From assembly GCA_020049855.1 (NCBI GenBank), contig JAGVLJ010000058.1, forward strand, positions 1 to 35,838: a stretch of 35,838 nt of DNA, given 5' to 3'. The translations under genes were made by a program, and so were the position numbers. The first letter of the stretch is position 1. Each line of letters begins with the position of its first letter. Under the pieces are notes generated by a model, which saw only the letters and a program-made list of their open reading frames with translations, ran no database searches and was not told where the DNA came from. Below are positions 1-35,838 of this stretch, in pieces. Origin of the DNA: Bacteroidia bacterium (GTDB lineage Bacteria; Bacteroidota; Bacteroidia; UKL13-3).

Positions 1-1153
1 CAGGTGGACAATACGTGTACCTGCGCGAAGCTTACGGAAAACTCTTTGGCTTTCTCTATGGTTGGACTTTGTTCACCGTGATTCAAACCGGAACCATCGC
101 GGCCGTAGGTGTGGCATTTGCTAAATTCAGCGGGGTGTTTTTCCCGGCCATTTCTGATACCAACGTACTCTTCAGTATAGGCTCATTAAACATCCAAACA
201 CAACAGGTGCTTGCTATCATCATCGTATGGATGCTTACATTTTCGAATTTCAGAAGTGTGAAAAGCGGAGCACTGGTGCAAAATATTTTTACGGTAACTA
301 AAATAGGAGCCATTGCTTTTATGATTATTGCCGGTGTGTGGTACATCAGCACCCATACCGCACAACAACCCGACTGGAGTCTGCCGCTCGATTTTTCATC
401 GGTTGGTTTCTGGAGCATTTTTAGTGTGGCGCTGGTAGGTTCCATTTTCTCAGCCGATGCCTGGAACAATGTTACCTTTACCGGAAGTGAAATTGATAAA
501 CCCGAACGCAATCTTCCCTTATCGCTTATTGCCGGAACCTACTGGTGCTTAGTCTGTACTTTTTTATCAATGTAGTGTACTTAAAAGCATTGCCGTTTGA
601 GGCCATTCAACATGCTCCGTCAGACAGGGTAGGCACGCTTTTACTGCAAACTGTATTTGGCGAAACAGGTATGTACCTGATGGCGGCTTTGATTATGATT
701 TCCACCTTTGGATGCATCAACGGGTTAACGCTTTCAGGTGGACGTGTCTATTATGCCATGGCATTGGACGGACTGTTTTTACCGCAAGCCAAAAAACTCA
801 ACGCACAACAATCACCACAATCTGCTTTGATCATGCAGGCTGTATGGACCAGCGCCCTCACCCTCTCAGGCTCCTATGGCGATTTGCTCGACTACGTGGT
901 GTTTGCTGTATTGCTGTTTTACATTCTAACTGTACTTGGCGTTTTTATTCTGCGCAAAAAACAACCTGATGCCATACGACCCTACAAAGTATGGGGCTAC
1001 CCGGTGGTGCCGGTGGTGTACATTTTACTTGCCCTGTTTATTTGTATCAGCTTACTGATGTACAAACCCGATTTTACTTACCCGGGATTGTTTATTGTAT
1101 TGAGCGGTGTACCGGTGTATTATGTGGTGAAATGGTTTTCTAAGAGTACGTAA
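1..1153 (+). pseudogene. APC-family amino acid permease, 5'-truncated by window edge and frameshifted
   Basis: The reading frame is open from base 3 (GGQYVYLREAYG...) to the stop at 573-575. It resumes one frame over near 539 and runs to 1153. The GGQYVYLREAYG start is the conserved region around the first helices of APC-superfamily (LAT/PotE-like) amino acid transporters, and many hydrophobic helices follow in both halves. The two halves join as one permease if a single C is restored around 536-539 (GGAACC then CTACTGGTG), giving a helix reading roughly ...AGT-LLVLSLYFFINVVYLK. The N-terminus lies outside the window. This is either a genuine one-base deletion that kills the gene or a sequencing error. 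Substrate specificity cannot be read from the sequence. Confidence 0.85.
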
Positions 1154-1196
1154 CGGTGAGGTTGGCGGGGACGCAGACCAAGATGAAAAAAATTTG

Positions 1197-1230
1197 TTTT
1201 TGTTTTTGTTTTTGTTTTTGTTTTTGTTTG
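1197..1230 (+). repeat. TTTTTG hexanucleotide tandem repeat
   Basis: Five perfect TTTTTG copies (1197-1226) are followed by a partial TTTG. The tract ends 21 bp before the ATG of the lipoprotein gene at 1252. A 7-bp hairpin (TTTGTTT/AAACAAA, 1223-1229 with 1234-1240) overlaps its end. Each unit contains TTTG, a word found in Bacteroidota promoter boxes, so copy number could change promoter spacing. That role is inference. Confidence 0.85.
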
Positions 1231-1251
1231 TAGAAACAAATTTTAAACAAT

Positions 1252-1950
1252 ATGAAAAAAAGACTTATTAAACTCGCAATTATTACAACTTTTGTAATAA
1301 CTAATTTCTCATGCAAAGATGATTCATCACAATCCCTGAAACCTGACACAACAGATTATCCAAAGAATTTCTCATCTTCAAGCAGCAGCATTGACTCAAC
1401 ATCAATAAATATTGTGAGTGAGAAAATAATTGATGTTTTTGAAGCAATCACAACTTTATCTCAAGCCAATTATTGTCAACTAAAGGACATTCTTCAATCA
1501 TCAGAGTCTGATTCAATAAAAAAGTACCAAATTTCGCAAATAGAATCTCTTAGTGGAGTATATAGTGCAATTGATAATCTATAATTATTTGTTGAGGCCG
1601 ATGCTACACTTCAAAGTGAATTATCTAGCAATACTTTAGCACAAGATTACCTTGCATACCGTTTAGTGCTTGATATGGGAATAGATACACATGCACCGAT
1701 TCTAAATTGCAACGGGTATACCGCGGGTTTAAATAGTTGTACTGCAAATTTTGTTACCTGTGGCCTTGCTTCTGCTCTTGCTGGACCAGGCTGGGGAGTT
1801 GTTCTAGGACTGTGTGGCGTAGCATTAATGTACTGTGTTGATGCCGTTGATGCTGCCTACCCTGATTGCGTACCGCCAGGGGGTTCATTAATTCAACTTC
1901 AACAAATAAAACAAATTTGGCTTCAAAAAGAATCAGCTTCATGTGACTAA
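1252..1950 (+). pseudogene. Putative lipoprotein gene interrupted by an in-frame TAA
   Basis: The ATG at 1252 opens a lipoprotein signal peptide: MKKR, a hydrophobic stretch, then a lipobox-like TNFSC followed by KDDSS, the acidic/serine linker usual in Bacteroidota lipoproteins. The frame stops with TAA at 1582-1584, then continues open in the same frame to a second stop at 1948-1950. The downstream part (from 1585) has a Cys-rich, Gly/Ala-rich hydrophobic segment (CTANFVTCGLASALAG, then GWGVVLGLCGVALMYC) and further Cys. Without the TAA the product would be about 231 residues, so a single nonsense change is the simplest explanation. No family was recognised. A separate short lipoprotein followed by a second gene starting at ATG 1672 is the alternative. 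Confidence 0.6.
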
Positions 1951-1969
1951 TTTTAAAATATATTCGTCT

Positions 1970-2290
1970 ATGAAAACAATTAACATTTCAATCTTTAAGT
2001 TTGCTAGATACGGTTTGATTGCAGCCGTAATTGTAATTAACTTTTGGTTTTCATCAACCCCTGGTTTATTTTATAAATACCATAAGCCTTATCTAGCATT
2101 AGTTGCATCAGTCTTAATCGTGTATTACTTTGAAAAGTTTATTTACCAGTTTCTTTTTAATGAGAATACAGCCAAGGAAAAGCCTCTACAAACAAAAGTT
2201 TTAATGCTGGCATTTTACCTGTTAAATATTTTAGCAATTCTTTGGACTTTCTTGTATCCGTTACCTAAATTAATTGAAAGATTAATTTAA
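1970..2290 (+). CDS. Small membrane protein of unknown function
   Basis: About 106 residues, with three predicted membrane segments: near residues 10-28 (YGLIAAVIVINFWF), 38-55 (LALVASVLIVYYF) and 75-95 (VLMLAFYLLNILAILW). I chose ATG 1970 (MKTINIS). An in-frame GTG at 1943 would overlap the stop of the preceding interrupted lipoprotein gene and would add nine residues unlike a membrane-protein start. The close spacing suggests cotranscription with the lipoprotein gene. No family recognised. Confidence 0.6.
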   Translation: MKTINISIFKFARYGLIAAVIVINFWFSSTPGLFYKYHKPYLALVASVLIVYYFEKFIYQFLFNENTAKEKPLQTKVLMLAFYLLNILAILWTFLYPLPKLIERLI

Positions 2291-2322
2291 TACTTAATTG
2301 GCAAGTTAATTTTGAGACCATT

Positions 2323-2368
2323 CTATTAAATTCTTAGTCTGCGGCTTCTGCGGCTAAGGATTTAATAG
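2323..2368 (+). terminator. Long AT-rich inverted repeat, possible terminator
   Basis: The arms CTATTAAATTCTTAG (2323-2337) and CTAAGGATTTAATAG (2354-2368) pair over 15 bp with one G-T wobble around a 16-nt loop, followed by ATTTTG. The hairpin lies 32 bp after the small membrane-protein gene. The stem is AT-rich and the T-tract weak, so termination is probable rather than certain. Confidence 0.5.
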
Positions 2369-2404
2369 ATTTTGCTGTCCTCGCCAGCCACTTCCCACTC
2401 ACTC

Positions 2405-2455
2405 AAAAACAATTTCTCCACTTTCCCACTCCCCTAAAAACAACTTCTCCACTTT
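2405..2455. repeat. Short direct repeat upstream of purL
   Basis: AAAAACAATTTCTCCACTTT (2405-2424) recurs as AAAAACAACTTCTCCACTTT (2436-2455), offset by 31 bp, with one mismatch. It lies just upstream of the purL promoter. No function is evident; it looks like a small local duplication. Confidence 0.5.
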
Positions 2456-2479
2456 TTTCCTCCTGCCATAAAAGTTGCT

Positions 2480-2487
2480 TACCTTTG
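2480..2487 (+). promoter_or_regulatory. Bacteroidota-type -7 box for purL
   Basis: TACCTTTG matches TAnnTTTG and lies 26 bp before the GTG start of purL. A T-run (2453-2458) sits about where the -33 TTTG would be, but no clean TTTG is present. Confidence 0.5.
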
Positions 2488-2512
2488 CGCCTTACTCATA
2501 ATCTTATATACT

Positions 2513-4756
2513 GTGACTGAGCACGTTTCACAAAAACAACTGGCCACTGTTGAACAAGCCAAACAATTGGGTCTTCGGGAAGAAGAATTCGAAAAAATCA
2601 AAGAAATACTGGGCCGTTTACCCAATTTTACTGAGCTGAGTATTTACTCGGTGATGTGGAGTGAGCACTGCTCGTACAAAAATTCTATTGTGTGGCTCAA
2701 AACATTGCCCCGCAAAGGAGATAAACTCCTGGCCGAGGCCGGAGAAGAAAATGCCGGGCTCATTGACATTGGCAACGGACTGGCCTGTGCCTTTAAAATT
2801 GAATCACACAACCACCCTTCAGCATTGGAACCTTTTCAGGGTGCTGCTACCGGTGTGGGTGGTATAAACCGCGATATTTTTTCCATGGGAGCCCGTCCCA
2901 TTGCCAACCTCAACTCCCTGCGTTTTGGTAATATCAATAACGAACGCACCCGCTGGTTAGTAAAAGGTGTGGTAAAGGGTATTGGCGATTACGGCAACTC
3001 TTTTGGCATTCCCACCGTAGGTGGCGAAGTATATTTTGACGATTGTTACAACATCAATCCTTTGGTAAATGCCATGAGCGTAGGCATTGCCAAAGTAGGC
3101 AAAACGGTTTCGGCCATTGCTGAAGGCGTGGGCAATCCCGTTTACATTTTTGGTTCTTCTACCGGTAAAGACGGTATTCACGGAGCGGCCTTTGCTTCGA
3201 AAGATATTACAGAAGACTCTGCCAAAGATTTGCCATCAGTACAGGTGGGCGATCCGTTCTGGGAAAAATTGATTCTGGAAGCAAGTTTAGAATTATTAGA
3301 TACCGATGCGGTAGTTGGTATGCAAGACATGGGTGCGGCAGGTATTACCTGCTCTACCAGTGAGATGAGCGCCAAAAGCGGAACGGGTATGAAAGTGTGG
3401 TTGGATAAAGTGCCCATGCGTCAGGAAGGAATGAAAGACTGGGAAATTCTGCTGAGCGAATCGCAGGAACGCATGCTGGTGATTGTGAAAAAAGGGCAAG
3501 AAAAAGCAGTAGAAAAAATATTTGATAAGTGGGATCTTACCTGGGCCATTATTGGCGAGGTAACCGATACTGCGCGTGTGCAATATTACATGAACAATGA
3601 ACTGGTGGCCGATATACCGGGTGAATCATTGGTATTGGGCGGAGGTGCTCCGGTATACCACCGTGAATATACCGAGCCGAAATACTTTGCAGAAATTGCG
3701 AAGTTCGACCAGAACACTGTTGCGGATTGCAACATGACGGAGGCCATCAGCATTGCCAAAAAATTAGCCGCTAACCCCAACATCTGTTCCCGCAAGTGGG
3801 TGTACAATCAATACGATTCAATGGTGGGCACGGTGAATCAAACTACCAATGCCCCAAGTGATGCAGCCGTGGTAAAAGTGCGCAACAGTGACATGAGTAT
3901 TGCCATGAGTGTAGATTGCAACTCACGTTATGTATATGCCAACCCTGAAGCGGGTGCGGCCATTGCCGTGTGTGAAGCAGCCCGCAACATTGTGTGTGCC
4001 GGTGGCGAACCTGCAGGTGTTACCAACTGTTTGAATTTTGGTAATCCATACAACCCTGAGGTGTACTACACTTTTGTACACGCCATTAAAGGCATGGGCA
4101 AAGCCTGCACAAAATTAGGTACGCCTGTAACCGGTGGTAACGTAAGTTTCTACAACCAGAGCAGTGATGATAATGCGGTGTTTCCTACACCAACCATTGG
4201 CATGGTAGGATTGATTGGCAACAACCGCAAGCACATGACGCTCGACTTTAAACAAGCGGGAGATGTGGTGTATTTAATCGGAGAACACCAGAACGATATT
4301 GCTTCATCACAGTACTTAGTCAACGTGCATGGCGTGCAACAAAGTCCGGCTCCTTATTTTGATTTGGATAAAGAATACAACGTACAGCAGGCTGTATTGA
4401 ATGTGATTAAAAAAGAGTTGATACAATCGGCACACGATACGAGTGAAGGCGGTTTGTTTATCACGTTACTCGAATCAGGTATGCCTCGCGGATTGGGCGT
4501 TAACATTCACGTTGACACCAACAGCTTTCGTAACGATGCCTTACTTTTTGGTGAAGCACAAAGTCGCGTGGTGGTGAGTGTAAAATCTGAAAATGTAACC
4601 GCTTTTGAAAATGAATTGAAAAAATCAGGAACTACATTCAGTAAACTGGGCGAAGTGAAAGGAAACCACATTGCCATTAACGGAGTTGATTTCGGAACAG
4701 TGGCCGAATATGCCAATACGTTCAACAACTCCTTAGCCGATCTACTGGAACAATAA
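2513..4756 (+). CDS. purL: Phosphoribosylformylglycinamidine synthase, PurL subunit
   Basis: 747 residues, the length of the short-form PurL that works with PurS and PurQ. It catalyses ATP-dependent conversion of FGAR to FGAM in de novo purine synthesis, in the cytoplasm. Diagnostic motifs are visible: [11 protein letters not shown] near the N-terminus, the nucleotide-binding ESHNHPS...[12 protein letters not shown] segment, MGARPIA, and AHDTSEGGL in the C-terminal AIRS-like half. The start is GTG at 2513 (VTEHVSQKQ), chosen because it follows a TACCTTTG box and yields the usual N-terminus. It stands alone, with purS and purQ not in the window. The gene is intact. Confidence 0.97.
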
Positions 4757-4960
4757 CTTTTTTGTTGTGTTATAATGAAGCCTTTTACTCATACCTCAGC
4801 TCCACTAACTTCTACTCAATAATACCATTCCAAATGCATATGTTCACTAGGCAAACTCCCTTGGCCAGTTTGGCTAAGCTGCTTCAGTCAATGCGTAGTG
4901 TGCCCATACTTAACTGTCACAAATATTGTAGCAAATGTATTTATGTGTAGTTAAGTGTGT

Positions 4961-4992
4961 TTTGATAATATGCCTGTCAAATAGTATTTTTG
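4961..4992 (+). promoter_or_regulatory. Promoter of dxs (TTTG-N20-TATTTTTG)
   Basis: TTTG at 4961-4964 and TATTTTTG at 4985-4992 are separated by 20 bp, a near-consensus Bacteroidota housekeeping promoter. It predicts a transcript start close to 5000 and a leader of about 33 nt before the ATG at 5033. The intergenic region 4757-4960 shows no convincing gene. Confidence 0.7.
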
Positions 4993-5032
4993 CCCAAATG
5001 AACTATTTGAGTCATTATTCGTTTACACCGAT

Positions 5033-6952
5033 ATGGAAATAAAACCAGGTAAATACCTAGCCCCAATCCAATACCCTTCCGACCTTAAGAAAGTAAATGA
5101 AGGGGATCTGGTTAATGTGTGTAACGACCTGCGCCAGTTCATTATTGATACAGTATCTGTATATGGCGGACACTTCAGTGCCAGCTTAGGAGTAGTGGAA
5201 CTTACCGTTGCACTGCATTATGTATTAAACACCCCGCATGATCAACTTATATGGGATGTCGGTCATCAGGCTTATGGACACAAAATGCTTACTGGCCGAA
5301 GAAATTCCTTTCATACCAATCGGGTGTACAATGGCATCTCCGGATTTCCGAAACGCTCCGAGAGCGAATACGATGCCTTTGGTGTAGGACATTCGTCCAC
5401 TTCAATTTCAGCCGCCTTGGGTATGGCTGTTGCCTCGCGCTTAAAAGGAGAAATAAACCGTCAGCACGTGGCCGTGATAGGCGATGGTGCCATGACTGCC
5501 GGTTTGGCATTTGAAGGACTGAACCACGCAGGAGTAGAAAACAGCAACCTTTTGGTAGTACTGAATGATAATTGCATGAGTATTGACCCAAATGTGGGGG
5601 CGCTGAAAGAATACTTAACCGATATTACTACCTCTCCTACCTACAACAGATTTAAAGATGATGTGTGGAAAGCTTTGGAAAGGCTAAACAAAGTAGGACA
5701 TGTTTCGCAAGAAATTATCTCCAAGATTCAGAGTACCCTTAAATCCGGGTTACTGCGTCAAAGCAATTTATTCGAGTCACTCAAGTTTCGTTATTTCGGT
5801 CCGGTTGACGGGCATGATGTAACCCATCTGGTAAAGTTATTAAAGGATCTGAAAAATATTCCAGGCCCCAAATTGCTTCATTGTGTAACAGTGAAAGGAA
5901 AAGGATATGCCCCTGCCGAAAAAGAGCAAACCAAATGGCACGCCCCCGGACTATTTGATAAAGTTACCGGAGAAATTGTTAAAAAATCACCGGATAAGCC
6001 ACAGCCACCCAAATATCAGGATGTATTTGGTCATACCCTGGTTGAGCTTGCTGATAAGAATAAAAAAATTGTAGGTATAACCCCGGCCATGCCTTCCGGT
6101 TCGTCCATGAATATTATGATGAAAGTAATGCCTGATCGTGCTTTTGATGTAGGTATTGCCGAACAACATGCAGTAACATTTTCAGCCGGATTAGCTACAC
6201 AGGGAATGGTGCCCTTTTGTAATATCTACTCTTCATTTATGCAACGCGCCTACGATCAGGTGGTGCATGATGTAGCGATTCAAAACATCAAGGTGATTTT
6301 GTGCATGGATCGGGCAGGACTGGCAGGAGCAGATGGGCCTACTCATCATGGTGCATTGGATATTCCGTTTATGCGCTGTGTGCCAAATATGATTGTATCG
6401 GCTCCCATGAACGAAGAAGAGCTTCGCAACCTGATGTACACGGCTCAGCTCGATAAAATAACAAACCCTTTTAGTATTCGCTACCCAAGAGGAAACGGAG
6501 TAATGACCAATTGGAAAACACCGTTTAAAGAAATAGAAATAGGAAAAGGCCGTCAAATAAAAGACGGAGACGAGGTAGCCATTTTAAGCATTGGTCATGT
6601 AGGAAATTTTGCGCTTGAAGCAGCAACAAAACTTGAAGTTGAAGGCATCTCTACGGCTGTTTATGATTTACGTTTTGTGAAACCCATTGACGAAGCACTT
6701 CTTCATAAAGTATTTGCCAAATTTACTAAAGTGGTAACGGTTGAAGACGGAACTATTGTGGGTGGAATGGGAAGTGCCGTGCTTGAATTTATGGCTTACC
6801 ACGGCTATAAAGCCGAGGTAAAAATACTTGGAATGCCCGATGCTGTTATTGAACATGGTGAACAACCTGAATTGTATACCGAGTGTGGTTATGATATCCC
6901 TTCGATTATGAAAACCGTACGACAATTTACCGGAACAAGGATAAACGTATAA
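5033..6952 (+). CDS. dxs: 1-deoxy-D-xylulose-5-phosphate synthase
   Basis: 639 residues, normal for Dxs. The enzyme condenses pyruvate and glyceraldehyde-3-phosphate using thiamine diphosphate, the first step of the MEP isoprenoid pathway. Motifs: YGGHFSASLGVVELTVALHYV at the N-terminus (the DXS signature), IWDVGHQAYGHK, the TPP/Mg motif GDGAMTAG...NDNCMS, the DRAGLAGADGPTHHG loop of the pyrimidine domain, and RYPRGNG near the C-terminal transketolase domain. It is preceded by its own good promoter and appears monocistronic. No truncation or missing key residue seen. Confidence 0.97.
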   Translation: MEIKPGKYLAPIQYPSDLKKVNEGDLVNVCNDLRQFIIDTVSVYGGHFSASLGVVELTVALHYVLNTPHDQLIWDVGHQAYGHKMLTGRRNSFHTNRVYNGISGFPKRSESEYDAFGVGHSSTSISAALGMAVASRLKGEINRQHVAVIGDGAMTAGLAFEGLNHAGVENSNLLVVLNDNCMSIDPNVGALKEYLTDITTSPTYNRFKDDVWKALERLNKVGHVSQEIISKIQSTLKSGLLRQSNLFESLKFRYFGPVDGHDVTHLVKLLKDLKNIPGPKLLHCVTVKGKGYAPAEKEQTKWHAPGLFDKVTGEIVKKSPDKPQPPKYQDVFGHTLVELADKNKKIVGITPAMPSGSSMNIMMKVMPDRAFDVGIAEQHAVTFSAGLATQGMVPFCNIYSSFMQRAYDQVVHDVAIQNIKVILCMDRAGLAGADGPTHHGALDIPFMRCVPNMIVSAPMNEEELRNLMYTAQLDKITNPFSIRYPRGNGVMTNWKTPFKEIEIGKGRQIKDGDEVAILSIGHVGNFALEAATKLEVEGISTAVYDLRFVKPIDEALLHKVFAKFTKVVTVEDGTIVGGMGSAVLEFMAYHGYKAEVKILGMPDAVIEHGEQPELYTECGYDIPSIMKTVRQFTGTRINV

Positions 6953-7027
6953 CCTTTTCTTGCGTGTTGAAATCTCTTGCTTAACTTGTAAAATAGGCAT
7001 CGCATTTTTGCAGTAGCATTGTTTACC

Positions 7028-7669
7028 GTGAATCAACACCTGGCACAAACCCTGAAAAAATATATTCCCGAAGAGTCGGTTGACCTTTGTGTAAACTGGA
7101 TTGTAGTCCATAAAGTACAGTTACGTATTACCCGTGAACGGAGCAGCAAACTGGGCGACTACCAAAGCCCTTGGGGCGGCAAAGGCCACCGCATTAGTGT
7201 AAACCATAACCTTAATCCATTCGCCTTTCTCATCACCTTTGTGCATGAAATGGCTCACCTTACAGCATTTGAAAAACACCGAAACCTTATTCAACCACAT
7301 GGCACAGAATGGAAACAGGAATTCAGAGACTTGATGAGTCCGTTTTTTCAAGCCAATATTTTCCCGGATGATATCAACAAGGCACTTCAGAAATATTTAC
7401 ACAATCCGGCTGCCGGCACCTGTAGCGACCAGCACCTGCTCCGGGTTTTGCACCGGTATGATGTGCCCCAACACGCTAAACTTAGGCTGGAACAAATACC
7501 ACCGGGTAGTGTTTTCTTGCTTAGAACCAAACAACAATTGATTCTGAAAAAAGGATCTTTACTTCGTACCCGGTTTGAATGCAAAGAAGTTTATGGAAAG
7601 CGTACCTATTTGGTAAATGCTTTGGCTGAAGTAGAATTATTGACCGAAGGACAAATACAGGTTTTTTAG
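7028..7669 (+). CDS. SprT-like zinc metalloprotease domain protein
   Basis: 213 residues from GTG 7028 (VNQHLAQTL); a TTG at 7019 is an alternative start. The zinc motif HEMAH is at residues 73-77 (VHEMAHLTAFEKH), followed by HGTEWKQEF, as in SprT/Spartan-like peptidases. The family includes proteases acting on DNA-protein crosslinks, although bacterial SprT-like proteins are mostly uncharacterised. The C-terminal part (about 125-213) has no recognisable Zn-ribbon cysteine cluster. It is the first gene of a tight run with recJ, lptB and rsmI, so the link to DNA repair with recJ is plausible but inferred. Confidence 0.8.
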   Translation: MNQHLAQTLKKYIPEESVDLCVNWIVVHKVQLRITRERSSKLGDYQSPWGGKGHRISVNHNLNPFAFLITFVHEMAHLTAFEKHRNLIQPHGTEWKQEFRDLMSPFFQANIFPDDINKALQKYLHNPAAGTCSDQHLLRVLHRYDVPQHAKLRLEQIPPGSVFLLRTKQQLILKKGSLLRTRFECKEVYGKRTYLVNALAEVELLTEGQIQVF

Positions 7670-7684
7670 CTTGATGCTATTTAC

Positions 7685-7692
7685 TATGTTTG
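7685..7692 (+). promoter_or_regulatory. Possible internal -7 box just before recJ
   Basis: TATGTTTG matches TAnnTTTG, between the SprT-like stop (7669) and ATG 7698. If used, transcription would start near 7698, giving a leaderless or very short-leader recJ message. The -33 region (7661-7668) is only a T-run. Confidence 0.3.
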
Positions 7693-7697
7693 TAAAA

Positions 7698-9434
7698 ATG
7701 GGAGATAAAGAACAGATACTATTCTCAAAAAGATGGGTGGCCAAGGAAGCCGTTGATAAAACTGCATCTGAAAGACTATCGAAAGAGCTTAATATCAATA
7801 CCGTGTTCGCCAACCTGCTACTGCAACGCCATATTGATACTTTTGACAGAGCCCGGGCTTTTTTCCGACCGTCACTCCATCAGTTACACGATCCATTTCT
7901 GATGAAAGACATGGAAAAAGCCATTTTGCGCATTGAGCAAGCCATGGCTGCAAAAGAAAAAATACTGATTTATGGGGATTACGATGTAGATGGCACCACA
8001 GCGGTAACTACCGTTTTTGCTTTTTTTAACAGCATCTATGAACATATGGATTTTTATATCCCAGATCGCTATGCAGAGGGATATGGAATCTCCTATAAAG
8101 GAATTGACTGGGCAATAGAAAACGGATACTCCCTGATTATAGCCCTTGACTGCGGCATTAAATCCATTGCACATGTAGAATATGCCAAAGAAAAAGGAGT
8201 AGAATTTATTATTTGCGACCATCACCACCCGGGTGAGGAAGTGCCTGATGCCACGGCTATTCTTAATCCAAAACAAATTAACTGCAACTATCCATTCAAG
8301 GAACTCTCGGGTTGTGGCATTGGTTACAAACTTATTCAGGGATACTCTATCAAAAATAATTTACCCGAAGAAAAGGCACAGGAATGCCTGGATTTAGTAG
8401 CCGTAAGTATTTCGGCCGATATAGTTCCTATTGTAGACGAAAACAGGGTACTCACTTATTTCGGACTAAAGAAATTAAGTGAAATGCCAAATAACGGGCT
8501 GAGGGCTTTGCTTGAATATTCAACCAAAAAAATGGACCTAACCGTGAGCGATGTGGTGTTTAGCATCGGGCCCAGGATTAATGCCGCAGGTCGTATTGCC
8601 GATGCCAAAGACTCGGTAAGGCTCATGCTCACCAAATGCCCTATTGAAGCGAAAAATTTTGCCGAACTCATAAATGTACATAATGACGAACGAAGAAGTT
8701 TTGATACCAATATTACCGAGCAGGCTTTAGCGGTTATAAGCAACAGCAAAGAAATGTTGCATCGCAAAAGCACCGTGGTGTTTAATCCTGCATGGCATAA
8801 AGGTGTAATTGGAATAGTGGCTTCGAGACTCATTGAAAAATATCACCGCCCCACGGTAGTTCTTACCGAATCAAACGGAATGGCTACCGGAAGTGCACGC
8901 TCGGTACCCGGATTTGATTTATACCATGCCGTTGAAACATGTAGCGATTTGCTTGAGCAGTTTGGGGGGCACACCCATGCGGCAGGCCTCACCATGAAAC
9001 TGGAAAATGTACCTGAATTTATTGAACGCTTTGAAAAGATTGTAGCCGAAACCATCGCAGAAAAATCGATGGCTCCAGAAGTAGAATATGATATTGAATT
9101 GCCCATGCGCTGCATTAATGCAAAATTTATGGGAATCCTTAAACAATTTGCACCATTCGGTCCGGGAAATATGAACCCCGTTTTTATGACCCGCAATGTT
9201 TGGGATAACGGCTATGGAAGTATTGTGGGGGAAAACCACCTGAGACTTTCTCTGATGCAGGAATCGCTGCACAAACCAATGAAAGGAATTGCCTTTGGAC
9301 AGGCACATCACTTCGACCGCATTGCTACCGGAGTTTCATTTGATATCTGTTATACGCTGGAGGAAAATCATTTCAACGATTCGGTCTCCCTGCAGCTAAA
9401 TGTAAAAGATATCAAATTTGCCGACCAGAGATAA
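7698..9434 (+). CDS. recJ: Single-stranded-DNA-specific exonuclease RecJ
   Basis: About 578 residues from ATG 7698 (MGDKEQILFSKRWV). In-frame ATGs at 7674 and 7686 are alternatives; 7698 was chosen because RecJ normally starts a few residues before the KRWV element. RecJ degrades single-stranded DNA 5' to 3' in recombination and repair. DHH-phosphoesterase motifs are intact: YGDYDVDG (residues 92-99, metal-binding Asp), DCGIKS, DHHHPGE, and the DHHA1 motif GGHTHAAGL. The C-terminal OB-like region follows (FAPFGPGNMNPVF). It starts 28 bp after the SprT-like gene and ends directly against lptB. Confidence 0.95.
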   Translation: MGDKEQILFSKRWVAKEAVDKTASERLSKELNINTVFANLLLQRHIDTFDRARAFFRPSLHQLHDPFLMKDMEKAILRIEQAMAAKEKILIYGDYDVDGTTAVTTVFAFFNSIYEHMDFYIPDRYAEGYGISYKGIDWAIENGYSLIIALDCGIKSIAHVEYAKEKGVEFIICDHHHPGEEVPDATAILNPKQINCNYPFKELSGCGIGYKLIQGYSIKNNLPEEKAQECLDLVAVSISADIVPIVDENRVLTYFGLKKLSEMPNNGLRALLEYSTKKMDLTVSDVVFSIGPRINAAGRIADAKDSVRLMLTKCPIEAKNFAELINVHNDERRSFDTNITEQALAVISNSKEMLHRKSTVVFNPAWHKGVIGIVASRLIEKYHRPTVVLTESNGMATGSARSVPGFDLYHAVETCSDLLEQFGGHTHAAGLTMKLENVPEFIERFEKIVAETIAEKSMAPEVEYDIELPMRCINAKFMGILKQFAPFGPGNMNPVFMTRNVWDNGYGSIVGENHLRLSLMQESLHKPMKGIAFGQAHHFDRIATGVSFDICYTLEENHFNDSVSLQLNVKDIKFADQR

Positions 9435-10163
9435 ATGATACTAAGAGCAGCCAACATAGTTAAACGTTATAAAAAACGTACCGTTGTAAATGATGTTACG
9501 TTTAATGTAAAGCAGGGCGAAATAGTGGGCTTACTCGGGCCGAACGGTGCCGGAAAAACCACTTCCTTTTACATGGTGGTAGGTTTGATTAAACCTGATG
9601 CGGGAAGCATTTTTCTTGATGAAGAAGATATCACAAGCCTTCCTATGTATAAGCGTGCCCAAAAAGGAGTAGGTTATCTGCCTCAGGAAGCTTCGGTTTT
9701 TAGAACACTTACGGTGGAAGAAAACATTTTGTCAGTGATGGAAATGACTAACATGACCAAAGCCGAACAAAAAGATAAACTGGAGGCGTTGTTGGATGAA
9801 TTTAGCCTGCACAAAGTAAGAAAAAGCAACGGCAAAGTACTTTCAGGAGGTGAGCGAAGACGCACAGAAATTGCCCGTGCATTGGCCGTAGATCCTAAAT
9901 TTATTTTACTCGATGAACCCTTTGCCGGTGTTGACCCCATTGCCGTTGAAGATATTCAAAGCATTATCTACAAACTAAAAGCAAAAAATATCGGCATCCT
10001 GATTACCGACCACAATGTGGATGAAACCCTTTCTATCACTGATCGAACTTACCTCCTTTTTGAAGGAGCAATTCTGCGCGAAGGAAGTGCAAGGCAATTG
10101 GCCGAAGACGAACTGGTAAGAAAAGTATACCTTGGTAAAAATTTCGTTTTACGTAATCATTGA
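9435..10163 (+). CDS. lptB: LPS export ABC transporter ATP-binding protein LptB
   Basis: 242 residues. LptB is the cytoplasmic ATPase that powers LptFG to extract lipopolysaccharide from the inner membrane and pass it along the Lpt bridge. Walker [10 protein letters not shown] is at residues 35-43, the Q-loop is in [11 protein letters not shown] (LptB-typical), the signature [15 protein letters not shown] follows, then Walker [14 protein letters not shown] and the H-loop in [10 protein letters not shown]. The ATG begins at the base after the recJ stop codon, indicating translational coupling. lptA, lptC and lptFG are not in the window. Confidence 0.95.
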
Positions 10164-10169
10164 TACCCA

Positions 10170-10847
10170 ATGCCCGTAAGCAGGCTGTATATCGTTCCTA
10201 CGCCCATCGGAAATCTTGAAGACATTACCCTACGAGCGCTGCGAATTCTGAAAGAGGCGGATCTTATTTTAGCCGAAGATACCCGAACCACAGGGGTGCT
10301 GCTCAAACATTTTCAGATTGAAAATAAACTGATGAGTTATCATTCGCACAATGAACATCAGGTATTGCAAAAAATAATCAGCCTGCTGCAGGAAGAAAAA
10401 AGTATAGCACTGGTAACCGATGCCGGCACTCCGGGTATTTCAGATCCCGGCTTTTTACTTATTCGCGAGTGCGTACGTAATCAAATTCCGGTAGAGGCAT
10501 TACCTGGTGCTACAGCCTTTGTCCCTGCCTTACTTAAATCCGGATTGCCCTGCGATGAATTTGTGTATACAGGTTTCTTGCCGCAAAAAAAAGGAAGGCA
10601 AACTGCGGTGCAACAAATAGCCAGCGACCCTCGCACCACGGTGCTGTATGAATCGCCTCACCGGCTCATTAAACTGCTGGAGCAACTGCTGGAGTTTTGC
10701 GGACCCGACCGACAAATTTCCGTATCGCGTGAACTCACCAAAAAATTTGAAGACACCATTAATGGAACCGTTGCCGAACTGCTGCTACATTTTACACAAC
10801 ACGAACCAAGGGGCGAATTTGTAGTGGTGGTGGAAGGCAAAAAATAA
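10170..10847 (+). CDS. rsmI: 16S rRNA (cytidine-1402-2'-O)-methyltransferase RsmI
   Basis: 225 residues, shorter than E. coli RsmI (about 286) as the extra C-terminal domain is absent, which is common in this phylum. The SAM-dependent tetrapyrrole-methylase fold is clear: YIVPTPIGNLEDITLRAL, LAEDTRTTGVLLKHF, LVTDAGTPGISDPG and LPGATAFVPALLKSGLP. It methylates the ribose of C1402 in the ribosomal P site. It begins six bases after the lptB stop, so it is the last gene of the SprT-recJ-lptB-rsmI run. Confidence 0.95.
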   Translation: MPVSRLYIVPTPIGNLEDITLRALRILKEADLILAEDTRTTGVLLKHFQIENKLMSYHSHNEHQVLQKIISLLQEEKSIALVTDAGTPGISDPGFLLIRECVRNQIPVEALPGATAFVPALLKSGLPCDEFVYTGFLPQKKGRQTAVQQIASDPRTTVLYESPHRLIKLLEQLLEFCGPDRQISVSRELTKKFEDTINGTVAELLLHFTQHEPRGEFVVVVEGKK

Positions 10848-10931
10848 TACCAATGATACCTTACAGGTACTCTGCCTATACACCAGTTGTTTAAACAAGT
10901 AGATTAACCCATTACAGATGTACTCGAAATA

Positions 10932-11405
10932 TTACCTGCTAACCTCCACTTTTTTTAACCAAGTAAACGCCATTTTGTTCAATCGGTGCTTGATACAATC
11001 ATACTGCCAGATTTAATGCCGCTTCTTTACTTGCCCCATGGTAAAATGGCTTGACAAAAAACTTTCATCGGTAAAAAACAGTTCTAAGCTGATGCCATCG
11101 GTGTAAGTTGAATCAAACTCAATAGTATGGTATCGCCCCATGCCAGTATATGGTTGGTTCCATTGCCAAAGTCTACTTCCAAATGATCTACGGTGCGGGT
11201 ATCGTTGCTTATATAAAAGTTTTCCTTAAAAACAAAACTTACCGTATTTTCATCGCTGGCGGCTATTGCAGGAGCAACTATAAAACAGGTATTGGTTTAG
11301 TAAGGGCTTTGCGTGTGCCAGGGTACATCATGCAAACGCTTGGGTATTTTTTGCACCCAGGCAAAAAAGCAAACCAAGTAAGATAAATCGGATGGTTGTT
11401 TTCAT
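10932..11405 (-). pseudogene. Decayed secreted protein with T9SS sorting-domain remnant
   Basis: On the minus strand an ATG at 11405 opens a signal peptide (MKTTIRFILLGLLFCLGAKN), but the frame stops within about 25 codons. A second frame then reads APAIAASDENTVSFVFKENF and DHLEVDFGNGTNHILAWGD. A third gives YHTIEFDSTYTDGISLELFF. The end reads LYQAPIEQNGVYLVKK, the C-terminal strand of a type A T9SS sorting domain, with the stop restored at 10932 only after another shift. At least three frame changes and an internal stop show this is a gene remnant. It shares about 90 bp of similarity with the remnant at 14758-14849 on the other strand. Open plus-strand frames here are shadows. Confidence 0.65.
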
Positions 11406-11432
11406 AAAAGTTAGATTGTAAAAAATAAAAAA

Positions 11433-11905
11433 CTATGGCGCATATTTTAAATCGAAACGGCCATTGCTTACATGCACACTGGCCGTACCACTTGAATTGA
11501 ACAAGGTAAAATCAAACTGCCCTGCTATATAATGTTGCACCGAGTCTAATCGGGTGATGCGGAGAAAAGCGTAGCCGCTGGGGGTATATCTCGAGGTGTA
11601 GTCATCATCACCTAAGAATTCAAATAAATTTTTAACAGAAGGCGTATAAGGTATCACATAATCCCCCGGTTTAGTGATGATGCCTTCAGTACGAAAATAC
11701 AAATCACCATCTACAATATTTTTAACTTCAATTTCAACCATTGCATCGTGGTATATTCCGCGAACCAGCCATCACCTATAAACGCCTTCCCGTTTATTAA
11801 GCACCCTAAAGTTTGCTTGCCTGTAGTGGTAGCTGGCGGCAGTTTGTTTAATTCGCTTTCTTTTTTGCAATGTAGGCTAAGGGAGGTAGGGAGCAGGGGG
11901 GAGTT
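11433..11905 (-). pseudogene. DUF6252-type lipoprotein, frameshifted and start lost
   Basis: The C-terminal piece (11741 to 11433) reads MVEIEVKNIVDGDLYF..., then AFLRITRLDSVQHYIAGQFD and ends SNGRFDLKY, matching the DUF6252 family of Bacteroidota lipoproteins, whose members end in a TxGRFDVKY-like strand. The missing N-terminal part is present upstream in another frame: a Cys followed by KKESELNKLPPATTTGKQ, then GCLINGKAFIGDGWFAEY (11869 to about 11741), the mature start of such a lipoprotein. One base shift near 11741 separates the halves, and the signal peptide frame hits a stop at 11906-11908 with no start codon. Function of the family is unknown. Confidence 0.7.
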
Positions 11906-12173
11906 CTATATGGCTCATAGCAGCGGGTTTTGCTTAGTCAAGGTTACCTTATAAATTTTCGTAACAACAAACAATAGGTTGTATTAATTATTTTACCCTA
12001 AAGGGTGATTTTGCAAAACACATTTTGGTGTGGGTTAATAGAGATTTTAAAATCCGTAGTTGCAATTTAGTCCTGTCCTGCCAATGCGGGTGAGCAATCT
12101 CATGAACAATGCGAATAAACTGCGGATAGCTGGGAATTTGTGGTGGTAACAAGCGGCCACAGTCAGAAATAAC
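11906..12173. other. Non-coding stretch without recognisable gene
   Basis: No convincing coding frame on either strand. It contains a lone TGA-N6-TCA palindrome (12091-12102) without a partner at 22 bp, unlike the paired operators elsewhere. It probably represents further decay of the neighbouring pseudogenes plus the downstream region of the 12232 gene. Confidence 0.4.
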
Positions 12174-12214
12174 TTAAAAAAATCCGGACAATGAGGAAGA
12201 ACCACTGTCCGGAT
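12174..12214 (-). terminator. Intrinsic terminator of the 12232-12657 gene
   Basis: The arms ATCCGGACA (12182-12190) and TGTCCGGAT (12206-12214) form a perfect 9-bp stem with a 15-nt loop. On the minus strand the stem is followed by a run of seven T (12182-12176). It lies 17 bp after the stop codon of the minus-strand gene. Confidence 0.85.
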
Positions 12215-12231
12215 AATAAATTGCTGTTAAA

Positions 12232-12657
12232 CTAAGCTGCTGCCTTTTTACCCATGCCCATCACCATTCCAATGGCTGCTCCGGTTACGGCACACATCAC
12301 GGCCGAAGCAGCCACATCCGCCATAATTGCACCCGGACTGTTCATCATGGTGCTGGTAGCATACATTCCTAAATCAAATCCAAGACCAGTGATAAAGCCT
12401 ACCATCGCTCCTTTTCCCATTCCGCCTCCAATGGTATTTGTTCCTGTCCAGCTAAAAATTAACGACAGAAAGAAAGCCATCACCAGGTTGCTTGCAATAA
12501 GTGCCCACCAAATCATTTCCTCCATTTTGAGCATCACACAAGGGTTGGAATTGGCCGCCATAAAATCAGCCAGTAACAAGCCATAAATTAAAAACCCGAG
12601 CAGGAAGAAAACAACTCCTCCCACCAATGTTCCGATTACAATTTTGTTTGTGTTCAT
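12232..12657 (-). CDS. Small four-helix membrane protein (DUF1761-like)
   Basis: 141 residues from ATG 12657 (MNTNKIVIGTLVGGVVFFLL). The upstream in-frame ATG at 12726 is less likely because the added residues are polar and unlike a membrane start. Four hydrophobic segments are visible (about residues 7-28, 49-68, 78-95 and 110-135), rich in Gly, Ala and Met, ending GMGKKAAA. The pattern resembles small DUF1761-type proteins of Bacteroidota, but this is from memory of the overall pattern, not a motif match. The gene is monocistronic with a clear terminator. Function unknown. Confidence 0.7.
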   Translation of the reverse strand: MNTNKIVIGTLVGGVVFFLLGFLIYGLLLADFMAANSNPCVMLKMEEMIWWALIASNLVMAFFLSLIFSWTGTNTIGGGMGKGAMVGFITGLGFDLGMYATSTMMNSPGAIMADVAASAVMCAVTGAAIGMVMGMGKKAAA

Positions 12658-12849
12658 ATTTTTATTTTTTAGGTGATTAATGGAAACAATACAAGCATGA
12701 AGGTGAGAACTTTTTTGATTATCCAATACGCTAAATTCGTTTTTTTATCCACCATGCCGCCTCTTGAGCAAGTCGGTCCAAAACAAAATCCGGTGATTAT
12801 ATAGTGCTGCGCTTTCGTCATTTGCCTTAACCCTTGTATCTTGCACCCC

Positions 12850-14484
12850 ATGAAAGTAACCAAAGAGTTACGCTATTTTACACTTTCGCTTTCGGCTGGC
12901 ATCCTGCTTTGGCTGGCCTGGCCACCTCATCAGTTGGGCTGGATTAGTTTTTTCGCTTTTGCCCCCCTGCTGTTTCTCGTAAAAACAATCGAAACCCAAA
13001 ACCCTTCACGGAGCCGGTTACACCTGTTCCTTTACACCTATATGGGCATAGTAGTATGGAATATGCTATGTACTTTTTGGATAAGGCATGCTGCACAAGC
13101 CGGGGATACCGGTGCCTACCTTGGGGCTATATCAGCCAGTTTTATTGTCAATGGGTTGCTCATGCCACTGCCACTGCTCACGTATCAGTGGCTGCGAAAA
13201 AAACTACCTGCCTCGCTTGAAGCAATTGCCTTTATAGCACCCTGGATTTGTTTTGAGTTTTTTCATTACAACTGGGAACTTGCCTGGCCCTGGCTTACGC
13301 TTGGAAATGCTTTTGCCAATAACACCGATTGGATTCAATGGTATGAATATACCGGAACGCTTGGGGGCAGTGTATGGATTTTATGGACCAATTACCTGCT
13401 GTACCAATTGGCAGATGTTTCAACCACCCACAGCACTAAACGAAAACTCTCGCTTATCGGAGGCCTTATTGTTTCGGTTTTTTTTCCATACATTATTTCA
13501 TTAAACATGGCGGCCAATTACACAACAAGCGGCCGTGGGGTGGAGGTGGTAATTGTTCAACCTTCTATTGACCCATACAATGAAAAATTTTCGATGGACC
13601 CGGCATTGCAACTAAACAATATGCTGCAACATGCCTCTCTGTATCTCGATAGCCAGACTAACTACCTCGTGTTGCCTGAAACCGCCATTACCGAATACAT
13701 TCCGGTGAACGATGCGGAACATTGCCCAATGGTATATCGTATGAGGGAGTTTTTACAAAAATATCCTTCCCTCACCATAGTGAGCGGTGCCGAAACTTTC
13801 AGGCCCTACCCCGACTCAACCAAAAAAACCATTACCGCGCGCTACTCCAAATCACAGAGAGTTTGGTACGATTCATTCAATTCGGCTGTGCTGGTAAATT
13901 TGAAAGATTCCATCCAATTCTACCATAAAGTAAAATTAGTTCCGGGTGTTGAACATATGCCTTACCCAAAACTTTTCGGGTTGCTTGGAAATCTGGCCAT
14001 TGATTTGGGTGGAACTTCCGGTTCGCTGGGTACTCAAAGTGAATCATCGGTGTTTACCAATGGGAAGGAAATTATTGCACCGGTTATTTGTTATGAATCG
14101 GTGTTTGGAGATTACGTAAGCAGCTATGTACGTAAAGGGGCAAATCTTATTTTCCTTGTCACCAACGATGGATGGTGGAAAGACAGTGACGGATATAAAC
14201 AACATTGTGCGTATGCTTCGTTGCGAGCCATTGAATTGCGCAGAGGCATTGCCCGAAGTGCCAATACCGGAACCTCTTGTTTTATTGACCAACTCGGCAA
14301 CCGCACGCAATCTACCGCCTGGTGGCAACCTGCAGTTATTAAATCAACCATAGTTACCAATGATAAGATGACCTTTTATGCCCTGCATGGCGACTGGATA
14401 GGCTGGCTTATGTCAGGAATGACGCTGCTGCTCATCATTTCAGCCATATTGCTTAGCAACCGAAAAGAAAAAATGTGGGCATAA
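12850..14484 (+). CDS. lnt: Apolipoprotein N-acyltransferase
   Basis: 544 residues from ATG 12850 (MKVTKELRYFTL); a TTG nine bases upstream is unlikely. Lnt transfers an acyl chain to the N-terminal Cys of lipoproteins in the inner membrane. An N-terminal block of membrane helices (residues 1 to about 225) precedes the nitrilase-type catalytic domain. The triad appears as E277 (LPETAI), K360 (YHKVKLVPGVEHMP) and C414 (VICYES), followed by FLVTNDGWW and a last helix near the C-terminus. Many lipoproteins in this window would be its substrates. Confidence 0.95.
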   Translation: MKVTKELRYFTLSLSAGILLWLAWPPHQLGWISFFAFAPLLFLVKTIETQNPSRSRLHLFLYTYMGIVVWNMLCTFWIRHAAQAGDTGAYLGAISASFIVNGLLMPLPLLTYQWLRKKLPASLEAIAFIAPWICFEFFHYNWELAWPWLTLGNAFANNTDWIQWYEYTGTLGGSVWILWTNYLLYQLADVSTTHSTKRKLSLIGGLIVSVFFPYIISLNMAANYTTSGRGVEVVIVQPSIDPYNEKFSMDPALQLNNMLQHASLYLDSQTNYLVLPETAITEYIPVNDAEHCPMVYRMREFLQKYPSLTIVSGAETFRPYPDSTKKTITARYSKSQRVWYDSFNSAVLVNLKDSIQFYHKVKLVPGVEHMPYPKLFGLLGNLAIDLGGTSGSLGTQSESSVFTNGKEIIAPVICYESVFGDYVSSYVRKGANLIFLVTNDGWWKDSDGYKQHCAYASLRAIELRRGIARSANTGTSCFIDQLGNRTQSTAWWQPAVIKSTIVTNDKMTFYALHGDWIGWLMSGMTLLLIISAILLSNRKEKMWA

Positions 14485-14639
14485 TAAAGTAATTTTTGCG
14501 AGACCCGCCCATTCACTACACCCGATTCAGCAACCTGTTTCAACTGTTCAGAGTGTAAGTACCCCGTTTATCGAACTGGGTGTAAATTGGAACACTACCA
14601 ATATCGTACACTACCAATCCAACGGATACACTTTTGCAC

Positions 14640-14841
14640 GTGCAATGCAGCACACAAAACACCAACTGCGCCATCAAAGCTGTTGATATGACAGGCAGAA
14701 TCATTTACCTCCAACCATCAATCACGTAGCACCAATACCCAAAGTTTTGATGTGTCCAATCTGGCAGCGGGGTTGTATCAACTACTGATTGAACAAAATG
14801 GTGTTAGCGTGGCTAAACAAAAAGTGGTGGTGAGGCGGTAA
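14640..14841 (+). pseudogene. Remnant of a T9SS type A sorting domain
   Basis: A frame reading CAIKAVDMTGRIIYLQPS stops, and a second frame then gives SFDVSNLAAGLYQLLIEQNG and VAKQKVVVRR before TAA at 14839-14841. Together these are the consecutive strands of a Por-type C-terminal sorting domain, split by a frameshift and without an upstream protein. The rest of 14485-14913 shows no intact gene; 14485-14640 may be older remnants of the same coding region. Confidence 0.65.
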
Positions 14842-14913
14842 TGTTTCGAATCAGGCATCGTTCAGGGCGTTAGGGGCAATAAAAAAGACGCTTTTATTCC
14901 GTTCGGGATTTCT

Positions 14914-14921
14914 TAATTTTG
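14914..14921 (+). promoter_or_regulatory. -7 box of the threonine dehydrogenase operon
   Basis: TAATTTTG matches TAnnTTTG, 33 bp before the ATG. A TTTT at 14892-14895 is the nearest -33-like element. An AGGAG-like sequence (14939-14943) precedes the ATG by about 10 bp, an unusually good ribosome-binding site for this genome. Confidence 0.55.
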
Positions 14922-14953
14922 TAGGTCTTCACAAAAACAGGAGACATCGCATC

Positions 14954-15907
14954 ATGCAGGAAAAAATTTTGGTAGTAGGTTCGTCCGGTCAGATTGGAAC
15001 AGAGTTAATCACAGAACTCAGAAAAATTTATGGAAGCAGCCACGTAGTAGCTTCTGATTTGCGCAAGCCCGATTTTTTTGAATTAGATGGCCCCTTTGAG
15101 CAGTTGGATATTTTAAACCCGCAGCGTTTTCATGAAATTGTAAAAACACATGGCATCACGCAGGTGTATTTGCTGGCCGCTTTACTATCGGCTACGGCAG
15201 AAAAGAATCCTAAATTTGCCTGGCAACTGAATATGGACAGCCTGTTTCTGGTACTGGATGCCGCCAAAGAAAGGCTGATAAAAAAAGTGTACTGGCCAAG
15301 TTCCATTGCAGTGTTTGGTTCCTCCACGCCACGGTTGCTTACCCCGCAATACACCGTGATGGAGCCAAATACTATTTACGGCATCAGCAAACAAACCGGT
15401 GAGCGCTATTGCCAATATTACCACCAGAAATACGGGGTAGATGTTCGCAGCCTGCGTTATCCCGGATTAATCGGATACAAATCGGCACCGGGCGGAGGCA
15501 CCACCGACTACTCGGTACATATATACCATGAAGCACTAAAAAAAGGGATGTATGAATGTTTTCTTTCCGAAAACACCACGCTCCCTATGCTGTATATGCC
15601 CGATGCGCTTAAAGCAACCATAGGTATTATGGAAAGTGAAGCTGCCAAAGTAAAAATACGCAGCAGCTATAATTTGGCAGGCATGAGTTTTTCGCCCAAA
15701 GAAATTGCGGCAGAGATAGCCAAACATATTCCCGGATTCAGCATTACCTATAAGCCCGATTCGCGTCAGCAAATTGCCGACTCGTGGCCGCAAAGTATCA
15801 ATGATGCCGAAGCCCGTGCGCACTGGGGCTGGAAACCCAACTACGATTTAGCAGCCATGACCACCGATATGCTTACCCATCTGAAAACATCGTTGCAGGC
15901 ATCCTGA
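14954..15907 (+). CDS. tdh: NAD-dependent L-threonine 3-dehydrogenase (SDR/GalE-like type)
   Basis: 317 residues. Extended short-chain dehydrogenase fold: the N-terminal Rossmann motif VVGSSGQIGTEL, an SSIAVFG strand with the catalytic Ser, and YGISKQTGE carrying the catalytic Tyr/Lys. Family-specific features of the GalE-like threonine dehydrogenase follow: RYPGLIGYKSAPGGGTTDYS, YECFL, LPMLYMPDA, and PDSRQQIADSWPQSIND near the C-terminus. It oxidises threonine to 2-amino-3-ketobutyrate, which 2-amino-3-ketobutyrate CoA-ligase (not in the window) cleaves to glycine and acetyl-CoA. It is followed eight bases later by the GT-C-like gene. Confidence 0.9.
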   Translation: MQEKILVVGSSGQIGTELITELRKIYGSSHVVASDLRKPDFFELDGPFEQLDILNPQRFHEIVKTHGITQVYLLAALLSATAEKNPKFAWQLNMDSLFLVLDAAKERLIKKVYWPSSIAVFGSSTPRLLTPQYTVMEPNTIYGISKQTGERYCQYYHQKYGVDVRSLRYPGLIGYKSAPGGGTTDYSVHIYHEALKKGMYECFLSENTTLPMLYMPDALKATIGIMESEAAKVKIRSSYNLAGMSFSPKEIAAEIAKHIPGFSITYKPDSRQQIADSWPQSINDAEARAHWGWKPNYDLAAMTTDMLTHLKTSLQAS

Positions 15908-15915
15908 TATAGCGC

Positions 15916-17601
15916 ATGAATATGCTGATACATTTTATTCAAAAACGCTTTGTTTTTGTTTTATGTGCATCAGTTGTTTTGTTTGCATTTTCTTTTCAAC
16001 ATAAAGCAGGAAATACTATCATAACCGGAGACGGAGTGGGATACTACAGCTACCTGCCAGCTTTATTTATTTACCATGACGCAGATTACAAATTTCTATC
16101 TGTTTTCAGAGAGAATTATCAACCAGTACATGAATTTATACGAGAAGCGCATGGAGAAAAAGTGAATCAGTATTTTGTTGGAGAGGCCGTGTTATTGCTC
16201 CCATTCTTTCTACTTAGTCATGAAGCAGCTGTACTGGCGGCTTTGCCCGTTGATGGCTTTTCTATGCCTTATCAAATTGGTGTTTTACTTGGCAGCTTAT
16301 TTTATTTCTGCTGGGCTATATGGTTACTAAGTTTGGTTTTCAAACGTTTTTCGGAACAGACCAGCCACCGCATCATTGTTTTACTGGCCATGGTATGGGG
16401 CACCAATTTGCTCATGTATGCTACTCTTTATGCAAGTTATTCGCATGTATTTTCTTTTTGGGCGTTCAGTGTTTTTTTTTACGGCTTAGTGGGCATTCAT
16501 GAATCATCAGTTGTGAGCAATTGGTTGAAGGCTTCAGCGGGAATCGCATTTGTAGCCCTTATACGGCCAAGTAATTTAGTAGTTGTACTGACTGTTCCGT
16601 TTTTCATGAGGGAATGTGCAACACTTAATTTTATAAACCGCAATTACAGGTCAATTTTGTTCGCCATGCTCTTATTTGTTGCAATTATTTCTTTACAACC
16701 TATGGTATGGTACTGGCAAACTTATCATTGGTGGGTTGATGCTTACACAACAGCTAAATTCGAATTCGATAACCCACATATCGCCCAGGTATTATTCAGT
16801 TATCAGAAAGGCTGGTGGGTGTACACGCCCATAGCCTTGTTTTCCTTGTTTGGATTGTTTCGTGTTTTTTGTCTGAAGTATTTAGGAAAATATTTGCTCA
16901 CTTTTTTTATAGTACTCAATATTTATGTCATTTCTTCGTGGAGCTATTGGCATTATGGAGCCACATTCGGGCAACGGCCTTTTGTTGAATCATATGGCAT
17001 TCATGGGCTGCTGCTGCTGGTGGGATTAGGAGGATTAACGAAAGGTTACTGGCAGACTGGGGCATATTTATTCATTTCGATTTTCATCTTTTTAAATATT
17101 TTTCAAACCATACAATACCGGATGAACATTATTCACCCGAGTAATATGACTAAAGAAGTCTATTGGAAGGTGTTCTTAAGAACGGGAGAAAAGTATCGGT
17201 TTTTAGCTGACAAGGTGAGTAAGCCATGTACTGAATGTAGCCTGACTGATTCGCTTGGCAACTGGCAACATCCAGTACCGAATCAACTATACGAAGTACA
17301 AATTCCTAATGCAGAAAAGCGGCAAATGCGTTGCTTGCTCCTTACCGGAAAACTGAAAAGCAAGCTCCACAATACGGATGCCTACCTGCAGGTGGAATTA
17401 TTTGAAAAGGATAACTTAATAGGAACGGAGAAGGTGTTTATGTTACGTTATCTGAACGAATCAGAAGTTTCTCCTGTTTATCATGACATAGTACTGAGAA
17501 ATACTTTGCAAAAGGCTACACGTTTGCGCTTTACTTTGCATCAATGGGAAAATGGGTTAATTATTGAAAAATTTAGAGTTGCACTACAGCATACGCCATG
17601 A
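15916..17601 (+). CDS. Polytopic membrane protein, GT-C glycosyltransferase-like
   Basis: 561 residues from ATG 15916 (an ATG two codons later is equally possible). The N-terminal half has about ten hydrophobic helices. The segment after the first helix, TGDGVGYYSYLPALF, with an acidic residue in the first large loop, is typical of GT-C mannosyl/glycosyltransferases that use lipid-linked donors. A C-terminal soluble domain (about 425-561) is beta-rich and includes a CTEC pair. The sugar donor and acceptor cannot be inferred. It lies eight bases after tdh, so the two are probably cotranscribed. Its stop lies only 5 bp before the first operator palindrome of tnaA. Confidence 0.7.
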   Translation: MNMLIHFIQKRFVFVLCASVVLFAFSFQHKAGNTIITGDGVGYYSYLPALFIYHDADYKFLSVFRENYQPVHEFIREAHGEKVNQYFVGEAVLLLPFFLLSHEAAVLAALPVDGFSMPYQIGVLLGSLFYFCWAIWLLSLVFKRFSEQTSHRIIVLLAMVWGTNLLMYATLYASYSHVFSFWAFSVFFYGLVGIHESSVVSNWLKASAGIAFVALIRPSNLVVVLTVPFFMRECATLNFINRNYRSILFAMLLFVAIISLQPMVWYWQTYHWWVDAYTTAKFEFDNPHIAQVLFSYQKGWWVYTPIALFSLFGLFRVFCLKYLGKYLLTFFIVLNIYVISSWSYWHYGATFGQRPFVESYGIHGLLLLVGLGGLTKGYWQTGAYLFISIFIFLNIFQTIQYRMNIIHPSNMTKEVYWKVFLRTGEKYRFLADKVSKPCTECSLTDSLGNWQHPVPNQLYEVQIPNAEKRQMRCLLLTGKLKSKLHNTDAYLQVELFEKDNLIGTEKVFMLRYLNESEVSPVYHDIVLRNTLQKATRLRFTLHQWENGLIIEKFRVALQHTP

Positions 17602-17606
17602 GCTTA

Positions 17607-17670
17607 TGAGTTAAGTCAATTCCAGACCTGACTATTATCATTTATTAAACCAGCGCTTGTATGGTACTTG
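17607..17670 (+). promoter_or_regulatory. Paired TGA-N6-TCA operator and -7 box of tnaA
   Basis: TGAGTTAAGTCA (17607-17618) and TGACTATTATCA (17629-17640) are separated by 10 bp, with centres 22 bp apart. TACTTG begins at 17665, 30.5 bp from the proximal centre, and acts as the candidate -7 box. Transcription would start near 17677, downstream of the upstream ATG at 17661, so translation should begin at ATG 17691. Confidence 0.75.
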
Positions 17671-17690
17671 CAGGCTTAAAGAAGTATGTA

Positions 17691-19079
17691 ATGACACAAC
17701 TCAAAAAAGAGCGTACCCTTGCCGAGCCGTTTCGCATAAAAATGGTAGAACCGTTAAAAGTAACCACCGAAGCTTACCGCCAAGAAATACTCAAAAAAAC
17801 CGGATACAATCCTTTTCTCATTCGTTCAGCCGATGTGTTTATTGATCTGCTCACCGATAGTGGAACAAGTGCCATGAGTGACCACCAGTGGGCGGGAATG
17901 ATGATAGGCGATGAATCGTATGCCGGGGCACATAGCTGGGAGCATTTTGAAGCCGTAGTAAAAGACCTGTGTGGGATGCCCTATATTTTACCAACTCATC
18001 AGGGGCGTGCCGCTGAACGTATTTTGTATGGAATTCTGGGGGGGAAAGACAAAGTGTTTATAAGCAATACCCATTTTGATACCACCCGCGCCAATATTGA
18101 ATTTACCGGAGCGCAGGCATTTGATATTTTACCGCCAGAGGCCTACGACCCCGAGCTCGATCTTCCGTTTAAAGGTGATATAGATACCGGACAACTGCGC
18201 AAACTGCTGAAGGAGTATGGTTCGTCTCGCATAGGAGCCGTAATTATGACGGTAACCAATAACTCGGCAGGCGGGCAGCCGGTGAGCATGGGTAATATGA
18301 AAGAGGTACGAAGCATTTGTGATGAACATGGAGTATTGCTGGTGATTGACGGATGCAGGGTAGCTGAGAATTCCTACTTTATTAAACATCGCGAAAAGGG
18401 ATATGAAAACAAAACATACAAGGAAATAGCACAGGAACTATTAAGGCTTGGCGATGCGTTTATGATGAGTGCCAAAAAAGATGCACTCGTAAATATGGGC
18501 GGTATTCTGGCAGTGAAAAATGAATATCTAGCAAGGAAATGTACCAATTTATTGATAATCTCCGAGGGGTTTGCCACCTATGGCGGACTCACGGGTCGCG
18601 ATATGGAAGCCATTGCTATTGGATTGCAGGAAGTGTTTGATGCCGATTACCTGCACTACCGCATCCGTTCAACAGCTTATCTGGGCGAACACTTGCGAAA
18701 TAAAGGTATCCCGGTGGTTTGGCCTATTGGCGGGCATGCTGTTTACATTGACTCAAAAAAATTGTATCCTCAAATACCCGTAGAGCAGTATCCCGGCCAA
18801 ATGCTGGTATGTGATTTATATCAAAAGGGCGGCATTCGTTGTGTAGAAGTAGGCTCGGTGATGTTTGGTAAATATGATGAACAAGGCAAGCTTATTCCAG
18901 CCAAAAATGAACTGGTGCGCTTAGCCATTCCAAGGCGCGTGTACACCCAAAGCCATATTGACTTTGTAATTGACGTGTTTGATGATATTTTGGAAATGCG
19001 TGAGCAAAAAACGGGATTAAAAATCACTTACGAGCCCCCATTCCTCAGGCACTTTACCGCTAAGTTCGATAAAATATAA
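17691..19079 (+). CDS. tnaA: Tryptophanase (PLP-dependent beta-eliminating lyase)
   Basis: 462 residues from ATG 17691 (MTQLKKERTLAEPFRIKMV); the ATG at 17661 lies upstream of the predicted -7 box and is rejected. The fold matches tryptophanase/tyrosine phenol-lyase: DVFIDLLTDSGT, LPTHQGRAAE, TVTNNSAGGQPVSM, and MSAKKDALVNMGG with the PLP lysine at K263. Specificity residues favour tryptophanase. Where tyrosine phenol-lyase has Arg (MERG) this protein has VEVG, and the C-terminus has LRHFTAKF with the tryptophanase His instead of the Phe of the tyrosine enzyme. The product would be indole, pyruvate and ammonia. It carries the paired operator. Confidence 0.9.
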   Translation: MTQLKKERTLAEPFRIKMVEPLKVTTEAYRQEILKKTGYNPFLIRSADVFIDLLTDSGTSAMSDHQWAGMMIGDESYAGAHSWEHFEAVVKDLCGMPYILPTHQGRAAERILYGILGGKDKVFISNTHFDTTRANIEFTGAQAFDILPPEAYDPELDLPFKGDIDTGQLRKLLKEYGSSRIGAVIMTVTNNSAGGQPVSMGNMKEVRSICDEHGVLLVIDGCRVAENSYFIKHREKGYENKTYKEIAQELLRLGDAFMMSAKKDALVNMGGILAVKNEYLARKCTNLLIISEGFATYGGLTGRDMEAIAIGLQEVFDADYLHYRIRSTAYLGEHLRNKGIPVVWPIGGHAVYIDSKKLYPQIPVEQYPGQMLVCDLYQKGGIRCVEVGSVMFGKYDEQGKLIPAKNELVRLAIPRRVYTQSHIDFVIDVFDDILEMREQKTGLKITYEPPFLRHFTAKFDKI

Positions 19080-19196
19080 GCTCACCGACAGGTTTGTTGT
19101 CAGTTTCTTGCTTCCCGGTAGTCAGTTTGCTGACCGTCCGCATAGTGCGACTCAATTAATAATACGTACTTTGTTCCCAGTTATTTGAGTAATGTC

Positions 19197-19991
19197 ATGA
19201 CAAAAACAGCTGTGATAACAGGTGCTGCCGATGGCATAGGCTATGAGTTAGCGTTATTGCTTGCGGCAGATGCGTACCGCCTTTTATTGGTGGACAAGGA
19301 CAGTGAAAAATTGTTGCACGTCCAGCACACACTGGAATATCGCTTTGGGAGCATTGTGGAATCTTATGTAATAGATTTGGCAGTTGATGGTGCCGCTGAA
19401 CAGTTGTTTGAACATCTAAAGGATATGAAGGTTGATGTGTTGATTAACAATGCAGGCTTTGGTGTGAAAGGTGCCTTTGCCGAAACCGACTGGAAGCAGG
19501 AACTTGCGCTCATGCAGTTGCATATAATTACGCTTACCCGATTAACTAAGCTGCTACTCCAAAAAATGTTACAGGTGCACGAGGGGAAAATTTTAAATGT
19601 AGCTTCAACAGCCGCTTTTCAGCCTGGACCTTATATGGCGGTGTACTATGCCAGTAAATCATTCATTCTGTCATTTACCCGGGCAGTAGCACAGGAGGTA
19701 AAAGGTAGTGGGGTAACACTTACGGCACTTTGCCCGGGGCCTACTAAAACTAATTTTCAAAAAATACTGGGTAGCGATGATTCGTGGTTAAACCGGAATA
19801 AATGGCTGGCCGATGCAGATATGGTGGCCCGATATGGTTACAATGCCATGCTTAAAGGAAAGGCAGTAGCGATTCCGGGATATATCAGCCGGCTGATTAT
19901 TTTAATTGAACATTTTTTGCCTATAAGCGTTGTGGTTGCTTTGCTGCAATATTTTCAGAAAAAAAATGAACCCGACCGCTTTGAACATTAA
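19197..19991 (+). CDS. Short-chain dehydrogenase/reductase
   Basis: About 264 residues from ATG 19197 (MTKTAVITGAADGIG); an in-frame TTG at 19185 is the alternative. Classical SDR features: the cofactor motif TGAADGIG, VLINNAGFG, NVASTAAFQPGPYMAVYYASK with catalytic Ser and YxxxK, and ALCPGPTKTNF. The C-terminus is hydrophobic (about 225-250: LIILIEHFLPISVVVALL), suggesting membrane association, as in DltE/YqjQ-like SDRs. The substrate is unknown. It lies 117 bp after tnaA and just upstream of the hsp20 operator. No TGA-N6-TCA pair precedes it. Confidence 0.85.
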   Translation: MTKTAVITGAADGIGYELALLLAADAYRLLLVDKDSEKLLHVQHTLEYRFGSIVESYVIDLAVDGAAEQLFEHLKDMKVDVLINNAGFGVKGAFAETDWKQELALMQLHIITLTRLTKLLLQKMLQVHEGKILNVASTAAFQPGPYMAVYYASKSFILSFTRAVAQEVKGSGVTLTALCPGPTKTNFQKILGSDDSWLNRNKWLADADMVARYGYNAMLKGKAVAIPGYISRLIILIEHFLPISVVVALLQYFQKKNEPDRFEH

Positions 19992-20008
19992 TCAATACAG
20001 GAATGCGA

Positions 20009-20074
20009 TGACGAACATCACCACTTAAGGTGAGCGGCATCATTGCCGGATGTTTTACTACAGAGTTAATTTTG
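20009..20074 (+). promoter_or_regulatory. Paired TGA-N6-TCA operator and -7 box of hsp20
   Basis: TGACGAACATCA (20009-20020) and TGAGCGGCATCA (20031-20042) are separated by 10 bp. TAATTTTG, a perfect TAnnTTTG box, starts at 20067, 30.5 bp from the proximal centre. No TTTG is present at the -33 position, so transcription probably depends on the bound activator. The predicted transcript starts near 20081, 36 nt before the ATG. Confidence 0.8.
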
Positions 20075-20116
20075 TATTCGCAATTTTTGATGGTTTAACT
20101 TTTAAAAATTAACATT

Positions 20117-20581
20117 ATGACAATCGCAGCAAAAAAAAATGAAAACACTCTCCCTTCGCTGGTGAGTGATTTTTTTGAAAAGGACAGGTTCTTTGGGAAT
20201 GATTTTTTTAACCTTGGAAACAATTTACTTAAGTGGGGCGATCTTGAAGCCAGAGTACCATCGGCCAACGTCATTGAGAACGGAAAGGATTTTAGAATTG
20301 AACTTGCGGCTCCCGGGTTGGAAAAAAAAGACTTCAAAATTGAAGTTGAAAACAATTACCTAACCATCAGTGCCGAGAAAAAGGAAGAAAAAAGGGAAGA
20401 AAAAGAGAATTACCGCAGAAGGGAATTTTCGTACAGCGGGTTCAGTCGTTCGTTTTTGTTACCTGATAGTGTGTTGGCCGATAAAATAGATGCCACGTAT
20501 CAGGATGGTATTTTGAAGCTCTCGGTTCCTAAAAAAGAACCTACCCCGATTCAAGCCAAAAAAGAAATTAAAGTATTTTAA
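20117..20581 (+). CDS. Small heat shock protein, Hsp20/alpha-crystallin family
   Basis: 154 residues, typical of bacterial Hsp20. It is an ATP-independent holdase that keeps unfolding proteins soluble. The alpha-crystallin domain occupies about residues 48-145: ANVIENGKDFRIELAAPGLE, KKDFKIEVENNYLTISAEKK, a charged loop, FSRSFLLPDSV, then DATYQDGILKLSVPKKE with the conserved GILxLxVPK-like end. The C-terminal tail is short and Lys-rich. It is monocistronic, with a paired operator upstream and a strong terminator downstream shared with the convergent hpf gene. Confidence 0.95.
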   Translation: MTIAAKKNENTLPSLVSDFFEKDRFFGNDFFNLGNNLLKWGDLEARVPSANVIENGKDFRIELAAPGLEKKDFKIEVENNYLTISAEKKEEKREEKENYRRREFSYSGFSRSFLLPDSVLADKIDATYQDGILKLSVPKKEPTPIQAKKEIKVF

Positions 20582-20611
20582 AATCCCTGTACTTGCTTTG
20601 AAAACAAAAGA

Positions 20612-20650
20612 CGGGTTGGGAAATGTTTTCCAACCCGCATTTTATTTTAA
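20612..20650. terminator. Bidirectional terminator between hsp20 and hpf
   Basis: CGGGTTGG (20612-20619) pairs with CCAACCCG (20630-20637) around a 10-nt loop. T-rich sequence follows on the plus side (CATTTTATTTTAATT), and A-rich sequence precedes it (AAAACAAAAG), giving T's on the minus side. It lies between convergent genes. Confidence 0.85.
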
Positions 20651-20680
20651 TTGGTATAAATTCTTTGACTAAAATAAATG

Positions 20681-20974
20681 CTAACTATGGGTTGCTTTTC
20701 GTTTTTCCATTTGACGCTCGAGTGCAGTTACAGCGCGGGTGGCCGCTTCTTCAAAAGACACCGCTTTTTGCTTGGCAAAAAAATCATTGCCCGGAACGAT
20801 GAGTTTAATTTCACAAATTTTGTCTTCAGCTTCCGTAGCGTTGTCCAATAAAAAGTGAACATCGCAGGCAAGAATGTGCTCGTTAAAGTGGCTAAGTTTA
20901 GCAACTTTTTGGGTAATTAAATCGCGTAATCCATCATGAGGACGGGCATGGTTGAATTGAATGTTAATTTTCAT
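20681..20974 (-). CDS. hpf: Ribosome hibernation promoting factor, short form (HPF/RaiA family)
   Basis: 97 residues from ATG 20974 (MKINIQFNHARPHDGLRD); an upstream in-frame start at 20992 would precede the predicted transcript start and is rejected. The beta-alpha-beta-beta-beta-alpha pattern of the HPF/RaiA family is visible: LITQKVAKLSHF helix, ACDVHFLLDN and ICEIKLIVPG strands, then a basic C-terminal helix FEEAATRAVTALERQMEKRK. The protein binds the 30S decoding region and silences ribosomes under stress. The long-form C-terminal dimerisation domain is absent. Paired operator upstream. Confidence 0.85.
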   Translation of the reverse strand: MKINIQFNHARPHDGLRDLITQKVAKLSHFNEHILACDVHFLLDNATEAEDKICEIKLIVPGNDFFAKQKAVSFEEAATRAVTALERQMEKRKATHS

Positions 20975-20992
20975 AACCTGTTGTTTATACAT

Positions 20993-21057
20993 GCAAGGTA
21001 GTGTTTAGGCTACAATTGGCCAATGATATGTGTCATGTGTTATGCTGATGGAAATCA
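20993..21057 (-). promoter_or_regulatory. Paired TGA-N6-TCA operator and -7 box of hpf
   Basis: Palindromes at 21046-21057 (distal) and 21024-21035 (proximal) are separated by 10 bp. On the minus strand TACCTTGC starts at 21000, 29.5 bp from the proximal centre, as the candidate -7 box. Transcription would start about 10-12 nt before the hpf ATG. The region lies between the response-regulator stop (21121) and hpf. Confidence 0.75.
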
Positions 21058-21120
21058 TTAAGTAAAGTAATAGTGACACGGAATGAACGTTTCATGCAGG
21101 TAGTTTAGAAAGACACAACG

Positions 21121-22176
21121 TCAATTTTTCATAGCTGAAAGACGTTTATAATCAATAAGCACTATACCACTTCCATTTATTTCAATCAGGCCCTCATCTT
21201 TAAAGTCGCTTAAAGTACGGATCACCGTTTCTTTTGCCGTTCCGGCCAGATTGGCGAGATTTTCGCGCGAAATATCGGTGGTAAATTGTTTCTCATCTGT
21301 TTTGTAACTTTTATAAACCGTGAGCAAGGCTTCGGCCACCCGTTTTCTAACCGAGGTATAGGCAAGCCTGATGAGTTGTTCTTCTTTTTCGGCCAAATTT
21401 CCGGATAGCATTTTTATAAATTTTTGAGACAAATCCCTATTTTGGAAAACTAGTGCAAAGAAATCATCTTTTGGCATAAAACTTATTTCGGTATCATCCA
21501 TTGCCTCGGCCGAATCGGTATAAACGGATTCTTCCATCAGGGCGAGATACCCTAAAAAGTCTCCTTCTTTATTCAAACTTATTATTAATTCTTTTCCCAG
21601 TTCATGTGTTTTATACACTTTAACCTTCCCTTTTTTAATAAAGAAAATACCTCTGGGATATTCGCCTTCTTTGTAAATACTTGCTTTTTTAGGCACCCTT
21701 TTTACATCCCACTCTTCCGATAGTTTGTTCAAATCCCAAACCTTTCGGGCATCGCTAATAAAATCATGCAAGCCGGCTTCGTTTTGTTCAAATTCTTTTT
21801 TCAACGATTCGGTTTTTTTCAGCCGGCTATCTACCGCATTCAGCAGTTCAATATTGCTAAATGGTTTAGTGATATAATCATCGGCACCCAACTCCATCCC
21901 CTTGCGGTAATCGCTTCGTTCGGCTTTTGCTGTTAAAAATATAAATGGAATATTTTGGGTAGTCTGGTTTTTGGAAAGAAGGTAAAGTGTACCATACCCG
22001 TCAAGTTCGGGCATCATTACATCGCATATAATTATATCTGGGATGGAACTCTCGGCCGCATCCAAACCCTCCTTTCCGTTTGTGGCTGTTATTACTTGGT
22101 AATTGGCCAGTTCAAGAATGGCTTTGGTATTTTCCAGCATTTCAGGATTGTCCTCTATTAGTAAAATCTTTTTCAT
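21121..22176 (-). CDS. Response regulator with CRP/FNR-type effector (receiver-cNMP-HTH)
   Basis: 351 residues, three domains. Receiver (1-120): acidic pair E8/D9, phosphoacceptor D52 (IIICDVMMP), FLTAKAE and ITKPF with the conserved Lys. Cyclic-nucleotide-binding-like beta-roll (about 150-260): ASIYKEGEYPRGIFFIKKGK, KELIISLNKEGDFLGYLALM. Crp-type winged helix (about 275-345): TTDISRENLANLAGTAKETV, with Glu and Arg of the KETVIR recognition helix matching the CRP residues that read TGA half-sites. The cAMP-contact motif of Crp is not obvious, so phosphorylation rather than a nucleotide may switch it. Divergent from the PAS kinase gene, its likely partner. No paired operator or clear promoter for this gene itself was found. 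Confidence 0.9.
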   Translation of the reverse strand: MKKILLIEDNPEMLENTKAILELANYQVITATNGKEGLDAAESSIPDIIICDVMMPELDGYGTLYLLSKNQTTQNIPFIFLTAKAERSDYRKGMELGADDYITKPFSNIELLNAVDSRLKKTESLKKEFEQNEAGLHDFISDARKVWDLNKLSEEWDVKRVPKKASIYKEGEYPRGIFFIKKGKVKVYKTHELGKELIISLNKEGDFLGYLALMEESVYTDSAEAMDDTEISFMPKDDFFALVFQNRDLSQKFIKMLSGNLAEKEEQLIRLAYTSVRKRVAEALLTVYKSYKTDEKQFTTDISRENLANLAGTAKETVIRTLSDFKDEGLIEINGSGIVLIDYKRLSAMKN

Positions 22177-22409
22177 GGCAACAAGTAATTATTTCAACGA
22201 TATGAACAAAGAATCTGCGGCAGAAAAGACTTTCAACTATTCAGGTTTAAACACTTTTAACAACCGGATATATCCCTCTTTTTGCTGAGGGGAACATCTG
22301 ATAAGTGCACTGTGGCAAGAACTTTTTACTTCAAAAAGGGTCCCTTTTATTCTAGTTGTTTGCGGTGTTATGCGGGGGCGAATTTAGCTATCTATTAAAG
22401 ACGCAGGAA

Positions 22410-22475
22410 TGATTAAAGTCATTGTTTAAATTGATATTGGTCAGTAGCCTGTGAGGGCAGTTTTTTTTAATTTTG
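22410..22475 (+). promoter_or_regulatory. Paired TGA-N6-TCA operator and -7 box of the PAS kinase
   Basis: TGATTAAAGTCA (22410-22421), extended to AATGA-N6-TCATT, and TGATATTGGTCA (22432-22443) are separated by 10 bp. TAATTTTG starts at 22468, 30.5 bp from the proximal centre, exactly as at hsp20. The leader to ATG 22560 would be about 78 nt. The remaining part of this 383-bp divergent region (22177-22409) shows no gene. Confidence 0.8.
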
Positions 22476-22559
22476 GACAAAGGAAAAAGTAGAGAATTAA
22501 GAGCGATTAATGGGATAGGCACAATCATGTGCAGCACGGGCAGAATCTAGTGCGTATTG

Positions 22560-24836
22560 ATGCAACATTTAAAAGTAAAATGGTTTTTTCTTCTCAGCGT
22601 TTTAGCTGTAGGCGGAGTATTATTTGCCGTGGATATCGTCACAAGTCAGCCATATTATGTTGCGCTGGTAGCACTTGGATTATGGATTAGAACAAACGAA
22701 GCAGCATTGAAGCTATGGGTTGTAGCTACAGTTTTGTTGGTTGCCGGTTCTTTTTTTTCAAATGAACATGATGATGTTAAAGTAAGAACAATTGAGTTCG
22801 GAGATATTTGCCTTGTTGGAATCATTATTCATATACGAAACAAGGCCACCCGAAAATTACAGATACAGGAGGAACGCTTTCGTCTTTTTGCAAAAATGAG
22901 CCCCATTGGGAAATTTCATACAGATGCAGCCGGGAAAATTGATTTTGTAAATGATAAATGGCTTGAACTAACGGGTGTACCATATGAGAAAGCTATCGGA
23001 GCGGAGTGGAGCTTAATGCTTTTTGATGATGAAAGCATATATAACGAATGGCAACAAAAAACCAAAAGCGGAAAATTATTTGCAGGGGAATATGTGTTGC
23101 GAAATAAAAAAACAAACCATGATTATGAGGCTTTGATAAAAGCGGTTTCAATCAGAACATCGGATGGGGAGCTTGAGGGATATGTGGGCACCATAGATGA
23201 TATTACCGAGCAGGCAAAAGCAAAAAAAATTATTGAGGGAAGTGAGCGTTGGTTTAGAAGTATTGCCGAGAATTCTCCGGTGATGATTTGGGTTAATGAT
23301 AGTACTTTTCAATGTACTTACTTAAATCAAACCATGCTGTCGTTTACCGGAAATACGCTAAAACAGGAGCTTAGCAGAGGGTGGATGGCCGCAATACATC
23401 CTGATGACAAACTAGCAAGTTATAATAGGTGCAGAGGTGCATTTGAAAAAAGGGAACCTTTTAAAATCGAATATCGTTTGCGAAGGCATGATGGTCAATA
23501 TCGTTGGATAACCGATCATGGAAACCCGGTGTTTTTACCTGATGGCACTTTTACTGGCTACGTAGGAACGTGTACCGATATCCATACAATGCGAACGATG
23601 AATGAATGGCTGGAGCAAAAGGTAAAAGAGAAAACAGGCTACCTCACCAAAGTTGTTGGCGAACTGAAGCATAAGATTGCCGAACATCAGCACACGGAAG
23701 AAAACCTGATGCGAGCCAATGAACGTTTTACCAAACTATTTAATGAAAGCCCTGCGGCCAATGCCATTTGTTTATTGGAAAATGAAGAATTGATTGACTG
23801 TAATCAGGCATTTGCCGAATTAACGGGGTATGAACGTGAGGAATTAATTGGTGGTAAATCACTCTATTCTTATTTAATGTCGGATATAAGGGCAGGAGAA
23901 CTGTCACAACTATTGAAAGAGACCGATCACGTGCAAAAATTTGAAATGGAGCTTACCCGAAAGCAGGGGGATAAAGTATGGGTATCACTTAGCTTGCAGC
24001 GAATAATGATGGATAATAAACCTTATTTGTTAAGCGTATTGCTAAATACTACTGAATTAAAAAGAGCCGAAGAGAAGATTATTTCCGCCTTAAAAAAAGA
24101 AAAGGAGTTGAATGAAATGAAAACGAATTTCCTCTCGGTGGCATCGCATGAATTCAGAACGCCTCTGGGCGTATTGTTAACCAGCATTAACCTTATTGAG
24201 GCATATCATAAAAGGGGTGATAACGAAAAGTGCAATAAGTATTTTAGGCAGGCAGAAGGTTCAATTAAAAACATGACCGACATTTTGAATGATTTTTTAA
24301 CACTGGAAAAACTGGAAGAGCATAGGGTAGAGCATGTAGAATATAATTTTGACCTCACAAAATTTTCGACCGAGATTATGGAAGAAACAAAAGTGATATT
24401 GCGGCTCGGACAGGCAATTGTTTATGAGCATTATGGTACCTCAATGGTGAATCTTGATAAAAATACGCTCAGGAATATTCTCTTTAACTTGATATCAAAT
24501 GCAAGTAAATATTCTCCGGCAGGGGCTAAGATATATTTAACTACCGAGGTACAGGAGGCGAAAATCCGTATTCTGGTTCGTGATACTGGTATTGGCATTC
24601 CGCAGGAAGATCAGAAAAATATTTTCACCCGATTTTACAGAGCGACCAACACCAACAGTATTCAGGGTACCGGTTTGGGATTAAATATTGTGCAGAAGTA
24701 TGTTGAACTGATGAATGGGCAAATCACTTTTATCAGTGAGGTAAATAGAGGAACCACATTTGTATTAACATTTGATGAGTATGTTGTTGCGGGTCGTGTT
24801 GGTACGGTTGCACACTCAGACATAGTTTACGATTAG
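22560..24836 (+). CDS. Membrane-associated multi-PAS sensor histidine kinase
   Basis: 758 residues from ATG 22560 (MQHLKVKWFFLLSV); a TTG three bases earlier is unnecessary. Two to three hydrophobic segments (about 5-75) are followed by three PAS/PAC units: about 105-225, 228-355 (WFRSIAENSPVMIWVND) and 390-515 (FTKLFNESPAANAICLLENE), with a coiled-coil linker between the last two. HisKA carries the phosphoacceptor H530 (SVASHEFRTPLG), and HATPase_c has the N-box NLISNASKYSP, DTGIGIP and GTGLGLNIV. There is no large periplasmic domain, so sensing is probably cytoplasmic or within the membrane. No haem-binding or cysteine motif is obvious. Divergent from the receiver-CRP gene. Confidence 0.9.
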   Translation: MQHLKVKWFFLLSVLAVGGVLFAVDIVTSQPYYVALVALGLWIRTNEAALKLWVVATVLLVAGSFFSNEHDDVKVRTIEFGDICLVGIIIHIRNKATRKLQIQEERFRLFAKMSPIGKFHTDAAGKIDFVNDKWLELTGVPYEKAIGAEWSLMLFDDESIYNEWQQKTKSGKLFAGEYVLRNKKTNHDYEALIKAVSIRTSDGELEGYVGTIDDITEQAKAKKIIEGSERWFRSIAENSPVMIWVNDSTFQCTYLNQTMLSFTGNTLKQELSRGWMAAIHPDDKLASYNRCRGAFEKREPFKIEYRLRRHDGQYRWITDHGNPVFLPDGTFTGYVGTCTDIHTMRTMNEWLEQKVKEKTGYLTKVVGELKHKIAEHQHTEENLMRANERFTKLFNESPAANAICLLENEELIDCNQAFAELTGYEREELIGGKSLYSYLMSDIRAGELSQLLKETDHVQKFEMELTRKQGDKVWVSLSLQRIMMDNKPYLLSVLLNTTELKRAEEKIISALKKEKELNEMKTNFLSVASHEFRTPLGVLLTSINLIEAYHKRGDNEKCNKYFRQAEGSIKNMTDILNDFLTLEKLEEHRVEHVEYNFDLTKFSTEIMEETKVILRLGQAIVYEHYGTSMVNLDKNTLRNILFNLISNASKYSPAGAKIYLTTEVQEAKIRILVRDTGIGIPQEDQKNIFTRFYRATNTNSIQGTGLGLNIVQKYVELMNGQITFISEVNRGTTFVLTFDEYVVAGRVGTVAHSDIVYD

Positions 24837-24876
24837 TTTAGCCAGAATAGCTGGAACAATTATCAGCGAAACTTCA

Positions 24877-27285
24877 TTATTCTTCATGTACTGCAATAGC
24901 TTTCGTTGTTTCGGCTTTTAGCATGTTGGTAATGCCTTTTAGCAACGAGTCGGGGTTGAATGAAATACTGTCAATTCCCTGTTCAATAAGGAAACGGGTA
25001 AATTCAGGGAAATCGCTAGGGGCTTGTCCGCATAAACCTATTTTGGTGTGTGTTTGTTTGGAATTATGAATGAGCGAGGCAATGAGGTTTTTTACAGCAG
25101 GATTATTCTCGTCAAAGAGGTTGCTCAGAATGGCCGAGTCGCGATCAACTCCCAGCGTAAGTTGAGTTAGGTCGTTAGAGCCTATGGAAAACCCATCAAA
25201 AATGTGGGCAAATTCTTTAGCCAGAATAATGTTGCTGGGAATCTCAGCCATCATATATATTTCCAGCCCTTCGTCTCCACGATGCAATCCATACTTTTCC
25301 ATCAGGCTGATTACTTTTTTCCCCTCTTCAACGGTGCGGCAAAATGGGATCATTAATTTTATATTAGTTAATCCCATGTCATTTCTAACTTTTTTCATGG
25401 CCTCACATTCCAGTCTGAATCCTTCGCGATACCTTTCGTTGTAATACCTAGAGGCACCCCTAAAACCTAACATCGGATTTTCCTCAGTTGGTTCAAACTC
25501 CTTTCCGCCTATTAAACTGGCATACTCATTTGTTTTAAAATCGCTCATGCGCACAATTACATCCTTAGGATAAAAGGCCGCGCCAATGGTTGCCACAGCC
25601 TGTGTCAGTTTATCAATGAAGTAAACTTCTTTTACCGGATACTCATGAGTTAATTCCGCAATTTCTATTTTAGCTTTTGCATCAGTAAGTTGATTGTATT
25701 TAATCAACGCCATAGGGTGAATTCGGATAGCATTGGTGATAATAAATTCCAGCCGCATCAACCCTATTCCTCTGTTTGGATAGAACGAATACAAAAAGGC
25801 TTTGTCGGGATCACCAAGAATTAGCATTGGTGCGGTGTCGGGCATAGGAATATTATGGAAATTAATGTTGCGTGTTTCCCATTTTAATAGGCCATGATAC
25901 ACCAGGCCTGTTTTGCCTTGAGCACACGAAACAGTTATGGGTTCACCATCTTTTATAGTTTCGGTTGCATTACCTGCTCCTACTATGGCTACAGCACCTA
26001 TTTCTCTGGCAATAATGGCTGCATGGCTGGTACGCCCTCCTTTATTGGTAATGATGGCACTTGCTTTTTTTAAAATCGGATCCCAATCTGGATTGGTAAT
26101 ATCTGTTACTAACACTTCACCGGGCTGCAATTTTTCTGCCTCGGCTGGCGATAGGATGATTCTGGCTTTACCACAAGCCACACCCGAACCCACGGCATTG
26201 CCGGTAGCAAGAATATTTCCTGTTTCTTTCAGTTGATATTCTGTTTTTACATAGGGGTCTTTTATCGAGTGAACTGTTTCGGGTCGAGCTTGAATAATGT
26301 ATATTCGGTTATCATTTCCGTCTTTGGCCCATTCAATATCCATGGGGCAATGGTAATGTTCTTCAATTTCCATACACCACTGCGCCAGTTGGGTTATTTC
26401 ACAGTCGTTAAGCACCCATTGCTTTTGTTTTTCCGGTAGCGTATCGGTATTGATGGTGGTGTTAATTGTAGAAATGGTGGTGGGTGCATATACCATTGTT
26501 TTTGCTTTTGTACCCAACTTCTTGTATAAGATGGCTTTTTTTCCTGCCCGCAACATGGGTTTAAATACACAAAACTCATCTGGATTAAGGTTGCCCTGCA
26601 CAATGTTTTCTCCCAACCCCCAACAGCCCGAAATTGTTACTACATCTCTGAATCCCGATTCGGGTTCGAGGGTAAAACAAATCCCGGAGGATGCCATATC
26701 GGAACGAACCATTAATTGAATTCCTGCAGATAGGGCAACTTTCATATGGTCGAATCCGTAATCGGAACGGTATTTAATGGCTCTTGCATTAAACAGGGAT
26801 GCAAAACATTTTTTTACTGCCTCGGATAGTTGCCCGTCACCTTGTATGTTTAAAAAGGAATCATGTAGTCCGGCAAAACTGGCTGTGGGTAAATCTTCGG
26901 CCGTGGCACTGCTTCTAACCGCCACCGAAACCCGATTACCGTATTTTTCGCACAATGCCGCATAATGAGTTCTTATTTCATCCCGTAAGGTATCGGGCAT
27001 GGTTGCACAAAGCAGTAAGTTGCGAATGTTTTTACTAGTTTCATTCAGATTGCTAAAACTTTTTGTATCCAGTTGCTCCAGTTGATTTCTAATTTTTTTC
27101 TCCAGCATATTCTCAAATAAAAAATAGAGGTATGCTTCGTTAGTAGTAGCAAATCCATCAGGAATCAGAATCCCATTAGCGGTAAGCGACCTGATCATTT
27201 CTCCCAGAGAAGCATTTTTACCACCCACTACAGCAACATCCTTATTACTGAGTTGGCTAAACGGAAGGATGAAATTTGTTTTCAT
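24877..27285 (-). CDS. ppsA: Phosphoenolpyruvate synthase
   Basis: 802 residues, close to E. coli PpsA (792). It converts pyruvate, ATP and water to PEP, AMP and phosphate, the entry to gluconeogenesis. The N-terminal ATP-grasp part has GGKNASLGEM, VAVRSSATAEDLPTASFAG and IYIIQARPET. The swivelling domain has GGRTSHAAIIARE with catalytic His421, the same number as in E. coli. The TIM-barrel end has FSIGSNDLTQLTLGVDRD and GLCGQAPSD. It is convergent with the kinase gene (40 bp apart). It sits inside the stress cluster but has no TGA-N6-TCA pair in its 135-bp upstream region. Confidence 0.95.
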   Translation of the reverse strand: MKTNFILPFSQLSNKDVAVVGGKNASLGEMIRSLTANGILIPDGFATTNEAYLYFLFENMLEKKIRNQLEQLDTKSFSNLNETSKNIRNLLLCATMPDTLRDEIRTHYAALCEKYGNRVSVAVRSSATAEDLPTASFAGLHDSFLNIQGDGQLSEAVKKCFASLFNARAIKYRSDYGFDHMKVALSAGIQLMVRSDMASSGICFTLEPESGFRDVVTISGCWGLGENIVQGNLNPDEFCVFKPMLRAGKKAILYKKLGTKAKTMVYAPTTISTINTTINTDTLPEKQKQWVLNDCEITQLAQWCMEIEEHYHCPMDIEWAKDGNDNRIYIIQARPETVHSIKDPYVKTEYQLKETGNILATGNAVGSGVACGKARIILSPAEAEKLQPGEVLVTDITNPDWDPILKKASAIITNKGGRTSHAAIIAREIGAVAIVGAGNATETIKDGEPITVSCAQGKTGLVYHGLLKWETRNINFHNIPMPDTAPMLILGDPDKAFLYSFYPNRGIGLMRLEFIITNAIRIHPMALIKYNQLTDAKAKIEIAELTHEYPVKEVYFIDKLTQAVATIGAAFYPKDVIVRMSDFKTNEYASLIGGKEFEPTEENPMLGFRGASRYYNERYREGFRLECEAMKKVRNDMGLTNIKLMIPFCRTVEEGKKVISLMEKYGLHRGDEGLEIYMMAEIPSNIILAKEFAHIFDGFSIGSNDLTQLTLGVDRDSAILSNLFDENNPAVKNLIASLIHNSKQTHTKIGLCGQAPSDFPEFTRFLIEQGIDSISFNPDSLLKGITNMLKAETTKAIAVHEE

Positions 27286-27368
27286 TTTTTATAATTCAAC
27301 GTATAATAGAACAGAACACAAGAGGTAATTTTTGTGGTTGTTACGTCCAAATAGCAGGGTTAATTTTA

Positions 27369-27409
27369 ATACTAAAACAGACCCTTGTTTAAGGGGCCTG
27401 TTTTAGTAT
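27369..27409 (-). terminator. Terminator hairpin after the SprB-repeat gene
   Basis: The arms ATACTAAAACAG (27369-27380) and CTGTTTTAGTAT (27398-27409) pair perfectly over 12 bp, extended by a CCCTT/AAGGG inner stem. It lies 11 bp past the stop codon of the long minus-strand gene and separates it from ppsA. Confidence 0.8.
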
Positions 27410-27420
27410 AATTTCGGATA

Positions 27421-30400
27421 TTAATTAAGAATTTTCAGGCGGGTGGTTGCCGATTTATTTCCGGTATACATCCGAACAAAATAGATTCCGCTTTTTAGTC
27501 CGCTAATGTCAATAACCAACCTGTTTGAGTCGGGGTTGGATTTATAAACGGTTTCTCCGATCATGTTGATTAGTTCTACCTGTTTTATCATGTTGTTTCC
27601 GGCATCAATGGTTACTTGTCCGGCAGCCGGATTAGGGTAAACTTTAATGTCGGAGTAATTAGTAATCCCGTTAATACTAAGCGGGAAGCTCACTGTAAAT
27701 ACTCCCGAGGTCATGCAGGCATTAGCATCAGTAATGGTGACGGTATAAGTGCCTGGAGAAAGGTCAGTAATATCTTCTACAGTATTGCCGTTTGACCAAC
27801 TGAAAGCATAAGGAGGAGTACCACCGGTGGTAGTAATGTTTACACTACCGTTTTTAGCAGCACTACTTGAAACATTTGTAACCACCCCATTCACTATAAG
27901 AGGGCTTGCTGGTTGAGTGATGGTGAAATTTTCGGAATCGGTACATCCATTTGCATCTTGTATGACTACGCTATAGCTTCCTGCTTTAAGATTAAAAATG
28001 TCCTCGGTATTGGCCTCATTTGACCAATTGTATGCATAGGGGTAGGTTCCACCGATAACAGTTATGTCAATTACTCCATTGTTTCCGCCATAACAACTTA
28101 CATTGTATCGGTTATTAGCCAAATTAAGTACTTCCGGTTCTAAAATAACCACATCTTCCGTCTTCACACAATTGTTAGCATCTTTTACATATACAGCATA
28201 ATCGCCTCCGCTTAATCCGGTAAAAGACTGGGTGAGCTGATAGCCTGATCCGGCAAGCGCATATTGCAGTGAGCCCGTACCGCCCGATGCCGTAATGGTA
28301 ATGGCTCCGTTTTGCGAACCATTGCAGGTTACATCAAGAGTTCCAATATCAGAGATAATAATTGCAGGAGGTTGAACAATGGTTTTAAAAGTAGAGCCTA
28401 CGCATCCTCCCGCATCTCTTACATAGATCTGATAAGTACCGGCACTTAAGCCGGTAAGTACATTGTTTGACTGGTAAGTGATGCCATCAATGCTATAGGC
28501 TAATGTACCGCTTCCGCCACCTGCAGTAACGGTGATGGTGCCATTGTTTCCACCATAGCAGCTTACATTGGTTGTAGATGCATAAACAACAATAGCAGCA
28601 GGTTCAGTTAAAGTAGTGGAGGCGGAGCCGGTGCAGCCTACACCATCTTTTACAACTACGGTATGTGCTCCGGCTGTTAAGCCGCTAAATACGTTGGATG
28701 ATTGCCATGGAGAACCATCAATTCGATAGGTAAGTGCTCCTGAGCCTCCGGTAACATTGGTGACGGTAACAGAACCGTCATTGCCTCCGTTGCAGGAAAT
28801 ATCTGTTTTGCTTATGGAATTAATGGATGGCCCGTCAACATTGGCTACAATAGACTGAAACAAATTACGACAACCCGAGCCATCCTGCACTACTATAACG
28901 TAAGTACTGTCAACAAGAGATGTAAACGAACCGGTGCTGTTCCAAATTGTATTGTTAATGCTGTATTGATAACCCGATCCCGAACCGCCACCTGCTGCTA
29001 CCAAAATATTTCCGTTGGCATTGCCACAGGTAGAATTTCCGGTGGTTACGGTTGCTGTTATAGCCGTAGGCTGGGTAATTGTAACCACTTTGGTGGCTAT
29101 GCAATTATTGGCATCCTTTACCGTTGCGGTATAAGTTCCGGCAGCAAGTCCGGTAAAGTCCCCTGTTGGGAAAAAGTTGGTGCCATCCAGGCTGTAGCTA
29201 TACGGAGATATTCCGCCAGCAATCATCACCGTTAGAATTCCATCAGAACCCACATTGCACGATACATTGATAGATGAAACTGAAACAACCATTTGGGTAG
29301 GCTGGGTTACGGTTACATTGGTGGTGGCTGCACATCCGGCTACGTCTTTCACATATACCGTGTAGGTTCCTGCTGCAATTCCGTTAAATATGCCTGATGA
29401 CTGGAATGTGTTTCCGTTAATGCTGTAAACAAGGGTACCGGTTCCGCCAATAGCAGAGGTTACGATAATTTTACCGTCATTTCCACCATTGCATAGTACC
29501 GGAGAAGAGGTGGCATTTACAACAAGTGCTGATGGTTCGGTAAGTGTAACGGTTCTTATATCAGTACAACCGTTTCCGTCTTTCACCATAAGGGTATATA
29601 TCCCTGCGCCCAAATTATTGAATGTTCCCGATGATTGGAAAGTACCATTATTTAAATTGTATTGCAGAGTACCGCTTCCGCCTGAACCCGATACAGTAAC
29701 AGATCCGTTAGTGCCGCCAAAGCAGGTAATTTGCGAGGTAGAATTGATATTTAGCGTGGGGCCACCGGCATCGTTCACAATAACCCCGATGGTATTAGTA
29801 CACCCGTTAGCATCTTTGGCTCGTACCGTGTAGTTGCCTGCCATTAAATTAGCAAAAGCTCCGGTAGCTTGCCAGGTGGTATCATTTAGGCTGTATTGAA
29901 TGGTTCCGCTGCCCCCACTTGCCGAAACAAGTAATGCTCCATTGGCATTGCCGCAACTCGATTGGGTAGTAGAGGGAGTATTAAAAATAATTGAAGCGGG
30001 CATGTTTACTGTAGCGATAGTTGTTTTAATGCAGTTAAACGAATCTTTTACATAAAATGTGAATGTACCTGCACCCAGCGATGAAAAGGTGGCCGATGAT
30101 TGATAGGTTTCTCCGTTGCGGCTGTATTTATAAGGAGCAGCACCACCGGTTGCAGTCAGGGTTACACTTCCGTTTGCTGCTCCGCTGCAGGTAGCATTGG
30201 AAACCGAAGCAACACTAAGGTTTAAGCCAACAGAAATTTTCATGGTATAGGTGTTTGAACAAGCTCCGTTCCATCCGCCCATAGTGGCTTTTAGCGTAAC
30301 GGTGTATAAACCGGCACTTGCGTAGGTGTGTTCCGGGTTTGTGGCGTATGAAACAGCCGACCCGTCACCAAAGTTCCAAGTATAAAAATTGTCCGATCCG

Positions 30401-31113
30401 ATATAACCCGAAAGGCCAATGGTGTTAAACATACTATCGCGGGATAGGAGTGTAGTATTGGTAAAGGTTACAGGCGTTGCAGCTGGGATACAGGCCGAAT
30501 TTATGGTAAACCCGCTGGTGATGTAATGCATCATCTTAGGAATAATGTAAAAGTCACCGTTTTTTGAATAAGTGTTTTTGGCACTTGCCCAGTTAAATCC
30601 GGTATTGGTGCCCGCCAGCGAAGCCAAATCTTCCCCTCGGCCTTCTCCGTCTCCATTGTAGCTAATGGTAAACGTAGTAATTCCCGAATACCCTCCCGTC
30701 ATTTCAATGGAGGCGGCAAAATTCGCATTTACTGCAAGCCCGCTTCCCGAAAAGCTAATGTCTTTATAGCCGTTTGAATTGTCAAGGAAAGTCCAAGTGA
30801 ATGTTTTGGTTCCGATTGCTGTTGCCGGACGACCATTGGCATCAACTGTGTAAATTTTAGCCGCCATGGCAAGTCCGAGTAGGGCATTTGTTTTGCCATA
30901 GATGCGTACTCCGGTAACCCTGCCGGGACCCGAATAATAGTAGGTTTGGGCTGCATTTTCCAACGAGCCTGCAGTAAGCGTGTAGCCCCCAACTAACCCC
31001 GTGTTTTTCCATTGAGGATAGCCGTTTAAGTCACTGCAGGAGGTAGCTCCCTGACCGAAGGCAAAGAATGCCCCGGATAGAAGTACCAGCATCATGAGTG
31101 TCATTTTTTTCAT
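27421..31113 (-). CDS. Large secreted/surface protein: PKD domain, 11 SprB-type repeats, T9SS sorting domain
   Basis: 1230 residues. Signal peptide (about 1-20: MKKMTLMMLVLLSGAFFAFG). An N-terminal unrecognised beta-rich domain (about 22-215) is followed by a PKD domain (about 217-298, with NFGDGS and YTVTLKATMG). About 11 repeats of 75-80 residues follow (about 300-1150). Each has a start like SCNGGNDGSVTVT, a GG-turn, YSIDG, a GLxAGTYTVxVKD strand and a conserved Cys near DANGC, as in SprB repeats of gliding adhesins. The end (about 1157-1230) is a type A T9SS sorting domain: VYPNPAAGQVTID, then LKSGIYFVRMYTG. It should be exported through Por/T9SS and attached to the surface or released. 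Paired operator upstream. Confidence 0.9.
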   Translation of the reverse strand: MKKMTLMMLVLLSGAFFAFGQGATSCSDLNGYPQWKNTGLVGGYTLTAGSLENAAQTYYYSGPGRVTGVRIYGKTNALLGLAMAAKIYTVDANGRPATAIGTKTFTWTFLDNSNGYKDISFSGSGLAVNANFAASIEMTGGYSGITTFTISYNGDGEGRGEDLASLAGTNTGFNWASAKNTYSKNGDFYIIPKMMHYITSGFTINSACIPAATPVTFTNTTLLSRDSMFNTIGLSGYIGSDNFYTWNFGDGSAVSYATNPEHTYASAGLYTVTLKATMGGWNGACSNTYTMKISVGLNLSVASVSNATCSGAANGSVTLTATGGAAPYKYSRNGETYQSSATFSSLGAGTFTFYVKDSFNCIKTTIATVNMPASIIFNTPSTTQSSCGNANGALLVSASGGSGTIQYSLNDTTWQATGAFANLMAGNYTVRAKDANGCTNTIGVIVNDAGGPTLNINSTSQITCFGGTNGSVTVSGSGGSGTLQYNLNNGTFQSSGTFNNLGAGIYTLMVKDGNGCTDIRTVTLTEPSALVVNATSSPVLCNGGNDGKIIVTSAIGGTGTLVYSINGNTFQSSGIFNGIAAGTYTVYVKDVAGCAATTNVTVTQPTQMVVSVSSINVSCNVGSDGILTVMIAGGISPYSYSLDGTNFFPTGDFTGLAAGTYTATVKDANNCIATKVVTITQPTAITATVTTGNSTCGNANGNILVAAGGGSGSGYQYSINNTIWNSTGSFTSLVDSTYVIVVQDGSGCRNLFQSIVANVDGPSINSISKTDISCNGGNDGSVTVTNVTGGSGALTYRIDGSPWQSSNVFSGLTAGAHTVVVKDGVGCTGSASTTLTEPAAIVVYASTTNVSCYGGNNGTITVTAGGGSGTLAYSIDGITYQSNNVLTGLSAGTYQIYVRDAGGCVGSTFKTIVQPPAIIISDIGTLDVTCNGSQNGAITITASGGTGSLQYALAGSGYQLTQSFTGLSGGDYAVYVKDANNCVKTEDVVILEPEVLNLANNRYNVSCYGGNNGVIDITVIGGTYPYAYNWSNEANTEDIFNLKAGSYSVVIQDANGCTDSENFTITQPASPLIVNGVVTNVSSSAAKNGSVNITTTGGTPPYAFSWSNGNTVEDITDLSPGTYTVTITDANACMTSGVFTVSFPLSINGITNYSDIKVYPNPAAGQVTIDAGNNMIKQVELINMIGETVYKSNPDSNRLVIDISGLKSGIYFVRMYTGNKSATTRLKILN

Positions 31114-31201
31114 AACATATTTATTAAGTTAATGAATTAAGTATAATCGCCAAATTTGAATTGGTGTGGGATTTTTCCTGATAAACTCAAATTTGCAGAT
31201 A

Positions 31202-31266
31202 CAAAATTCCCCCATTGACTTGTGGTTGCCGCTGACGGCTGTCACCGTTATGGATGATGTACATCA
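31202..31266 (-). promoter_or_regulatory. Paired TGA-N6-TCA operator upstream of the SprB-repeat gene
   Basis: Palindromes at 31255-31266 (distal; ATGATGTACATCAT is fully symmetric) and 31233-31244 (proximal) are separated by 10 bp. On the minus strand GAATTTTG, one mismatch from TAnnTTTG, starts at 31209, 29.5 bp from the proximal centre, giving an 80-nt leader for the gene at 31113. In the plus direction a weaker TAGTTGGT (31292) lies toward the tRNA. The minus orientation is preferred but not certain. Confidence 0.7.
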
Positions 31267-31396
31267 TTTACCCGGGTGATTTGATGAGGCTTAGTTGGTT
31301 TACAGAATAAAACAGGTTGTTGTAAAGCAGGGTTCAAAAATTTTGGCAGAATTTATACCTATATATTACCTTCGCCTTCCCAGAAACAAAAAAATT

Positions 31397-31470
<74 letters not shown>

Positions 31471-31481
31471 CACTGATAATC

Positions 31482-31517
31482 AAGGCTTTGCATTAAACTT
31501 GCAAGGCCTTTTTTATT
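31482..31517 (+). terminator. Intrinsic terminator after tRNA-Pro
   Basis: AAGGCTTTGCA (31482-31492) pairs with TGCAAGGCCTT (31500-31510) over 11 bp with one wobble, a 7-nt loop and a T-run (31509-31514). Confidence 0.9.
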
Positions 31518-31520
31518 TGG

Positions 31521-31540
31521 GGTGCAACATAGGTGCAACA
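31521..31540. repeat. Direct repeat GGTGCAACA downstream of tRNA-Pro
   Basis: GGTGCAACA occurs at 31521-31529 and again at 31532-31540. Short repeats next to tRNA 3' ends are often core-flanking sites of tyrosine recombinases, and the DNA to the right is accessory. No integrase or second att copy is visible, so this is only suggestive. Confidence 0.3.
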
Positions 31541-31693
31541 TTTCTATACTTATCATGATAAATATTAGGTAACCAAGGTCCTTTGGTCTCACAAGTTATA
31601 TCCCGATAGTTAACGGGATGCAAGAGCGAGAAATGCACATATTAAAATTATTAGCAACACCGTACTTGTAACGGGTCGTTATTATAGTCAGCA

Positions 31694-32539
31694 TTAATTT
31701 TTTCGTTTTTTCATTATTGCTCTTTCCACCATTGAGAGAATCTGTTTATCATGTTCAGTGGAAACAAAATTATCAGCGTCATTAATGTAGTCTGCATATG
31801 TTTGTCCGGATATGTCAGAGGGCGGGGTTGGTTGCCCTTCTTTTTTTATTGGTAAAACACGTTTGCCCCAGGTCAACGCCACTCCCATCTCTATCATTAC
31901 ATTTGAATTCATATCAGAGGTTTCAAAAACTGCAATGTCGGCTGAAATAATGTCTCGCGCAATCTGGTTAAATAAATGCTCGCCATATCCAGCTGCTAAT
32001 GACTTAAAATTAAGAGATACTCCCTTAGTCATTTGTTTTGCATTAATTTTATCAATTGCAGTCTGAAATTGATTTTGAAGATTTAATTTTAGATTTTCAG
32101 AGTTGTAATGTTGTGATTTAAATTGATACCCAAATACTATTTTTATAGTTGAATTTTTTGATAATTCTGTTTGAACAAACTCCCAATCAATGTCTGTAAA
32201 ACCAAAAGGTGAACCCGCTGCTAATGGTTGTTGAGCAACAATACTATTATTGGTAACTTCGCTTTTATCTTCGTTGGCTTCTTTTAATTCATGATAAATA
32301 TAATTTCCTCTACTATTTAAACCAACGACTCCAAAATTGTATGGGGCAGTCCCTAAATAATTCCGTCTATCTAACAAGCCTCTGTCGTCAAGAAAGTCAA
32401 TGGCATTATTTATTTCAACCGAATTTAACCCAGTCCAATGACTAATTTCATCTCCATCAAACAATAGGTCTTCGTGAGGATTGTTCTCAAAAAGTGAGAC
32501 AATTATTTTAGTTGCATTTTTTTCGATTGGATTGCCCAT
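31694..32539 (-). CDS. Winged-helix plus TIR/nucleoside-deoxyribosyltransferase-like protein
   Basis: 281 residues. The N-terminal part (about 1-85) looks like a winged helix (TGLNSVEINNAIDFLDDRGL followed by a strand-turn-strand). The C-terminal part (about 125-250) has the alternating strand/helix pattern of the nucleotide-processing TIR-like/deoxyribosyltransferase fold: a first strand IKIVFGYQF, then ISADIAVFETSDMNSNVMIE and EMGVALTWGKRVLPI. That region carries the N-x-N-V-x-x-E-x-G-x-A signature in which the Glu is the usual catalytic residue. Similar domains act as NAD- or nucleotide-degrading effectors in phage defence, but the enzyme activity and target here are inference. 51 bp separate it from the upstream minus-strand gene. 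Confidence 0.65.
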   Translation of the reverse strand: MGNPIEKNATKIIVSLFENNPHEDLLFDGDEISHWTGLNSVEINNAIDFLDDRGLLDRRNYLGTAPYNFGVVGLNSRGNYIYHELKEANEDKSEVTNNSIVAQQPLAAGSPFGFTDIDWEFVQTELSKNSTIKIVFGYQFKSQHYNSENLKLNLQNQFQTAIDKINAKQMTKGVSLNFKSLAAGYGEHLFNQIARDIISADIAVFETSDMNSNVMIEMGVALTWGKRVLPIKKEGQPTPPSDISGQTYADYINDADNFVSTEHDKQILSMVERAIMKKRKN

Positions 32540-32590
32540 ACTGTTTAAGTTTCTAATAGTTCGTGCTGGAGTGTTTTAGTCTTGTGCTCT

Positions 32591-32953
32591 TCACTTTCTC
32601 ATCAATTTTGATAACTCTTTGATAATATCAAAGTACCTTTTCCATTCAGAAGGATTTGATTGAGGGTTTGTGCCGTCATGATAAAAAAACACCTTCCAAA
32701 TTTTTCCCTGTGCATCGTAGTGAATTGCATCGATTTTGGTAATAATTGTAAGTATCTTTTTGTCGGTGAGTTTAGGGTATTTGGTGTAAACCGGAAGTTT
32801 GTCAAAGGGTTCCTTTTCTGAATGGTATGCTTGTGTTCCATCAATGTTCCAACCAAGTGGTGAATATTCTCTGTTAAACACAAACCATTCATCGTTTGAG
32901 TTTCTTTCCATACCATAAGGTAAGTTGATTCTAAAAAAGTCTGATAAAGCCAT
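32591..32953 (-). CDS. Hypothetical protein, 120 residues
   Basis: Soluble, rich in aromatic residues (DEWFVFNREYSPLGWN, then KIWKVFFYHDGTNPQSNPSE), no signal peptide or membrane segment. The start is ATG 32953 (MALSDFFRINLPYG). It lies upstream of the TIR-like gene on the same strand with a 51-bp gap, so both may form one unit. No family recognised. Confidence 0.6.
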   Translation of the reverse strand: MALSDFFRINLPYGMERNSNDEWFVFNREYSPLGWNIDGTQAYHSEKEPFDKLPVYTKYPKLTDKKILTIITKIDAIHYDAQGKIWKVFFYHDGTNPQSNPSEWKRYFDIIKELSKLMRK

Positions 32954-33007
32954 AAAGTTTAGTTAGAGAAGGTTAATCTGAATTTACAAAGGAATGAATG
33001 GCTTTGC

Positions 33008-33139
33008 CTAATCCCCTTTTTTGTGTTTGTGTGGTTTTAACGAAGGGTTGTTTTTTGGAGTTTCTTTGTTGTCGCGTTGACGTTTGTCCGGTTTGCCAGT
33101 AGTTGTGGCAATTCTTTTCGGACCAGGTTTAATTCCCAT
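33008..33139 (-). CDS. Small basic protein, 43 residues
   Basis: From ATG 33139 the frame reads MGIKPGPKRIATTTGKPDKR and ends HKHKKGD before TAG at 33008. Lys, Arg, Pro and Asn dominate and there is no hydrophobic core, so it is probably disordered or nucleic-acid binding. The lack of any aromatic or Cys residue and the regular PKRI/TTTGK pattern look like a real small protein, not noise, but only comparison with other genomes could decide. Confidence 0.45.
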   Translation of the reverse strand: MGIKPGPKRIATTTGKPDKRQRDNKETPKNNPSLKPHKHKKGD

Positions 33140-33438
33140 GATTTTAAAGATTTAAGTTTTATCAAACTTACCTCATTTTTCTGAAAGAAATTTCACAAAC
33201 CAGTTGAGTTATTCACACTATCAAATTGTAATCAATGCTAAAAGAATTAATAACTAATCCCCACGTTACCGCGCTAATCCTTTTGCGTGGTGAACCTGGC
33301 TGCATTGATCAGTTGGTAGTCCCGACCGATACTTTGTCGACCGAATTTATCAGAGACATGGAGTTGTTGCTTTGTTTTCTTGTGTTATAACATTATCTAG
33401 AATTGCGTTAAATTCGCTTAAACAATTAAAACAGGCTC
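33140..33438. other. Intergenic stretch with possible gene fragment
   Basis: A 51-codon plus-strand frame (33235-33390, MLKELITNPHV...) is present, but the minus strand over the same bases reads VSDKFGRQSIGRDYQLINAA then RFTTQKD and a stop. Neither is convincingly a whole gene. The minus-strand reading faintly resembles the C-terminus of a UmuC-like polymerase and may be a leftover of one. A promoter for the lipoprotein gene at 33439 was not identified. Confidence 0.3.
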
Positions 33439-34101
33439 ATGAAAAATATCTTTTTTTTGTTTTTGACTCTAACGCTACTCTCGGCCTGTACAGGCACAAA
33501 AAGGTTTACCCATTTTATAGAACCTAAACTTGTTGAAATGAAGAGTGATTCAACGCCCCTTATTCCCGGAATCGTTGTTTCAGTCAATGATACCGGCCGC
33601 GAACAGGTCAAGTGTACTCGTGAAAAATCCTTTTTGGTGCCGGCAATTATTTATTGGCAATGGAATTACACCATGAAGTACGATATGAATCGTCAATCAC
33701 TGACCACCATTTTCAACTATCAATTGATGAGACATGCCGATTCAATGGGATTAACAGGCAGATTAAATGGTGCACAACTGGAAATAGATATTGACAGCAT
33801 ACCTAGTAGTTTTCGATATGTGCACAGAGGGTTTCTACTTTTTTTTGTGGTGGCTTATGTGATGAGTGATATTGAAATTATTTTCCCACTTAGCACCAAT
33901 TTAGTATTTCATTATACACTCACACAAAATGGAGTTGTAACCAAGGAAGGGCAGGTTATAATCCAAAATAAAGATACTCCAATAAATAATCGCCTGAAAT
34001 CAAGAAAGCGATTTACCTGGCAATACCTCGTTCAATATAAATCCAATTTGAACCAATTAAGTAAACAGGCAGTACAAGAACTTTTGTCTGATATTGAATA
34101 A
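33439..34101 (+). CDS. Putative lipoprotein of unknown function
   Basis: 220 residues. Lipoprotein signal peptide: MKNIFFLFLTLTLLSAC, with lipobox LSAC and Cys17. The mature part has a hydrophobic stretch near 130-145 (FLLFFVVAYVMS), so an additional membrane-associated helix is possible, and a Lys/Arg-rich C-terminal region. No domain recognised. It stands alone on the plus strand between minus-strand accessory genes. Confidence 0.65.
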   Translation: MKNIFFLFLTLTLLSACTGTKRFTHFIEPKLVEMKSDSTPLIPGIVVSVNDTGREQVKCTREKSFLVPAIIYWQWNYTMKYDMNRQSLTTIFNYQLMRHADSMGLTGRLNGAQLEIDIDSIPSSFRYVHRGFLLFFVVAYVMSDIEIIFPLSTNLVFHYTLTQNGVVTKEGQVIIQNKDTPINNRLKSRKRFTWQYLVQYKSNLNQLSKQAVQELLSDIE

Positions 34102-34239
34102 CCATGAAACAAAAGGTATTTCATTAATGCAAATTGCTTTATTTCCGGTATCTTACCTATTTTTTTCTTAGTTGGTAACATACTAGTGTACTTAGTTTGT
34201 GAAGCGACTACACGGCAAGTGAATAAACGCAAAACAAAA

Positions 34240-34270
34240 AACTGGTACTCGTTACAAACGAGTACCAGTT
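34240..34270 (-). terminator. Strong terminator of the RHS/34298 gene pair
   Basis: AACTGGTACTCGT (34240-34252) and ACGAGTACCAGTT (34258-34270) form a perfect 13-bp stem with a 5-nt loop. On the minus strand it is followed by a T-rich run (complement of AAAACAAAA). It lies 27 bp past the stop of the 34298-34765 gene. Confidence 0.85.
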
Positions 34271-34297
34271 GGGGGGATCTTGGCTTATACAACACAC

Positions 34298-34765
34298 CTA
34301 AGGATTTATTGATACTATTTTTATTATTCCTCGTTTGGCTTTTCTCCCGTATCTACCCCTTAGGTCTTCGCTTAAAAGGGAGATGGATAAAATATCATCT
34401 TCTTTTATAGTTATTAACCTAAGTTCTTTATCTTTTTCCGTAATTAAAATTGTGTCATTTAGTAAAATTGGCAGATTGGTTTTTATATAAACCGTGTCTA
34501 TACAATTTAGTTGAAGACAATCCTTATTTTGATACCAACACGTTCTTTTCCTTTTTAAACTGGAAATGTGTTTTCTTTTCAGACCTAAATCGACATATTT
34601 TTTTTGACTTAATATTAATCCGTTAATCCTAAAAACAAAGACGGTTGGAATTTTAGTTTGTCTGAAGTGAAAAGCGGTATCTGATGGAGGCACTTGAGAA
34701 TGAACCGTCATACTACACGATATTAAGATCAAAAGCCCAACGGCTATGGATGATTTAAGCAACAT
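34298..34765 (-). CDS. Exported small protein overlapping the RHS-type gene
   Basis: 155 residues, with a signal peptide (MLLKSSIAVGLLILISCSM); the ISC could serve as a lipobox. The C-terminal end (LLSEDLRGRYGRKAKRGIIK) resembles the conserved end of TonB-receptor plug-like domains, where a YG..GKNGVI pattern is typical, so it may be a short plug-related protein. Its start overlaps the end of the RHS-type gene by 11 bp on the same strand, the position where toxin immunity genes lie. Whether it is an immunity protein is inference. Confidence 0.55.
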   Translation of the reverse strand: MLLKSSIAVGLLILISCSMTVHSQVPPSDTAFHFRQTKIPTVFVFRINGLILSQKKYVDLGLKRKHISSLKRKRTCWYQNKDCLQLNCIDTVYIKTNLPILLNDTILITEKDKELRLITIKEDDILSISLLSEDLRGRYGRKAKRGIIKIVSINP

Positions 34766-35753
34766 AATGATTAATGATAAAAAAACTATACATATATCTG
34801 ATCATGTGATCTCTGTATATCGAATAAGTCCCTGGAGTCAAACTTATAGAACTATCATACCGATTAATTACTATTGAATTCGGTTTAGTATAACTAAGAT
34901 CAGAAGATGTATGATATCTCTGCGTTGTCCAGATTTCACCTTGACCTGTATACTTACCTATGATATTCCCAGTGCCTGGAATAACATCAAATTGAATACC
35001 AGGCTTCGCCCAGTGGGTATGGTAAACGCCTCTCGCATCACCAGGTATTCGATTAAAGTCATAATTTGTCTGTAAATCACCCCTAGCTTCCTTAGGAATT
35101 CTTGTAACAGATCCATCGCGATTTAAAATACCTCCGTATTCCTCAGAATTAAATCGGGATCGTTGAAAATCGGCTTGCATAGTAGTATATTGTTTATAGG
35201 ATACTCTTACACCCCCAAAATTCTTCCCACCTCCAAATTGCCACGTTAAATATGAACTTAAATGATAAAATCCAAAGGAGGTTATTCCTCCTATTAAGGC
35301 ACTCGTACCAACTTCTTCCCCGTTTCCTCTATTAAACCAAGCATTTAACCCAGATCCTACAGAGCCCGAAGCAAACTCCCCCAAACCCCCACCAATACTA
35401 GCACCTATAAATGCTCCAATTCCTCCTGACATAGCCCCATTGAACATTGCGTTCATTACATTTTCAGGATTTCCACCTGCAAGAACGGTCATTGAACCGT
35501 TATAAAATGCCCCTCCAGCCATGCCAACTGCTGTAGCAGAAGCTCCGGCCTCACTCATTAAAGCTGCTCCTCCTCCAGTAATACCTCCAATAACAGCCCC
35601 AATCCCCATATACCTCCAAGTTTTTGATGATTGAAAATCCCACATTGTAGGGTCACTAGTATGATTAGCAATTGCCCCTCCTGAATATGCCCCTACGGCT
35701 ATTCCAATTGCTATTGGAATCCATGCAAACCTTCCATCTGGTGGATATACCGG
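34755..35753 (-). pseudogene. C-terminal fragment of an RHS/polymorphic-toxin-like protein, 5' end lost
   Basis: The frame is open from 35753 (stop at 35754-35756) to 34755, about 332 residues; the first ATG inside is at 35645. The N-terminal part reads WIPIAIGIAVGAYSGGAIAN, SDPTMWDFQSSKTWRYMGIG and is Gly/Ala-rich (about 35-150). This is the hydrophobic pre-toxin region usual after an RHS core in Bacteroidota. The C-terminal domain has RGVYHTHWAKPG and later HTSSDLSY and SIVINRYDSS, an HxH plus SxxD arrangement suggestive of a JAB/DUF4329-like metal site, though spacing is longer than in classic JAMM. The core repeats and signal peptide are missing, cut at the IS-like junction. Confidence 0.65.
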
Positions 35754-35838
35754 TTAAACTGACCACCCTTTTCCGGAGCAAATTGACCACCCTTTCATCT
35801 GGCGAAAAAGTGTTCATATTGTCTGGCGAAGTATAGCA
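35754..35838. mobile_element. End of a putative insertion sequence (IS21-like terminal repeats)
   Basis: Directly at the break of the RHS frame is a 24-bp-period array. AAACTGACCACCCTTTT starts at 35756 and AAATTGACCACCCTTTC at 35780. TCTGGCGAA occurs at 35798 and again at 35822. Multiple terminal repeats of this kind are usual at IS21-family ends. The element runs off the window, so transposase and exact boundary are not visible. Confidence 0.5.

Follow-up and report, generated by a model that had tools for sequence, protein, structure and literature searches.

A tandem Crp/Fnr-type operator and a −7 element upstream of an SprB-repeat surface protein gene suggest activation together with low-oxygen-type genes in a Bacteroidia bacterium

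Introduction

The described systems closest to the locus studied here include the FixL-FixJ-FixK system of rhizobia and the DosR dormancy regulon of mycobacteria, in which genes for Usp, CBS and HSP20 proteins and hibernation factors are under low-oxygen two-component control. FNR/DNR-type regulons have TTGAT-N4-ATCAA boxes, and the −7 element of Bacteroidota promoters has the form TAnnTTTG. For the surface protein, the point of reference is SprB of Flavobacterium johnsoniae, a 669-kDa protein with a type B tail that is co-expressed with sprF (PMC9143113).

We analysed 35,838 nucleotides of a Bacteroidia bacterium (lineage UKL13-3, contig JAGVLJ010000058.1), hereafter the window. A first-pass annotation had described, at 27421-31266, a giant SprB-repeat protein of gliding/adhesion type, apparently under a stress regulator. 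We find that the gene has a predicted promoter of its own with two Crp/Fnr-type boxes in tandem, and from the DNA we consider it fairly probable that this promoter activates the gene when oxygen is low or a related redox signal arrives, with the neighbouring histidine kinase and a response regulator fused to a Crp-type protein (RR-Crp) as the likeliest activator.

Results

The SprB-repeat protein has a type A sorting tail

27421..31113, minus strand: SprB-repeat surface protein gene, product secreted by the type IX secretion system (T9SS); 1230 aa with signal peptide, N-terminal beta-rich domain, PKD domain, 11 SprB repeats and type A sorting domain

The gene lies within the annotated span but ends at 31113, the remainder up to 31266 being promoter. 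Its 1230 codons encode the T9SS protein with about 11 SprB repeats and a PKD domain that had been described, and Pfam, the NCBIfam tail and the cysteine spacing agree on this. Pfam recognises SprB repeats (PF13573) in ten stretches (E 4e-70) along with a PKD and a Por_Secre_tail match (1158-1228), and NCBIfam assigns the tail to TIGR04183, T9SS type A (E 4.5e-15). Repeat units were delimited by eye from the translation, with cysteine spacing as a guide; because the cysteines (309, 387, 464, 541, 619, 696, 774, 852, 930 and 1007) are regularly spaced and one Cys-less unit lies near 1083, we count 11 repeats of about 77.5 aa each. The features of a T9SS type A cargo are all present, namely a signal peptide (judged by reading the N-terminus of the translation), the type A tail and, encoded in the genome, the T9SS translocon SprA. 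A sequence search of the N-terminal part against the PDB returned hardly anything but PKD domains, most of them from collagenases; AlphaFold2 modelled the N-terminal domain with a mean pLDDT of 62.

The mature protein, at about 124 kDa, does not deserve the name giant next to the 669 kDa of F. johnsoniae SprB. Nor is the gliding-type label supported, as the tail is of type A versus type B in the F. johnsoniae protein with its co-expressed sprF. No PorP-like/SprF gene was found beside the SprB-repeat gene, whose neighbours are a PPDK-like gene and tRNA-Pro. Searches for orthologs yielded none, only paralogs of about 30% identity, all without tandem boxes. The protein is predicted to be attached by its type A tail and to form a repeat stalk, and a role in attachment is possible.

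A tandem operator lies between the SprB gene and tRNA-Pro

31233..31244, minus strand: Crp/Fnr-type box TGACAGCCGTCA, the one nearer to the promoter, with its midpoint at about −41.5 from the predicted start
31255..31266, minus strand: distal Crp/Fnr-type box TGATGTACATCA, centred near −63.5
31397..31471, plus strand: tRNA-Pro (ggg)

The double operator, annotated at 120-150 bp upstream, was located at 31233-31266, which is 120-153 nt upstream of the ATG (31113) and between the gene and tRNA-Pro (31397-31471), as had been stated. It is built as TGA-N6-TCA, 10 bp, TGA-N6-TCA and reads TGACGGCTGTCA, ten bases, TGATGTACATCA. Since base shuffles of the window contained a mean of 0.02 such pairs (spacer 7-13), the tandem pair is not a product of chance. 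The exact pattern TGA-N6-TCA-N10-TGA-N6-TCA occurs 18 times in the whole genome versus 0 for the reversed pattern, which served as control, and when spacers of 8-11 were allowed all genomic matches had exactly 10. Five tandem boxes are found in the window; besides that of the SprB-repeat gene, they are:

17607..17640, plus strand: tandem box before a tryptophanase/tyrosine phenol-lyase-like gene (17661-19079), kept in the sister genome G047
20009..20042, plus strand: tandem box of HSP20 (20117-20581), with TAATTTTG at +24
21024..21057, minus strand: tandem box of HPF (hibernation factor, 20681-20992), with TACCTTGC at +23 (4/6)
22410..22443, no strand assigned: tandem box in the divergent region of kinase and RR-Crp, with −7 elements on both sides, TAATTTTG at +24 (kinase, plus) and TAAATTCG at +23 (RR-Crp, minus)

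The operator of the SprB gene is of the same kind as those at HSP20, HPF and the regulator/kinase pair, in line with the earlier proposal of joint control with hibernation factors, and its geometry is directed toward the SprB gene. Through the single box at 22410-22443, the kinase/RR-Crp pair probably regulates itself. An origin of the SprB operator from an old operator of HPF was rejected, as HPF still has its own box at 21024. Triple boxes in a row with a 22-bp period were seen at L028 (G000:C70:34104-34159) and L146/L148 (G047:C13) and are kept between two species.

A −7 element at fixed distance gives the operator its direction

31202..31209, minus strand: −7 promoter element GAATTTTG, 5/6 of TAnnTTTG, 23 nt past the proximal box
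31114..31197, minus strand: predicted 5' untranslated region of the SprB gene with a strong terminal hairpin; start deduced, not mapped
31341..31374, plus strand: separate promoter of tRNA-Pro, TTTTGG ... TACCTTCG, 34 bp, kept in a sister without the SprB gene
24877..27285, minus strand: PEP synthase/PPDK-like gene, part of the regulator block but lacking an exact tandem box

We surveyed 133 unique tandem boxes for TAnnTTTG (at least 5/6 fixed letters), the offset being the number of nt from box to element start. The element began at +23 in 98 and at +24 in 16 of them, with about 3 at each other offset. The promoter box previously noticed in minus orientation is the −7 element at 31209-31202, which differs from TAnnTTTG by one mismatch and follows the rule. 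On the plus strand, no −7 element was found at +22 to +25 of the SprB operator. The SprB gene is the one toward which the operator is oriented, because the minus strand has its −7 element at +23, the plus strand is empty and a separate promoter serves tRNA-Pro. Counted from the start deduced from the −7 element, the boxes would fall at −41.5 and −63.5. This is the arrangement of class II activation, in which a box lies near −41.5 upstream of the core at fixed spacing. The predicted SprB mRNA opens with a 12-bp hairpin (−12.4 kcal/mol; inverted repeat within 31114-31197), and a possible terminator lies at 27382-27395, between the PPDK-like gene and the SprB gene.

The regulon around RR-Crp resembles low-oxygen regulons

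21121..22176, minus strand: RR-Crp, a receiver-cNMP-HTH_Crp fusion regulator (Pfam domains)
22557..24836, plus strand: histidine kinase with three PAS domains, divergent from RR-Crp

Full-length relatives of RR-Crp occur in records of Chitinophagales, Saprospiraceae, Cytophagales and Flavobacteriales, and 25 of the 62 family genomes encode one. At loci picked solely for RR-Crp, tandem boxes had a spacer of 10 in 56 cases and of 11 in six, with at most one case for any other spacer. In six RR-Crp genomes, 21 of 67 boxes lay less than 12 kb from RR-Crp versus 0.48 expected, an expectation that assumes an even box spread and independent genomes, while the genomes are related. The 61 genes behind boxes near RR-Crp include genes for Usp (9), CBS (7), histidine kinases (5), metal P-type ATPases (4), HSP20 (3), radical SAM/HemN-like proteins (3) and cbb3 oxidase (2), so that cbb3 oxidase, HemN-like, Usp, CBS and HSP20 genes are all present as microaerobic targets behind tandem boxes. 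Elsewhere in the genome of the window, boxes precede genes for Usp, cytochrome c, NorC and Crp paralogs. In one RR-Crp neighbourhood (L123/L124, G009:C38), a stretch of about 20 kb contains at least 11 tandem boxes, among them those of HSP20, Usp and a PPDK relative.

Kinases at nine loci of RR-Crp relatives contain a FixL-type PAS segment, and the single one compared with FixL structures matched them with E 7e-27. By analogy, these nine loci and the FixL match suggest that the RR-Crp family works like a FixL feeding a FixK-type activator. Reading of its sequence revealed no FixL motif in the window kinase (22557-24836), so its signal may differ. As a separate observation, the sensor domains of this kinase seem to be other than those of its FixL-type counterparts in relatives, possibly through a sensor swap.

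The earlier term stress regulator therefore holds in part. A receiver-Crp fusion with tandem boxes is there; the regulon, judging by its genes (Usp, CBS, HSP20, HPF, HemN-like, cbb3 oxidase, NorC), looks like a low-oxygen one of FixL/FixK or FNR type more than like generic stress, and, with the sister genome G047 in view, Crp-family proteins other than RR-Crp may bind.

RR-Crp is the likeliest but not the sole candidate binder

In G047, a genome without RR-Crp, 15 tandem boxes are present, and the tandem design therefore serves other Crp paralogs too; a near-perfect box with one mismatch (by reading) precedes its HPF gene. The genome of the window encodes five HTH_Crp_2 proteins, RR-Crp and four more, and several genomes with RR-Crp have zero exact tandem boxes. 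When box number was compared with RR-Crp presence across genomes, no clear association was seen, and the base preferences of boxes near RR-Crp and of boxes in RR-Crp-free genomes were nearly equal, leaving the two groups inseparable. The boxes of G047, those at the NorC, cytochrome c and Crp paralog genes and the similar base preferences speak for a promoter that works as described but is bound by a stand-alone FNR/DNR-type paralog (on C27, C70, C82 or C46), which would control denitrification and Usp boxes, while at the SprB gene RR-Crp would matter little if at all. We regard this as unlikely, though it deserves to be taken seriously, given that boxes cluster beside RR-Crp in several genera, that SprB gene, RR-Crp and PPDK sit in one block missing from both sisters, and that the SprB and HSP20 boxes rank narrowly above all others of the genome in RR-like score. 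For the SprB operator, RR-Crp thus appears the likeliest but not the only candidate.

Whichever protein binds, the boxes could repress the SprB-repeat gene rather than activate it, as Crp-family proteins can do. Nothing direct points that way; boxes at −41.5/−63.5 leave the −7 element uncovered, and many promoters of low-oxygen-type genes share this fixed geometry, which makes repression improbable.

The SprB gene belongs to a block missing from sister genomes

In G047 the tryptophanase-like gene is followed by HPF and then tRNA-Pro, whose promoter is kept; no HSP20, RR-Crp, kinase, PPDK or SprB gene lies between these genes, and the SprB-gene box is absent. Neither sister genome has RR-Crp or PPDK, and no SprB-gene ortholog was seen in either. 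Regulator, kinase, PPDK and SprB gene thus appear to be one block of about 10 kb, gained here or lost in the sisters.

The operator might be genuine but idle, having come with the regulator block, and the surface protein might then have no meaningful co-regulation. The SprB gene is missing from both sisters and has no known ortholog with a box, and T9SS-type proteins are rare among the genes behind the tandem boxes surveyed, in a reading of loci many of which end inside the gene. The 27421-31113 product is the sole SprB-repeat protein recognised among the box-controlled genes read; for one secreted protein in the sister G046 (L151), too, a box and a near −7 element were seen. Both boxes are perfect, however, and the −7 element is in place at a gene without ortholog in the sisters, and we consider an idle operator improbable.

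That the operator regulates tRNA-Pro, alone as the first-pass annotation had considered or in both directions, is very improbable: it does lie between both genes and precedes the tRNA promoter by about 75 nt, but the plus strand is empty at +22 to +25, the boxes would fall near −120 and −142 from the predicted tRNA-Pro start, and the TTTTGG/TACCTTCG promoter is kept in G047 without the operator.

Two further observations concern this side of the locus. In G046, the 3' 47 nt of the same tRNA-Pro (C87:25899-25973) recur at 57554-57600, about 31.6 kb downstream, and type I restriction-like genes follow the tRNA, which looks like an integrated element. Just beyond tRNA-Pro in the window, 31694-32539 gives a weak CAP12/Pycsar TIR match below the Pfam cut-off, with neighbours of no known family.

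Discussion

Reading regulation from DNA alone, we propose that the SprB gene would be transcribed leftward from its own promoter at about 31197, where two dimers of the Crp/Fnr family, one at −63.5 and one at −41.5 at a distance of 22 bp, would recruit RNA polymerase to the Bacteroidota −7 element. The likeliest activator would be the adjoining two-component system, whose PAS kinase and receiver-Crp fusion would work like a FixL that feeds a FixK-type protein. In response to low oxygen, or to a related redox signal, the gene would then be switched on together with HSP20, HPF and RR-Crp itself, and its product would exit via the type IX system and be held by the type A tail as a repeat stalk. 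This suggests that the cell surface may change on entry into a low-oxygen resting state. Tentatively, and with well under even confidence, we picture a fusion system of FixL/FixK-like character that has spread among Bacteroidota along with its rigid tandem-box design and has taken over a T9SS repeat protein. Cells going into low-oxygen dormancy would then remodel or anchor their surface while idling their ribosomes. The genes for the regulator, the kinase, PPDK and the surface protein sit together in the block, about 10 kb long, that both sisters lack.

Two Crp-type boxes 22 bp apart plus a −7 element at +23 make a testable promoter rule for low-oxygen-type genes of Bacteroidota. We found no description of it in the open literature; subscription journals lay mostly outside the search, so its absence is not proven. 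The link between a surface protein and a resting state is now open to experimental test.

Among known systems, FixL-FixJ-FixK has an activator of the Crp/Fnr family and cbb3 oxidase and HemN-like targets in common with the RR-Crp loci, and kinases next to relatives of RR-Crp carry the FixL heme PAS. The present system differs in that the roles of FixJ and FixK are fused in one receiver-Crp protein, in the tandem boxes with a 22-bp period and a Bacteroidota-type −7 element, and in the window's own kinase, which has no FixL motif. With the DosR regulon it has in common low-oxygen two-component control and Usp, CBS, HSP20 and hibernation-factor genes, whereas DosR itself belongs to the LuxR type, with no relationship to Crp, and its regulon lacks a T9SS surface protein. 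Like F. johnsoniae SprB, the window protein combines SprB repeats with type IX secretion; unlike it, it has a type A tail (SprB, type B) and measures 124 kDa instead of 669 kDa. Finally, the TGA-N6-TCA box and its class II position recall FNR/DNR-type regulons, but a fixed pair of boxes stands here in place of the single one.
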